46,908 bases of DNA, taken from positions 1-46,908 of the IMG/VR virus record IMGVR_UViG_3300042731_001176; one strand, given 5' to 3'. The notes under the pieces were generated by a model, which saw nothing but the letters and a program-made list of their open reading frames with translations, was not told where the DNA came from and ran no database searches. This document shows, piece after piece, positions 1-46,908 of the stretch; positions within the stretch are counted from its first letter, which is position 1; every line of letters begins with the position of its first letter. The position numbers and the translations under genes are program-made. Origin of the DNA: a virus.

Positions 1-129
1 ACCTGCGGGCTTGTTCCTTTTGTTTTCAAACAGAATAGAGATGGCGAAGAGTTTGGCCTCGCTTTGACAACTGGCCTTACTCCTGCTAAGATAGGCAGAC
101 AAATTAACGCTAGTCTCCAAACGACTTGA
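1..129 (+). CDS. 3' end of an unidentified gene (partial)
   Basis: Frame 1 is open from the window edge to TGA at 127-129 and encodes 42 residues that begin TCGLVPFVFKQ and end in INASLQTT. It lies on the same strand as everything downstream and stops 72 bases before the ribonucleotide reductase, so it is probably the tail of the preceding gene. The fragment is too short to identify a family. An ATG inside it in another frame (41) opens only eight codons and was ignored. Confidence 0.5.
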   Translation, partial: TCGLVPFVFKQNRDGEEFGLALTTGLTPAKIGRQINASLQTT

Positions 130-201
130 CGTTCTTACGGACGTACTTGCCGTTAGAATACTAAAACCACTTAAATCACACCTACACAGAAAGAGAGAAT
201 C

Positions 202-2157
202 GTGGACCCTTTTTTCATTTCCGACGACTTTGCTAACGACTATGCTGACCAGATGCCTCCTTGGGGCTTTAATGGTTTGGGCTATGTGACTTACAAGAGA
301 ACTTATGCTCGGCCCATTTTTGAAGCCGGTACAGATATTATTGAGCGTACCGAGGAATGGCACGAGACCATTCAGCGAGTGGTGAATGGTGCTCAGAGTA
401 TCGGTGCTCAGTTGAGTGAGGACGAGGCAAAGCGTCTGTATGATTATTTGTTCAACCTGAAGGGTTCAGTTGCGGGCCGCATGTTGTGGCAGTTGGGTAC
501 CGAGAACAACCAGCGTCTTGGTGGCGATAGCCTTGTAAACTGTTGGTTCGTTGATGTTCAGAAGCCGACCGACTTTTCTTGGGCTGTTGAGCGTTTGATG
601 CTTGGTGGCGGAGTGGGCTTCTCGTGTGATAGGCCGGAGCGTCTAGGTGTGGTTCGTGATGCTTGGGTCAGCCATCAGGACGCAAACGACGCTGACTTTA
701 TTGTTCCTGACACTCGTGAGGGTTGGGGCAATGTTATCCGCAAGGTCTTTGAGTGCTACCTCGGTGGCGACGATGAACCGCAGTACATGGCGTATGCGAC
801 TCATCTTATTCGGCCCGCTGGTGTACCCATCAAGACGTTTGGTGGTACCGCTTCTGGTCCTGACATTTTGATCTCGGGTATCGAAAAGATTTGTGCTGTT
901 CTGGATGGTGCGGTTGGCCGCACCCTCACTTCTGTTGAAGTTCTGGACTGTATGAACATCATCGGTTCAATCGTGGTTGCTGGTAACGTTCGTCGGAGCG
1001 CCGAGATTGCAGTTGGCCGTCTTGATGACGAAGACTACTTGATGGCGAAGCGTTGGGACTTGGGTGACATTCCTATTGAGCGTGCCATGTCCAACAACAC
1101 TGTGTTTGTTTCACCTGAGCAGATGAAGAACATGCCTGAGATGATTTGGGAAGGTTACAAGGGGAATGGCGAGCCTTACGGTTTCTTCAACCTTGAGGCT
1201 TCTCGCCAGTTTGGGCGTATGGGCGAACGTCGTCATGACCCGTCTATTGTTGGCGTTAACCCCTGTGCGGAAATCCCGTTGGCTAACCGTGAGTCGTGTA
1301 ACCTTTCCGAAATCTTCCTTCCGATGATTGATTCACCGGAAGAACTTGAAGATGTCGCTCACCTGCTCTACAAGGTACAGAAGGCTACCGCCGCTCTAGG
1401 TTACCTTGATCCCACGTCTGATAAGATCACTTCCAAGAACATGCGTCTCGGCTTGGGTATTACGGGCGTGGCTCAGGCTATGGACAAGATTGATTGGCTG
1501 GATCAGGCATACGTTTCATTGCGTGCGCTAGATGCGGAATGGTCGGCTCACCGTGGTTGGCCGGAGTCAATTCGTCTGACAACCATTAAACCTTCTGGCA
1601 CTCTCAGCCTTCTTCCGGGCGTTACTCCCGGCGTTCACCCCGGCTTCAGTCAGTACTTCGTGAAGCGTATGCGTATGGCTTCGGGTGACGTGCTTGTGAA
1701 CTACTGCCGGTCAAAGGGCTTCTATGTTGAGCCTCTTCGCAACTTCGACGGTTCTGAAGATCACCGTACCGTGGTTGTTGAGTTCCCGTGTGCGTTCCCT
1801 GATGGCACGATTGAGGCTAAGGACATGACTGCGATTGAGCAGATGGACCTTGTTCGTCGCTTGCAGAAGGTTTGGGCTGACAACGCTATTTCTGTGACGG
1901 TCTACTACAAGAGCGAAGAGTTGGACGGTATTCGTGAGTACCTTGCTGAGCATTGGCACGAGATGAAGTCCGTTTCGTTCCTGTTGCACAGCGAGCATGG
2001 GTTCGATCAGGCTCCGATGGGCGAGTTGACGAAGGAAGAGTACGAACACGTGCTTAGCACCACGTCTCCGCTTGGTGAGAAGTTGACCGGTTCTACGATC
2101 ATGTCTGACGATGAGTTTGACGCTGAATGCGCAACTGGGGCTTGCCCGATCCGCTAA
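202..2157 (+). CDS. nrdJ: Adenosylcobalamin-dependent (class II) ribonucleotide reductase
   Basis: Reduces ribonucleotides to deoxyribonucleotides for phage DNA synthesis, using coenzyme B12 to form the thiyl radical; it needs no oxygen and no NrdB partner. The 651-residue protein has the core signatures: Cys114 (in SLVNCWF) and Cys366 as the expected active-site pair, NPCAEIPL at 353-360 with radical Cys355 and Glu357, the KPSGTLSLLPGVTPGVHPG phosphate-binding region near 475-495, and a C-terminal CATGACPIR tail whose two cysteines would re-reduce the active site. It looks like the monomeric B12 type and is somewhat shorter than the roughly 740-residue lactobacillus enzyme. The start is GTG, preceded by AAGAGAG about five bases upstream. 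It depends on host cobalamin. Family assignment is firm; the monomeric subtype is inferred from length and motifs. Confidence 0.93.
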   Translation: MDPFFISDDFANDYADQMPPWGFNGLGYVTYKRTYARPIFEAGTDIIERTEEWHETIQRVVNGAQSIGAQLSEDEAKRLYDYLFNLKGSVAGRMLWQLGTENNQRLGGDSLVNCWFVDVQKPTDFSWAVERLMLGGGVGFSCDRPERLGVVRDAWVSHQDANDADFIVPDTREGWGNVIRKVFECYLGGDDEPQYMAYATHLIRPAGVPIKTFGGTASGPDILISGIEKICAVLDGAVGRTLTSVEVLDCMNIIGSIVVAGNVRRSAEIAVGRLDDEDYLMAKRWDLGDIPIERAMSNNTVFVSPEQMKNMPEMIWEGYKGNGEPYGFFNLEASRQFGRMGERRHDPSIVGVNPCAEIPLANRESCNLSEIFLPMIDSPEELEDVAHLLYKVQKATAALGYLDPTSDKITSKNMRLGLGITGVAQAMDKIDWLDQAYVSLRALDAEWSAHRGWPESIRLTTIKPSGTLSLLPGVTPGVHPGFSQYFVKRMRMASGDVLVNYCRSKGFYVEPLRNFDGSEDHRTVVVEFPCAFPDGTIEAKDMTAIEQMDLVRRLQKVWADNAISVTVYYKSEELDGIREYLAEHWHEMKSVSFLLHSEHGFDQAPMGELTKEEYEHVLSTTSPLGEKLTGSTIMSDDEFDAECATGACPIR

Positions 2158-2172
2158 TGTTTAAAGTACTAC

Positions 2173-2201
2173 TTGCTTATTTATTCCGACGCAGGTAGTA
2201 T
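2173..2201 (+). promoter_or_regulatory. Leaderless-type promoter for the peroxiredoxin gene
   Basis: TTGCTT (2173-2178), a 17-base spacer and TAGTAT (2196-2201). The -10 box ends six bases before the ATG at 2208, so the expected start of transcription falls on the start codon. No Shine-Dalgarno is present. Confidence 0.6.
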
Positions 2202-2207
2202 ACTTGT

Positions 2208-2720
2208 ATGATTGGTGTAACAGAACAATTCCCTGCTTTTGGCATGGTCGGAGTTAACGCAGACAACGAGTTTGTGGATATCACACTTGATGACTTCGAT
2301 GGAATGTGGAAAGTATTTTATTTCTATCCGAAGGACTTTACGTTCATTTGTCCTACTGAGATTAGAGAGATGGATCGCCTCGTGTCAGAGGATGTTGCTG
2401 TCGTCGGTTTCAGTGGGGACAATGAGCATTGTAAGTTGAACTGGAAGCAATCCAACGACTTGATCGGTGGCATCAAGCACACGCTAGGTGCTGACACCGG
2501 CCTGTACCTCACCCGATTCTTGGGCATTGAGGACACTATTGAAGGCGTTGCTTTACGTGCTACTTATATTGTTGATGAGTTCAATACGATCAGGTCGGTA
2601 ACGGTCAACGAGTTGGACACGGGCAGGAATGTGGATGAAACTATCCGAACCCTGAAGGCTTTACGTGCGGGCGGTTTGACTGGTTGCTCGTGGACGCCGG
2701 GAGACGAGTTTGTAGGCTAG
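2208..2720 (+). CDS. Peroxiredoxin (AhpC/Prx family)
   Basis: Thiol peroxidase that reduces peroxides and is recycled by a host reductant. The 170-residue protein has the thioredoxin-like Prx signature PKDFTFICPTE, with Pro41, Thr45 and peroxidatic Cys48. A C-terminal Cys160 in GCSWTPGDEF sits where AhpC proteins carry the resolving cysteine before their WxPG ending, so this looks like a typical 2-Cys AhpC rather than a thioredoxin. No AhpF/AhpD-like partner gene is visible, so a host reductase is presumed. It follows the ribonucleotide reductase by 50 bases but has its own promoter and an apparently leaderless start. A peroxiredoxin is unusual cargo for a tailed phage and is probably an auxiliary gene protecting the infected cell. 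Confidence 0.9.
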   Translation: MIGVTEQFPAFGMVGVNADNEFVDITLDDFDGMWKVFYFYPKDFTFICPTEIREMDRLVSEDVAVVGFSGDNEHCKLNWKQSNDLIGGIKHTLGADTGLYLTRFLGIEDTIEGVALRATYIVDEFNTIRSVTVNELDTGRNVDETIRTLKALRAGGLTGCSWTPGDEFVG

Positions 2721-2742
2721 GCCAGTATTATAATTTCTAAAG

Positions 2743-2861
2743 TTGCAATCTGGCGAAAGTTCGGGAGATAGATTAATACTTGTACCGGCAAGTAGGCTAA
2801 CCCCGAAGGAGGAGATTGTGGATATCGGTTAAGCCGGTAGCCGATTAGCAATCAAATTATC
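2743..2861 (+). other. Gene-free leader with a perfect Shine-Dalgarno but only tiny ORFs
   Basis: No gene-length frame exists between 2720 and 2916. At 2806-2812 there is AAGGAGG, the best Shine-Dalgarno in this part of the window. The GTG at 2818 opens only four codons (stop at 2830-2832), and a TTG at 2816 opens ten codons (stop at 2846-2848). The stretch just after contains short inverted repeats (ATCGG with CCGAT around 2824-2845) and leads into the hairpin at 2865. It could be a small RNA or a leader peptide; neither is proven. Confidence 0.3.
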
Positions 2862-2864
2862 TAG

Positions 2865-2895
2865 GCGGGGTCTGGTCACTTGCACTGGACCCCGC
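2865..2895 (+). terminator. Hairpin, possible terminator overlapping the next promoter
   Basis: GCGGGGTC (2865-2872) pairs perfectly with GACCCCGC (2888-2895) around a 15-base loop. There is no strong T tract, only TTGGCGTTT, so factor-independent termination would be weak. The -35 box of the downstream promoter (TTGCAC, 2880-2885) lies in the loop. Confidence 0.45.
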
Positions 2896-2909
2896 TTGGC
2901 GTTTAAAAT
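2880..2909 (+). promoter_or_regulatory. Leaderless-type promoter for the gene at 2916
   Basis: TTGCAC (2880-2885), an 18-base spacer and TAAAAT (2904-2909), ending six bases before ATG 2916. There is no Shine-Dalgarno. The -35 box lies in the loop of the 2865-2895 hairpin. Confidence 0.5.
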
Positions 2910-2915
2910 AGATTT

Positions 2916-3269
2916 ATGCCGGTCATGCAAGAGTTCAAAGAGAAAAAGATTCATATAGACTTAGCCTACTTAGCGGACCTTGTTCGATATCACGGCATAT
3001 CTACCACGGTTCCCCGAACCCCTGAAGGTTCTGTTTCCTTGTCATATGCACTGGCTTTGATCTGCGGAATGCGGACTTATCCTGAAGTGGATGACTTTGA
3101 GTATCTAGTCGATCAGGTTCCATCAGTCTATCGTGCTCAGTTCATTTTGTGTTGGGAAGCAATTGAACTTGAAGTTGGTGAAGATATTGTCACATGGTCT
3201 GAAAGAGTCGGAACTGTTGAGACGGCTGCTCGGTTGAGAAGTCTTTCTAAACTTATTGAGTTATCCTAA
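2916..3269 (+). CDS. Hypothetical protein, 117 aa
   Basis: Not recognised. The product is an acidic, mostly helical-looking 117-residue soluble protein with no membrane segment and no cysteine motif. The start ATG has no ribosome binding site but sits six bases after a -10 box, as in several other genes of this phage. It lies in a group of small early-type genes between the peroxiredoxin and the HA/HTH protein. The frame is well supported by the stop-free length and by the promoter; function is unknown. Confidence 0.65.
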   Translation: MPVMQEFKEKKIHIDLAYLADLVRYHGISTTVPRTPEGSVSLSYALALICGMRTYPEVDDFEYLVDQVPSVYRAQFILCWEAIELEVGEDIVTWSERVGTVETAARLRSLSKLIELS

Positions 3270-3276
3270 GGTCGGC

Positions 3277-3305
3277 TTGACACACGGCTGTGTTTTTATT
3301 AATAT
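3277..3305 (+). promoter_or_regulatory. Consensus leaderless promoter for the HA/HTH gene
   Basis: A perfect TTGACA (3277-3282), 17-base spacer and TAATAT (3300-3305), ending six bases before ATG 3312. No Shine-Dalgarno lies between. This is one of the best sigma-70-type promoters in the window. Confidence 0.75.
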
Positions 3306-3311
3306 ACTGAC

Positions 3312-3695
3312 ATGAATCATCATGCGAGATGGAAGCGACATTATGATGCTCTGGCTCAGTACGAGGAGCGCTATGGCGATGCTATGCCGCCTAGCAACCA
3401 CGTAGAGTTTTTACCAGACGGCGAAGAAATCAATTTAGGCAACTGGGTAAGTTACATGCGTACTCGGTACAGGCAGAATGCTTTGTCCGATGAGCGTATC
3501 GCTCTATTGGAGAAGTTCCCTTCGTGGGAGTGGGGTCCAGTTCGGCCCGGACCAAAGTCGCACGATTTTGTTGTAGTCCGTAATCAGCGCATTGTAAGCG
3601 CCCACGAGTCAGGTACCTCTCTGGCACAGATTGCTAGAGAGCATAATTTGTCAAGACAGCGAGTTCATCAAATAGTTAGGAGTGCTAGTGAGTAA
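3312..3695 (+). CDS. DNA-binding protein with helicase-associated (HA) domain and C-terminal HTH
   Basis: Probable DNA-binding protein of 127 residues. Residues about 4-75 match the pattern of the helicase-associated (HA) domain: W-x-xx-YDALAQYEERYGDA, then LGNWVSYMRTRYRQ, then LSDERIALLEKFPSWEW. This small helical domain is often repeated in actinobacterial proteins. Residues about 98-125 (GTSLAQIAREHNLSRQRVHQIV) form a clear helix-turn-helix of the sigma region 4 / resolvase type. It may be a transcription regulator or recombination accessory; its target is not evident. It has its own consensus promoter with the start codon at the expected transcription start. Its 3' end overlaps the next gene by eight bases. 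Confidence 0.7.
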   Translation: MNHHARWKRHYDALAQYEERYGDAMPPSNHVEFLPDGEEINLGNWVSYMRTRYRQNALSDERIALLEKFPSWEWGPVRPGPKSHDFVVVRNQRIVSAHESGTSLAQIAREHNLSRQRVHQIVRSASE

Positions 3696-4008
3696 AAAGA
3701 ATGACGACTGGGAAGAAGTGCTTTCCCGGCTAACACAGGAGCGAGAAGCCAAACAGTCGCCGGGATCAGTTGCGGGCGGTCTAGTTTCAGGCATCCTTGC
3801 GTTCTGCCTTATCAACGGAGCGACAGCAGTGGCTTTGATGATTATTAATCAGGTGCTCATTGGGGCGTGGCCTAACATGACTTCAATCTCTCCCGGCATT
3901 GGATATCAGGATGCTTTTGTGGTGACAAGCATGTTGTGGGTTGTTTTCTTTGTAAGACTGGCGGTCATTTTAGGCATGGATGGTAAGAACAATGCTAATA
4001 AGTCCTGA
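3688..4008 (+). CDS. Small membrane protein
   Basis: A protein of about 106 residues with a charged N-terminus (SKKNDDWEEVLSRL), one long hydrophobic segment at about residues 27-55 (from GGLVSGILAFCLINGATAV) and a second near 75-97 (VTSMLWVVFFVRLAVILG). It is therefore an inner-membrane protein with two or three passes. The GTG at 3688 is preferred over the GTG at 3682 because AGGAG at 3678-3682 is spaced five bases from it. It overlaps both neighbours and is probably translationally coupled. A holin role is possible but the gene is far from the lysis cassette, so no function is assigned. Confidence 0.6.
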   Translation: MSKKNDDWEEVLSRLTQEREAKQSPGSVAGGLVSGILAFCLINGATAVALMIINQVLIGAWPNMTSISPGIGYQDAFVVTSMLWVVFFVRLAVILGMDGKNNANKS

Positions 4009-4480
4009 AGTCACGACTAGCACTTGGGAAGGTGCGGCACAGATTTACACTTCTTCCATTTGGGAGTACGTAGGTGATAGGGAATGGCAAATTTCTGATG
4101 TGAATGCTGCCATTCGGATTCACCTTGATACCATGATTGACGCATACTTTAATAAAGACGGTGAGCCGTCTCACGACGAGTGGACACATTTAGCGGCGTT
4201 GTCGATTTTGGCTAGCGGGTACTTAGACGAAACTGAAACTCTGATTACACTGTGTAACAAGCAGAGAGACTACGGGCCAAATAACATCGCTCGGTTTGGC
4301 TCTTCAGGTCTTCTCCTGCGACTTCATGATAAGGTTGCACGGTTAGAGAATCTGCTTTCCCACGGTCATGACGCCCGGAACGAGTCTTTGAATGACACCT
4401 ATTTGGATATTGTAGGTTACTCTGTTATTGGGCACATGCTTATTGAGGGCAGTTTCTTCTTTCCGATGGCAGATGCTTAA
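3980..4480 (+). CDS. Nucleotide modification associated domain 1 (DUF1599-like) protein
   Basis: A 166-residue protein whose second half matches the nucleotide modification associated domain 1 / DUF1599 pattern: CNKQRDYGPNNIARFG, then LLLRLHDKVARLENL, then NESLNDTYLDIVGY. This all-alpha fold is related to MazG/dUTPase-like pyrophosphatases and recurs near genes for modified DNA bases in phages. The acidic residues of the DxxxD-type helices (E and D in ESLNDTYLD) are expected metal ligands. The start at 3980 overlaps the membrane gene by 29 bases; an ATG at 3992 is an alternative, since neither has a strong ribosome binding site. No hypermodification enzymes are visible in this window. Confidence 0.7.
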   Translation: MVRTMLISPEVTTSTWEGAAQIYTSSIWEYVGDREWQISDVNAAIRIHLDTMIDAYFNKDGEPSHDEWTHLAALSILASGYLDETETLITLCNKQRDYGPNNIARFGSSGLLLRLHDKVARLENLLSHGHDARNESLNDTYLDIVGYSVIGHMLIEGSFFFPMADA

Positions 4481-4496
4481 GGAGTAATCTGCGATA

Positions 4497-4525
4497 GGCG
4501 TCTGGTTACGGTATCATAACACTAG
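4497..4525 (+). promoter_or_regulatory. Possible promoter before the small basic gene
   Basis: Near-consensus CTGCGA, 17-base spacer and TATCAT in the 75-base gap after the gene ending at 4480. Unlike the leaderless set, it is followed by a leader of about 25 bases containing GGAGG before ATG 4556. Confidence 0.35.
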
Positions 4526-4555
4526 GACTTATTGTGTTCGTCTACGGAGGATAAA

Positions 4556-4705
4556 ATGCCAGAGCCACTAACTATTAGGGATCGTGAGACAAGTAGAGAG
4601 CGGGGGCTGATTAACCGTCTGCGTGAGCGTATTCGTGATGGGCTTCGTAATAGAGGCATTGAGCCAGCCGGTAACGCTGGTCCGGGCGCTCGTACACGGG
4701 GTTAA
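4556..4705 (+). CDS. Small arginine-rich protein, 49 aa
   Basis: A 49-codon ORF, strongly basic with about eleven arginines (for example RETSRERGLINRLRERIRDG) and a Gly/Pro-rich end (GNAGPGARTRG). An ACGGAGG Shine-Dalgarno lies seven bases before the ATG. It is the first gene of the structural region, directly before the head-tail connector. It may bind nucleic acid or be a minor virion part, but nothing in the sequence proves a role. Confidence 0.6.
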   Translation: MPEPLTIRDRETSRERGLINRLRERIRDGLRNRGIEPAGNAGPGARTRG

Positions 4706-4731
4706 TTTTCGTTTAAGATTGTGAATCTACT

Positions 4732-5373
4732 ATGGCTCTAATTACTGTATCTGACATTACAACATATATGGACATCACGTTTACGAATGTCCAAGAAGAT
4801 GCTGCACAGTTTGTAATTGATGGTTTACAGGCTGAATTAGAGGCGTACCTACGCAGACCTGTGGAGCAGACTTCCTTTACTGAAACCTACCGCATTCCCG
4901 ACCACGGTCGTGGTGCGAAGGATAATCAGTACTACTACAACTATACATTGGACCCTGCTTCGTCTTTGTCTACGGGCGGGATTACGTACAACCCGATTTT
5001 CACTTTGTATTTGGAAAATAGTCCGGTCGTTTCAGTTGACTCTGTTAGTATTACAGCGGCTTCCGCTTCAGCAGTGGCGTCGGCTCAGGTGGCTGAACGG
5101 GATTACATTGTTCGGGATTTTGGTATTGACCTATTTAACGTGATTGGTAATGACCGAGTTACTGTGACCTACACAGCAGGGCTGGACGGTGCGAATATTA
5201 AAGCATTTAAACTTTTGATGTTGCGTGCGGCTACTCGTGAGATGCAGAACATGCATGACGATGTTGTTGGTCTTAAAGATTTGACCACCCGAAATGTTGC
5301 ACCTGTTGAGACTGGATTTACGGAACGTGAGTTAATGAGCATCAAGAGGTACCGCCGAGTAAGGGTGGCCTAA
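4732..5373 (+). CDS. Probable head-tail connector (adaptor) protein
   Basis: A 213-residue protein with the layout of tailed-phage connector/adaptor proteins. There is an N-terminal helical part (SDITTYMDITFTNVQEDAAQFVIDGLQAELEAYLRRPV), a beta-rich middle with YIVRDFGIDLF and VTVTYTAGLDG, and a C-terminal helix that includes KLLMLRAATREMQ. The phrase VTYTAGxxG followed by a helical end is typical of gp6-like adaptors. The next two genes (virion morphogenesis, tail terminator) occupy the usual next positions. The ATG lacks a clear Shine-Dalgarno. The assignment rests on pattern and position. Confidence 0.6.
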   Translation: MALITVSDITTYMDITFTNVQEDAAQFVIDGLQAELEAYLRRPVEQTSFTETYRIPDHGRGAKDNQYYYNYTLDPASSLSTGGITYNPIFTLYLENSPVVSVDSVSITAASASAVASAQVAERDYIVRDFGIDLFNVIGNDRVTVTYTAGLDGANIKAFKLLMLRAATREMQNMHDDVVGLKDLTTRNVAPVETGFTERELMSIKRYRRVRVA

Positions 5374-5374
5374 G

Positions 5375-5869
5375 ATGCGTGTTCAGGTCCGAGTTGTAGA
5401 CGTTGACACTTCTAAAGCAGATCGACGTTTTGGGCAAATTCTTCGTAGATCACGGGATTTCAAAGCGGTGTTCCGTTGGATGTTCCAAGAGTTGCAGGAA
5501 GCCCATCGTGAGAACTTTAGAACGCAGGGGGCGGCGTCTGGCTTTCCGTGGAAGCCACTAGAGCCACAGTATGCCTCTTGGAAGATTGAGAACTATGGGG
5601 CAAACGGCGTGTTGGTGCGTTCTGGCGACTTGGAGCGGAGCCTTACCATGAATAGTGGCCGAGGGGCTGTCCGTGACATTGGTGCTAGGACTGCTGAGTT
5701 TGGTACTAAGTTACCATACGCCAAGTTTCATCAGAGCGGTACGAGCAATATGGCCCAGCGTAAGCCTCTGTTTTTGCCTAGACTAATGGCAGACCGTACA
5801 GCGGATGCTGTCGGTGAATACTTGGTACACGGTTCAGTGGGTATGCGTACCACGGGAGGATTGATCTAA
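5375..5869 (+). CDS. Virion morphogenesis / tail completion protein (Mu gpG - P2 gpS-like)
   Basis: A 164-residue basic protein. Residues about 30-135 follow the virion morphogenesis family pattern: HRENFRTQGAASGFPWKPLEP, then K-x(10)-LVRSGDLERSLTM, then a beta segment, then LPYAKFHQSGTSNMAQRKPLFLP. In P2-like phages this family completes the tail end that joins the head. It starts one base after the connector stop codon and ends one base before the next gene, so it belongs to one operon with them. Confidence 0.7.
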   Translation: MRVQVRVVDVDTSKADRRFGQILRRSRDFKAVFRWMFQELQEAHRENFRTQGAASGFPWKPLEPQYASWKIENYGANGVLVRSGDLERSLTMNSGRGAVRDIGARTAEFGTKLPYAKFHQSGTSNMAQRKPLFLPRLMADRTADAVGEYLVHGSVGMRTTGGLI

Positions 5870-5870
5870 A

Positions 5871-6743
5871 ATGATGTCAGGACCTAGATTTGCTAAAAAC
5901 TATGTTTCAAATTATTTAAGTAATGATTTGCCGTCTCGTTTGATTACGTACCGGAACAGTTGGGGTTTGAGTTCTCGGCAGTTGCCTGATCCCCGGCGCT
6001 ACCTGAGTTACGAGCCGTTCGCTCTTGATACGTGGCCCACGATTATCAATCTCGTGATTAACACTCGCTCTATCACCAGAGAGGGGTACGAGTTCGATCA
6101 TGATCCTAACTTCCGTGTTATTTATGAAATGCGGACATATGTGTGGGTTCGTGATGCAGGCGCTGAGATTGTTACGGAGCAGCGGGATAATTTAACTACA
6201 GTTGTGCGAGAGGCGTTGATGGATGGGCCATCACTGTCTGAGTATGACACTACGGTGCCTTGCTCACCCAAGATTGACGAAGGTACCATTAGAGAAGAAT
6301 TTTCTGATTTAACTTTGATCAAGGGAGAGCGTTTGTTGGCAGGTGCCTACATTGCTTATGACCTTGCTTTGGAAGAGGTTATTGACCATACCACTCTGGG
6401 AGTGTTTACAAGCAAGGAAGCGACTGTCACCAAGTTGCCGATTACAGCGATTGCTCCCACGAATTTGTTAGGAATTGCTGGCGATAGTCAGGTCACGTTG
6501 TCATGGAATGAATCAACGTGGAATGGCGGCGTTCATGAAATTTCAGGGTATACCGTTCAGCAATCTACTGATTCAGGTTCTACTTGGACTACGGTAACTA
6601 CCGATACTGGTAGCACTGAGGGCCTGTATGTGGTTACTGGTCTAGATAATGGGACTTCGTATTCGTTTAGGGTTGCGGCGAACAACACTGCGGGGGTGGG
6701 TGCATATTCGGCTGCTAGCACGGCTGTCACCCCTTCTTCTTAA
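5871..6743 (+). CDS. Probable tail terminator fused to a C-terminal fibronectin III domain
   Basis: 290 residues. Residues 1 to about 185 form an alpha/beta domain (TWPTIINLVINTRSITREGYEF, RTYVWVRDAGAEIVTEQRDNLTTVVREALM), in the position and style of a tail terminator or neck protein. Residues about 195-290 are a fibronectin type III domain: APTNLLGIAGDSQVTLSWN, GYTVQQSTDSGSTWTTV, and GLDNGTSYSFRVAANNTAGVG. Such add-on Ig-like domains on phage virions are thought to bind cell-surface sugars weakly. ATG codons at 5871 and 5874 are both possible starts. It is immediately followed by the promoter region for the sheath gene. The terminator role is inferred from gene order. Confidence 0.55.
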   Translation: MMSGPRFAKNYVSNYLSNDLPSRLITYRNSWGLSSRQLPDPRRYLSYEPFALDTWPTIINLVINTRSITREGYEFDHDPNFRVIYEMRTYVWVRDAGAEIVTEQRDNLTTVVREALMDGPSLSEYDTTVPCSPKIDEGTIREEFSDLTLIKGERLLAGAYIAYDLALEEVIDHTTLGVFTSKEATVTKLPITAIAPTNLLGIAGDSQVTLSWNESTWNGGVHEISGYTVQQSTDSGSTWTTVTTDTGSTEGLYVVTGLDNGTSYSFRVAANNTAGVGAYSAASTAVTPSS

Positions 6744-6766
6744 TTTTCCGATCAGGGATATAGTTC

Positions 6767-6848
6767 CTGCGATCTCTAGACATTTGGTGGTAATATAATA
6801 GTTGACAGAGCAGACGCTTTGCGTTTCGCCCTCAGGGCAAGCAATACT
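6767..6848 (+). promoter_or_regulatory. Promoter region for sheath and tube genes
   Basis: Two candidate promoters lie in this 139-base gap. CTGCGA (6767-6772) with 18 bases to TAATAT (6791-6796), which overlaps a perfect TATAAT at 6794-6799; and TTGCGT (6819-6824) with 18 bases to AATACT (6843-6848). A small GCCC/GGGC hairpin lies at 6829-6839. The leader carries GGAGG seven bases before ATG 6883, as expected for a highly translated virion protein. Confidence 0.5.
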
Positions 6849-6882
6849 GGTATTGTAAATCTAAGGAAAATGGAGGCTTAAA

Positions 6883-8409
6883 ATGCCGGGAGTTAACGTC
6901 ACTACTGCGGTGCGGTCTGGTCCTGTGGGTGCTGGAGATATCGTTGCAGGTCAGGTATTCATGGTGGGGGAGACCGAACGTGGTCCCACTGATGAGCCTA
7001 CCCTTCTTCGCTCTTTTAGCGATTACACGACCTACTACGGAAACTATAAATCAAGTAATCTTTACGCTCACGTCAAGACATACTTTGACGAGGGCGGTAC
7101 ACGCTGCTATGTTCAGCGTGTCGTTGGTGCAGGTGCAGGTAAAGGCACTGTCGCACTTACCTCAAACAATGCCGCTTCAGCCGGTATGACCATTACTGCC
7201 AAGGATGTTGGCGCTTGGGCTGCAAACCTTTCGGTTGAGGTTCTTAGCGGCGACTCGTCAGGCTACCGACTTAAGTTCGTGCTGGACGGTTCAACGCTTT
7301 TGACAACTCGTGACTTGGTAACGGTTGCTGACGGCATTAACTTTGTTAACGCTTCAGCAGTTAACCACCTTGTTGAAGCGACAACTACGCTCACTGATGC
7401 GCAGGCTGACGATGACAGCAACAACCTAGACACCGCCAGTGCTGCTGCTCTTAGCAGCAGTGCCGCAGACGGGAACGCTGTTTCAGACGCCGAGATCGTT
7501 GCTGCTCTCGCAACTGACGATACCGGCAAGTTGTCACCTAACCTGAACACTGGCGCTGTGTGTGCTCCGGGTCGTACAGGTTCAGCAATTTGGAACGCTC
7601 TTGCTAGCCATGCAGGCGACTTTAACCGTGTCGCTCTGTGTGCATTTGGTGCGTTAGACTCTGCGGGCACCGCTAAGACGGATGCTTCAGGCTACTACGC
7701 TAACACCAACGCTAGCAGCATGGCTTTCTACTGGCCACACGTGAAGGTTGCGGCTCCTGCGGTTACTGAACTTGCCACAGGCGAGTCAACCATTCAGGGT
7801 GCAACAATCACTCTCTCACCAGAGGCTTATGCCGCTGCTGCTCGTAGCCGTGCAGTTCAGCAGGCAGGCGGTCCTTGGCGGGTAGGTGCCGGTGCCATTT
7901 CGGCAGCACGCACTCTCAAGGGTCTTGCTGCTGATGTTACACCAGCAACCGGTGATTCACTAGACAATGCACGAGTTAACGCAATCCGCAAGGTCGGAGA
8001 TTCAATCCGAGTTTACGGCGCACGTTCAGTATCAAACGATGAGGCAAACTGGCGTTACATTTCAATGCGTGACACCCTGAACTACATTGTTCTCGGTGTG
8101 GAAGATCGCATGGAACGCCACGTGTTTAGCGTGATTGATGGACGAGGCAACACCTTCGGTGTTATCCGGGCTTCCATCAAAGCATTCCTTGACCCAATTC
8201 GGGTAGCAGGCGGTCTGTACGAGGCGTTCGATGATACGGGCGCTCCGGTTGACCCCGGTTACAGTGTGCGTGTTGATAGCACTATCAACCCTGCAACACA
8301 GTTGGCTACAGGTCTAGTCAAGGCGCAGGTTGGCGTTCGGGTTTCCGGCGTGGCAGACCTTATCGACATTACAATCACTAAGAGCAACTTGAGTGCTCCG
8401 CTAATCTAA
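6883..8409 (+). CDS. Tail sheath protein
   Basis: 508-residue contractile tail sheath subunit. The N-terminal MPGVNVTTAVRSGPVGAGDI and GQVFMVGETERGPTDEPTLLRSFSDYTTYYG are the conserved sheath opening. The C-terminal half has NAIRKVGDSIRVYGARSV, NYIVLGVEDRMERHVF, and a final beta strand VADLIDITITKSNLS that forms the inter-subunit handshake. An Ala/Ser/Asp-rich insertion at about residues 165-215 is probably surface-exposed. The gene has a GGAGG ribosome site and its own promoter region and is followed 14 bases later by the tube gene. It establishes the phage as a myovirus. Confidence 0.93.
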   Translation: MPGVNVTTAVRSGPVGAGDIVAGQVFMVGETERGPTDEPTLLRSFSDYTTYYGNYKSSNLYAHVKTYFDEGGTRCYVQRVVGAGAGKGTVALTSNNAASAGMTITAKDVGAWAANLSVEVLSGDSSGYRLKFVLDGSTLLTTRDLVTVADGINFVNASAVNHLVEATTTLTDAQADDDSNNLDTASAAALSSSAADGNAVSDAEIVAALATDDTGKLSPNLNTGAVCAPGRTGSAIWNALASHAGDFNRVALCAFGALDSAGTAKTDASGYYANTNASSMAFYWPHVKVAAPAVTELATGESTIQGATITLSPEAYAAAARSRAVQQAGGPWRVGAGAISAARTLKGLAADVTPATGDSLDNARVNAIRKVGDSIRVYGARSVSNDEANWRYISMRDTLNYIVLGVEDRMERHVFSVIDGRGNTFGVIRASIKAFLDPIRVAGGLYEAFDDTGAPVDPGYSVRVDSTINPATQLATGLVKAQVGVRVSGVADLIDITITKSNLSAPLI

Positions 8410-8423
8410 GGAGATAATTAGAC

Positions 8424-8906
8424 ATGGCAAAAGCAACACAGAGACAGATTGTAGCATCAATTGAACCGACACCTAACGTGACCGGCCACGTCAGAGGCCC
8501 TGAGTTTGGCGCTACGTCATACTTTGCTACGGTCAGCGGTGGCGAGATTAGTGCGGCTGTTGAGAAAGTTTACGACGGCGGTGCTTCTTTCCCTGAGGTG
8601 CTTTGCGCTCCTTCGGAGATTGGTGATATCACTGTTAGCCGGTTCTACGACCCGGATACTGACGGTGCAAATGACCACGCCAAGTTGTCGAAACTTCGTC
8701 AACTAGTTGGCTCATGCTACTACGACATTTCAATCTTCACGCTCAACTGTGATCTTAAGGACCCCGGTTCAGAGCGTGTGTACCCTCGGGCACTTCTTGT
8801 TGGTCTCACTGAGCCTGACGGTGATGCTTCATCGGGTGCTCCGGCTTCCTACTCTCTCACCTTCGCAGTGAGCGAGATTCAGAAGGACGTTCCGGCAGAT
8901 TCCTGA
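8424..8906 (+). CDS. Tail tube protein
   Basis: 160-residue inner tail tube subunit, identified mainly from position directly after the sheath and from its predicted beta-barrel pattern (SYFATVSGGEISAAVEKVYDGG, EIGDITVSRFYDPDTD, ASYSLTFAVSEI). Tube proteins of contractile phages are usually 140-170 residues, which fits. An AAGGAG site precedes the ATG and a strong terminator follows 26 bases after the stop. Confidence 0.8.
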   Translation: MAKATQRQIVASIEPTPNVTGHVRGPEFGATSYFATVSGGEISAAVEKVYDGGASFPEVLCAPSEIGDITVSRFYDPDTDGANDHAKLSKLRQLVGSCYYDISIFTLNCDLKDPGSERVYPRALLVGLTEPDGDASSGAPASYSLTFAVSEIQKDVPADS

Positions 8907-8932
8907 TCTGGTAGGATTATAATTTTAGAATT

Positions 8933-8964
8933 GGCGCTACTTCGGTAGCGCCTTTTCTTTTTTA
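8933..8964 (+). terminator. Strong intrinsic terminator after the tail tube gene
   Basis: Perfect 8-bp stem GGCGCTAC / GTAGCGCC closed by the very stable UUCG tetraloop (8933-8952), followed directly by TTTTCTTTTTTT. It ends the sheath-tube transcript. Confidence 0.93.
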
Positions 8965-8975
8965 CAGTTCTTGCC

Positions 8976-9004
8976 TTGGGGTGGGGATTGTTGTAGTGTA
9001 TTTA
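8976..9004 (+). promoter_or_regulatory. Possible promoter before the M15 peptidase gene
   Basis: TTGGGG, 17-base spacer and TATTTA, just after the terminator at 8933. Both boxes deviate from consensus. A leader of about 20 bases carrying GAGGT precedes ATG 9031. Confidence 0.35.
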
Positions 9005-9030
9005 TACGTATTGTCTACATGAGGTAAATC

Positions 9031-9768
9031 ATGAGTATTCCAACAGTAAGTAGTCGGGTCAATGTTAAGGACCTGCACCCGAAGTTTAAGGCCCGTCTAG
9101 AGGCGTTCTTTGCTGATCCACGAATTAAGGGGAAGGTGTCTGTCGTTTCTGGCGTCCGCACCTATCAGCAGCAGAAGTACCTGTATGACGGCTATAAGAG
9201 CCGCAAGCCCGGTTTTAATCTGGCGGCTAACCCTGACCGTGTGACCAGCGCAGGATTTCAGGGAAGTTATCATATGTCTCAGCCAAAGTTTGATGGTTAC
9301 GGTTACGCAGTTGACTTCCGCATCATCAAGAAGGGCGCTATTTCTACCACGCAGGTGAACAAGATCGCCGCCGAGTATGGTATCGTGAAAACGGTCCCTT
9401 CAGAGTGGTGGCATCATTCCCCGTGCCGAGTGTCGGGCGGCAAGATGGAGTGGTTCCCGGTCAAGGGTGATATCAAGGTTCCTAAGGCTGCTTCGGTCAA
9501 GTCTGAGCAGGCCAAGGCGTTTGAGTTTATCGCTGCTTGTTTGGAGACTGTTGTCCGCAAGGGCGACAAGGGTCCGGTTGTTGAGTTCCTTCAGAAGATG
9601 CTTGATAAGAACGGTTACAAGTTGACTTCTCGTCCTCGTAAGAACTCTGGTGTTGACGGCGACTTTGGTCCGAAGACTCTGCGTGCTGTGAAGCAGTTCC
9701 AGCGTGACGAGGGTCTTGCGGCTGATGGTGTTGTCGGCCCGAAGACATGGAAGGCACTGATCGACTAA
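9031..9768 (+). CDS. M15 D,D-carboxypeptidase-like wall hydrolase with peptidoglycan-binding domain
   Basis: 245 residues. Residues about 15-140 are an M15/VanY-type zinc peptidase: SGVRTYQQQKYLYDGY, then the SYHMSQPKFDGYGYAVDF motif that supplies zinc ligands His and Asp, and EWWHHSP with the third His. Residues about 175-245 are a peptidoglycan-binding-1 domain (KGPVVEFLQKMLDKNGY, VDGDFGPKTLRAVKQFQ, GVVGPKTWKALID). It probably cuts peptide cross-links of the host wall. It sits between the tail tube and the tail chaperone rather than in the lysis cassette, and a second M15 enzyme with similar domains lies at 20357. It could therefore be a virion-associated lysin or a second endolysin. Confidence 0.85.
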   Translation: MSIPTVSSRVNVKDLHPKFKARLEAFFADPRIKGKVSVVSGVRTYQQQKYLYDGYKSRKPGFNLAANPDRVTSAGFQGSYHMSQPKFDGYGYAVDFRIIKKGAISTTQVNKIAAEYGIVKTVPSEWWHHSPCRVSGGKMEWFPVKGDIKVPKAASVKSEQAKAFEFIAACLETVVRKGDKGPVVEFLQKMLDKNGYKLTSRPRKNSGVDGDFGPKTLRAVKQFQRDEGLAADGVVGPKTWKALID

Positions 9769-9781
9769 TTTTCTTTACTAG

Positions 9782-9811
9782 TTGACACGCTGGTACGAAA
9801 ATTACTATCAT
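9782..9811 (+). promoter_or_regulatory. Consensus leaderless promoter for the tail chaperone gene
   Basis: Perfect TTGACA (9782-9787), an 18-base spacer and TATCAT (9806-9811), ending seven bases before ATG 9819. No Shine-Dalgarno. Confidence 0.7.
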
Positions 9812-9818
9812 AGAAACT

Positions 9819-10340
9819 ATGAGTGAAGATAACGATATCATCGAAGTTGCAGGCAGCGACAATGCTAGTCCTGCTCCTGCCAAGAGCAAGTCCAAGCGAG
9901 TAACAGTTCTGGATCAGTTGAAGGAAGAGATTAGCCGTGAGGTTACTCGTCCCGAGATTGAGATGCCTGTTCCTGAGCGCAAGGGCGTAACAGTTAGGTT
10001 CTCACCTAATATCACAAACGATCAGTTGAAGGCGTGGCGTCGTAACTCCACGAACCGTAAGACTGAAGAGTTGGATTCTATCAAGTTCTCCTGCTATGTT
10101 GTAGGTCAGACTGTCACTGGTATTTATTTCAATGACGAACTGGTGCTTGATGAGGACGGTAACGCTATCACGTTTGCATCGCAGGCGATTTTGGAGATGA
10201 CGAACACTGATCGTCCTCTGCCTGATGCTATTCGTGCGTTCTATGCGATTGACCCGCATCTTGAGAATACTGCTCTTAAGATTCTTGATTACGCCGGTTA
10301 TGGTGATGATCTGGAGACTGAAGACCCTACGAAGGGCTAA
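9819..10340 (+). CDS. Tail assembly chaperone, short form (gpG-like)
   Basis: 173 residues, starting with an acidic, Ala/Pro/Lys-rich segment. The C-terminal part (FASQAILEMTNTDRPLPDAIRAFYAIDPHLENTALKILDYAGY) is helical. Its place between the tube and the tape measure, together with the overlapping frame that follows, identifies it as a tail assembly chaperone that coats the tape measure during tail building. The start codon coincides with the expected transcription start of the promoter at 9782. The family is inferred from synteny and the frameshift arrangement rather than from strong sequence motifs. Confidence 0.7.
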   Translation: MSEDNDIIEVAGSDNASPAPAKSKSKRVTVLDQLKEEISREVTRPEIEMPVPERKGVTVRFSPNITNDQLKAWRRNSTNRKTEELDSIKFSCYVVGQTVTGIYFNDELVLDEDGNAITFASQAILEMTNTDRPLPDAIRAFYAIDPHLENTALKILDYAGYGDDLETEDPTKG

Positions 10341-10534
10341 TTGACGAATTAGCCGGTGATATTCGGATTAGGTCAGCGGCACGATTAGCCGAAGCGTTCC
10401 ATACTGATCCGCTGGAGATTCTTAAAGCCGATTATGATGAGTGGCTTATCCGTATGGCGTGTGCTAAGGCGCTTGCGGCGGATCATCGTGAACGTGACCG
10501 GAACCGTCGTGGTGTAACTGGCGGTTATGGATAA
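10322..10534 (+). CDS. Tail chaperone extension reached by -1 frameshift (gpT-like)
   Basis: In the -1 frame relative to the chaperone, an ORF is open from 10322 (just after a TGA) to TAA at 10532-10534. It encodes RPYEGLIDELAGDIRIRSAA, then LAEAFHTDPLEILKADYDEWLIRMACAKALAADHRERDRNRRG. The DPLEIL-x-W-x-IR pattern is characteristic of the second tail chaperone product. It has no ATG, GTG or TTG in frame before residue 45, so it is best made as a fusion with the upstream frame by ribosomal slippage within 10322-10337 (around CCCTACGAAGGGC). I cannot point to a canonical X-XXY-YYZ heptamer, so the exact slip site is open. Confidence 0.75.
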   Translation, partial: RPYEGLIDELAGDIRIRSAARLAEAFHTDPLEILKADYDEWLIRMACAKALAADHRERDRNRRGVTGGYG

Positions 10535-10566
10535 AACTGAATACTAGGGCAGGTGGTTACTTGAGG

Positions 10567-10605
10567 CCGGGAATTTCTGTAGAATAACTCTATAGGGATT
10601 CCCGG
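10567..10605 (+). terminator. Long hairpin upstream of the tape measure gene
   Basis: CCGGGAAT (10567-10574) pairs perfectly with ATTCCCGG (10598-10605), followed by TTTCTTGTTGTT. The 23-base loop contains TAGAAT (a possible -10 box, with TTACTT 17 bases upstream). It could be a terminator/attenuator or lower transcription into the tape measure gene. Confidence 0.45.
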
Positions 10606-10628
10606 TTTCTTGTTGTTAGGAGTGCCAT

Positions 10629-13600
10629 ATGGCGACAGAAGAAAAGGTTGTAATTAAGGTTGAGGTGGATGCCGATATCAGTAATGATATCGCTGCTATT
10701 CGTAATCGCCTTAAGGCAATCGAAGATCGCATGGGTTCTTTTAACCGAACAGCCAAAAACATGGATCGTGGCCTTGATCGGGTTAATAAGCGGTTCGATA
10801 AGATGGGTAACGTTCTTCGTAAAGTTACTCAGGTTTTCTTAAAGTTTACGGCTGCTTTAGCGAAGTTTTCGTTTATTGCTTTAGCAGGTCAGATCGGTTT
10901 GTTTACTGCTGGCTTACTTGCTGCTAAGGCTGCTCTTGTTACGGGCAGGGCCGCAGTGTCGGCGTATCAAGCCTCGTTAAGAGGTTTATCGGTTGCGGCG
11001 GCTGGTGTTGCTACGGCGATGGCTGTGGCGGCTGCGGCTATGCGTCAGTTTAATGAGGCTCAGTTGGGTTCTCAGTTCGGTGGCGGTCCTCAGGGTAGAT
11101 TGAACGCTGTTAGAGCCACTAGAGGTATTGATAGCCGGAGTGCTGGCCTTCTTGGCCGAGAGGCAACTGCCGCTATTGCAGGCTCACTTGGCCGTGCGGG
11201 TGTCCGTCCCGGCCAGACTGGCAACATCGTTCGACAGTTGTATAACATTTCTGGCGGTGATGCTAAGGCTGCGCAAAGTTTAGCAGCCGCAATGGGTTCT
11301 GGCGATCTTGATAAAGCACGGACTTCGTTGCGCAGTGCAGTTGGATTTAATCAAGGGTCGCTTGCCAACGTGTCTACCATGCGGGGTCTTATGGGCGTTG
11401 TGGCGGGCGGTGGCGCTACTGGCGCTAACTTCCGTTCAGTGGGCGAAGACATGGCTTCAACTTTTGTGGGTACTCTTAAGACTGAGTTCTCAGGATTAGT
11501 AAATGTGTTTGCTGATTTGGGTGCGCCCCTGCTTGAGCCGTTCCGTCAGTCGTTTGTTAATATCTCTCGTATTCTTAGAGAAGATGTTTTGGCGATGTCA
11601 GTGGCCCTTCAGAAGTTTGGTGCGGAGTCGTTTGCTCCCACGATTGAGTCTTTTATGGCATCAACAAGCGACTTCATTCGCAAGAACATTATTGCGAACA
11701 TTGGCAATGTTAAAGAGATGGGCCAGTCGTTTGTAGATTTTGGCAAGGCTGTTAAAGAGTTCTTCGCAGATATTGGCGATTTCCTTGGCAGGTTGGAACC
11801 TGCTGCTGATGTTGTTATGGACATGTTTCGTGCGCTTGGTGATGCTGCTGGCGGTCGTGGTTTGTTCCAGCAGTTCAATCGTTTGGTTGTGGAGAATGCT
11901 GAGGCGTTTAAGGACTTTGGTGCGTCTATTGGTAATGTGATTGGCGCTTTGTTTGATCAGTTGTCTGGCGGTCAGATGGGGTTCTTCAATAAGTTGCCGT
12001 TGTTGGCGGATGTGTTTAATACGTTAGCGAATCGGGTTATTCCTGCGCTGTTTGATGTGTTTAATCGTTTTGCTCCTCTTATGGAACGTCTGCCGGGTGC
12101 GTTGGAGTCGTTGGCTAATGTTCTAGAGATGTTGGCTCCGATTGTTGGGACTTTGGTTTCAGCAGTGAACACTCTTGTGGGCGGCTTGCAATCAATGGGT
12201 GGCTTGGGTGATATTGGTACGGTCGCTTTGATGGCTGGTTTCATGATGATGACCAAGGGCAGAGGCCGTTCCATGCTTGGTCGTGGAGCACGTAATGTAG
12301 CAGCAGGCGGGTCGGGCGCTCGGGCTATTACGTCGGCGTCTACTGTAACTAGGGCTAGTGCCGCAAATATGGCTGCGATCAATGCAAATATAGCGTCTGG
12401 CGTTCATCGTCGTGGTCGCCTTGCGGGCAGTTTCCTCAATCTGAGAAATTCTGCTCATACTTCTTTGACTGCGGGCCGAGGTGCTGGCTTCTTTGGTCGG
12501 GCTGGAAAGTTGGGTGCGCTGGCGTTCGGCCTTGAGGGCCTTAACATGATTGGCGACTACAGAGACGGCGGATTCAGCGGTATTGCGAGCGGGTACAATC
12601 AGAGGGCTACAGACAGCCCAATTTTTGCTGGCCTTAGTACAGGTTCGGCGGCGTCGTTCATTGCTGGGCCGCAAATAGGTCTTGGGGTTGGTGGTGCCAC
12701 GACTTTACTTGGTGCGGTTAATCAGGGGCTAGCAGGCAACAATAGCATAGGGAACACTCTTACGGGTGCGCTTGGTGGTGCTGCGTTGGGTGCAAGTATC
12801 GGTTCGTTTGGCGGTCCGTTGGGTATGGCTGCGGGTGCTGTAGTTGGTGGTATCATTGGCGGGGTTGGTACATTTTTTGCAGGTAGAAAAGGTCAAGAAC
12901 GACTAAAGAAGGCGTCTAGAGATGCAGCCGGACAAGTTCAGTTAGACATTGCCGCTTTTGAAGTTGGTTCAGGTAGTGCGGCGTTTAATACACTAGCCAA
13001 TCAGCAGGAACTGCTTATGAAAGCAAGGGAAGTCGCTATTGACGATAAAGGTAATTACGTAAACGAGGGGGACACTAAAGAATTCCAAGATTTCGTAAGG
13101 TCTCTAGGTATTGATCCTAACTCTATTCACCTTGATGAATTTTTCAAAGAAATCATGAGTGATAACACATTGGTGAATATGGAGGACAGATTACTTGAAG
13201 CAGAGCGGCTGTATACTGATCAGATGCAATCCATTGCTAATCAAACGGGATTATCAATGGAGGAAGTTGAGAGAGTAATTAACGATTTCAACATTGACCC
13301 GTTTATGGACTACATGGAAGACAACGTTGCGGCTGTTATCAACTTCGCTAATCGAACTGTTGCCGACCTGAATCAAGTGTTCTTACCCAACTTCTTCACT
13401 AGCCAGCAGCAGAAAAACGAATTGTTGGCCACAAACCAAGCCCAACTTAATGACATAGTTTCGGGGTACGGTGCAACCGGTACTGTTACCACGGAACAAG
13501 CAATGGATTTCTTGTCCACGCAAACTCAAATTAATATGGCAAATGGTATGACTCCGACGCAGGCATCGCTTACGGCTATTCAGGCGTTTGGCTTTAACAT

Positions 13601-14303
13601 GAGAGAAAACTTAGGAAGTGGCGCTGCTGTAGGCATTTTGGAAAGTTTAGGGCTGGATCGAAACGGTAGCGTCATGCAAGCCCTGCTTGGTGATATAGTT
13701 ACTGAATTAGGTTTTGATGAAATGGGCCTAACTGCAAATGATGTGGCAGGGTCATTGTATGGTGGAAACTTCATGTTCATGAAGAACGACCTCGGATTTA
13801 AGCAGTTGACTGAGCAGGCTCAAGCGTATCAGGCAATGGTTCAAGGAGCGTTTTCTGGTGATGTTTCTCAAATGAGAGCATTGGCAGGAACAGGTAACTT
13901 TGCTGGAACTATGTTGACCCCTGAAGGCGCTACTGCGTTTATGGACCTTGTAACCCAACGATCACAAGGCATTATGGGTCCTATAGTTGAGTCAACTTTC
14001 AACACATCTGGTAGCGACGGTGGTCGGAACATTACCTTTGACGAGATAATTCAGGCTGCTGAAAACTTGAACTTCTCGGAAGAAGAGTTGCAGAGTTTGA
14101 TGGCCCAAATGAATACTGATCTCACCACACAAGTAGATGCCTTGGGTGCAACCATTGTTGACGGGCTTATTACAGCAGGCCGTCCAGTGGTGTCCATTAA
14201 CGGCGATCTAGAGACCACTGAGCGTGGCACGGCCACGTATGTGATTACTACAGAAGTTACTGCCACTGGCGGTAGCGGCGGCGACTATCCGTTCATGTAT
14301 TAG
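10629..14303 (+). CDS. Tail tape measure protein
   Basis: 1224 residues, the longest structural gene, in the invariant position after the tail chaperones. It starts with a coiled-coil-like helical region (ISNDIAAIRNRLKAIEDRMGSF). A long hydrophobic Ala-rich stretch follows at about residues 70-140, and a second Gly/Ala-rich one at about 670-755 (for example GMAAGAVVGGIIGGVGTFF). Both could insert in the host membrane during DNA injection. The rest is helical and Gln/Asn-rich. No lysozyme or peptidase motif is obvious. Length sets tail length; by the usual rule of about 1.5 angstrom per residue the tail would be on the order of 180 nm. A TTAGGAG site precedes the ATG. Confidence 0.9.
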   Translation: MATEEKVVIKVEVDADISNDIAAIRNRLKAIEDRMGSFNRTAKNMDRGLDRVNKRFDKMGNVLRKVTQVFLKFTAALAKFSFIALAGQIGLFTAGLLAAKAALVTGRAAVSAYQASLRGLSVAAAGVATAMAVAAAAMRQFNEAQLGSQFGGGPQGRLNAVRATRGIDSRSAGLLGREATAAIAGSLGRAGVRPGQTGNIVRQLYNISGGDAKAAQSLAAAMGSGDLDKARTSLRSAVGFNQGSLANVSTMRGLMGVVAGGGATGANFRSVGEDMASTFVGTLKTEFSGLVNVFADLGAPLLEPFRQSFVNISRILREDVLAMSVALQKFGAESFAPTIESFMASTSDFIRKNIIANIGNVKEMGQSFVDFGKAVKEFFADIGDFLGRLEPAADVVMDMFRALGDAAGGRGLFQQFNRLVVENAEAFKDFGASIGNVIGALFDQLSGGQMGFFNKLPLLADVFNTLANRVIPALFDVFNRFAPLMERLPGALESLANVLEMLAPIVGTLVSAVNTLVGGLQSMGGLGDIGTVALMAGFMMMTKGRGRSMLGRGARNVAAGGSGARAITSASTVTRASAANMAAINANIASGVHRRGRLAGSFLNLRNSAHTSLTAGRGAGFFGRAGKLGALAFGLEGLNMIGDYRDGGFSGIASGYNQRATDSPIFAGLSTGSAASFIAGPQIGLGVGGATTLLGAVNQGLAGNNSIGNTLTGALGGAALGASIGSFGGPLGMAAGAVVGGIIGGVGTFFAGRKGQERLKKASRDAAGQVQLDIAAFEVGSGSAAFNTLANQQELLMKAREVAIDDKGNYVNEGDTKEFQDFVRSLGIDPNSIHLDEFFKEIMSDNTLVNMEDRLLEAERLYTDQMQSIANQTGLSMEEVERVINDFNIDPFMDYMEDNVAAVINFANRTVADLNQVFLPNFFTSQQQKNELLATNQAQLNDIVSGYGATGTVTTEQAMDFLSTQTQINMANGMTPTQASLTAIQAFGFNMRENLGSGAAVGILESLGLDRNGSVMQALLGDIVTELGFDEMGLTANDVAGSLYGGNFMFMKNDLGFKQLTEQAQAYQAMVQGAFSGDVSQMRALAGTGNFAGTMLTPEGATAFMDLVTQRSQGIMGPIVESTFNTSGSDGGRNITFDEIIQAAENLNFSEEELQSLMAQMNTDLTTQVDALGATIVDGLITAGRPVVSINGDLETTERGTATYVITTEVTATGGSGGDYPFMY

Positions 14304-14314
14304 TAGGAGTTATT

Positions 14315-15034
14315 ATGGCTAGAGCAAGAGTTTTAAAACGATCACGGAACGGGTTACCGGTGTTGGTTCGTAACGCCCGACCTTTACGTGCCAAATTTGT
14401 GTTTCCTGACGGATTCACAACTCAAGACAGATACGGTAACTATATTACTTTGCAGAACGCTCCAGACGATTCAGTGTATGCTTTTGAATTTCCGTTTGGG
14501 CCTAAAGACTTGCAGTACGATAACTTTTCACCTAAGTTTCAAGAATTGAGCCGTCCTTTCAAGAAGCCTTTGCTGGTTTCTGACTCGTCCTCTTTACGCA
14601 CAGTGACGTTTAACGCTGTGATCGCAGATAGAGCGTCTGGAGGCAAACTGCCTATTAGTGGTTTGCTTGAACGGTTGGAAGCGATTGCTGATTCTGCTGC
14701 TCCGTTTCAGTTCACGTATGGTTTAAGCGCTTTGCCGTTTTCTGTTGTGTTGACGAAGTTTTCTTATTCTGTTTCGTACCGCAACCTTGAAGGTGAACCT
14801 ATTCGTGCAGAAGTTTCAATTCAGTTAACCGAGTCTATCTTTGCCGATCAAGAACTCGTTGTGTTAAAAGCGGTACACCGGAATCCTACTACTGTTCCCA
14901 CAATTCCGGCAGTCACTGAGGAAATAACTGAGGATGAGCCTCCTGCACCAACCCTGTTTGTTGCTGACCCTATAGATGGAAGTATGAAAGCAGTAGCAGA
15001 TCAGTTCGATGCAGATAGTATACTTAACGGTTAG
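14315..15034 (+). CDS. Tail tube/baseplate junction protein (CIS tube protein N-domain-like)
   Basis: 239 residues, between tape measure and hub. Residues about 45-175 follow the pattern of the contractile injection system tube/LysM-type baseplate proteins: YAFEFPFGPKDLQYDNFSPKFQEL, LRTVTFNAVIADRASGG, LLERLEAIADSAAPFQFTYG, and SVSYRNLEGEPIRAEVSIQLTES. In Mu-, T4- and pyocin-like machines this protein (gp53 or the LysM protein) clamps the hub to the tube. The C-terminus is Pro/Glu-rich. No clear LysM repeat is visible, so the assignment rests on the beta-strand pattern and gene order. Confidence 0.6.
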   Translation: MARARVLKRSRNGLPVLVRNARPLRAKFVFPDGFTTQDRYGNYITLQNAPDDSVYAFEFPFGPKDLQYDNFSPKFQELSRPFKKPLLVSDSSSLRTVTFNAVIADRASGGKLPISGLLERLEAIADSAAPFQFTYGLSALPFSVVLTKFSYSVSYRNLEGEPIRAEVSIQLTESIFADQELVVLKAVHRNPTTVPTIPAVTEEITEDEPPAPTLFVADPIDGSMKAVADQFDADSILNG

Positions 15035-15045
15035 AGGTATGCACT

Positions 15046-16368
15046 ATGGCATTGAGCGTTGATAAATTAACAGTAGAGTCACTACAAGTCGGTGAACTAG
15101 GCGACAGACTTGTCGAAGTTCACGAGTCCATTCTAGACTTAAGCATCGACCTGTCTGCTGACATGGTGAGCCAGTTGACCTTCACAGTCAGCGACCCCTA
15201 CCTAAAGTTACACAACAATAACTATTTTATGATCGGTCGAACCGTATCCTACGGCGACTACAAGTTTGAGGTCGCTGCTGTTGACCTAAAGTTTGGTAGA
15301 GCAGCACAAATCAGCGTGACTGCACGGTCGCAGGCTACACAGAAACTTCGGCGGGAGAAAGGCCAGAAAAACTTTGGCCGTATTTCTCCTTCCACGTTTG
15401 CTGCTCAAGCGGCTGCTCGGGTAGGTCTATCGTTCTTTGGTGAGGACTCACCGGTTGACGGACAGATTATCCGCACTCAGAAAGACAATACAGACGAATC
15501 GACTTTTGACGTGTTGAAGAAGTTAGCCAATGCTAACGAGTTCCGATTCTTTGAAGCAAATAACACGATGTTTTTTGCGTCGGAAGAGTACATTGTTAAG
15601 AATCAGGGCAAGTTTGAAATTCATTTAGATATGGCAGGCTTGGGTACTCCTTCTTCTGCTGCGTTTTTCCCTTCAGGTGGGAATATCCGTAGGTCTTCAG
15701 ATGGTGAGAAAACTGCGTCTGCTTCGTTTCAGTTGTTACCGTCTAAGTCGGCGTATTCGATTTACCCCGGATCGTCTTTTACTGTGACTGGTGTAGAGAA
15801 CTTTAAACAGCCGTTTATGGTAGACAGGGTACAAATGCGGGCTGGTGAGCAGCAACTTGTGCGTATCTCTGGCACGTCTGTTGAGGAAACCCCAGATTCT
15901 AGTTGTAACACACAAACATTCCAGATCGGTGTACGGGGCAGCGACTGCGTGAAGAGAATTCAGCAGGCAGTCGGAACAATCGTGGACGGTTGGTGGGGAC
16001 CACTCACACAGGCTGCTGTGCTACGCTATCAGCGTGCAAACGACCTACCTGCTGACGGTATTTGGAATGCTGACGATTGGGCAAAACTTGAAGGAACTTA
16101 CACACGGCCTAACCCGTCGTTCCGACCTTCAGATGGCAATGAGTTGCCTTTGACGGGGGTTACGATTCTTGACGTGTTCCCTGCGGACAAGCAGATTAGC
16201 ACTAGTGCCGGTTGGCGTTATGTTATTCAAAAACGTGAACTACCGTTACCGTACCCGTGGAACGACGGAGATTACAACACACCAGAATCGGGGTACGATA
16301 TTATTGCAGAGTACATAAACAAATGGTCAAAATGGATTCGTGACAACGACCTTCCCGTGGTCACATAA
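15046..16368 (+). CDS. Baseplate hub protein (gp27/gpD-like) with embedded peptidoglycan-binding domain
   Basis: 440 residues. Residues 1 to about 285 follow hub/late-control-D proteins: ILDLSIDLSADMVSQLTFTVSDP, AAQISVTARSQATQKLRR, and STFDVLKKLANANEFRFFEANNTMFFAS, in which the hub domain binds the spike. Residues about 290-350 are a peptidoglycan-binding-1 domain (VRGSDCVKRIQQAVG, VDGWWGPLTQAAVLRYQ, DGIWNADDWAKL). A further 90-residue C-terminal segment follows. A wall-binding module inside the hub would position the spike on peptidoglycan during injection. It is followed 15 bases later by the spike gene. Confidence 0.75.
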   Translation: MALSVDKLTVESLQVGELGDRLVEVHESILDLSIDLSADMVSQLTFTVSDPYLKLHNNNYFMIGRTVSYGDYKFEVAAVDLKFGRAAQISVTARSQATQKLRREKGQKNFGRISPSTFAAQAAARVGLSFFGEDSPVDGQIIRTQKDNTDESTFDVLKKLANANEFRFFEANNTMFFASEEYIVKNQGKFEIHLDMAGLGTPSSAAFFPSGGNIRRSSDGEKTASASFQLLPSKSAYSIYPGSSFTVTGVENFKQPFMVDRVQMRAGEQQLVRISGTSVEETPDSSCNTQTFQIGVRGSDCVKRIQQAVGTIVDGWWGPLTQAAVLRYQRANDLPADGIWNADDWAKLEGTYTRPNPSFRPSDGNELPLTGVTILDVFPADKQISTSAGWRYVIQKRELPLPYPWNDGDYNTPESGYDIIAEYINKWSKWIRDNDLPVVT

Positions 16369-16382
16369 AGTAGGATAATGTT

Positions 16383-19300
16383 ATGAGTAGACGAACATCT
16401 AGATCAACATCTTTCACGAGCGGCGTTAATCCTGTTGGCCCATTCCGTGCCAAGGTAGTCGGCGTTTCGGGAGGGCTGGCGTCTATCAAGATTCCACGTT
16501 TGGGTTTGAATAATGTTTATGAGGACGTGCCGTATTCTGGGTTTGTGCCGAGTGTGGGCACGGATGTGTGGGCTTTCTTTATTGAGGGCGATGCTTCCCG
16601 TCCTATGATTATTGTGAGTGCCGAGGATTCGCAGTCTGACATTAATGAGATTGTTGCTGGCACGAACTTGAATGGTGGCGGCACGGGCGGTTCGATTACT
16701 CTTAATCTTGATGACGATATCACGTTGTCTACGGTAACGGCTGACGGTTTTTACGGCGACTTGTATGGTGCTATTCATATTCTTGTAAAGAACGTAAGTG
16801 GCGGCTCTCTAACTAAGGGCACTCCTGTGTATGCTACGGGTGCTGTGGGTGCTTCTGGCGCTGTGGAAGTTGAAGCGTCTTTGGCTGGTACTGGCTCTAC
16901 GATGCCTGCTATGGGTTTGTTGGATCAGGACTTGGCGAACAATGGTGAAGGCGACGTTGTTGTTTCTGGTGTTTTGCAGCACATTGATACCGACACTCCG
17001 GGTTATAGTGTGGGTGACGAGTTGTACGTTGCGGCGTCTGGTGGTTTGACAACGACTCGGCCTACGGGTTCTTCTGAGTTGGTTCAGAAGATTGGTAAGG
17101 TTATTCGTGTTCAGCAGAATACTGGCGAGATTTTGGTTCAGGGCGCTGGCCGTACTAATGATGTTCCGAACTCGTTTACTACTAGTGGTGATGTTACTGT
17201 TGGCGGCGACTTGACTGTCAATGGCACCACGGTCACGCTGAATACCGAAACTTTGACTGTTGAAGATAACATTATTTTGCTTAACTCTAATGTTTCTGGT
17301 ACTCCGTCTTTGGATGCTGGTATTGAGGTTGAGCGTGGTTCTTCTAGTAATGTGTCGTTTTTGTGGGATGAGTCCGCTGATGCGTGGACTATTGGGGCGG
17401 TTGATTTTGTAGTTGATACGAATACGTTGTTTGTAGATGCTTCAACAGATCGTGTCGGTATCGGCACAACCAGCCCTGACTCTGTACTTGAAGTTTCTGA
17501 CGGGACTGAAGCAAAAATCATTCTTGATGACACGGGCGGTACGGTCGGTGCGGCAACGAATAGCCACGTGGAGTTTCAAGCGGGCGGCTCTGAGGCGGGT
17601 TATGTTGGTTTCAGTAATGTCGGGGATGGGACGATGCGGTTACGTAACGAGAACGGCATCCTCATACTTGAGACGTTGACGGACGATAATTTGTCTCTTC
17701 GGACTAATAATACGACCCGTCTTACTGTGACTGGCACCGGCAGTGTCGGTATCGGCACAACCCCTGATGCAAAGTTTCATGTTGATGGCGGCACGAGTGA
17801 CACGAACATTCGTGTCACATCTTCTGACGCAGGTGCCTACATAGGTTTTGATGACTCAACTACGACTGGGGATTGGTGGCGACAAAGAGTAGGCGTTCAA
17901 GGTAACAGTCTAGTGTTTCAGACTAACGGTGCCACTCGGATGGATATTTCTTCATCGGGTACTGTAAGTGTCGGTGGTTCTCGTGTACTTACCACTGCTG
18001 ACGAAGGCTCAGGTAACGGTCTAGACGCCGACACTTTAGACGGTAGCCACGCTTCCTCGTTTATCACTACGTCCACTACGCAACCAAATGACATTTACAT
18101 ACGGCAAACTAGTCCTACGGTTTATTTCCGTGATACTGACCATCGCTCAGCAATGATCCACGTCAACAGCGACATTTTTTATATCTTGCGTGGCAGTGGC
18201 GATGACAGCACGAGTTGGGCGCAGCACAACAGCCATTGGCCGATGCAGATTAATCTTAATGACAATAACGTCACTTTTGGTGGCGACATTTACATGCGTG
18301 CGGTCAACGCCAACAGGCCGTATATTAATCGGGTAGGCGGCATCTTCTTCACTTGGGATAGTGATACTTACGGCACGAACACCCATCATAGCATTCGTTC
18401 TACCGATGGAGACAGTTGGACTGACTGTATCACTATCAACTCGTTCGGTAATATCCGAATGAACTTTGACAGCAACAGCAATGGCACCAACACGTTCACT
18501 ATCGGTCATCAGACGACCGGTACAGCAAATACTCTCTTTACGTTAAGTGAGGCAGGTGATATTACTCTTTACGGATATCTTCACGCTGCAACAAACAATC
18601 AAGACGAAGTGTTTAGAGTCGGGGATGATGCGTGGATTGGTGATACCGACGCTTCTCATACTCTAAGTATTTTTAGTACTAGTTCTGATACACAAGGTAA
18701 AATTCAGTTCTGTAAAGCCACTGGTCCAACCATCGGAGCACAAGACACCACATACTTCCGAATGTACTCACAGGTTGTTGCAAGTGGTCTTGCGACAACG
18801 ACCGGAAATAACACGATTCGTTACAACTCCAGCAGTGTTCTTTTGAAGTTCACCTCGTTACGTGAAAAGAAGCAAGACATTACACCCATTACGGGCGTTC
18901 TGGACTACTTGAATGAGAAATCACCGCTGTACAACTTGGAACCAGTAATGTTCCATGAGAGAGATCAAGAGATTGACGGGCAGACGTTCAACTCTGGCCG
19001 TGGCGAATGGGTGCTCGGCTTTATCGCTGAAGATGTCCACGAAGTTGCGCCTGAACTTACTTCTATGGATGAAGATGGCGCTTTATCTTCTGTCTCTCTT
19101 GAGTCTATGGTTCCGCTGTTAGTTGCTGAGATTCAGCGTCTTGGCGGTTTGGTAGAAGAGTTGTACAGTAATGCAAACCCGGATTGGGATGCACCGACAC
19201 CACGGCCTGATACTCGTGGTGATGCAGAAAAGGCAGTGTTTGATGCTGCTGCTTTAGCGATTGCGGTAGAGACGGAGGCTGAGCGGGTTCGTTTGGCTGA

Positions 19301-19415
19301 GGCCGACGCTGCGGCTATGGCTTACCGTGAGGCTCAGCAGGCGGAGCGGGCGGCGGCTCAGGAAGCAGCGTTGGCTGCGGATTCTGAAGCCACTGCGGCA
19401 GAAGCCGAAGAATAA
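16383..19415 (+). CDS. Baseplate spike fused to a long fibre with S74 intramolecular chaperone
   Basis: 1010 residues. The N-terminus, about 15-85 (GPFRAKVVGVSGGLASIKIP, YSGFVPSVGTDVWAFFIEGDASRPMII), looks like the OB-fold of gp5/VgrG-type spikes, fitting its place after the hub. A Gly/Thr/Ser-rich beta fibre follows, with two VGIGTT modules near residues 358 and 455. Residues about 822-925 are a chaperone of endosialidase / peptidase S74 domain (TSLREKKQDITPITGVLDYL, GFIAEDVHEVAPEL). It folds trimeric fibres and then cleaves itself off, with Ser-Lys of the SLREKK segment the expected dyad. The last 70 residues are an Ala/Glu coiled coil. A spike plus full-length fibre in one chain is unusual. 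Confidence 0.75.
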   Translation: MSRRTSRSTSFTSGVNPVGPFRAKVVGVSGGLASIKIPRLGLNNVYEDVPYSGFVPSVGTDVWAFFIEGDASRPMIIVSAEDSQSDINEIVAGTNLNGGGTGGSITLNLDDDITLSTVTADGFYGDLYGAIHILVKNVSGGSLTKGTPVYATGAVGASGAVEVEASLAGTGSTMPAMGLLDQDLANNGEGDVVVSGVLQHIDTDTPGYSVGDELYVAASGGLTTTRPTGSSELVQKIGKVIRVQQNTGEILVQGAGRTNDVPNSFTTSGDVTVGGDLTVNGTTVTLNTETLTVEDNIILLNSNVSGTPSLDAGIEVERGSSSNVSFLWDESADAWTIGAVDFVVDTNTLFVDASTDRVGIGTTSPDSVLEVSDGTEAKIILDDTGGTVGAATNSHVEFQAGGSEAGYVGFSNVGDGTMRLRNENGILILETLTDDNLSLRTNNTTRLTVTGTGSVGIGTTPDAKFHVDGGTSDTNIRVTSSDAGAYIGFDDSTTTGDWWRQRVGVQGNSLVFQTNGATRMDISSSGTVSVGGSRVLTTADEGSGNGLDADTLDGSHASSFITTSTTQPNDIYIRQTSPTVYFRDTDHRSAMIHVNSDIFYILRGSGDDSTSWAQHNSHWPMQINLNDNNVTFGGDIYMRAVNANRPYINRVGGIFFTWDSDTYGTNTHHSIRSTDGDSWTDCITINSFGNIRMNFDSNSNGTNTFTIGHQTTGTANTLFTLSEAGDITLYGYLHAATNNQDEVFRVGDDAWIGDTDASHTLSIFSTSSDTQGKIQFCKATGPTIGAQDTTYFRMYSQVVASGLATTTGNNTIRYNSSSVLLKFTSLREKKQDITPITGVLDYLNEKSPLYNLEPVMFHERDQEIDGQTFNSGRGEWVLGFIAEDVHEVAPELTSMDEDGALSSVSLESMVPLLVAEIQRLGGLVEELYSNANPDWDAPTPRPDTRGDAEKAVFDAAALAIAVETEAERVRLAEADAAAMAYREAQQAERAAAQEAALAADSEATAAEAEE

Positions 19416-19445
19416 TAGTCTATCTAAACTTTATATATTCAGGTA

Positions 19446-19473
19446 TTGACACATACCGACAGTCTGGTAGACT
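19446..19473 (+). promoter_or_regulatory. Promoter for the lysis cassette
   Basis: Perfect TTGACA (19446-19451), 16-base spacer and TAGACT (19468-19473). Transcription would start at about 19480, giving a leader of roughly 29 bases that carries GAAGGAG before ATG 19509. Confidence 0.65.
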
Positions 19474-19508
19474 AGAGAGATATGTTTCCAACCCCGAAGG
19501 AGTCGAAC

Positions 19509-20264
19509 ATGTTTCCCAAATCTTTCACGTCGTTTTTGGCACCCCTTGCAGCAGTTCTACTGCTGGCAGGCTGTGCTGCTGACGACCCCTTAAACATCAA
19601 CCAGCCTGAAGTACAGCCCTATCTTCCCCCTGCGGAACTCGCACCTATCGACATTGCGCCCATTGAAGAAGAGCCTACGGCTGTACTAGAGCCAAACTAC
19701 GATCCTGTCCCCTACATAGACTTTACCGTACTGGAACCCGTCACAACGGTTCTATTAGACGAGTATGCTTGGGGTGACGGAGATAACGTGGAAGACCTAC
19801 AAGAGTTCTTGGGCGTTACAGTAGACGGCGACTACGGACCTCAGACCCGAACGGCTCACGTTAAACTGCTAGAAGGTATGGGGTGGAGCACGGACAACGT
19901 TCCTGATTCGCCTTCCACGGGGTCATCTACCAGATACAATCCGAACGCTACTCCTCAGTGTACCGAGTGGTGGGATACGGCTAGGGCGGTCGGCTGGGCA
20001 GAAGATCGTCTGCCTAAGTTGGGTCGAATTATGTTTGCTGAGAGCCGTTGTACGCACGATGTGATTTCCCCTACCAAGGATTACGGTTTGACTCAGATCA
20101 ACTGGGCGGCTCATGGCGGCTGGTTGACGGACGCTGGTATTACTCGTGACATGCTTTTGGATGCTTCCACGAACTTGGCACAGGCTAAGCGGATTGCGGA
20201 CTATGCAGAGCGGCATTACGGTTGTTGGAGCCAGCCGTGGTACATGTCTGGGGACTGGTGCTAA
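19509..20264 (+). CDS. Lipoprotein with lysozyme/transglycosylase-like domain
   Basis: About 251 residues. MFPKSFTSFLAPLAAVLLLAGC is a lipoprotein signal peptide, with lipobox LAGC and lipidated Cys22. An acidic Pro-rich linker and a degenerate peptidoglycan-binding repeat (VEDLQEFLGVTVDGDYGPQT) follow. The C-terminal 110 residues resemble an SLT/lysozyme-type domain: WAEDRLPKLGRIMFAESRC with the probable catalytic Glu, and DYGLTQINWAAHGGW. The ATG at 19509 is chosen because GAAGGAG lies six bases upstream and it gives a clean signal peptide. ATG 19482 would add nine residues and have only an eight-base gap from the -10 box. It is probably anchored outside the cell membrane and helps wall breakdown or blocks superinfection. 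Confidence 0.8.
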   Translation: MFPKSFTSFLAPLAAVLLLAGCAADDPLNINQPEVQPYLPPAELAPIDIAPIEEEPTAVLEPNYDPVPYIDFTVLEPVTTVLLDEYAWGDGDNVEDLQEFLGVTVDGDYGPQTRTAHVKLLEGMGWSTDNVPDSPSTGSSTRYNPNATPQCTEWWDTARAVGWAEDRLPKLGRIMFAESRCTHDVISPTKDYGLTQINWAAHGGWLTDAGITRDMLLDASTNLAQAKRIADYAERHYGCWSQPWYMSGDWC

Positions 20265-20273
20265 ATACCTAAT

Positions 20274-20299
20274 TTAGCCAAGTTAACCATTTTGGCTAA
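20274..20299 (+). terminator. Hairpin after the lipoprotein gene
   Basis: TTAGCCAA (20274-20281) pairs with TTGGCTAA (20292-20299) across a 10-base loop. No T tract follows, so it may be a processing or pausing site rather than a full terminator. A possible promoter (TTGGCT, 17 bases, TATAAG at 20315-20320) starts within its 3' arm. Confidence 0.4.
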
Positions 20300-20356
20300 C
20301 TATTCCTACTAGAATATAAGTGATCACACAACTTCTAGTGGAAGGGATTCCCCGAC

Positions 20357-21319
20357 ATGGCAAAACGACCCTATACTGGCTGGGACCGGAACAGTTCTGG
20401 CAGGCGTGCAGGCACTGAAGCACTTATCAAACAAATTAAGTTTTGGAGTGGTGGGGGCCTGTGGCATAATGGCTCTTGGTTAGTCAGGCCGATGAGAGGA
20501 AAAAGTAATCCAAGTGTTCACGGAACAGGCCGTGCTTTTGACCTTTCTTGGCGTGGTGGAAAATACGGCGGATATGGCAACTACGATGAAGCAAAAGTTT
20601 GGTATGACTTTTTCTGTGAGCACGCAGATGAACTAGAGATTGAAGCAGTCTTCGACTACTATCCCCGCCCTTACGGTAGAGGCTACAAATGCGACAGGGA
20701 CGCTACAATCGTGTATTCACGTAAAGCGTTTTCTGGCTCCCCCGGAGGAGATTGGTTTCATCTAGAAGTTTCAAATAAATACGCCGATGATGCCGATTTC
20801 TACAACAAGAAGATGCCAGAGTTGATCGCAGGTATCAAGCCTGAGGCTCCGGCTAAGCCTGCTCCTGTGGAAGATGCTCCGGCTGTCGTAGATAACCCGA
20901 CGGGCGAAGATTATCCCGGTCACCCGATTGACAAGGGCCATGAACACAAAGACGAAGTAAAGATGGTTCAGTCCAAAGTTGGTGCTACAGTTGACGGTGA
21001 CTTTGGACCTAAGACCGAAGCCGCAGTTAAGGCGTGGCAGAAAGCCAATGGCCTTACCGCAGACGGCGTAGTCGGTCCCGTGACTTGGAAAGCCATGTTT
21101 GGTGAAGAAAAGAAGACCACCCGTGAGTACCCCGGAACTCCTCTCAAGGTTGGCTCCGAAGGTGATGACGTTAGAGCAGTGCAAGCCGTTGTAGACGCCC
21201 ACGTTGACGGAGACTTCGGTCCAAAGACTGAAGCGTCTGTTAAAATATGGCAGGGAGCCAATGGTCGGCTCACTGATGGTATTGTTGGACCTAAAACGTG
21301 GAAAGCGATGTTTGACTGA
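20357..21319 (+). CDS. Endolysin: M15-like peptidase with two peptidoglycan-binding domains
   Basis: 320 residues. Residues 1 to about 150 carry an M15/VanY-like zinc site: SVHGTGRAFDLSW supplies His and Asp, and GGDWFHLEV supplies the last His. A Pro/Ala linker (about 155-190) leads to two peptidoglycan-binding-1 repeats at about 193-250 and 260-320. Both have the phrase VDGDFGPKTEA and end in VGPxTWKAMF. The enzyme should cleave wall cross-links at lysis. There is no signal peptide, so export depends on a holin, and the next gene (overlap TGATG at 21317-21321) is a good holin candidate. The second repeat pair looks like a recent tandem duplication. Confidence 0.88.
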   Translation: MAKRPYTGWDRNSSGRRAGTEALIKQIKFWSGGGLWHNGSWLVRPMRGKSNPSVHGTGRAFDLSWRGGKYGGYGNYDEAKVWYDFFCEHADELEIEAVFDYYPRPYGRGYKCDRDATIVYSRKAFSGSPGGDWFHLEVSNKYADDADFYNKKMPELIAGIKPEAPAKPAPVEDAPAVVDNPTGEDYPGHPIDKGHEHKDEVKMVQSKVGATVDGDFGPKTEAAVKAWQKANGLTADGVVGPVTWKAMFGEEKKTTREYPGTPLKVGSEGDDVRAVQAVVDAHVDGDFGPKTEASVKIWQGANGRLTDGIVGPKTWKAMFD

Positions 21320-21534
21320 TGAAAGAAAAGATTATGTACGTCCTCGCAGTCGGAGTGATGGCTTGTATTCTAGTGGCCATCATTGGTGACTATGTAGTGG
21401 CATCTTTTGAGACTTTTGAAACTGGTGAGCCGGTTGATGTGTCGTCTGACGTAATGACTCTTGTGCAGACAGCACTTGGTGGCGTAATCGGTATCATTGG
21501 CGGTTACTTTGGTGCTAAAGGCTCAAAGGATTGA
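21319..21534 (+). CDS. Probable holin, two membrane segments
   Basis: 71 residues. TM1 lies at about 5-25 (IMYVLAVGVMACILVAIIGDY). A short acidic loop (ETFETGEPVDVSSD) follows, then TM2 at about 47-65 (VQTALGGVIGIIGGYFGA), and a basic end (KGSKD). Size, charge pattern and position directly after the endolysin fit a class II holin that forms the membrane lesion for endolysin release. The start ATG overlaps the endolysin TGA and its own TGA overlaps the next ATG, so expression is coupled. Confidence 0.75.
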   Translation: MKEKIMYVLAVGVMACILVAIIGDYVVASFETFETGEPVDVSSDVMTLVQTALGGVIGIIGGYFGAKGSKD

Positions 21535-21893
21535 TGCGTTTTTTCTACGAAGCCCGTATTGATAGAATCGTAGACGGCGATACAGTTGATCTTATCATTG
21601 ATTTAGGTTTTGATGTATCGTATAAAGCCCGAGTGCGACTTCACGGCGTCAACACTCCTGAAACCCGTACCCGAGACTTAGAGGAAAAGGCGCTAGGTCT
21701 TGCCGCTAAAGACTATGTGTCTAATTGGTTGGGGGCGCATGAGACGGTGTATGTCCGAACTCTGAAAGACGGTAGCGGTAAGTACGGTAGAATACTGGGC
21801 TACATTTATTCGGATGAAGCGATGATGAATTGTCTTAACGACGACATTATTGATTCAGGTCATGGAGAGGCTTACCACGGCGGAAAGCGGTAA
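21534..21893 (+). CDS. SNase-like (thermonuclease family) nuclease
   Basis: 119 residues with the staphylococcal nuclease pattern: RIVDGDTVDLIIDLG (calcium-ligand region), YKARVRLHGVNTPETR with the catalytic Arg and Glu, and GSGKYGRILGYIY with the second catalytic Arg. The residue matching the Asp40 calcium ligand of the staphylococcal enzyme is Asn here, as in many phage relatives. There is no signal peptide, so it acts inside the cell, perhaps degrading host DNA or processing phage DNA. The ATG at 21534 shares bases with the holin stop. Confidence 0.85.
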   Translation: MRFFYEARIDRIVDGDTVDLIIDLGFDVSYKARVRLHGVNTPETRTRDLEEKALGLAAKDYVSNWLGAHETVYVRTLKDGSGKYGRILGYIYSDEAMMNCLNDDIIDSGHGEAYHGGKR

Positions 21894-21894
21894 C

Positions 21895-21923
21895 TTGACC
21901 CGCTGCTTGCAATGCAGTAAGAT
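21895..21923 (+). promoter_or_regulatory. Leaderless promoter for the gene at 21930
   Basis: TTGACC (21895-21900), 17-base spacer and TAAGAT (21918-21923), ending six bases before ATG 21930. No Shine-Dalgarno. Confidence 0.7.
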
Positions 21924-21929
21924 ACCATC

Positions 21930-22448
21930 ATGGAGAAAAAGGTAGTTCATCAAGCCTCTGAGGCAGGCAAGTTTCGTGACCCTAACGATGGCATGAAGCG
22001 TGCTCTAGATTTGTTGATCGCTAAAGACGGTGCATTCCGAACCACAGAACGTTGGGTTTGGGAAGCCACTAAAGACCTTGTTAAGCAGGGCGTGGTTCAG
22101 GTTGAAGACGAAAGCACCCTAACTATTGGACCCGACTTTGAGCAGTTCTTGTTGAAGATGTCCTCTGTTGACTCTTCGTTCAATTCCACGCTTTCATCGT
22201 ACCGTGCGTTACTGAATGATCAGATTGACCGGTATAGTGTGCGTGATGACGCAGTAATGGAGAAGTTGGCTTCATTAGCGACTGCGGATGAAAAGATTGT
22301 GTATCTAACTAGCGTCTTGTCGGAGACTTACGCTAAGACGGCTCAGATGATTGCGAAAACGACAGCGATGGAAGCCAAGTTGGCTGAGTTAGATGTGGCT
22401 TTGTCGGTTTTAGAGAGCATGACGTTTGATGAGGATTCTGACCGCTAA
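21930..22448 (+). CDS. Hypothetical helical protein, 172 aa
   Basis: Not recognised. The 172 residues include a winged-helix-like N-terminal stretch (DGMKRALDLLIAKDGAFRTTERWVWEATKDLVKQGVVQV) and a long C-terminal helix with heptad-like spacing (KTAQMIAKTTAMEAKLAELDVALSVLES), probably a coiled coil. It starts the replication-type gene block, has its own leaderless promoter, and overlaps the next gene, a small winged-helix protein, by about 20 bases. A DNA-binding or regulatory role is plausible but unproven. Confidence 0.6.
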   Translation: MEKKVVHQASEAGKFRDPNDGMKRALDLLIAKDGAFRTTERWVWEATKDLVKQGVVQVEDESTLTIGPDFEQFLLKMSSVDSSFNSTLSSYRALLNDQIDRYSVRDDAVMEKLASLATADEKIVYLTSVLSETYAKTAQMIAKTTAMEAKLAELDVALSVLESMTFDEDSDR

Positions 22449-22671
22449 TGCTCGGGTGCTGCTTGCGGTTTTAGAGCATCCCGAAAAGACGCAAAGAGAG
22501 ATTGCACAAATGCTAAACATGCGATATCAGCACGTATGGCGGGCACTAGATAGGCTCGTTAAAGAAGGTATACTAGAAAAACGACGAGAGAACAGGAGGA
22601 CATATTTCGTTGCCGCCGAAGGCTTTTGGCAGATGGATGACATCAAACGACTAAAGGCTTGCGTCATCTAA
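22429..22671 (+). CDS. Small winged helix-turn-helix DNA-binding protein
   Basis: 80 residues almost wholly occupied by a MarR/ArsR-style winged helix: LLAVLEHPEKTQREIAQMLN, then the recognition helix YQHVWRALDRLVKEGILEKR, then the wing ENRRTYFVAAEG. Probably a transcription regulator. ATG 22429 is taken as the start (a TTG lies one codon upstream). It overlaps the preceding gene, and the promoter of the following exonuclease gene lies inside its last codons (22659-22687), so its expression may be linked to control of that promoter. Confidence 0.7.
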   Translation: MRILTANARVLLAVLEHPEKTQREIAQMLNMRYQHVWRALDRLVKEGILEKRRENRRTYFVAAEGFWQMDDIKRLKACVI

Positions 22672-22687
22672 CGAAATGTGTTACACT
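22659..22687 (+). promoter_or_regulatory. Leaderless promoter for the exonuclease gene
   Basis: TTGCGT (22659-22664), 17-base spacer and TACACT (22682-22687), ending seven bases before ATG 22695. It overlaps the end of the winged-helix gene. No Shine-Dalgarno. Confidence 0.65.
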
Positions 22688-22694
22688 TATACAA

Positions 22695-23456
22695 ATGGCT
22701 AAGATACTGTACTACGATATAGAGACCGCACCGAACCTCAGTATGGTTTGGGGGCAGTACGAACAGAATGTGATTGAGCACCAGCGAGAATGGTACATGC
22801 TTTGCGTGTCTTACCGGTGGGAGCATGAGAACAAGACACATGTTACTTCGCTAGTGGACTTCCCTTCCGCATACAAGAAGGACCCAGAGAACGACTACCA
22901 TGTGGTCAAGGCGCTGTGGGACTTGATTGATGAGGCAGATGTAGTCATCGCTCACAACGGCGACAAGTTTGACATGCGAAAGGCAAATGCACGCTTTGTT
23001 GCCCACGGCCTAGGACCGGCTTCTCCCGTGAAGCAGGTTGATACTCTTAAGGTCGCCCGCAGGTACTTTATGTTCAACAGCAATAAGTTGGACCACTTGG
23101 GAGCGCATCTCGGTCTTGGCCGCAAGGTCGATACTGGTGGCTTTGAAACGTGGGCGGGCTGTATGCGTGGCGACATGAAGTTTTGGAAGCGCATGACCAA
23201 GTATGCTAAGCAGGACGTTGACCTTCTACGCAAAGTGTATATGAAGTTGCGTCCGTGGATGACCAATCATCCTAATCTCAACGTTTTTGATGGCACCGAT
23301 GGTTGCCCGACTTGCGGGTCGAATAATCTTCAGAAGCGTGGTACCCGACGCACACAGGTTGCCGTTTATCAGCAGTATCAGTGTAACGGTTGTGGTGCTT
23401 ATTCACGAGAGCGGTTGGCTAATGCTGACCACATCAAGCCCGAGATTGTTCCCTGA
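22695..23456 (+). CDS. DnaQ/RNase H-like 3'-5' exonuclease with C-terminal zinc ribbon
   Basis: 253 residues. The N-terminal exonuclease has motif I LYYDIETAP (Asp8, Glu10), motif II VIAHNGDKFDMRKANARF and motif III YAKQDVDLLRKVY (YxxxD), the YprB/RNase H-2 type of DEDD exonuclease. The C-terminus, residues 204-233, is a four-cysteine zinc ribbon, CPTC...CNGC, like those in transposon-related DNA-binding proteins. The ATG at 22695 is chosen because the promoter puts transcription there and the exonuclease core begins immediately. An upstream TTG frame would add twelve unlike residues. Exonuclease plus zinc ribbon suggests a DNA or RNA trimming activity during replication or recombination. Confidence 0.8.
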   Translation: MAKILYYDIETAPNLSMVWGQYEQNVIEHQREWYMLCVSYRWEHENKTHVTSLVDFPSAYKKDPENDYHVVKALWDLIDEADVVIAHNGDKFDMRKANARFVAHGLGPASPVKQVDTLKVARRYFMFNSNKLDHLGAHLGLGRKVDTGGFETWAGCMRGDMKFWKRMTKYAKQDVDLLRKVYMKLRPWMTNHPNLNVFDGTDGCPTCGSNNLQKRGTRRTQVAVYQQYQCNGCGAYSRERLANADHIKPEIVP

Positions 23457-23468
23457 TTTAGTTTAAGT

Positions 23469-23705
23469 ATGTTTATTACATCAGAATATCTCTATGGTCA
23501 GACGCCTGATAGGCTGATGGTTTACCGTGACTCTGAAACGTGGTATGCGTTTTATGATAAGGCGTTGTCTATTTTGACGAACGCTGATGGCGACCTGCGT
23601 TCGTTTTCTTACGATACTAAATCTGAGTACCGTGACGTTCGCAGGTACATTATTGAAGAGTATAATCTAAAAGATACTAAGGTTTACACCTATGACGAAG
23701 ATTAG
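23469..23705 (+). CDS. Hypothetical protein, 78 aa
   Basis: Not recognised. It is acidic and Tyr-rich (eleven Tyr in 78 residues). The ATG has no Shine-Dalgarno and sits 13 bases after the exonuclease stop. Its last 14 bases overlap the start of the IMPDH-like gene, so it may help couple that gene's translation. Confidence 0.55.
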   Translation: MFITSEYLYGQTPDRLMVYRDSETWYAFYDKALSILTNADGDLRSFSYDTKSEYRDVRRYIIEEYNLKDTKVYTYDED

Positions 23706-24729
23706 AAGCAAGGGTTACACTTTCGATGACGTGTTGATTGTTCCGAAGTATTCGGAAGTCCGCAGTCGTACCGATGTTGACTTATCAGTACAACTGGGTA
23801 AACATCATTTGAAGATGCCTTTGATTGCGGCCAATATGGACACCGTATGTGGACCACGAATGGCTAGCGCTATGGACAGCCTAGGAAGTTTCGGCGTCAT
23901 GCACAGAAACATTCCTTTAGTTGCTAGCGGTGATCCATTAACCAACACGAGGTTTGGTTCTGTTGCTGGACGGACAATCCGTTCGGCAGTGGCATTTGGA
24001 GTCAACGATGATCTAGATATTGTGATCCAGCAGGCTAACAGTTGGCGCACGCAGATTTTGGTTCTGGACATCGCCCACGGCCATAGCAAGCACGCTTTAA
24101 AGGCGTTAGAGTATGTCATCTCAGAGATTGACCATGAGGCTACGTTCATTGGAGGCAATGTCGCTACTGCGCAGGCTGTAGAAGACTTTGCTAAGATCGG
24201 CGCAGACGTTGTTAAGGTTGGTATTGGCCCCGGAAGCGTGTGCTCTACTCGTGTAGTGGCTGGTGTGGGGGTTCCTCAGTTGACTGCTATTGAGGAGTGT
24301 TCTGCTGTGGCTGATGCGGTGGGTATTCAAACTATTGCGGACGGGGGCATCAAGACGCCGGGAGACGCCGCTAAGGCACTGGCGGCGGGCGCTGATGCTG
24401 TAATGATTGGTGGAATGTTTGCCGGAACAGACGAGGCCCCCGGAAAGAAGATTACTCTGGAAGATGGAACTGTCGTCAAGGAGCACCGTGGTATGGCTTC
24501 TGCTGAAGCAGGGTCGTCGTTCCCTGAAGGTGTTTCAGGTACCGTGGCTTCTAAGGGTCCGGTGGCAGACGTAGTAGAATCAATTAACCGTGGCATTCGG
24601 TCTGCGTGTAGTTATGTTGGGGCTGGTTCGCTGGCCGAATTGTATGAAAGGTCAGAATTCGTAGAAATCTCTCCTGCGGGGTTGCGTGAATCCGCTCCGC
24701 ATGATATACTTAACGCTAACTTATGGTAA
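23692..24729 (+). CDS. IMP dehydrogenase / GMP reductase family enzyme without CBS domains
   Basis: 345-residue TIM-barrel enzyme of guanine nucleotide metabolism. Visible signatures are [33 protein letters not shown], the nucleotide loop [20 protein letters not shown] with catalytic Cys184, [20 protein letters not shown], and [21 protein letters not shown] near 126 is more like IMP dehydrogenase (DTAHGHS), whereas RSACSYVGA near the end and the total length are like GMP reductase. The CBS pair of bacterial GuaB is absent. The flap ([25 protein letters not shown]) lacks the usual Arg-Tyr of IMPDH. It either makes XMP for GTP or returns GMP to IMP; the sequence does not settle this. Confidence 0.85.
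24682..24710 (+). promoter_or_regulatory. Promoter inside the IMPDH-like gene driving the DNA polymerase
   Basis: TTGCGT (24682-24687), 17-base spacer and TATACT (24705-24710), ending twelve bases before ATG 24723. The leader would be only about five or six bases, too short for a Shine-Dalgarno. Confidence 0.55.
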
Positions 24730-26660
24730 ACGAAGACTCAATTACACTGTTTGACGATTGGCTGCACTCTCAAAGCACGCAAGCCGAGGGAACTTTAGGG
24801 AAGGTTACGCTTGTACGCTCAGATGAGCAATTCGCTGACTTCCGTGACTGGTTACTTGGTAAAAGCCGACCTATTGCGTATGACATTGAGGCAACTGGCC
24901 TAGACACATACTCTCCCGAATGGGAGATTAAGAGCATCCAATGGGGAGATATTAGCGAAGCGTTCGTTTTCATCTGGAAGGAGCCGTGGTTCCAAAAGTC
25001 GATTGATTTAGTCATGAATGAGACTAAGCATCGCCTGCTAGCACACAACGCTGCTTACGACGCTATTGGCCTTGACCGCCACGGGCACGTTGATGCTATC
25101 AAGATTCTAGACCGAACGTTTGATACAAAGATTCTTGCGCACCTTGCCGACCCACGGAGTCGTGCTGAGGGTGGCGTCGGCCACGGTCTTAAGAACCTGT
25201 CGTTTCACCACGTAGATAAGTCTGCCCCTGATTCAGACAGCGCTTTGAAGGATTTGTTCAAAGCAAATAAGTGGTCAGTCAAGGAGGGCTGGAAGAACAT
25301 TCCTCCTGCACACCCGACGTTGGTACATTACGCTGGTACGGACGTTATTTTGACTGCTAGGTTGTTCCCTAAACTTCGTGATGAGATCAAGCGTCAAACA
25401 ATGGATCATCTTGTTAAGTACGAGCACACAATCTTGAAACTGGTTGTGGCTATGGAACGGCGAGGTATGCGTATTGATGTTGACTACGCTGAGCAGTTGG
25501 TTGAGAGCATGACGACTGAAGAGAAGCGCAATATTGGTATTGTTCAGTCGTTTGGTGTTGAGAACCATAACGCCACAAAAGACGTTGCAGAGGGGCTACA
25601 GAAACTTGGGATCACTTTGATTGAGACAACAGCCTCAGGCGCTCTGAAAGTAGACAAAACAATTCTGAACGCAATTGCTGACGACGAGAACTCTGGAAAC
25701 GCTGGAATGCTTGCAAGAGCAGTTATGGCCGCTAAGAACAATGCTAAATGGCGTGACAGTTATGTTATTGCCTCACTGGAATCTATGGACTCTAACGGTA
25801 GAGTGCATCCGAAGATCAACAGCCTTCAGGCCCGAACCGGTCGTATGTCGGTAAACAACCCTCCGCTCCAGCAGTTACCCTCTGGCGGTGATGCTATACG
25901 TCGAATGTTCTTAGCGGAAGAGGGATGCCGAATGTCGTCTATCGACTTTTCGGGTGTTGAACTTAGGGTGTTGGCTGCTTTATCTCAGGACCCTGTTATG
26001 CTTAAGGTTTTCCGTGAAGGTGCGGACCTGCATCAAACTACTGCCGATAACACGGGTGTGACTCGTAAAGTAGCGAAGACAGTGAACTTCGGTAAGGTCT
26101 ATGGTGCAGGCCCTAAGACGCTGGCGAGACAGTCAGGTCTTTCCGTGGAAGAGGCACAGAATGTGTGCGATCTCTTTGATGCCACGTACAAGGGCGTTAC
26201 AGAGTTCTCTCACAAACTAGCATACCCGGTGAAGAAGGGGCATAGAAACTACGTAATCACCCATACAGGACGTAAACTGCCTGTGGATGCTGAGCGGCCT
26301 TATGCCGCTCTTAATTACTGCATTCAGTCCACGGCTCGTGATATACTGGGTAAGGCGATGATTGATGTAGCAGATCAGGGCCTTTGGGACTATGCTATGC
26401 TGCCCATTCATGACGAAATTCTTTTTAGTTTCCCTGAGGATCAGGCAGTTGAGTTGTGCCGACACGCTGGGGTTGCTATGGAGACAGTTCTGAAAGAAGT
26501 ACATATTTCTACTGAACCGGACTTGGGAGGTGCCTCTTGGGGCACGCTATATACAGACGGCGAACATGAAGTTATTGAGTTGACTGACGATGATCGCCGC
26601 AAGTACGGGGACGATAAACTGAAACGGCTGCTTTTCAGTGAGCAGGACTTCCGTTTTTGA
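24723..26660 (+). CDS. Family A DNA polymerase with 3'-5' proofreading exonuclease
   Basis: 645 residues. Exonuclease motifs: AYDIEATGLD near 52, LLAHNAAYDAIGL near 105, and LVHYAGTDVILTARLF near 205. Polymerase motifs: A, MSSIDFSGVELRVLAALSQDP near 405; B, RKVAKTVNFGKVYGAG near 453; C, MLPIHDEILFSFPED near 560. No 5'-3' exonuclease domain is present. The motif B residue matching Phe762 of E. coli Pol I is Phe, the ancestral form linked in phage surveys with fast, virulent replication. This is the replicative polymerase of the phage. It overlaps the IMPDH-like gene by seven bases, has no Shine-Dalgarno, and has a promoter just upstream. Confidence 0.95.
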   Translation: MVNEDSITLFDDWLHSQSTQAEGTLGKVTLVRSDEQFADFRDWLLGKSRPIAYDIEATGLDTYSPEWEIKSIQWGDISEAFVFIWKEPWFQKSIDLVMNETKHRLLAHNAAYDAIGLDRHGHVDAIKILDRTFDTKILAHLADPRSRAEGGVGHGLKNLSFHHVDKSAPDSDSALKDLFKANKWSVKEGWKNIPPAHPTLVHYAGTDVILTARLFPKLRDEIKRQTMDHLVKYEHTILKLVVAMERRGMRIDVDYAEQLVESMTTEEKRNIGIVQSFGVENHNATKDVAEGLQKLGITLIETTASGALKVDKTILNAIADDENSGNAGMLARAVMAAKNNAKWRDSYVIASLESMDSNGRVHPKINSLQARTGRMSVNNPPLQQLPSGGDAIRRMFLAEEGCRMSSIDFSGVELRVLAALSQDPVMLKVFREGADLHQTTADNTGVTRKVAKTVNFGKVYGAGPKTLARQSGLSVEEAQNVCDLFDATYKGVTEFSHKLAYPVKKGHRNYVITHTGRKLPVDAERPYAALNYCIQSTARDILGKAMIDVADQGLWDYAMLPIHDEILFSFPEDQAVELCRHAGVAMETVLKEVHISTEPDLGGASWGTLYTDGEHEVIELTDDDRRKYGDDKLKRLLFSEQDFRF

Positions 26661-26681
26661 TGATTAGTTAGGAGCAAAACT

Positions 26682-26909
26682 ATGAAACTACTTACAAAAG
26701 TTTGGAATTACTTGCAAGACTTGTCGGTTTACACCGGTAAGGGTCGTGCAGAGACCGAAGATTTAGACGTTATGTCGTTCAATCGGCCAGCAAAGCCGAC
26801 AAATACGGTATATACGGACAGATACGCCACATTTGTGGATGAACAAAAGGAGAGGATGGAGGCAATGCGCAGGCACCCTTCAGCCCAAAACGGAAAGCGA
26901 GGCAAGTAA
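26682..26909 (+). CDS. Hypothetical protein, 75 aa
   Basis: Not recognised. A 75-residue basic protein with a helical start (KLLTKVWNYLQDLSVYTGKG) and a charged end (RMEAMRRHPSAQNGKRGK). TTAGGAG lies eight bases before the ATG. Its stop overlaps the ATG of the sigma factor (TAATG), so the two are probably co-translated. It could modify sigma or polymerase function, but this is only suggested by position. Confidence 0.6.
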   Translation: MKLLTKVWNYLQDLSVYTGKGRAETEDLDVMSFNRPAKPTNTVYTDRYATFVDEQKERMEAMRRHPSAQNGKRGK

Positions 26910-27835
26910 TGGCAGGTTACACACGGAGTTCTAAGCATAGAATTTTATCCCGAGAAGAAGAAGTGGTCTTGGGAAGGGCTGTAGCGGCAGGAATCAAAGC
27001 CGCCAGAGAACTAAACGACGCTCATATAGAAGGCGTGGTTCTAGATTTCACTGATCGTAGGCGTCTCAACGCTGATGTTCGTGAAGGGAAGCGAGCAAAA
27101 GATACGTTTGTAGAGCACAATCTTCGTCTGGCGATGGACACTGCTGCTCGCTATGCACGTTCCCAGTCTCGCATGGAGTACGAGGACTTGATTCAAGAGG
27201 CCACTATCGGCCTTATGCGTGCTGTCGATAAGTTTGATCCTGAGCGTGGATTCAAGTTCTCCACGTATGCTACATGGTGGTGCCGACAGGCGTGCCAGCG
27301 TGCTATTGCCAATTATGGTAGGGCTATCCGTCTTCCGATGCATGTGGAGGCTGACGTGCGCAAGTTGGCGGCGGTCATTGACGAATTAGAGTTAGTGACC
27401 GAAGAGTTTTCTCGTGAGTTTCTTGCCGATTACCTAGATTGGGACTTGGATAAACTAGATGAAATTTGGTCGTTCATGGAGAACACCAGACTAGAATCTT
27501 TGGACAACCCTCTCAGCGAAGACAGCAATGTCTCTCATGCGGATATTCTGATTGATCCCGATCAGGCGTCAGTTGAAGAAGTTGGGCTAGAGCGTAGTTT
27601 CGCAGATGATATCCTTCAGGCTTTGTCTGTTCTGCCTGAGCGAGAGTACCGTGTTCTGTTGATGCATCACGGGTTAGCGGGTCAGAAGGTGCCTATGACT
27701 TTGCAGGAGATTGGCGATTCTATGGGTCTTACCCGTGAGCGTGTTCGCCAGTTGGAAGCGAAGGCTATTGCCCGTCTTCGTCACCCTTCTTCTGGGGTTG
27801 CGTGGGCGTTCACAGACACTCCTGAAGAGGTATGA
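26909..27835 (+). CDS. Sigma-70 family RNA polymerase sigma factor (primary-type)
   Basis: 308 residues with a near-complete sigma-70 architecture. There is a region 1.2-like start (LSREEEVVLGRAVAAG), region 2 at about 65-145 (VEHNLRLAMDTAARYARS, YEDLIQEATIGLMRAVDKFD, GFKFSTYATWWCRQACQRAI), a region 3 segment, and region 4 at about 242-293 (LPEREYRVLLMHHGL, TLQEIGDSMGLTRERVRQLEAKAIARLRH). It resembles group 1/2 (SigA/SigB-like) factors rather than small ECF or late-phage factors. Residues that contact the -10 and -35 boxes are conserved, so it should read TTGACA/TATAAT-like promoters, which is what precedes many genes here. It directly precedes the tRNA. Confidence 0.93.
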   Translation: MAGYTRSSKHRILSREEEVVLGRAVAAGIKAARELNDAHIEGVVLDFTDRRRLNADVREGKRAKDTFVEHNLRLAMDTAARYARSQSRMEYEDLIQEATIGLMRAVDKFDPERGFKFSTYATWWCRQACQRAIANYGRAIRLPMHVEADVRKLAAVIDELELVTEEFSREFLADYLDWDLDKLDEIWSFMENTRLESLDNPLSEDSNVSHADILIDPDQASVEEVGLERSFADDILQALSVLPEREYRVLLMHHGLAGQKVPMTLQEIGDSMGLTRERVRQLEAKAIARLRHPSSGVAWAFTDTPEEV

Positions 27836-27836
27836 C

Positions 27837-27865
27837 TTGCGATGCCGTAGGTAGTGTGTTATACT
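27837..27865 (+). promoter_or_regulatory. Promoter for the tRNA gene
   Basis: TTGCGA (27837-27842), 17-base spacer and TATACT (27860-27865), starting just after the sigma factor stop. The tRNA begins 12 bases after the -10 box. Confidence 0.7.
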
Positions 27866-27876
27866 TACGGTTTCAA

Positions 27877-27960
27877 GCCCCTGTGGCGGAATAGGCATAC
27901 GCAGGAGACTTAAAATCTCTGGCCCGTAAGGGCTTGTGGGTTCAAGTCCCACCGGGGGTA
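27877..27960 (+). tRNA. tRNA-Leu (anticodon UAA)
   Basis: An 84-base type II tRNA. Acceptor stem GCCCCTG / CGGGGGT (with one G-U at the end and one inside). D-stem GCG/CGC. Anticodon stem GGAGA/TCTCT with loop CTTAAAA, giving anticodon TAA at positions 34-36. A long variable arm GGCCCGTAAGGGCTT as expected for leucine, T-arm GTGGG-TTCAAGT-CCCAC, discriminator A at 27960. The CCA end is not encoded and must be added by the host. It decodes TTA, a codon that the phage uses often. Confidence 0.95.
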
Positions 27961-27975
27961 CTAGAAAGGAGCACA

Positions 27976-28512
27976 ATGAATATTTTTGTAGTAGACGAAA
28001 GTCCAGAAAAAGCGGCTGAGGCACTGTGCGATAAGCACGTACCGAAGATGATTGTTGAGACAACACAGATGCTTGTTTCTGCTTTGCGGCGGCACGGGGC
28101 AACCGATGCTGACGTTCCTCTAACGAAGGCTGGCACCCCTCACAAGGGCGGCTACCACAATCATCCTGCTACTCGTTGGGTCGGGGATTCACTGACTAAT
28201 GCTCAGTGGCTTCTGGCCCACGGTTATGGACTGTGTGAGCAGTTTGAGTTTAGGTTCAATAAGACTCATGCCTGTTACGAGCAGTTGGTGAACGTGGAAA
28301 GCACGATAGCCCGTATTCCTGATCAGGGTTTGACTGATATTGCATTGTGTGTGGGAGAGGCGTTGCAGAACGGTCGAACCCATGCTCCGCTTGCTGAAGC
28401 AGTTGACACATACAGGAATTTCTATAGAATAGATAAGGCTGATTTCGCCAAATGGGAAAAGGGCTGTGATGCCCCCGTTTGGTGGGGTTCAGTAGTTGAC
28501 ACGTATCTCTAA
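27976..28512 (+). CDS. Conserved phage-type protein of unknown function (MNIFVVDE family)
   Basis: 178 residues from ATG 27976, which has AAAGGAG seven bases upstream; an upstream in-frame extension would run through the tRNA and is rejected. The opening MNIFVVDESPEKAAEALCDKH followed by VPKMIVETTQML is a pattern I recall from conserved proteins in many large phages. The GYHNHPATRWVGDS segment later is part of the same pattern. Conserved His, Cys and Lys residues (CDKHxxKM, HNHPxxRW) suggest an enzyme or metal site. I do not know an established function and assign none. Confidence 0.7.
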   Translation: MNIFVVDESPEKAAEALCDKHVPKMIVETTQMLVSALRRHGATDADVPLTKAGTPHKGGYHNHPATRWVGDSLTNAQWLLAHGYGLCEQFEFRFNKTHACYEQLVNVESTIARIPDQGLTDIALCVGEALQNGRTHAPLAEAVDTYRNFYRIDKADFAKWEKGCDAPVWWGSVVDTYL

Positions 28513-28524
28513 GAAAGGTAGCAT
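28496..28524 (+). promoter_or_regulatory. Consensus leaderless promoter for the gene at 28531
   Basis: Perfect TTGACA (28496-28501) with 17-base spacer and TAGCAT (28519-28524), ending six bases before ATG 28531. It overlaps the end of the preceding gene. No Shine-Dalgarno. Confidence 0.7.
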
Positions 28525-28530
28525 AGTGCT

Positions 28531-28686
28531 ATGAGTGAAATTAATGTGAATCCACAGGATGTTATTAACGATCTGCTTCGTCAGATTACTGATTTGACCG
28601 CACAGAACGCTGTTCTGCGTGCTGCTTTGAATGCGGCACAGGCGGAGGACACACAAGGTAACCTTACCGCTGTTGAGAGCGAGTAA
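28531..28686 (+). CDS. Small coiled-coil protein, 51 aa
   Basis: A 51-residue ORF. NDLLRQITDLTAQNAVLRAALNAAQ has leucine/alanine heptads, so a short parallel coiled coil is likely. It has its own consensus promoter, whose -10 box is six bases before the ATG, which supports that such a small gene is real. A similar coiled-coil protein follows at 29062. Function unknown; it leads the gene group before the baseplate wedge. Confidence 0.65.
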   Translation: MSEINVNPQDVINDLLRQITDLTAQNAVLRAALNAAQAEDTQGNLTAVESE

Positions 28687-28717
28687 TACGGTATAATATC
28701 GTACAGGAGGTCATCTT

Positions 28718-29062
28718 ATGAGTGCTGGCGCATACGATATTACTTGTGAACAAGGGACGACGTTTAACCGTACACTTACCGTTAAAGATAGTAACGGTGA
28801 TGCTAGAGATTTAAGTACGTACACGGCTAGAATGCATGTTCGTAGAACCACTGCTTCTGCGTCTACCCTAATCGAACTCACGACTGAAAACAATCGCATT
28901 TCTCTAAACTCGTCCGGGCAGATTACGTTGTCTTTGAGCGCAAATGAGACGGCTGCTCTTGCTGAAGGCGGCGTGTACGACTTAGAGTTAGTTGACTCTT
29001 CATCTAATGTAGAACGAGTTGTTGAGGGTGCTTTCATTTTGGACCTTGAGGTGACTCGCTAA
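28718..29062 (+). CDS. Beta-rich probable tail/baseplate protein, paralogue of the gene at 37741
   Basis: 114 residues, all-beta pattern: YDITCEQGTTFNRTLTVKDS, STYTARMHVRRTTASASTLIEL, and GGVYDLELVDSSS. The gene at 37741 encodes a clear paralogue of nearly equal length with the same pattern (MQVRRTYSSASSLVEFTS, GEHVYDLEVFS). The fold resembles small Ig-like adaptor proteins (BppU N-domain type) that attach fibres to phage baseplates. ACAGGAGG lies close before the ATG, and a TATAAT (28692-28697) without a good -35 box lies upstream. Exact role is inferred. Confidence 0.6.
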   Translation: MSAGAYDITCEQGTTFNRTLTVKDSNGDARDLSTYTARMHVRRTTASASTLIELTTENNRISLNSSGQITLSLSANETAALAEGGVYDLELVDSSSNVERVVEGAFILDLEVTR

Positions 29063-29289
29063 TGTTTGAGTATGACGACGGGCTTCTTGCCAACACAATT
29101 TGGGAGAAGTACATTCAGGCTATGGAAGAAAACGTCCGCTTGCAGGCGCAACTGACTGTTGCTACGCTGACAGTGACTCGCCTTCAAGAAGTCCTTCAAC
29201 TTCAAGAGGGTGCAAACGAGGACAACAATTATCTGATTCCACAAAAGCCGAATTTGCCTGATTTGGATTTAGAGCCTGACGATGATTAA
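29062..29289 (+). CDS. Small coiled-coil protein, 75 aa
   Basis: 75 residues with a central coiled coil (YIQAMEENVRLQAQLTVATLT) and a very acidic Pro-rich end (LPDLDLEPDDD). The ATG overlaps the stop of the preceding gene (TAATG) and its end overlaps the next gene by eight bases, so it is a coupled member of this operon. Function unknown. Confidence 0.55.
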   Translation: MFEYDDGLLANTIWEKYIQAMEENVRLQAQLTVATLTVTRLQEVLQLQEGANEDNNYLIPQKPNLPDLDLEPDDD

Positions 29290-29611
29290 AGAGTTGCAGT
29301 GGAACGTTGACGGACACCGTTTCCTGTTAAACATAAACAAGTCGGACTTTGTTGTATCGCCGGGTATCTGTCCCCACGGTAACTCTTCTGACGCTCCCTG
29401 CTATCATGCAGGCATTGAGTCCTGTGCAGTTAACTACTTTATAAACGTGTATGGGCTAGAAACAAACACTGGCGTGGTAGGTGCTAGCGAAAGCGTTGAA
29501 ATCGCTTGGGCTTTGTCTGGAAGTGCTTGGGATATTGATCTTGTAGAGTTCACGATGATCCCCGTGGCTGATCCACATTTTTCTGATTGGTTCGCAGAGC
29601 AGACTTCGTAG
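29282..29611 (+). CDS. Hypothetical Cys/His-containing protein, 109 aa
   Basis: Not recognised. 109 residues; the segment CPHGNSSDAPCYHAGIESC (about 40-58) has three Cys and two His in 19 residues and could bind a metal or form disulfides. The rest is mixed alpha/beta. It overlaps the preceding gene by eight bases and is followed by the gp25-like wedge gene. Confidence 0.55.
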   Translation: MIKELQWNVDGHRFLLNINKSDFVVSPGICPHGNSSDAPCYHAGIESCAVNYFINVYGLETNTGVVGASESVEIAWALSGSAWDIDLVEFTMIPVADPHFSDWFAEQTS

Positions 29612-29617
29612 TAGTTG

Positions 29618-29650
29618 TGCATAGCCTCATATTTTCGGTAGAATTAATAT
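29618..29650 (+). promoter_or_regulatory. Possible promoter for the baseplate wedge operon
   Basis: TTGTGC, 18-base spacer and TAGAAT in the 60-base gap, followed by a leader with GGAGG six bases before ATG 29671. An ATG four bases after the -10 box opens only a 33-codon out-of-frame ORF and is not preferred. Confidence 0.4.
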
Positions 29651-29670
29651 GAAGGCTTTGGAGGGCTGTC

Positions 29671-29976
29671 ATGGCAGAATACGTTTTATCTTACCCATTC
29701 AGTTTGGACATGAGAAACACTCGTGCTTCTGTCGTGTATTCGTCTTCTGATGTTTACAAGGCTCAGCAAATCAAAGCGTTCATGCGAACAGATACCGGTG
29801 AGCGCCGGATTTTTCCGACGTTCGGAATCACTGATCCCACGTTTGATGATTTCAACTCTGGGGCGTTTTATGATTCCTTTTCTAACTTCTACGACAGTTC
29901 AGATATCAATTTAGAAGAGATTGAGGTTGTGGAAGAAGGCGGAGCCGTGGTTGACGTGATCGTAGAGTTTTCGTAA
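29671..29976 (+). CDS. Baseplate wedge protein, gp25/gpW-like
   Basis: 101 residues. The pattern PFSLDMRNTRASVVYSSSDVYKAQQIKAFMRTDTGERRIFPTFGITDP fits the gp25/gpW wedge family, in which a helix is followed by T-x-xGER-x-x-P-x-FG. In all contractile machines this protein precedes the J-like wedge protein, as it does here, and anchors the sheath to the baseplate. The acidic C-terminus is beta-rich. A GGAGG ribosome site supports the start. Confidence 0.75.
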   Translation: MAEYVLSYPFSLDMRNTRASVVYSSSDVYKAQQIKAFMRTDTGERRIFPTFGITDPTFDDFNSGAFYDSFSNFYDSSDINLEEIEVVEEGGAVVDVIVEFS

Positions 29977-29993
29977 GGTGAAGTGAGGATTAC

Positions 29994-31589
29994 ATGCCAT
30001 CTCCAGATACACGAGAATATGTTGATTTAACAATATTCGATGATGACCCTGTTGCGGTCATGAATGAGATTTTAACTGCGGGCCGCACCCTTCTTCCTGA
30101 GTGGACTCCTGCGGTTGGGCAAATTGAGACGGTGCTAGCCGAGGCTATTGCTTTTAGAAGTTCTGAACTTGCGGCTGGTATTAATCGTCTGCCTGATTCC
30201 ACGACCGAAGTCCTGTTACAGTTGTTTGGCTTGGTTAGGGATGATGGTGTGGCTGCAACCGCTACTGTTTCGATTGAGTTTAACTCTGCTGGCTCGCTGC
30301 CCGCTGGAACTGAAATTTTGTATGTGGACTCGGTGACCGAGCAGGCGTACAACTTTGCGTTAGATGCAGACGTTTCTCGTACTTCTCAGGGCACCGCAAC
30401 TGGTGTTGCTGTTACTGCTGTTACTGTGGGCACGCAGTATAACATCGGTGTGAATGGTTTTAATGCTGTCGCCATTTCTCCAAGTACAACAATTGATTCT
30501 ATTGTGTTTACTTCTGACTCTTCGGGCGGCACAAATCAAGAAACCGACACGGAGTATTTCAACCGTGCGACTACGTTGTTGGCCAGTTACACTACCGCCA
30601 ACACTACGAGTTCTCAGATTAAGTTTTATGTCGGTGCAAATAAGTCCTATGCTAATCGTGTAGAAGTTTACAACCAGCGGCGGTATAGAGACAGAGATAC
30701 TACTAATGATGAGTTTGCGTTGCATGATGGTGCAGTTTTGGTAGCGGTTGCGTCTACGGTAAGTACTCCGGCTAGTGCTTCTTCCGAGTTGTCAGTGTCG
30801 GCATCAAACCTTTCAGATTTGCACACTTCTTTGGTGGATCGTGTTCCGTCTGGTTTGACGATTGACGTTATGTCTGCCGAGTTGGTTGACGTGGATGTGA
30901 CTGTAGGTGTCAAAGCCCTGTCAGGTGTGAATACCTCTACGTTGCGGACGGCTCTTGAAGACGCCGTGAAGGCGTACCTTGATCCGAACAACTGGCCGTT
31001 CAACACTCAGCGTGTGCGTTACAACGACATTGTTGCTCTTTTAGAGAATGTGACGGGCGTTGATTACATTCAAGATTTGAAACTGAATGCGTCTACGCTG
31101 CTTCCGTCTGGCGGCTCAAACGTCGGGTACACTACGACTAGCGGCGGTTCTAAAGCAACAGTGACTTTAGACATCGGGGGCGGTGCTACTAACGGAAGTT
31201 ATGACCCCGGTGAGGCGGCGTTTTACTTTGTCGATTCCACGACGGACCCTGATAATCCTACTGTGTACACGTTTGTGAACACAGAAACTTTCACGATTTC
31301 TGGTAATGCTGCTCAGGATGTTGCTTATCAAGCGGTTTCAAACGGTGTGAACTTTAACGACACTGCTAATGGCGGCGTTATTCCCACGACTCCCGGTGCG
31401 CTTATTGGTTCGGCAGGTGATTCTGGTGGTACTGCAAGTATTGACGGCAACGCTACAGGCGGTAGTGATGACACGAGCCAGTTCACAACTTTGAACGGCA
31501 CGGGAGACGGAATTACCTCCGACATTGTGTTGCGTAATCTCGGAACGCTTGTTACTTTCGGTGACATCACTATCACATTCCTATCGTAA
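29994..31589 (+). CDS. Baseplate J-like wedge protein (gp6-like)
   Basis: 531 residues. The N-terminal half has FRSSELAAGINRLPDSTTEVLLQLFGLVRDDG, VSIEFNSAGSLPAGTEILYV, and TVGTQYNIGVNGFNAV, the usual start of baseplate J proteins. The C-terminal part (LSGVNTSTLRTALEDAVKAYLDPNN, VRYNDIVALLENVTGVDYI) is the typical J ending. An extra Gly/Thr-rich beta extension of about 130 residues follows. It forms the wedges that hold the baseplate together and triggers sheath contraction. It lies 17 bases after the gp25-like gene. Confidence 0.85.
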   Translation: MPSPDTREYVDLTIFDDDPVAVMNEILTAGRTLLPEWTPAVGQIETVLAEAIAFRSSELAAGINRLPDSTTEVLLQLFGLVRDDGVAATATVSIEFNSAGSLPAGTEILYVDSVTEQAYNFALDADVSRTSQGTATGVAVTAVTVGTQYNIGVNGFNAVAISPSTTIDSIVFTSDSSGGTNQETDTEYFNRATTLLASYTTANTTSSQIKFYVGANKSYANRVEVYNQRRYRDRDTTNDEFALHDGAVLVAVASTVSTPASASSELSVSASNLSDLHTSLVDRVPSGLTIDVMSAELVDVDVTVGVKALSGVNTSTLRTALEDAVKAYLDPNNWPFNTQRVRYNDIVALLENVTGVDYIQDLKLNASTLLPSGGSNVGYTTTSGGSKATVTLDIGGGATNGSYDPGEAAFYFVDSTTDPDNPTVYTFVNTETFTISGNAAQDVAYQAVSNGVNFNDTANGGVIPTTPGALIGSAGDSGGTASIDGNATGGSDDTSQFTTLNGTGDGITSDIVLRNLGTLVTFGDITITFLS

Positions 31590-31600
31590 GGTGAACGACT

Positions 31601-34600
31601 ATGGCTCATAGACACCTTAATCTTCTCACCAGTAATCAATCTAATTTTACTGACAGGAATCGGTCGTCGCTTGGGGGATGGGAAGTTACCTCTAGTGATA
31701 CGGCTGCGCAGCGGTTAGATGATCGTGGATTTTATGCTACGTACAATCCTAACTATCCCGAGGTGTACCTGAAGAACTCTGTTGGCCTGTATACTACGGG
31801 TTCTGCTGCTTCTATGGAGTTTAAGTCTCCGTGGCTGGATACCGAATTAGAGACACTGTACATGTTCAGTTTGATGGTGTTTTCTCAAATTGGTGGTTTC
31901 GATATTGTTTTAGAGGCTCAAGGTAACTCAATTGCTTCTGACTCTGGCGCTACGGTCATCAATACTTCTTCTGCCCGTACCCTTTCAGAAAGTAGCGGTT
32001 CTCGTTTTGGTTTAGACGTTTCTAACGGTGCGAGAAGTGGCGATACTTCTTACCAGTTTATCAGGTTGGTTTTTAGAGCGACGAATTCTGCCGGAGGTAA
32101 CATTCCTGCTTCACGGTTCATTTGGTTGTACGATCCCGTTTTTGGGGAGTACGGTACAGCCAAAGCAGGCGAGTTAACTAAACTCGTTTATGATGATTTC
32201 CCTGCGTTCATGAAGTTGGACGACAAAAACATTAACGACCTTGCCACTACCGACCAGCCGCCTTTACCTTTGTTCAGATTTACCGAATCGTTGTGTTTCG
32301 TTTTAGATCACATTTCTGATGAGGCCAGAGACTATGTGTATGTTAGGGCAACAGAAGGTACGGAAAGTAAATCGAAGTTAGTTGATCCTGCTACAACGTC
32401 TGCTGCTGCACTGCCGTGGTTAGCGACTGTTACGGGCACCACGCTTCTCACCGCCTCGTCTGGTTTTACGCCGTGGCTGGGTTTGGAAGATTATGACGGC
32501 CCGGATGCTGGTTCTGATCCGGGCCAGTGGGATGACTTTGAATCTCTTGCTGATTGGTCGGCACTACAAGCGGTTGACCCCGATTTCTTTGATAGTGTCC
32601 AAGGATATCGTGATCAGATTTCGACAGGAGTGACTGGTATTAATGCTGGTCGTCCTGATGCTTTAGTTGCTTACACCCGTACTCTTTTGGATTCTGCCAC
32701 CCCTAACACAGAAGTTGTGACTTTTGTTCACAGCGATTTTGAAAATCCGTTCCGGGGTAAAATGTTGGTTGATCCCGCCGCCGACCCTGACCCTACAGGG
32801 TCGTTAATTGATGATGCTTTGAACTTGAGTAGTTCAGCGGGCGCTAGTGTCCGTAAAGTTTCGGCAGTGTACGATTCCGGTGTGGGTTCTTTTGATATGT
32901 CGAAAGTTTTGTATCCTGCCACCTACTCGGCTTCGGAGGCTAAAGGTTTGGCGGAAATGGACACGTCGTTTGTTGATGATAAAGACGGGTTCGCTCGTCA
33001 TTTGTTGATGAACGAGGACGAGTCGGCGGATGTTCCTGAAGTTGCTGGCGGTATTGGGTCAGCCCATTTCTCTACAGGCACACAGTATTTTTATGGGCAG
33101 CAAGACGGTTCTCCGTTTAATTCTGGCTTTGTTTTAACTGATGCGTCGGCCAGTTTGGACCTTGGCGGTTTGAGCACTGGGCTGGATGTCGTTGTTGAAC
33201 TTTCGGATGTGACTTTCCCTGAAGCAGCGTTAGATACGGCTGGTGATGGTGGAAATACGCCTGCTGATTGGCTGTTTAGAGAAAAGCGTCTGATTGTTTG
33301 TGGCACGTATAACGGCTCCGTAGGTAACGACTGGGCGTTGTATATGGTATCCGGTTTGACCCCCGGTGCGGATTCAGACGCTCGTCTGTTGTTCATCGAC
33401 GGTTACCTTAACCAAAACACCACGAACTATGCTTATTCAAGCCCCCTTCCTAAAGAGTCGTTGATGAAGCAAGGCACGTTCTTTGTTAGAGTTTCGGTTA
33501 CTTCTGGCGGGGAAGTGTCGTTCTTTGCTCAGCCCGATGACCACGACGACTGGTCTGCACATGCTTTGGGCACGTCTTCTGTGACGGGAGTGTCCACTTC
33601 CGCTGGAGGAAGCGCACAGGTGCAGGTGTTAGGCCACACTCGTGTGTTGGGTTCTTCTCTTTGGGCGTATGCTCCTGCCCTGTCTTGTGCGGTGAAGCAT
33701 GTGAAAGTGTTTGATGCCCCTCTTACGTTTACTGATAGCGGTGTCACTTCGTCGTCTAACATTGCGTACATTGACGGCGATGGTACGACCTCTCATGCCA
33801 TGTTTGGTTACAACAATCCTCTGTTGGATATTGATTTCAGAAACCTAACGGTTTATGATTCGACGTTTAATTCTACTCTTACAGTCAGCGGCACTTCGTC
33901 TGACTTGAACACGACGGTTAACTCTTCCCCGTCTGCCGACAACGACTATCGGGTCATGGCGATCAAGAGCGAACTGGATGGTAATGGCGATCCAACGTTG
34001 TGGTACTTTGGGTCGGCCCCTTCGTCCTCTGGTGATGAATTGTCTGCGTCTCTGGCGGACTCAACATCCTACGATGTAAAACCCTACGAGGTGACCACTT
34101 CTACAGGTGCGGCAGTGAGTTCTCCTCCAGTTCACACAATCACGACTGACGTGGATGGTAACCTTACGTTGAACACCACGATTGAGTCAAACTACTACAG
34201 CGGGAAAACTTTCTCTAAGATCGAAGTTTATGACTCGTCTGACGGTTCAGCGTCAGGAAGCAGAGTTGCGTACTATCTTCCCACGACTATTGCTGCTTCA
34301 GCGACCAGTGGTATAGATGATGACACCGTGACGTGGACTCTTACTAGAAACTTTCCTGCGTCTGCTGTTGCTTACGTTCCTGCTCAGTCGTTGACTAAAG
34401 ATGCTATCCATATGTACGAGGGCAGTCCGTACCTCAACAATCCTCCAACCATAGAGGTGTACGATAAGTTTTCGGTGGCCTTACAGGTTCGTCGGTTCTG
34501 GAACGATAACGGTGTAACTATGGACATCTTCAGACTAGAGAACTCTGACGGCTACGGGCTTCGGGTGTACTACGACGGTGCCAGCATCAAGGCCGACTTT

Positions 34601-34900
34601 ACGGACGGTACAGCCACAGAGTCAGTAGCGTACACGGAATCTCCTGCTTTTGGTGAGTGGCATGTTGTCGTTGTTCGCCGTAATCCTGAGTCCGGTTTTG
34701 TGTTGAACGTGGACGGGACAGATATCGAAACCGCAACGATCAGCGCCAATCGGACGTTCGTGAATCCAGTAAACATAGGTTCGTTGGGTCAGGGTGCAGG
34801 TAACACGTTTAACTCTAGGTTCGCTTTGTCGCATTTTGCGATTTTCGACAGGTACTTAGCAGACAATGAAATTACGCTCCTAAACAGCGAAATTTCCTAG
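31601..34900 (+). CDS. Large tail/baseplate protein with C-terminal LamG-like lectin domain
   Basis: 1099 residues following baseplate J. Residues about 200-250 (VYDDFPAFMKLDDKN, FRFTESLCFVLDHISDEARDYVYV) resemble the tail protein I-like segment that connects fibres to the wedge. The middle is beta-rich and Ser/Thr/Gly/Asp-rich. The last 165 residues follow the concanavalin-like/LamG pattern: FSVALQVRRFW, GYGLRVYYDGASIKADF, GEWHVVVVRRNPESGFVLNVDG, and FNSRFALSHFAIFDRYL. Such lectin-like domains bind sugars, so this may contact the host surface. The tail-I assignment is tentative; the LamG one is better supported. Confidence 0.65.
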   Translation: MAHRHLNLLTSNQSNFTDRNRSSLGGWEVTSSDTAAQRLDDRGFYATYNPNYPEVYLKNSVGLYTTGSAASMEFKSPWLDTELETLYMFSLMVFSQIGGFDIVLEAQGNSIASDSGATVINTSSARTLSESSGSRFGLDVSNGARSGDTSYQFIRLVFRATNSAGGNIPASRFIWLYDPVFGEYGTAKAGELTKLVYDDFPAFMKLDDKNINDLATTDQPPLPLFRFTESLCFVLDHISDEARDYVYVRATEGTESKSKLVDPATTSAAALPWLATVTGTTLLTASSGFTPWLGLEDYDGPDAGSDPGQWDDFESLADWSALQAVDPDFFDSVQGYRDQISTGVTGINAGRPDALVAYTRTLLDSATPNTEVVTFVHSDFENPFRGKMLVDPAADPDPTGSLIDDALNLSSSAGASVRKVSAVYDSGVGSFDMSKVLYPATYSASEAKGLAEMDTSFVDDKDGFARHLLMNEDESADVPEVAGGIGSAHFSTGTQYFYGQQDGSPFNSGFVLTDASASLDLGGLSTGLDVVVELSDVTFPEAALDTAGDGGNTPADWLFREKRLIVCGTYNGSVGNDWALYMVSGLTPGADSDARLLFIDGYLNQNTTNYAYSSPLPKESLMKQGTFFVRVSVTSGGEVSFFAQPDDHDDWSAHALGTSSVTGVSTSAGGSAQVQVLGHTRVLGSSLWAYAPALSCAVKHVKVFDAPLTFTDSGVTSSSNIAYIDGDGTTSHAMFGYNNPLLDIDFRNLTVYDSTFNSTLTVSGTSSDLNTTVNSSPSADNDYRVMAIKSELDGNGDPTLWYFGSAPSSSGDELSASLADSTSYDVKPYEVTTSTGAAVSSPPVHTITTDVDGNLTLNTTIESNYYSGKTFSKIEVYDSSDGSASGSRVAYYLPTTIAASATSGIDDDTVTWTLTRNFPASAVAYVPAQSLTKDAIHMYEGSPYLNNPPTIEVYDKFSVALQVRRFWNDNGVTMDIFRLENSDGYGLRVYYDGASIKADFTDGTATESVAYTESPAFGEWHVVVVRRNPESGFVLNVDGTDIETATISANRTFVNPVNIGSLGQGAGNTFNSRFALSHFAIFDRYLADNEITLLNSEIS

Positions 34901-34926
34901 TACAATATCTTGTAGGAGGATTAATT

Positions 34927-36168
34927 ATGGCTATTTCAACTACAGCACGACTTGGTATTACACGTTGGAATTCAGGCGCTGATGCGTTCACTCGTTCAGA
35001 TATGGATAACTCACACAGTGAGTTAGAGGCAAGAGTTGCCGGTTTTGATAACGGCGGTAGTCAGCCAACCGCCAGTACGAGTAAGACTGGTTTCTTTCAC
35101 TATACCACGACTGACGCCTCTGTTGGTCAGTTGTCTTACTGCAACGGCAATACTTATTTCGATATTGCTGCTCCGGGCACTATTTCGTCGCTTGATGGTA
35201 CACTTTCTGATGGTACGGCGACGACTGTTGCCCGTTCTGACCATACTCACTCGTTGGACGATAGTATTGTTACGACGGCTAAGTTGAATGATAGCGCTGT
35301 TACGACGGCTAAGATTGGTGCGAATGCGGTAACGAATGCTAAACTTGGTAGCGATTTGAACGCTAGTAAGTTGACGGCTGGTATTTTGCCGATTGCTCGT
35401 ATTGATGACGGTGCTATTGTTACGGCTAAGTTGAATGATGAGGCGGTTACGAACGCTAAGTTGGCTGCGACTGGTTTGGACGCTACGAAGTTTACGACTG
35501 GCACGTTGGCTGCTGATCGTGTAGCGAGTTTAGACGCCTCTAAGGTTACTAGTGGCTCTTTCGATGCTGCTCGTATTCCTAACATTTCTGCTGCTAAAAT
35601 TACGTCCGGCACTTTGGGTACCGACCGTATTCCTAGCCTTGCGGCTTCTAAGATCACGTCAGGTTCTTTCGACGCTGATCGTATCCCAAATTTGGACGCT
35701 TCTAAGATTAATGCTGGTACGTTGAGTTCTGATCGTATCCCTAGTCTTGCAGCATCAAAAATTACGTCAGGTTCTTTCGACGCTGCTCGTATCCCAGACT
35801 TAAACGCTTCTAAAATTACCGCTGGGACTTTGAATGCTTCCCGTATTCCTAGCCTTGCAGCATCAAAAATTACGTCAGGTTCTTTCGACGCTGCTCGTAT
35901 CCCTAGTCTTGCAGCATCAAAAATTACGTCTGGAACTTTCGATGCTGATCGTATTCCTAACATTTCTGGCGGTAAGATCACTTCAGGGACTGTTGCTGAT
36001 GCTCGTATTGCTTCAACAATTGCAAGAGATTCGGAAGTGGACACCAAGTTGGATACTACATACGGCACCTCAACTGGTTATGCTGGTTATTGGATTACTT
36101 ACGGTACAGGCAACCCTAATAATGGTGATGGTGCTCCTAACGGCTCTATCTATCTCCAGCACACGTAA
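34927..36168 (+). CDS. Tail fibre with nine 18-residue RIP-x-x-ASKIT repeats
   Basis: 413 residues. A short N-terminal attachment part (ISTTARLGITRWNSGADAFTRSDMD) is shared in style with many marine phage fibres. An array of T-x-K-L/I-type repeats follows, then nine 18-residue units of the form RIPSLAASKITSGSFDAA at about 198-359. The C-terminal tip is 50 residues and Gly/Tyr-rich (YGTSTGYAGYWITYGTGNPN). The repeats predict a triple beta-helical shaft. A TAGGAGG site precedes the ATG. The repeat units at DNA level include identical 50-base copies. Confidence 0.75.
   Translation: MAISTTARLGITRWNSGADAFTRSDMDNSHSELEARVAGFDNGGSQPTASTSKTGFFHYTTTDASVGQLSYCNGNTYFDIAAPGTISSLDGTLSDGTATTVARSDHTHSLDDSIVTTAKLNDSAVTTAKIGANAVTNAKLGSDLNASKLTAGILPIARIDDGAIVTAKLNDEAVTNAKLAATGLDATKFTTGTLAADRVASLDASKVTSGSFDAARIPNISAAKITSGTLGTDRIPSLAASKITSGSFDADRIPNLDASKINAGTLSSDRIPSLAASKITSGSFDAARIPDLNASKITAGTLNASRIPSLAASKITSGSFDAARIPSLAASKITSGTFDADRIPNISGGKITSGTVADARIASTIARDSEVDTKLDTTYGTSTGYAGYWITYGTGNPNNGDGAPNGSIYLQHT
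35518..36003 (+). repeat. Nine tandem 54-bp repeats in the fibre gene
   Basis: Nine in-frame 54-base units. The 50-base stretch starting at 35746 is repeated exactly at 35854, two units later, and its first part recurs at 35908. This points to recent unequal duplication inside an older, diverged array. Confidence 0.85.
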
Positions 36169-36179
36169 GGGAGGTAAAG

Positions 36180-37049
36180 ATGCCTGCAAAAGTTAAGATT
36201 AGCGGTACTTACCGAACTGTTCCTGATGCCGATCTGTTTCTCAAGCAAAGCAATTCATACTCGGGTAAGCCTGTTACTGGTGGCTACGTTAAGGTAAATA
36301 ATGGCTACAAGCAGTTTCATCAAGGCTCCGATCCACAAACCTATTATTTTGTAGCCAACGACTCAATGGCTGGTCGTGGCACTTCTTGGAAAACTAACAG
36401 CAATCAAGGTGGCTCTGATTTCCCACAGATTAGCCGTTACGTAACAGCCTACCCGTGGTATGGGCTTGTCCTTTTTAATCAGGACACTTCTGGCGTGTCG
36501 TTATCGTCTAGGCTTGCTACTCGTCCTGTAGTCAAGTCAGCGTACTTTAATGTTATGCGTTGGAATGACGGCGGGTTCGGCTCTGGCTACGGAAACCTTT
36601 ACATTGGGCGCTACACAGGAGATCACGCTGCGTCTAATCCTAGTTACACTTTCTGCAACTTTTCTTCATACGCAAGTAAGAGTTGGTCCGGGTCTGGATC
36701 GAATCCGGGCACGAACGTAAGTTATAGCGATAACTTTTTGACTCGTGCAGAGTTTGTTGGCGGAGACCCCGGAGGTTACCGTAACGGTATCGGTATCGCA
36801 GACGGAGGTATTGAACTTGGAAGCGCCCGCCAAACATTAGTGGACCATCTTGCCAATTACCCGAGTGCTGGCTCTGCTCTTTGCTTGTCGTACACTACGA
36901 ATACTGGAACTAGTTCAGGGGGACTCGGGCATTATGGGTCTGCTACGACGGCTCAGCAGGCGAACTACTGGAACTTTTATAATGCGGGAGCGACTGTGTT
37001 TGGTGTCCAAATCGGCCCCACGCTTGTTGTTACTTTAGACTTCGTTTAA
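36180..37049 (+). CDS. Probable tail tip / minor fibre protein, 289 aa
   Basis: 289 residues. The start (KVKISGTYRTVPDADLFLKQ, GGYVKVNNGYKQFHQ) is the K-x-G-x-W/Y-R-x-V / V-K-V-x-x-G-x-K module common at the N-terminus of phage tail proteins. The rest is Gly/Ser/Tyr/Asn-rich with an all-beta pattern, as in a receptor-binding tip. It follows the RIP-repeat fibre by 11 bases with a GGGAGG ribosome site and may form the distal end of that fibre. Confidence 0.6.
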   Translation: MPAKVKISGTYRTVPDADLFLKQSNSYSGKPVTGGYVKVNNGYKQFHQGSDPQTYYFVANDSMAGRGTSWKTNSNQGGSDFPQISRYVTAYPWYGLVLFNQDTSGVSLSSRLATRPVVKSAYFNVMRWNDGGFGSGYGNLYIGRYTGDHAASNPSYTFCNFSSYASKSWSGSGSNPGTNVSYSDNFLTRAEFVGGDPGGYRNGIGIADGGIELGSARQTLVDHLANYPSAGSALCLSYTTNTGTSSGGLGHYGSATTAQQANYWNFYNAGATVFGVQIGPTLVVTLDFV

Positions 37050-37068
37050 TACTCCGAAAGGAGCCACT

Positions 37069-37200
37069 ATGAGAGGAGAACAGAATGTGGATAGAATTCT
37101 TAAACATGACTGTGCCCGCTCTGGTGGGTTCAGGGGTGACGTTAACAGCAATTGTTTTAACGAATCAGCGCAAAACCAAAAAGTTAAACATGGAGGTTGA
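37069..37200 (+). CDS. Possible small overlapping ORF, 43 aa
   Basis: A 43-codon ORF whose ATG is preceded by AAAGGAG (37057-37063) at five bases spacing, a better ribosome site than that of the membrane gene at 37085, with which it overlaps out of frame. Its Cys/Asn-rich product (DRILKHDCARSGG) matches nothing known. It may be a coupling leader for the membrane gene or a chance frame. Confidence 0.25.
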   Translation: MRGEQNVDRILKHDCARSGGFRGDVNSNCFNESAQNQKVKHGG

Positions 37201-37387
37201 CGCTGCTCAAGATTTTGTGTGGCTAGATTTAGTGAAGCAAAGTCGGATAGAATATGCGTTACAGCGAAAAGAAAATAACAGACTGAGATACATAACTCAT
37301 CATTTGCAGGAAGAAATTACTGTGTTGGAGCAGAAAAATTCTGACTTGCAAGACGAACTGTTGAGGCTGCGTTCTCTAGAAGAGTAG
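37085..37387 (+). CDS. Membrane-anchored coiled-coil protein, 100 aa
   Basis: An N-terminal membrane segment at about 5-26 (FLNMTVPALVGSGVTLTAIVL), a basic linker (NQRKTKKL) and a long coiled coil (LRYITHHLQEEITVLEQKN, SDLQDELLRLRSLEE). The layout of one TM then a helical rod resembles small spanin- or cell-envelope-type phage proteins, but its place among fibre genes argues for a different role. GAGGAG lies seven bases before the ATG. Confidence 0.6.
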   Translation: MWIEFLNMTVPALVGSGVTLTAIVLTNQRKTKKLNMEVDAAQDFVWLDLVKQSRIEYALQRKENNRLRYITHHLQEEITVLEQKNSDLQDELLRLRSLEE

Positions 37388-37396
37388 GAGATTGAA

Positions 37397-37744
37397 ATGT
37401 CAGAAGATTTTGTACCTTGGAGTGAACGGAGTGATGACGATTCAGTCGATGACTTGTTAGGGCTGTTAGCCGAAGCAGTAGAGTCACAAGCGGTGCAAGA
37501 GGAGTCCGAAGGCGTGCATGTCCATGACAACTCCACGGATTTAGCACACGATCTTCTATCTAACGTATTTGCGGCCAGACAAGAATCTGGCGTGGTTGGG
37601 CATTTCATTATGGCGGCTGAAGTTATTGGCGAGAATGGTGATCCTCATTTGATGGTTGTTACTTCTGATAATCTTCCTGAGTGGGTTGCTCGTGGTATGA
37701 TTATGGCTGCGGATGACTATATTGCTGGAGGTCTTCTAGAATGA
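37397..37744 (+). CDS. Hypothetical acidic protein, 115 aa
   Basis: Not recognised. An acidic helical first half (DDDSVDDLLGLLAEAVESQAVQ), then a predicted beta/alpha part (GVVGHFIMAAEVIGENGDPHLMVV, EWVARGMIMAADDYIAGG). Its stop overlaps the ATG of the next gene (ATGA), which is the paralogue of the beta-rich gene at 28718, so it belongs to the same cassette. Confidence 0.6.
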   Translation: MSEDFVPWSERSDDDSVDDLLGLLAEAVESQAVQEESEGVHVHDNSTDLAHDLLSNVFAARQESGVVGHFIMAAEVIGENGDPHLMVVTSDNLPEWVARGMIMAADDYIAGGLLE

Positions 37745-38082
37745 CGGCGGGTGTTGCAGATTTTTCTTGTACAAAAGGTAGTGCGTTTACAGCAGAAGTT
37801 GTAGTTAAAAATCCTGACTCGCAACTAGCGTCGTTGCAGTATTGGGATTCTAGGATGCAGGTGCGTAGAACGTATTCGTCCGCTTCTTCGCTGGTTGAGT
37901 TTACCTCGGCAAATGGTAGGCTCACAAAGGACACAGAAACTGCTAAAATAACATTAAGTTTATCTGCTGAAGAAACGAGCGGATTAGAGACTGGTGAGCA
38001 CGTTTATGATTTAGAGGTGTTTTCTACTGGTTCTCAGCCCGCTGTTCTGAAGTTGATAAAGGGAACTTTTTCTGTGGAGTAA
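37741..38082 (+). CDS. Beta-rich probable fibre adaptor, paralogue of the gene at 28718
   Basis: 113 residues. Aligned by eye with the protein at 28718, it shares the order FxCxxGxxF near the start, RMQVRRTYSSASSLVEF in the middle, ITLSLSAEET, and HVYDLEV near the end. Two copies in separate cassettes suggest that each anchors a different fibre set to the baseplate. Coupled to the upstream gene by an ATGA overlap. Confidence 0.6.
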   Translation: MTAGVADFSCTKGSAFTAEVVVKNPDSQLASLQYWDSRMQVRRTYSSASSLVEFTSANGRLTKDTETAKITLSLSAEETSGLETGEHVYDLEVFSTGSQPAVLKLIKGTFSVE

Positions 38083-38085
38083 AAC

Positions 38086-38565
38086 ATGGCAGACTACACT
38101 GTAACTGTTGAGGAGACCGTTGGTAACACGGTCACTGCTCAAGATATTGTAAATTCTATCACTATTTCTGAGACGGACTCTAACTCTGTCACGGTTGTTG
38201 CGTCCACGTTTGTTAATGATGCTGGAGCCTCGTCTAACCTGTTTTATGCAGCGACTACTCCGTCTGATACTTTAGGTTCAGAGGGCGACTTCTATATTGA
38301 CACTTCTTCCGGTAATCTTTGGGGACCGAAAGGAGAGTCTTCGTGGGGCAGCGATCCGTTGCCTTTGATCCCGAAACGGTTCACTTTCAATCAGGCTGCT
38401 GCTTCTAGTTCTTGGGATATTACTCATACTTTAGACGGTTTTCCGTCTGTAACTGTTGTGGATTCTGCGGGGACAGTGGTCGTCGGTACGGTATCATATA
38501 ATAGTACGAGTAGTGTGACTGTTTCGTTTGAATCAGCATTTGCGGGTAAAGCATACCTAACATGA
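38086..38565 (+). CDS. Tail fibre-associated protein with beta C-domain
   Basis: 159 residues. The N-terminal half is Thr/Val-rich (VTVEETVGNTVTAQDIVNSITI). A linker carries SEGDFYIDTSSGNLWGPKG, a phrase common in phage fibres. The C-terminal 55 residues (SSWDITHTLDGFPSVTVVDSAG) form a small beta domain also found, in variant form, at the end of the next gene (AIAVTHSLGTDDVVVEVYDAST). It may be a fibre tip or connector. Confidence 0.6.
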   Translation: MADYTVTVEETVGNTVTAQDIVNSITISETDSNSVTVVASTFVNDAGASSNLFYAATTPSDTLGSEGDFYIDTSSGNLWGPKGESSWGSDPLPLIPKRFTFNQAAASSSWDITHTLDGFPSVTVVDSAGTVVVGTVSYNSTSSVTVSFESAFAGKAYLT

Positions 38566-38578
38566 GTTCGGAGAGGCA

Positions 38579-40045
38579 ATGGCTCAGAAATTCTTAACTA
38601 ATCTTGATCTAAATAAGAATGAGTTGCAGAATGCGAAGATTCAGAATCTTGGCACGGCTCCTGCTTCTCCTGAAGATGGTCAAGTTTACTTCGATACCGG
38701 TGATAATGCCCTTAAGGTTTATGACGGCACGTCATGGGTGAACCTTCAGGAAGGTGACATTTCTGGTGTTACTGCCGGTACTGGCCTTTCCGGTGGCGGC
38801 ACTAGCGGTGCTGTCACGATCAACCTAGCAGATACTGCTGTTTCGGCAGGCTCGTATGGTTCTGCAACCGCTATCCCTACGTTCACTGTTGACGCTCAGG
38901 GCCGCTTGACTGCTGTCAGCACTGCTTCGATTTCTACCAACCTTTCTTTTACTGACGACAACACTACTTCTGCTAGCGTGGCCCTGAATGGTGGCACGCT
39001 CAGCATTCTTGGTGGAACCGGTGTTGCCACTACCGCTAACGATTCCTCTGATTCGCTTACGGTGGCGATTGGTCAGGATGTTGGAACCACAGCCGACGTG
39101 ACGTTCAATTCGGTAACAGCCGCTTTGACAGGCAACGTAACTGGTAACGTCACAGGCAACGTAACTGGTAACGTAACGGGCGACTTGACGGGCGATGTCA
39201 CAGGCAACGTGACCGGAAACTTGACTGGTAACGTAACGGGTGATGTCACTGGTGATGTGACTGGTGATGTGACCGGTAACGTAACTGCTGGTCTGATCAG
39301 GGTTGGAGTTACAGCCAATAACGAAATTGATACCTCCAGCGGTAACCTAACTATCGACTCTGCTGGTGGCACAGTCACTGTTGACGACAACCTTGTTATT
39401 TCAGGAGACCTAACTGTCAGCGGTACCACGACTACAGTTAACACCGAGACTATTAATCTCGCAGATAACGTCATTGTTATCAACTCTAACGCTACGGGTT
39501 CTGCAACAGAAGACGGTGGTATTGAGATTGAGCGAGGAGATGACACTAACGTTACGCTTCTCTGGGATGAGTCAAACAACCGATGGACAATTGGCTCCGA
39601 GACCTTAGTCGCTGGCACGTTCATTGGTGCCTTAACGGGTAATGTTACAGGTGACGTAACGGGTGACGTAACCGGCGACTTGACCGGTACGGTTCTTACC
39701 GCTTCTCAGACTAACATTACAGGCATTGGCACGATCACTACCGGCGAATGGCAGGCAACCGATATTGCTGTTGCCCACGGCGGTACGGGTGCCTCTACTG
39801 CTGCCGGTGCTAAGACAAACCTTGGGTTTATGACTCGCTATGCGGCGACAATTGGCAATAACTCAGACACAGCCATTGCTGTAACACACAGCCTCGGCAC
39901 CGACGATGTTGTCGTGGAAGTCTACGACGCTTCCACGAAAGAAACTGTTATCTGCGACGTTGACCGCACAAGCGCTAATGAGGTCACGTTGACGTTCTCC
40001 TCAGCCCCAGACACTAACGCTCTCCGGGTCGTTATCATTGGCTGA
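38579..40045 (+). CDS. Tail fibre with NVTG tetrapeptide repeats
   Basis: 488 residues. The start (FLTNLDLNKNELQNAKIQNLG, SPEDGQVYFDTGDNALKVYDG) is a common fibre attachment module. A central run of G-N/D-V/L-T tetrapeptides at about 180-238 and a shorter one at about 350-370 predict beta-solenoid shafts. Between them lies the module DLTVSGTTTTVNTETI-(x)-IEIERGDDTNVTLLWDESNNRW, shared with the fibres at 16383 and 41957. The C-terminal beta domain (TAIAVTHSLGTDDVVVEVYD) probably caps the trimer or binds the receptor. Confidence 0.75.
   Translation: MAQKFLTNLDLNKNELQNAKIQNLGTAPASPEDGQVYFDTGDNALKVYDGTSWVNLQEGDISGVTAGTGLSGGGTSGAVTINLADTAVSAGSYGSATAIPTFTVDAQGRLTAVSTASISTNLSFTDDNTTSASVALNGGTLSILGGTGVATTANDSSDSLTVAIGQDVGTTADVTFNSVTAALTGNVTGNVTGNVTGNVTGDLTGDVTGNVTGNLTGNVTGDVTGDVTGDVTGNVTAGLIRVGVTANNEIDTSSGNLTIDSAGGTVTVDDNLVISGDLTVSGTTTTVNTETINLADNVIVINSNATGSATEDGGIEIERGDDTNVTLLWDESNNRWTIGSETLVAGTFIGALTGNVTGDVTGDVTGDLTGTVLTASQTNITGIGTITTGEWQATDIAVAHGGTGASTAAGAKTNLGFMTRYAATIGNNSDTAIAVTHSLGTDDVVVEVYDASTKETVICDVDRTSANEVTLTFSSAPDTNALRVVIIG
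39118..39291 (+). repeat. G[N/D]VTG-type tandem 12-bp repeats
   Basis: About 14 consecutive 12-base units encoding G-N-V-T or G-D-V/L-T. Codons vary between units, so the array is kept by selection on the protein as well as by duplication. Similar arrays occur at 42624-42795 and 42955-43190. Confidence 0.85.
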
Positions 40046-40241
40046 TAAGATGTCACGGGAAAACAAACCGTGGCGCTACGGGTCCAGACGACAGTTGGGA
40101 TCAGTAGTTACTCCGCCGTGCAGGCGATTACCCGACAGGGGGTGGGGCTGGTTGTAGTTCCGGCCCCACCTCTTATGCTAGAATAAGGGAAGTACTACTG
40201 TTGTGCTTGAGGGCACGCTGTTTTAAGGATCGGTTGAGGCC
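40046..40241 (+). other. Intergenic region with hairpin and possible promoter
   Basis: A 196-base gap. GGTGGGGC (40141-40148) pairs with GCCCCACC (40163-40170), a GC-rich stem followed by TCTTAT, perhaps a weak terminator. TAGAAT at 40180-40185 could be a -10 box but has no convincing -35. A 35-codon ORF from ATG 40050 to TAG 40157 has no ribosome site and runs into the hairpin, so it is not called as a gene. Confidence 0.4.
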
Positions 40242-41957
40242 GTGGCAAGAAAATTCAAAACTCCTATAACTATTGATGAGTTGGGGTCTGCTTCTTCGCA
40301 GGCTCTCGCCGCTAATGTGGATGGTGATTCACAGAATCGTATCAATATTGATGCGGGCGGTAAGATTACTTGGGGTTCTGGTTCTGCCACTGGTGACACG
40401 ACACTTTACAGGTCGGCTGCGGATACGCTGAAGACCGACGATGCTTTTACTGCCACGTCTTTGGCTGTTACTGGTCAGTTTACGTTTCCTACGTCGGATG
40501 GTTCTGCGGATCAGGTTATTACAACTAATGGTTCTGGTACGTTAACTTGGTCTGATGTTGTTGCGAATGCTACGGTGTCTGATACGGCTCCGTCTTCTCC
40601 TTCTACTGGTCAGATTTGGTATGAGTCTGATACTGGTAAGACGTTTGTGTATTACGATTCGTATTGGATTGAGGTTGGCGCTTCGCCGCCTGCGTCTCCT
40701 TTTATTACGGATTTGGATGAGGATACGAAGATTCAGGTTGAGGAATCTGCGGATGAGGATAAGATTCGGTTTGATACTGCTGGTTCGGAGCGGATGATTA
40801 TTGATGCTTCTGGCAATGTCGGTATCGGCACCAGCAGCCCAGAAACACCGCTGAACATTGTTACGACCAATAAACTTGGCGCTACATTCACGGGCACAAC
40901 CGATGGTGAAGGCGTGCGTGTTGACCAGTCAAACTACACGTCTGGTAACTATGTTTCGCTGATTGAGTCTTCGCATCAAGACGATCAGACTGCGCCGCAC
41001 GTTCGCATTGGTGCAATGTTTGACGGCGGTGGTTCTCACCTTGCGTTTGGCACAAGTAACTCGTATGCTAGCGGCATCACGAACACCGCTATGTTCATTG
41101 ACGAAACGGGCAATGTCGGTATCGGTACAACTAGCCCATCAACATCTGCTCCATACGAAGATTACATACTAACTCTTGGGGGAGGTGGCTGGTACACCTT
41201 CGACACCATGAGTATGGTTAACGGTCCCTCCAGTACCGGAGTTAACTCCAATGATCCCGGTATTTTGCTCAACAGTGTTGCCATGAATACTTCGTCTTGG
41301 GCTACTCCCGGTCTCTACTTCACCTCAACTGACGGTCAGTTTACGACAGAGAGTCCCAAATACCTTGCCGCCATCGTGGGTCAGGCAACTTCAACATATA
41401 ACGACGATGGTGACGCTGGAATGAACATCAACTTCCGTCTGACTGGCAATAATCAAGGAACAAGCAACCTGCTATACGCTACATCGTATGGTTACAACAT
41501 GACAGCCACTTCATTTTACCACTTTACCGACAATACGGCGTCTCTGGGGTTGAGCAGCCTGCGCTGGTCAGTGGTGTACGCCGCCTCTGGCTCCATCAAT
41601 ACTTCAGATATTAGAGATAAGACTGATGTTGCTGACCTTGATTACGGTTTGGATTTTGTTAATAACCTCCGCCCTGTCAAATACCGTTACGCTGACAGAG
41701 ACGCTGAGATTGAGGGTGTTCGTACACATATGGGGTTTATCGCTCAGGAGGTTAGGTCTGTTCTGGGTGACGACGCATCAAGTCGTGGTCTGTGGACAAG
41801 TTCTGAGTTTGAGAAGACAGAGTTCATTGACGATGACGATAATCCTGTCTACTCAAATGCGGATAGACAGGGACTGCGCTATGAAGAGATAATCGCCCCT
41901 ATAGTGAAAGCCATTCAAGAGTTGACTGCTCGTATTGAAACATTGGAGGCCGGATAA
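40242..41957 (+). CDS. Tail fibre with C-terminal S74 intramolecular chaperone
   Basis: 571 residues from a GTG start. The N-terminal module (FKTPITIDELGSASSQALAAN) leads to a beta shaft with GQIWYESDTGKTFVYYDSYW and two SGNVGIGTSSP/TGNVGIGTTSP units (about 190 and 288). Residues about 450-571 are a peptidase S74 chaperone: NTSDIRDKTDV, LDFVNNLRPVKYRYADRDA, GFIAQEVRSVLG, and YEEIIAPIVKAIQELTARIETLE. It helps trimerise the fibre and is then cleaved off. The next gene starts in its stop codon (TAATG), with GGAGG just before, so they are coupled. Confidence 0.8.
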   Translation: MARKFKTPITIDELGSASSQALAANVDGDSQNRINIDAGGKITWGSGSATGDTTLYRSAADTLKTDDAFTATSLAVTGQFTFPTSDGSADQVITTNGSGTLTWSDVVANATVSDTAPSSPSTGQIWYESDTGKTFVYYDSYWIEVGASPPASPFITDLDEDTKIQVEESADEDKIRFDTAGSERMIIDASGNVGIGTSSPETPLNIVTTNKLGATFTGTTDGEGVRVDQSNYTSGNYVSLIESSHQDDQTAPHVRIGAMFDGGGSHLAFGTSNSYASGITNTAMFIDETGNVGIGTTSPSTSAPYEDYILTLGGGGWYTFDTMSMVNGPSSTGVNSNDPGILLNSVAMNTSSWATPGLYFTSTDGQFTTESPKYLAAIVGQATSTYNDDGDAGMNINFRLTGNNQGTSNLLYATSYGYNMTATSFYHFTDNTASLGLSSLRWSVVYAASGSINTSDIRDKTDVADLDYGLDFVNNLRPVKYRYADRDAEIEGVRTHMGFIAQEVRSVLGDDASSRGLWTSSEFEKTEFIDDDDNPVYSNADRQGLRYEEIIAPIVKAIQELTARIETLEAG

Positions 41958-44734
41958 TGGCTATTGATTTCCCAGATTCCCCATCCGTAAACGACACCCA
42001 CACAGTCAGCAACCGCACATGGCAATGGAACGGAACATACTGGTCTATCGTGGTCAGTAACGCTTCTGGGACTGTTGCGACAACAGACTACGTGGATTCA
42101 ACTGTTGAAACTGGTGTGCGTTGGAACGAGGCTGTAGACTTAGCGACTGCGGCTGTGCTTCCTAATTCTCCCACGTATGACAATGGTTCTTCTGGAGTTG
42201 GCGCTACTCTGACGGCTGGGTCCAATGCCCGTATTGTTGTTGACGGTGTGAATGGTACGGCTGGTGATAGGGTGCTTGTCAAGAATCAGGCGGCTGCTGC
42301 TCAGAACGGTATTTACACTGTTACCACTCAGGGTGATGGTTCGACTGCTTATGTGTTGACTCGTGCAACCGATAATGATACTAGTTTGTATGCTGGCGAT
42401 GCTACGTGGGTTTTGGGCGGTTCTGATAATGCTAATCAGGGTTTTATTCTCACGTCTGAGGGTACTGGTACTGGTGAGGTTCATACGCTTGGTTCTGATT
42501 CTTTAACTTACACTCAGTTTTCTGGTGTGAGTTCTGTTACTGCTGGCACGAATTTGTCGAAGACTGGTAACACGATTAATCTTGATGCTTCTTTGACTGG
42601 TTTGTCGGCTGTTACGTCTACTGCGTTTACTGGTGATTTGACTGGCGATGTGACAGGTAATTTGACTGGTAATGTGACCGGCGATGTAACTGGTAATGTG
42701 ACCGGTAACCTCACAGGTAATGTGACAGGCGATGTAACTGGTGACTTGACTGGCAATGTGACAGGTAATGTGACTGGTGATGTTACAGGTACAGCAGATG
42801 TTGCGACGAGCGTTACTGTTACCGCTAACAACACTACGAACGAAACAGTTTATGTTGCTTTTGTTGACGGGGACACAGGCACTCAGGGTATTGAAACTGA
42901 CACAGGGTTGACCTACAATCCTAGTACTGGAGTTATTGGCACTACTTCTGTGACGGGCAATCTCACCGGTAATGTGACTGGCAATGTGACCGGAGATGTT
43001 ACAGGTGACTTGACCGGTAACGTGACCGGTAATGTGACTGGCAATATTACTGGTAATGTGACGGGTGATGTGACGGGTGCCGTGACTGGAAACGTTACAG
43101 GGAACCTGACTGGTGATGTCACTGGCGACTTAAATGGTGATGTTACAGGCAACGTGACTGGTAACGTCACCGGAGATTTAACTGGTGACGTTTATGCGTC
43201 TAACGGAACGAGTAAGATTTTAGAGAACGGTGCTGACGGTACAGATGCTCAACTTACGGGCAGTGTTGTCGGTGATGTTACTGGCGATGTGACAGGAAAC
43301 GTCACATCTTCTGGAACTTCTACGTTCTCGGGCACAGTGAACCTTAACGGCGCTACTGTGTCAAATGCGGCGTTCAACTTGACTGGTGATTTGACAGGCA
43401 CGGCTGACACTGCAACGGTTGCCACGAATGTTACGGCCACAGCCAACAACTCTACAGATGAGACTGTTTATCTTACTTTTGTGGATGGCGCTACAGGCTC
43501 TCAAGGTATTGAGACGGACACGGGTCTATCGTACAATCCTAGCACGGGCGTGTTAACGACTACTTCTGTTACAGGCAACTTGACTGGGGATGTTACTTCA
43601 GGGAACATTCAAGTTGGTGTAACAGGCGATAACGAGATTGACACTTCGTCGGGTAACCTTACGCTTGATTCTGCTGGCGGCACAGTAGCGATTGATGATA
43701 ATGCTACGATTGCTGGCGATTTGACGTTAACTTCTACGGACGCAGGTTCGTCAGCCGCCCCTATTATTGACCTTTACCGCAACTCTGCTTCTCCTGCTGC
43801 CGCCGACTATCTTGGACAGATTCAGTATTCAGGTGAGAACTCAAACGGCGGAACAGAAATTTACGCTAAGGTAACTGGTAAAATTACAGACCCGACACAC
43901 ACTTCTGAAGATGGGTTGATTGAGACAGCCATCAAGGGTGCAGGGTCGTTCACTATTGTTAGCCGACAAAGGCACGACGAACTTCAACTCATAAATGGTG
44001 TTGGCTTGTCTGTGGCCGGTGACGTGACTATCTCAGGAAACCTAACTGTTGATGGCACCACGACTACGGTAAACTCCACAACGATTACCGTGGATGATAA
44101 AAACATTGAGTTAGGTTCTGTTGCTAGCCCCGATGACACAACTGCTGATGGTGGCGGTATCACACTTAAGGGCGCAACAGATAAAACCTTTAACTGGGTG
44201 GATGCTACGGATTCGTGGACCTCATCAGAACACATTGACCTTGCTTCAGGTAAAGCATTCTACATTAACAATACTTCTGTACTGTCGGCTTCGGCACTTG
44301 GTACGGCTGTTGCAGTTTCGCTGCTGTCAACTACTGCCTCTTCTTCAGAAGGCCGCATTGCTTGGGATTCCACGAATGATAAGATTATTGTTGGCGATGG
44401 TTCTACTCAACGTGAGTTTGCTTCGTCTACTTTGAAGACGAATGCACGGACTGCGAGTTATACGCTTGTTTTGGCTGATAAAGATAAGTTGGTTGAGATG
44501 GGTGTCGGTTCGGCTAATACGTTGACTGTTCCTCCTAACTCTTCTGTTGCTTATCCTGTCGGTACTCAGATTACTGTTTTACAGACTGGTGCTGGTCAGA
44601 CGACTCTTACTCCGGGTTCGGGTGTTACTGTTAACGGTACTCCGGGCCTTAAGTTGCGGGACCAGTGGTCTTCTGCTACACTAATCAAGAGGGGCACAGA
44701 TACTTGGGTTGCTGTGGGTGACCTTTCCGACTGA
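41957..44734 (+). CDS. Long tail fibre with multiple NVTG repeat arrays
   Basis: 925 residues. The start PDSPSVNDTHTVSNRTWQWNG and WNGTYWSIV is a standard fibre module. An Ala/Val-rich head domain follows (VDLATAAVLPNSPTY, GTAGDRVLVKNQAAAAQNGIYTV), matching a knob-like module found in many phage fibres. At least two long G[N/D][V/L]T arrays (about 223-280 and 333-412) alternate with domains that repeat each other (ETVYVAFVDGDTGTQGIETDTG, ETVYLTFVDGATGSQGIETDTG). This shows internal duplication. The C-terminal 90 residues (TASYTLVLADKDKLVEMGVG) form a common tip domain. Confidence 0.75.
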   Translation: MAIDFPDSPSVNDTHTVSNRTWQWNGTYWSIVVSNASGTVATTDYVDSTVETGVRWNEAVDLATAAVLPNSPTYDNGSSGVGATLTAGSNARIVVDGVNGTAGDRVLVKNQAAAAQNGIYTVTTQGDGSTAYVLTRATDNDTSLYAGDATWVLGGSDNANQGFILTSEGTGTGEVHTLGSDSLTYTQFSGVSSVTAGTNLSKTGNTINLDASLTGLSAVTSTAFTGDLTGDVTGNLTGNVTGDVTGNVTGNLTGNVTGDVTGDLTGNVTGNVTGDVTGTADVATSVTVTANNTTNETVYVAFVDGDTGTQGIETDTGLTYNPSTGVIGTTSVTGNLTGNVTGNVTGDVTGDLTGNVTGNVTGNITGNVTGDVTGAVTGNVTGNLTGDVTGDLNGDVTGNVTGNVTGDLTGDVYASNGTSKILENGADGTDAQLTGSVVGDVTGDVTGNVTSSGTSTFSGTVNLNGATVSNAAFNLTGDLTGTADTATVATNVTATANNSTDETVYLTFVDGATGSQGIETDTGLSYNPSTGVLTTTSVTGNLTGDVTSGNIQVGVTGDNEIDTSSGNLTLDSAGGTVAIDDNATIAGDLTLTSTDAGSSAAPIIDLYRNSASPAAADYLGQIQYSGENSNGGTEIYAKVTGKITDPTHTSEDGLIETAIKGAGSFTIVSRQRHDELQLINGVGLSVAGDVTISGNLTVDGTTTTVNSTTITVDDKNIELGSVASPDDTTADGGGITLKGATDKTFNWVDATDSWTSSEHIDLASGKAFYINNTSVLSASALGTAVAVSLLSTTASSSEGRIAWDSTNDKIIVGDGSTQREFASSTLKTNARTASYTLVLADKDKLVEMGVGSANTLTVPPNSSVAYPVGTQITVLQTGAGQTTLTPGSGVTVNGTPGLKLRDQWSSATLIKRGTDTWVAVGDLSD
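42624..43190 (+). repeat. Two arrays of 12-bp G[N/D][V/L]TG repeats
   Basis: Arrays at about 42624-42795 and 42955-43190 made of 12-base units. They are separated by a 160-base spacer whose encoded domain recurs at about 43420-43570. Confidence 0.8.
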
Positions 44735-44745
44735 GGTGTGTAGGC

Positions 44746-45765
44746 ATGGCTATAAATAAAGATGTAGGACAAGGTGGCAAGTTACCTGAAAGTTCTGTAA
44801 CTACAACGCCGTCCACGTCTGGCGGGGGTACTCCCCTAATTGGTACGTCTTCTAATACGGTAGCATTTGGCGTTACCCCGTCATACACTGGTAAAGAAAA
44901 CACGGCAGACGTTCGGGCGTGGACGAATCCTAATGGTCCCGCTAACGCCGACAAGGCGGGTAAGGGTGGCCCGTCTACTAGTTCTCCGGGTGGGGCGAAT
45001 GTCTCCCAAGGATCAGAACAAACTTGTACGTTTGATATTGTTACGAGCGACACGTCCCCCGAAGATGAGGTTCGTGCAGGTTTTGCGTACAAGTTTATGC
45101 GTTCTACCACAGCCGCAGATGGAACTGTGGAGACTGAAGAAATTGGCGATTTCATGCCAGTCCGTCAGCCTAGCACGATGAACACTATTAGCGCTACTGA
45201 TGGTGATGATGCTTCAACTACTGTTACGTGGACGGCTCACGCTATTGGGGACTTTGGGGCGTCTGGTGACGCTTCGGATTATTCCGATGAAGGCTACGCT
45301 AGATACATCACGTTTCAAGCCACCCCTACGGGTGGGGGTTCTACGCAGCAAGCAATCGTAACGAATCAGCCTACGTCTTCGTCTAAGGTTCTTACAGGCT
45401 TGACTAACGGCACTGAGTATAGTATCCGGGCGAGACTGAGCAACACTCATCTTATCGGGGACTGGTCAAATAGTGTCATTATTACGCCTGTCGCTCCACC
45501 CTACTTCCCTCCGTTCTTTCCACCGTTTTTCCCTCCGTTTTTCCCTCCGTTCTTCCCTCCTTACTTCCCGCCTTTCTTCCCTCCGTTCTTTCCTCCTTAC
45601 TTCCCTCCGTTCTTTCCGCCGTTCTTCCCTCCTTACTTCCCTCCGTTCTTCCCGCCCTTCTTTCCTCCCTATTTCCCGCCGTTCTTCCCGCCTTTCTTCC
45701 CGCCATTTTTCCCTCCATTCTTCCCCCCATTCTTCCCTCCTTACTTCCCGCCAGCGTTCAAGTAA
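44746..45765 (+). CDS. Fibronectin III tail protein ending in 22 PP[F/Y]F repeats
   Basis: 339 residues. Residues 1 to about 140 are a Gly/Ser/Thr-rich beta region. Residues about 143-248 form a fibronectin III domain (STTVTWTAHAIGDF, SKVLTGLTNGTEYSIRARLSN). Residues 251-338 are 22 uninterrupted tetrapeptides: 15 PPFF, six PPYF and a final PPAF. Tyr appears every 12 residues in the middle of the array. Half the array is proline, so it should form a stiff polyproline II-type rod with a greasy aromatic surface. Proline codons (CCT, CCG, CCC, CCA) are mixed. No known phage fibre motif matches. The next gene is a prolyl hydroxylase-like enzyme, an obvious candidate modifier. Confidence 0.85.
   Translation: MAINKDVGQGGKLPESSVTTTPSTSGGGTPLIGTSSNTVAFGVTPSYTGKENTADVRAWTNPNGPANADKAGKGGPSTSSPGGANVSQGSEQTCTFDIVTSDTSPEDEVRAGFAYKFMRSTTAADGTVETEEIGDFMPVRQPSTMNTISATDGDDASTTVTWTAHAIGDFGASGDASDYSDEGYARYITFQATPTGGGSTQQAIVTNQPTSSSKVLTGLTNGTEYSIRARLSNTHLIGDWSNSVIITPVAPPYFPPFFPPFFPPFFPPFFPPYFPPFFPPFFPPYFPPFFPPFFPPYFPPFFPPFFPPYFPPFFPPFFPPFFPPFFPPFFPPYFPPAFK
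45496..45759 (+). repeat. 22 tandem 12-bp repeats encoding PP[F/Y]F
   Basis: 264 bases of 12-base units (CCN CCN TTY/TAC TTY), pyrimidine-rich on the + strand. Synonymous changes are spread through the array while the amino-acid pattern is exact, so the protein sequence is under selection. Confidence 0.9.
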
Positions 45766-45768
45766 GCG

Positions 45769-45797
45769 TTGACGGTACGGGAAGTGTGCTGTAGAAT
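45769..45797 (+). promoter_or_regulatory. Leaderless promoter for the prolyl hydroxylase-like gene
   Basis: TTGACG (45769-45774), 17-base spacer and TAGAAT (45792-45797), ending six bases before ATG 45804. No Shine-Dalgarno. It lies directly after the PP[F/Y]F gene stop. Confidence 0.7.
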
Positions 45798-45803
45798 ATC
45801 GGT

Positions 45804-46442
45804 ATGGAAGAAGTTTCGATTATACCTTCGGGCTACTACGGGGACAGTTCCGACAACATCGTTGTCTTTGAGAACTTTATCGACCCGGAAGATTTAGCGG
45901 TAGTTCAGGCATTCCTACCCACGATTGACGAATGGGAGAACGGAAAAGAGACTGAATACGACGAGAATGGTGTTTGTATTTATGACGCTACCTACTGGAA
46001 CGACCGTATGTGTAGTGGAGAAATTATTGGGCGAAAAAATCCTGCCGTTTACCAAACAATTGATAAATACATTCAGAAGATGGCCGGTAAAGTCGAAGAG
46101 TTCTTCAAAGTTAAGGTAACGTCTCGGCCTCCAGTTTTGATGCGGTGGTTTGAAGGAATAGAACAGCAACCGCACGCAGACAAAGAGTTGAACGACGGAA
46201 GCCCCAACCCGTTCCCCACCTATGATCTGAATTCTTTGATTTACTACAACGACGACTTCACAGGGGGCGAACTGTACTTCCCTCAGCACGACATTCAGAT
46301 TACACCCAAACCGGGATTGGCAGTGATGTTCGTGGGTGACCGAAATTATCTGCATGGTGTCCGTACAGTTACTAGCGGTGAGCGGTGGACAACTCCTTCG
46401 TTTTATACCGTGGTTGAAAACTTGAACGAGGAATACTTGTGA
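45804..46442 (+). CDS. 2-oxoglutarate/Fe(II) oxygenase, prolyl 4-hydroxylase-like
   Basis: 212 residues. The double-stranded beta-helix carries the iron triad: QPHADKE gives His124 and Asp126, and NYLHGVRTVTSGERWT gives His184. Arg194, ten residues later, is the expected 2-oxoglutarate ligand. LNSLIYYNDDFTGGELYF and ITPKPGLAVMF are the conserved strands of the P4H/PiuC-type family. The enzyme uses oxygen and 2-oxoglutarate to hydroxylate a substrate, commonly protein proline. Relatives are frequent in marine phages with unknown targets. Here the preceding gene product is half proline over 88 residues, making it the leading candidate substrate. It has its own leaderless promoter. Confidence 0.88.
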   Translation: MEEVSIIPSGYYGDSSDNIVVFENFIDPEDLAVVQAFLPTIDEWENGKETEYDENGVCIYDATYWNDRMCSGEIIGRKNPAVYQTIDKYIQKMAGKVEEFFKVKVTSRPPVLMRWFEGIEQQPHADKELNDGSPNPFPTYDLNSLIYYNDDFTGGELYFPQHDIQITPKPGLAVMFVGDRNYLHGVRTVTSGERWTTPSFYTVVENLNEEYL

Positions 46443-46908
46443 AAGAACGAGATGGCGTAGTCATTGTGCCTGATTTTTTATCTCCAGAGACTGTGGAACT
46501 GTACACGGAGGAGATAAGCAAGTTACCTCGGCGTGACATTCAAGATCATTTGTACGACAAGTTTATTCAGTTGGGTGAGAGCGCTGTCCTGCGTCCACTG
46601 ATGGACGGATTAAACCTAAAAGTTAGAGAGTTTATTGAGAACTACTATTCGTGTGGCGTGGGGCAAGAAGAGTTAGCATCGCTAGTTAGTGCGCTTCCCG
46701 GCTGGGAGTTACAGTTACACGCCGATACATTTGAGGACACGTCACTAAACTTAGACACCTACGCAGGCTACCCTTCCCGTGACATCTCCACGCTTCTTTA
46801 TTTTAACAATCACGGAAGTGACTTTACCGGGGGCGATTTGTTTATGCCCAATCAAGACCTGTTCATTTTTCCTAAGGCTGGTATGCTGGTCGCATTTCCG
46901 ACAAGCGA
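46439..46908 (+). CDS. Second 2-oxoglutarate/Fe(II) oxygenase (partial, runs off the window)
   Basis: 156 codons are visible from GTG 46439, which overlaps the stop of the first oxygenase (GTGA), to the window end. WELQLHADTF gives His94 and Asp96 of the iron site; ISTLLYFNNHGSDFTGGDLFM and IFPKAGMLVAFPT are the same strands as in the first enzyme. The second His and the 2-oxoglutarate Arg lie beyond the edge. Overall similarity between the two is moderate, suggesting an old duplication or different substrates. The pair is translated together. Confidence 0.82.
   Translation, partial: MKERDGVVIVPDFLSPETVELYTEEISKLPRRDIQDHLYDKFIQLGESAVLRPLMDGLNLKVREFIENYYSCGVGQEELASLVSALPGWELQLHADTFEDTSLNLDTYAGYPSRDISTLLYFNNHGSDFTGGDLFMPNQDLFIFPKAGMLVAFPTS

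Follow-up and report, generated by a model that had tools for sequence, protein, structure and literature searches.

Among the closest described counterparts of the oxygenase considered here, OX1, is the prolyl 4-hydroxylase vCPH of PBCV-1 (5c5t, 5c5u). Both are virus-encoded 2-oxoglutarate (2OG) enzymes of about 200 aa, a prolyl hydroxylase in PBCV-1 and a predicted one here, and vCPH is the best fold match of OX1. However, PBCV-1 is a eukaryotic algal virus, vCPH is encoded by a single gene rather than within a fixed multi-oxygenase block, and the identity is about 16%. We know of no PP[FY]F array adjacent to the vCPH gene. The PBCV-1 enzyme is described in a 1999 paper, 'Evidence for 4-hydroxyproline in viral proteins', quoted here as cited in PMC9301287.

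Hydroxylation of proline in long repetitive structural proteins would be the feature shared with P3H1, the best profile match of OX1, and with the collagen prolyl 4-hydroxylases (C-P4H). The substrate of these enzymes is Gly-X-Y, whereas the PP[FY]F array contains no glycine and hence no Gly-X-Y pattern, though PPGFF[AS] tracts at other loci do contain glycine. Another fold match is CrP4H (2jig, 3gze) of the plant and algal extensin type. The substrate of extensin-type enzymes is a secreted rod protein with repeats of contiguous proline, an SPPPP motif and arabinosylation; to our knowledge, these enzymes are not encoded in a dedicated operon. A virus that modifies its own repetitive fibre-like protein is exemplified by Mimivirus and its collagen lysyl hydroxylase, where the residue is lysine, the substrate is collagen, and the virus is a eukaryotic giant virus.

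The 2OG-Fe(II) or 'P4HA' auxiliary genes of cyanophages and Baltic Sea viruses belong to the same superfamily as OX1. However, they represent other subfamilies with no link to an array, have been given roles in host metabolism or repair, and have no described fibre-array partner. Phage P4H-like genes are abundant, and their role 'remains cryptic' (PMC9301287). Phage S-SCSM1 has 24 copies of 2OG genes, with an assigned role in host metabolism (PMC9602691), and cyanophage 2OG genes have been assigned to DNA repair (PMC2984593). Viral prolyl hydroxylation in PBCV-1 and the abundance of phage P4H-like genes are thus already known. What appears to be new is a block of dedicated oxygenases linked to a proline-aromatic fibre array: in the open-access journal literature searched we found no earlier description of such a block, nor of hydroxyproline in connection with a tail fibre.

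The window analysed here is a viral DNA stretch of 46,908 nucleotides, at the end of which an array gene is followed by oxygenase genes. Our main reading, with a probability of roughly 0.6, is that this is part of a fibre-tailoring module of aquatic phages, in which OX1 and companion oxygenases hydroxylate the array. We infer the array as the substrate, proline as the residue, and all effects on the virion.

The array protein and neighbouring fibre genes

The candidate features are listed in the table. The window tail sheath is closest to those of Gordonia and Arthrobacter phages (32-36% identity). The phage is therefore a myovirus, and its host probably an actinobacterium. NVTGD/LTGN-type repeats were observed in fibre genes nearby (window positions 39128-39287, 42629-42791 and 42949-43191), and a TDTWVxxGDLxx motif is common to several fibre C-termini across phages.

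Candidate features at the end of the window
Feature	Coordinates	Strand	Basis
Fibre protein with self-cleaving S74 chaperone domain (late structural context)	40242..41957	+	PF13884, 3.1e-15
NVTGD-type repeat fibre protein with TDTWVAVGDLSD as its C-terminus, immediately upstream of the array gene	41957..44734	+	ORF
Array protein, proposed substrate (putative fibre/adhesin with C-terminal Pro-aromatic rod)	44746..45765	+	ORF, 339 aa
PP[FY]F array: 21 exact units, residues 251-334, then PPAFK	45496..45747	+	Sequence, codon pattern
Promoter-like TTGACG-17-TAGAAT, 6 nt before the ox1 ATG	45769..45797	+	Consensus match and conservation
ox1, 2OG/Fe(II) oxygenase, subfamily OX1, prolyl-hydroxylase-like	45804..46442	+	PF13640, 1.6e-7, above cut-off
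ox2, second 2OG/Fe(II) oxygenase	46439..46908 (contig end)	+	PF13640, 2.7e-5, just under cut-off

The preliminary description reported 22 exact PP[F/Y]F repeats (residues 251-338). The run is uninterrupted, but the count had to be lowered by one, as unit 22 (residues 335-338) reads PPAF. Within the array, codon positions 1 and 2 are invariant save for the F/Y switch, while the third positions of proline codons take all four bases. This pattern means that the array is selected at the protein level, and that the run is not a product of young DNA slippage.

The N-terminal 249 residues of the array protein have no relative among 50,697 phage records, and no cultured relatives of the protein were found. 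Residues 148-245 give a weak fn3 match (E 0.0015, under the cut-off). Together with the position after fibre genes and the existence of an S74-fibre relative with an array, this match suggests that the product may be a tail-type fibre or adhesin.

In the latter relative (L036:1085-1771), the array lies directly ahead of a self-cleaving S74 domain (above the cut-off). Elsewhere, arrays lie ahead of Hint/intein-like domains (L066:3043-5565, L087:3560-6478, L112:7696-8331, L055:2128-3858; weak matches, below the cut-off). Self-removal of the S74 or Hint/intein-like domain would make the array the C-terminal tip. As the array is C-terminal in the window, precedes S74 in L036 and perhaps precedes Hint/intein-like domains in other loci, a terminal position is suggested.

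Variant PPGFF[AS] tracts precede the same oxygenase block in L390, L395, L353, L365 and L405; they contain Pro-Gly, as collagen P4H substrates do.

The arrays are nearly restricted to viruses, with 4 stretches in 84,980 species genomes versus at least 120 in viral contigs. Three of these four are long arrays in GTDB MAGs (L408, L409, L411), and two of them, L408 and L409, adjoin HADHG and OX1 genes. The latter two are probably viral contigs binned into MAGs.

The oxygenase genes and the candidate promoter

The ox1 gene starts 38 nt past the array ORF, and the GTG start of ox2 overlaps the ox1 stop. The latter gene is a paralogue of ox1 (43% identity over 65 aa). Two oxygenases directly after the array had been proposed earlier; the first is intact, whereas the window copy of the second is cut by the contig end, and full-length copies are found in relatives, e.g. 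contig L123.

The iron and 2-oxoglutarate ligands of ox1, said at the outset to be all in place, are H124, D126, H184 and R194, and they are invariant in 48 OX1 orthologues with 38-64% identity to ox1. Also retained in these orthologues are W65, R68, W115, K127, N135, F137, Y140, Y147, N149, P198 and F200. The AlphaFold model of ox1 (pLDDT 93.5, pTM 0.89) has a prolyl-hydroxylase fold. The ligands, the profile and the modelled double-stranded beta-helix fold all place ox1 in the 2OG/Fe(II) oxygenase superfamily (PF13640).

Among solved structures, the OX1 profile is closest to P3H1 (4.8e-8), followed by a B. anthracis-type P4H (2.7e-6). The fold search of the PDB is led by PBCV-1 vCPH, P3H1, algal CrP4H, B. 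anthracis P4H and PHD2. In viruses, the fold matches are 2OG proteins from uncultured phages, and the top one carries the annotation 'procollagen-proline 3-dioxygenase'. By both profile and modelled fold, the nearest solved relatives of ox1 are thus prolyl hydroxylases, and hydroxylation of proline is predicted. TM-scores against prolyl hydroxylases are about 0.5-0.65, and the fold matches also include other protein hydroxylases, PiuC and LH3, so the fold class is the same but the fold does not prove the substrate class.

The target may instead be another residue. The oxygenases could act on the array protein or nearby fibres at Tyr/Phe, Asp/Asn, Lys or Arg, the array being a passive rod in the same cassette. 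LH3 is a lysyl hydroxylase, other neighbouring fibres are conserved too, and the 8-11 diverged oxygenases found in some records exceed the need of one simple proline target. The array also lacks the X-Pro-Gly context of collagen P4H, a point against the main reading. On the other hand, OX1 and the array are what the differing gene orders have in common, and the prolines are retained in all arrays, which differ in F, Y, W, H and spacing. We consider modification of the fibres that spares the array prolines unlikely, and prefer hydroxylation of array prolines by OX1.

The ox1 gene was originally described as having its own promoter. The single consensus match found in the region is at the chance level (1.9 expected). 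However, in an alignment of ten loci of the window's lineage, TTGAC and TAGAAT never change, whereas the spacer varies, and this conservation speaks for the promoter. The gap of 6 nt between the candidate promoter and the ATG suggests a leaderless or nearly leaderless ox1 message. Leaderless messages are common in actinobacteria.

Linkage of the OX1 subfamily to proline-aromatic arrays

Four samples of viral loci were drawn, with the array alone, a random 14-mer, a general 2OG motif or only the OX1 profile as the selection criterion; the last sample is blind to the array. The samples consist of the matches listed, the loci share ancestry, and the subfamilies (from our own clustering) and the tract definition are ours. 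The array-blind OX1 set represents the nearer half of the family, at about 57-65% identity. Generic proline-rich 30-mers were dropped as a tract definition, as they occur in 19/120 random loci in any frame.

A proline-aromatic array was observed in all 30 array-blind OX1 loci whose flanks reach at least 4 kb on each side (25/25 after deduplication), among the matches listed. No array was observed in 66 loci of other 2OG subfamilies (motif scan without OX1 and HADHG, at least 2 kb of flank), nor in 120 random viral loci. The preliminary description had named P4H homologues equally common in relatives without the array as an outcome that would speak against it; this is not what is seen. In the 60 array-positive loci of the array-blind sample, the distance to the array is 0.14-4.3 kb (median 1.2 kb), with 25 arrays upstream on the same strand and 35 downstream on the opposite strand. 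The linkage of OX1 to the array is thus specific to the subfamily and survives gene rearrangement.

Other samples agree with this. Because an oxygenase HMM of our own, trained on array loci, could be biased, PF13640 was applied to whole records: it finds oxygenases in 45/50 array-bearing viral records (median about 7) versus 0/44 random records, with blocks of up to 8-11 diverged oxygenases per record. Within 2 kb of the array, oxygenases lie only downstream at 28 loci and only upstream at one (p=1e-7), and on neither side at six. Of the pure arrays ending in PPxFK, 12 are followed by at least 4.5 kb of sequence, and OX1 or HADHG is present within 5 kb of all 12. In the general 2OG sample, a strict array is present in 11/18 records with at least five oxygenase copies versus 2/23 records with fewer. 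A test of uniform placement within 12 array-positive records is weak (p=0.013), as oxygenases fill much of these records; hence we rely on the direction and subfamily tests.

There are exceptions on both sides. The distant OX1-like singletons L317, L345 and L385 have no array nearby and are true or unclear negatives, and the arrays at L011, L061 and L070 have no oxygenase within reach. Several of the seemingly array-less OX1/HADHG loci are contigs ending early (L300, L323, L336 and others); L351 retains the Hint-like end of the upstream protein, and L331 has a PPVT repeat instead.

The 2OG cluster x30, a different subfamily, occurs with PPFF arrays or with PPVT and PTPT repeats (L331:3964-4482; L069:2330-3772; L013, L020, L055, L404).

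The search for cultured relatives yielded only distant oxygenase matches, nearly all from cyanophages and single-cell marine viruses, and eight such records, when checked, contained no proline-aromatic array. In the cultured Synechococcus phage S-SCSM1 (L412:6081-7346), a short tail-fibre gene, which contains a long low-complexity insert of RQP/PFNFRA, has 2OG oxygenase genes on both sides. This is possibly the same logic with another repeat.

The linkage could result from location alone, both genes lying at the late end of the structural block in related aquatic phages without any functional tie. Common ancestry of the loci, the richness of IMG/VR in aquatic samples and the many 2OG genes known in aquatic phages (PMC9602691) would be in line with this. 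However, two different arrangements both hold the pair within 4.3 kb, and neither other phage 2OG families nor cyanophage records rich in 2OG genes have such an array. This explanation is very improbable.

Another possibility is that the oxygenases are host-directed auxiliary enzymes acting on surface glycans or lipids, nucleotides or the 2-oxoglutarate pool, and adjoin the array as parts of a shared mobile cassette for adhesion or host interaction. The published assignments of cyanophage 2OG genes to host metabolism (PMC9602691) and DNA repair (PMC2984593) are of this kind, and TauD, sulfotransferase-like, methyltransferase-like and GSHPx-like genes adjoin the block. We find it unlikely, as the linkage is limited to one subfamily (25/25 vs 0/66), the pair is kept through strand changes and sited at the end of the fibre genes, and no AlkB-type protein occurs among the 50 best PDB fold matches of ox1.

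The idea with which the analysis began, that the first oxygenase serves the proline array, is thus well supported, if indirectly, by the subfamily-specific linkage that survives rearrangement and by the fold of the prolyl-hydroxylase type.

The oxygenase block and its possible role

Contig L123 overlaps the window end at 3305/3313 bases and then extends past it. Beyond the window it contains the complete ox2, a third oxygenase of the HADHG type, DUF6065, a small gene, a glutathione-peroxidase-like (GSHPx-like) gene, and others. The pair in the window forms the margin of a more extensive conserved module of OX1, OX2, a HADHG-type oxygenase, DUF6065 and a GSHPx-like protein. In other lineages the order is array, HADHG (1-2 copies), OX1, and more oxygenases (clusters c17, c45, c36, c23). 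Among 146 loci, the module partners are DUF6065 (115), GSHPx-like (46), TauD (25) and sulfotransferase-like genes (20), and methyltransferase-like genes are also among the neighbours. The sulfotransferase-like label is our own reading of the sequences, which have no match in Pfam.

DUF6065 (PF19541; L123:4280-5005) is the most constant partner that is neither an oxygenase nor a fibre protein. The fold search with its model gave a weak dUTPase-like match (E 3e-4), from which we draw no functional reading; no cultured relatives of DUF6065 were found, nor any mention of it within the literature scope given above. The GSHPx-like gene, of the thioredoxin fold (L123:5313-5927 and 45 other loci), lies repeatedly within the oxygenase block.

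Under the main reading, hydroxylation of the array by OX1 and its companions, the tail-type protein would end in a stiff proline-aromatic rod, and a PPFF rod without modification is expected to be extremely hydrophobic. OX1 would hydroxylate the rod, most likely on proline, while the virion proteins are made, drawing O2, Fe(II) and 2-oxoglutarate from the host. The companion oxygenases may take other positions or residues during virion assembly. The hydroxyls would make the PPFF rod more soluble, stiffer and capable of bonds with the host surface, so that host binding would be tuned or created. Where the block includes sulfotransferase-like genes, they could be decorated further.

A stronger version is that the block is a dedicated O2-dependent multi-enzyme operon which turns the PP[FY]F tip into a hydroxyproline-rich rod, each paralogue having its own residue or position, so that virion maturation and host binding would hang on O2, Fe(II) and 2-oxoglutarate. 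We hold this version tentatively, at somewhat less than even odds. If true, it would account for the high number of 'prolyl hydroxylase' genes in aquatic viromes.

Few accessory genes are as common in aquatic phages as those of 2OG oxygenases, whose roles have so far been placed in host metabolism or repair, or left cryptic. The pairing of OX1 with the array would give a common cryptic viral gene a substrate on the phage particle, and with so specific a substrate the question can be tested with two genes in E. coli. If the main reading is true, a phage fibre would be hydroxylated after translation, dissolved oxygen or iron would be linked to the infectivity of phages, and the modules would be a source of small prolyl hydroxylases whose repetitive substrate is defined.

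Follow-up and report, generated by a model that had tools for sequence, protein, structure and literature searches.

The question raised by this locus is what a phage might do with a protein tail built almost entirely of proline and aromatic residues. The window, meaning the whole stretch of DNA analysed, is a viral contig 46,908 bases long (IMG/VR record IMGVR_UViG_3300042731_001176). The array protein P0001, recognised from its ORF and translation, has 339 aa and is encoded on the plus strand at 44746..45765. In translation it consists of an N-terminal region of about 145 residues, an fn3-like domain, an array of PP[F/Y]F units and a C-terminal PPAFK. The fn3-like domain (residues 148-245; 45187..45480, plus strand) was matched by Pfam fn3 at E=0.0015; at 19.2 bits the match lies below the Pfam gathering cut-off of 25, which the array proteins of loci L030 and L004 pass. 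The array comprises 21 units (residues 251-334; 45496..45747, plus strand) and is delineated by its sequence and by purifying selection; the terminal PPAFK (45748..45762, plus strand) is followed by the stop. The stretch 45496-45759 thus reads as 21 PP[F/Y]F units plus PPAF, then K and the stop. It had been described as half proline, nearly half aromatic and uncharged, and the count of its 88 residues agrees (44 P, 37 F, 6 Y, 1 A, charge zero).

Residues 251-339 of P0001 matched no Pfam or PHROG family at E up to 0.1. Structure prediction, which the original prediction had proposed as a check, gave little for the array: the AlphaFold pLDDT was about 50, and secondary structure was absent from the model. 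The AF2 model of the array protein is uninformative as to fold.

The array is a protein-level feature and is conserved as protein. Contig L122, 97% identical to the window before the array, was used for codon comparison. Over the 84 array codons, the two differ by 13 synonymous and 0 nonsynonymous changes, as compared with 13 synonymous and 8 nonsynonymous in the 250 codons before the array, so the earlier claim that synonymous variation reflects selection on the protein holds. Absence or frameshift of the array in close relatives had been named as the observation that would speak for dispensable slippage; the array protein is identical in L121 and L122. That expectation held for close relatives only, since 12 of 13 more distant contigs, chosen by tail sheath (62-68% identity), lack the array, which makes it a module that is gained and lost.

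Within the PPxx units, the fourth position is Phe in 1379 of 1379 cases and the third is F in 1000, Y in 307, H in 60, W in 9 and another residue in 3 (array spans of 116 distinct arrays among the matches listed), counts to be read with the search pattern in mind, since a locus matched only if four or more of its units had Phe. Codon choice departs from that of background ORFs. The Phe of position 4 is encoded by TTC in 1190 of 1439 units, whereas the background favours TTT (5386 of 7437), and the second proline uses CCG in 515 of 1439 units as against 911 of 7896 background proline codons; these array counts include related arrays and are not independent. Purines are also commoner at proline third positions in the arrays than in background ORFs, which, with the raised CCG at the second proline, interrupts homopyrimidine runs instead of preserving them.

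These data bear on two readings in which the protein would matter little. In the first, the array is a DNA-level element (a homopyrimidine tract, or a recombination or packaging signal) translated by chance. A repeat is indeed present in the DNA, since TRF reports one repeat of 12 bp (20.5 copies, score 268) and another of 36 bp (6.8 copies, score 310). Yet variation falls at third codon positions and leaves the protein unchanged, purine third positions of proline codons interrupt the homopyrimidine runs, synonymous identity between units does not rise at lag 3, and all 124 fetched loci carry the array in frame (125 array ORFs among the matches listed). A DNA-level function was rejected on these grounds, and its probability is negligible. 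The one locus of the 124 with more than one ORF of at least four units, L052, has these ORFs in distinct genes some 9 kb from each other, so a split or frameshifted array was seen in none of the 124. In the second reading, the array is a functionless and dispensable slippage expansion. The number of units is variable, ranging from 12 to 21 in the near homologues L124 and L123 and the window, as slippage would produce. Against this stand the lack of nonsynonymous change relative to L122, synonymous sites by which the units are not recent block copies, and the distribution of the arrays: a pattern of four consecutive units found at least 120 stretches in viral contigs but only three contigs (two MAGs) in 84,980 bacterial and archaeal species genomes. 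Slippage was thus rejected as well and is very improbable.

The spacing of Tyr within the array was examined as a possible structural clue. Tyr had been placed every 12 residues in the core, at 271, 283, 295 and 307; the interval is right, but the residues are 273, 285, 297 and 309, with further Tyr at 253 and 333. The interval is not universal, Tyr being spaced otherwise in L123 and L124. Among 63 distinct unit strings, a single other unit between two Tyr units is avoided (11 cases against 49.7 expected); enrichment is seen for spacings of three units (39 vs 27.7 expected) and five units (18 vs 9.4). A strict 36-bp or 12-residue rule was not upheld; taken over all Tyr pairs, the phase signal at period 3 is weak (p=0.027, uncorrected for the five periods tried), and next-neighbour spacing gives the clearer pattern. 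Of 98 runs of Phe units bounded by Tyr units, 66 are even in length, the expectation being 36%; counted by family, 30 of 55 are even (p=0.0015). In 71 distinct arrays of at least eight units these runs are mostly two or four units long, with single and triple runs rare. Synonymous sites have no matching periodicity, so the even-run pattern looks like a rule at the protein level, for which there is no explanation. In a threefold helix a four-residue unit turns by 120 degrees, and a three-unit spacing would keep Tyr on one face; the five-unit enrichment misfits this idea, and the pattern is reported as unexplained. Tyr spacing lends weak structural support to a polyproline-II rod.

The array gene lies behind baseplate, spike and fibre genes, as the original prediction had proposed in placing it in a tail-gene context. 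Tail sheath (6883-8409), DNA polymerase (24723-26660), Baseplate_J (29994-31589) and an S74-chaperone spike (40242-41957) are followed by P0002 (41957..44734, plus strand), a tail-fibre-like protein with TGNVTGDV repeats that matches PHROG tail/virion families and is encoded directly upstream of the array gene; further upstream genes encode fibre proteins with repeats. The best named relatives of the sheath and the DNA polymerase belong to actinobacteriophages (about 32-42% identity), so the host is likely an actinobacterium, judging from these similarities. The 12-bp repeats encoding TGNVTGDV occur in two tail-fibre genes (39128-39287, 42629-42791 and 42949-43191), and Asn/Asp hydroxylases could in principle use this repeat. 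The window also contains a B12-dependent ribonucleotide reductase (202-2157) and two tRNA genes, Leu and Ile (27877-27961 and 28168-28244).

The array is usually C-terminal: among the matches listed, 112 distinct array ORFs are complete at the 3′ end; 87 of them stop no more than 40 aa beyond the array, and 43 end in FK. In L007, L017 and L039 it is located between domains or well before the C-terminus. Of 66 non-redundant parts upstream of the array among the matches listed, 33 have fn3 and 5 have PASTA. Among 27 non-redundant tails of at least 35 aa behind the array, intein/Hint models match up to four and Peptidase_S74 matches two. Hint/intein-like or Peptidase_S74 domains, some recognised by Pfam and some by eye, were noted after the array in L006, L038, L057, L058, L078, L081, L101 and L031. 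In L031 the S74 domain is located directly behind PPAFK, where cleavage in front of the domain would leave the C-terminus that free arrays have; self-cleavage by Hint or S74 could thus make the array the mature C-terminus. Searches among named phages found no relatives of the array protein, with the array itself hidden by the low-complexity filter, and none of the PASTA-type N-terminus. Phage PPFF/PPYF arrays were also not found in the literature among the matches listed, in a search whose coverage largely excludes subscription papers.

The main clue to the array, missed in the original prediction, is a pair of 2OG-Fe(II) oxygenase genes directly 3′ of it. The first, P0005 (45804..46442, plus strand), begins after a gap of 38 bp and encodes a prolyl-hydroxylase-like protein (PF13640, E=1.6e-7; phrog_61 match). 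The second, P0006 (46439..46906, plus strand; PF13640, E=2.7e-5), is cut by the end of the record; its intact copy in L122 has 190 aa and matches PF13640 at E=2.5e-11. In L122 the array is followed by three oxygenases, of which the intact P0006 homologue is at 11694-12266 and the third at 12279-13142, and then by DUF6065. The prolyl hydroxylase group is characterised by an HxD...H iron triad and a basic residue for 2OG. P0005 has both; in its family alignment (A1, 28 sequences) H124xD126, H184 and R194 are invariant, and the second oxygenase family has H138, D140, H191 and K201. The AF2 model of P0005 is confident (pLDDT 92.5) and shows the double-stranded beta-helix fold of prolyl hydroxylases, and its best PDB matches (Foldseek, VIA) are prolyl hydroxylases, including prolyl 3-hydroxylase 1, the PBCV-1, B. 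anthracis and Chlamydomonas P4H, and PHD2. All 50 VIA entries among the matches listed are prolyl hydroxylases with Z of 15.9-17.3, most of them PHD2. Profile A1 matched P3H1 at 6.5e-8 and profile A2 matched B. anthracis P4H at 1.5e-6; profiles of both main oxygenase families also matched LH3 and PiuC. Motif and predicted fold place P0005 in the prolyl hydroxylase group, though such a fold alone does not prove activity on proline.

Arrays and oxygenases are linked well beyond the window. PF13640 was found in 46 of 50 array records among the matches listed, with a median of seven copies and at least five in 37 of the 50; it was missing altogether in 4. The 50 records comprised 46 of the 120 pattern-scan loci and all 4 loci of a further search. 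None of 42 random viral contigs of at least 16 kb had it, the 78 of 120 random loci left out being contigs shorter than 16 kb and 40 of unlisted size. The difference is pronounced (Fisher 1e-21, uncorrected for relatedness). The linkage is also directional. Only array loci with at least 3 kb on the flank concerned were counted. By a home-made profile, 61 of 72 among the matches listed have an oxygenase no further than 3 kb downstream (51 of 72 within 1 kb; median distance 145 bp), but only 1 of 47 has one within 3 kb upstream. The remaining 11 of 72 have none within 3 kb downstream; two of these have one about 4.5 kb away, and a third has one about 8.6 kb away.

The reverse search started from oxygenase family A2 and returned a proline-aromatic array in 44 of 49 newly fetched loci, an array being at least 10 P and at least 10 F/Y/W/H in 40 aa; the same rule gave 1 of 120 random loci. 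Usable loci had at least 2.5 kb upstream, and 23 of 72 oxygenase-selected loci were dropped for short upstream sequence. Since family A2 was aligned from array loci, the search is not wholly independent, though the array itself was not used in it. The 44 arrays are of three types, 27 of PP[FYHW]F, 11 of hexapeptide PPxFF and 6 of mixed PFF/PPFF, and all three types keep proline plus an aromatic pair. The hexapeptide type is PPxFF with a spacer, for example PPGFFA or PPGFFS. Upstream of oxygenases, this second type, (PPxFF plus A/S/G)n, was noted in L299, L301-L304, L312, L316, L317, L320, L326, L330 and L331. Five of the 49 loci have no array (L280, L286, L288, L292 and L325); short PPYFPPNFCPPC-like stretches occur in L286 and L288. 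The pairing of specific oxygenase families with specific array types is suggestive and confounded by kinship.

Other genes recur in these neighbourhoods. Among 199 loci selected by array or oxygenase, DUF6065 was seen in 129 (e.g. L122:13139-13870), glutathione peroxidase in 51 (e.g. L265:15014-15637), a TauD-like dioxygenase in 21 (e.g. L028:11886-12746) and a weak Anp1-like glycosyltransferase candidate in 20 (e.g. L001:5995-6789). DUF6065, whose function is unassigned, may belong to the pathway; the search for named-phage relatives of this protein found none.

The array and oxygenase loci are related to one another, so their counts are not independent, and kinship was addressed in two ways. 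Single linkage at 65% chained 185 loci, and stricter thresholds were used instead. With clustering at 80% identity over 30% length, the oxygenase was kept in 26 of 33 array clusters and the array in 25 of 29 oxygenase clusters; at 70% identity, the link was kept in 7 of 10 array and 6 of 7 oxygenase clusters. The second control followed the lineage by its tail sheath, a gene about 37 kb from the array in the window. It included 13 contigs of at least 25 kb, which may be incomplete, and left out 20 of 33 sheath loci on shorter contigs; Baseplate-J relatives, sought for the same purpose, yielded nothing. One of the 13 sheath relatives has the array, and it is the one with seven oxygenases. A tetrapeptide array, sought over the whole record, is lacking from the remaining 12, which have either no oxygenase (10 contigs) or one (2 contigs). 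These two single oxygenases are of another type and have no proline array nearby, this being where other array types were sought. Array and oxygenase cluster are therefore jointly present or absent within one phage lineage.

The linkage might still arise in another way. The array could be an unmodified structural or adhesive tip, with the oxygenases acting elsewhere (on other fibre proteins of the region, host metabolism via 2-oxoglutarate, surface glycans or nucleotides) and both merely sharing a mosaic tail-and-accessory cassette. Phage 2OG oxygenases usually appear in the literature as auxiliary metabolic genes (PMC9602691), cyanophage S-SCSM1 is rich in oxygenases without having the array, and the cassette also holds the DUF6065, glutathione peroxidase and TauD genes counted above (129, 51 and 21 of 199 loci). 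A mere shared cassette accounts less well for a direct and directional linkage that survives a reverse search returning three array unit types, for sheath relatives in which the lack of the array goes with the lack of the oxygenase cluster, and for an enzyme fold that is that of peptidyl-prolyl hydroxylases. This explanation is unlikely, though it deserves to be kept in mind.

The array is probably the tail of a virion protein, and the neighbouring phage enzymes probably hydroxylate it into a stiff and wettable rod. In this model, a protein of the tail-fibre region would carry, at its C-terminus or close to it, a proline-aromatic tail of extreme hydrophobicity, and the prolines of this tail would be the substrate of the prolyl-hydroxylase-type 2OG-Fe(II) oxygenases encoded directly downstream, usually in a cluster. 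Hydroxyproline would favour an extended polyproline-II-like rod, stiffening the chain, and would make it wettable; further decoration could follow. The rod may form an outward-facing tip or sheath of the tail fibre in contact with the host. Hydroxylation of the array is what we infer from the linkage seen in both search directions and from the modelled fold of P0005. A counter-point is the number of oxygenase paralogues, often 5-11, which is more than one substrate seems to need.

The original prediction had instead suggested a rigid hydrophobic needle, a membrane-active tip or a multivalent sugar binder, here taken as unmodified. Composition agrees with these roles, as do the aromatic third position, with its three exceptions, the constant Phe of position 4, the mostly C-terminal location and the fn3 and PASTA domains of the upstream parts (again among the matches listed). 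They leave the prolyl-hydroxylase cluster unaccounted for, the AF2 model offers no confident fold, and in L007, L017 and L039 the array is not at the tip of the protein. Taken together, these roles are improbable. A bolder form of the hydroxylation model can be offered tentatively: the array would be a hydroxyproline polymer processed stepwise by up to about ten diverged hydroxylases in an operon-like block, each reading a different proline or F/Y/H unit, as a prokaryotic counterpart of extensin/collagen maturation. It would be a mobile tail module swapped among fn3, PASTA and large fibre proteins, with some copies released by self-cleaving S74/Hint domains.

Should hydroxylation of the array be confirmed, many phage 2OG oxygenases counted as "metabolic" genes would have to be classed under "virion maturation", and repeat fibres would gain a new class whose unit is very simple. 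Prolyl 4-hydroxylase genes are reported to be abundant accessory genes of aquatic viruses, and according to a published survey their viral use "remains cryptic" (PMC9301287). The array-oxygenase linkage names a concrete candidate substrate, phage-encoded beside the enzymes, and the arrays adjoin genes resembling collagen prolyl hydroxylases in many uncultured water phages, which suggests a purpose for these puzzling viral enzymes.

Several known systems resemble parts of this one. The vCPH of PBCV-1 (PDB 5c5t) is, like P0005, virus-encoded and shares its fold, but it is an enzyme of an algal virus. According to one report, the PBCV-1 enzyme hydroxylates proline-containing peptides in a sequence-specific manner, the virion contains prolyl-4-hydroxylase, hydroxyproline was sought in virion proteins and not found, and the role of the enzyme in replication is unknown (PMC7019647). 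Cyanophage oxygenases (PHROG 61) belong to the same superfamily as P0005. For S-SCSM1, 24 2OG-Fe(II) oxygenase genes are reported (PMC9602691). Many of them are scattered in a genome without a proline-aromatic array (no PPFF match and no such array in its five pieces), whereas the oxygenases of the window directly follow the array. S-SCSM1 virion proteins ORF19, ORF217 and ORF245 (L332, L335 and L336) have non-aromatic proline repeats, and the oxygenase cluster ORF240-243 of this phage immediately precedes tail fibre genes. No arrays were present either within up to 20 kb of flanking sequence in four further named phage records that have one or two oxygenases each.

Plant extensins and other hydroxyproline-rich rods contain long proline repeats with Tyr, stiffened by prolyl 4-hydroxylases, and are recognised by Ser-Pro(3-5) motifs. 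The array shares the long proline repeats with Tyr, but it belongs to a phage and not to a plant cell wall; its PP[F/Y]F units in the window have neither Ser nor PPP, so the extensin motif is absent. Collagen and collagen-like phage proteins also place a proline-rich repeat in fibre genes, and the closest sequence relatives of the oxygenases include collagen prolyl 3-hydroxylase 1 and LH3. The array differs from collagen in its four-residue unit and its almost half aromatic composition; Gly is absent from the window array, and with it the Gly-X-Y repeat. If the proposed mechanism is right, the array system would resemble collagen and extensin maturation, and by the features compared it is a member of neither; it would be a repeat scaffold with dedicated hydroxylases in phages, built from an undescribed unit.
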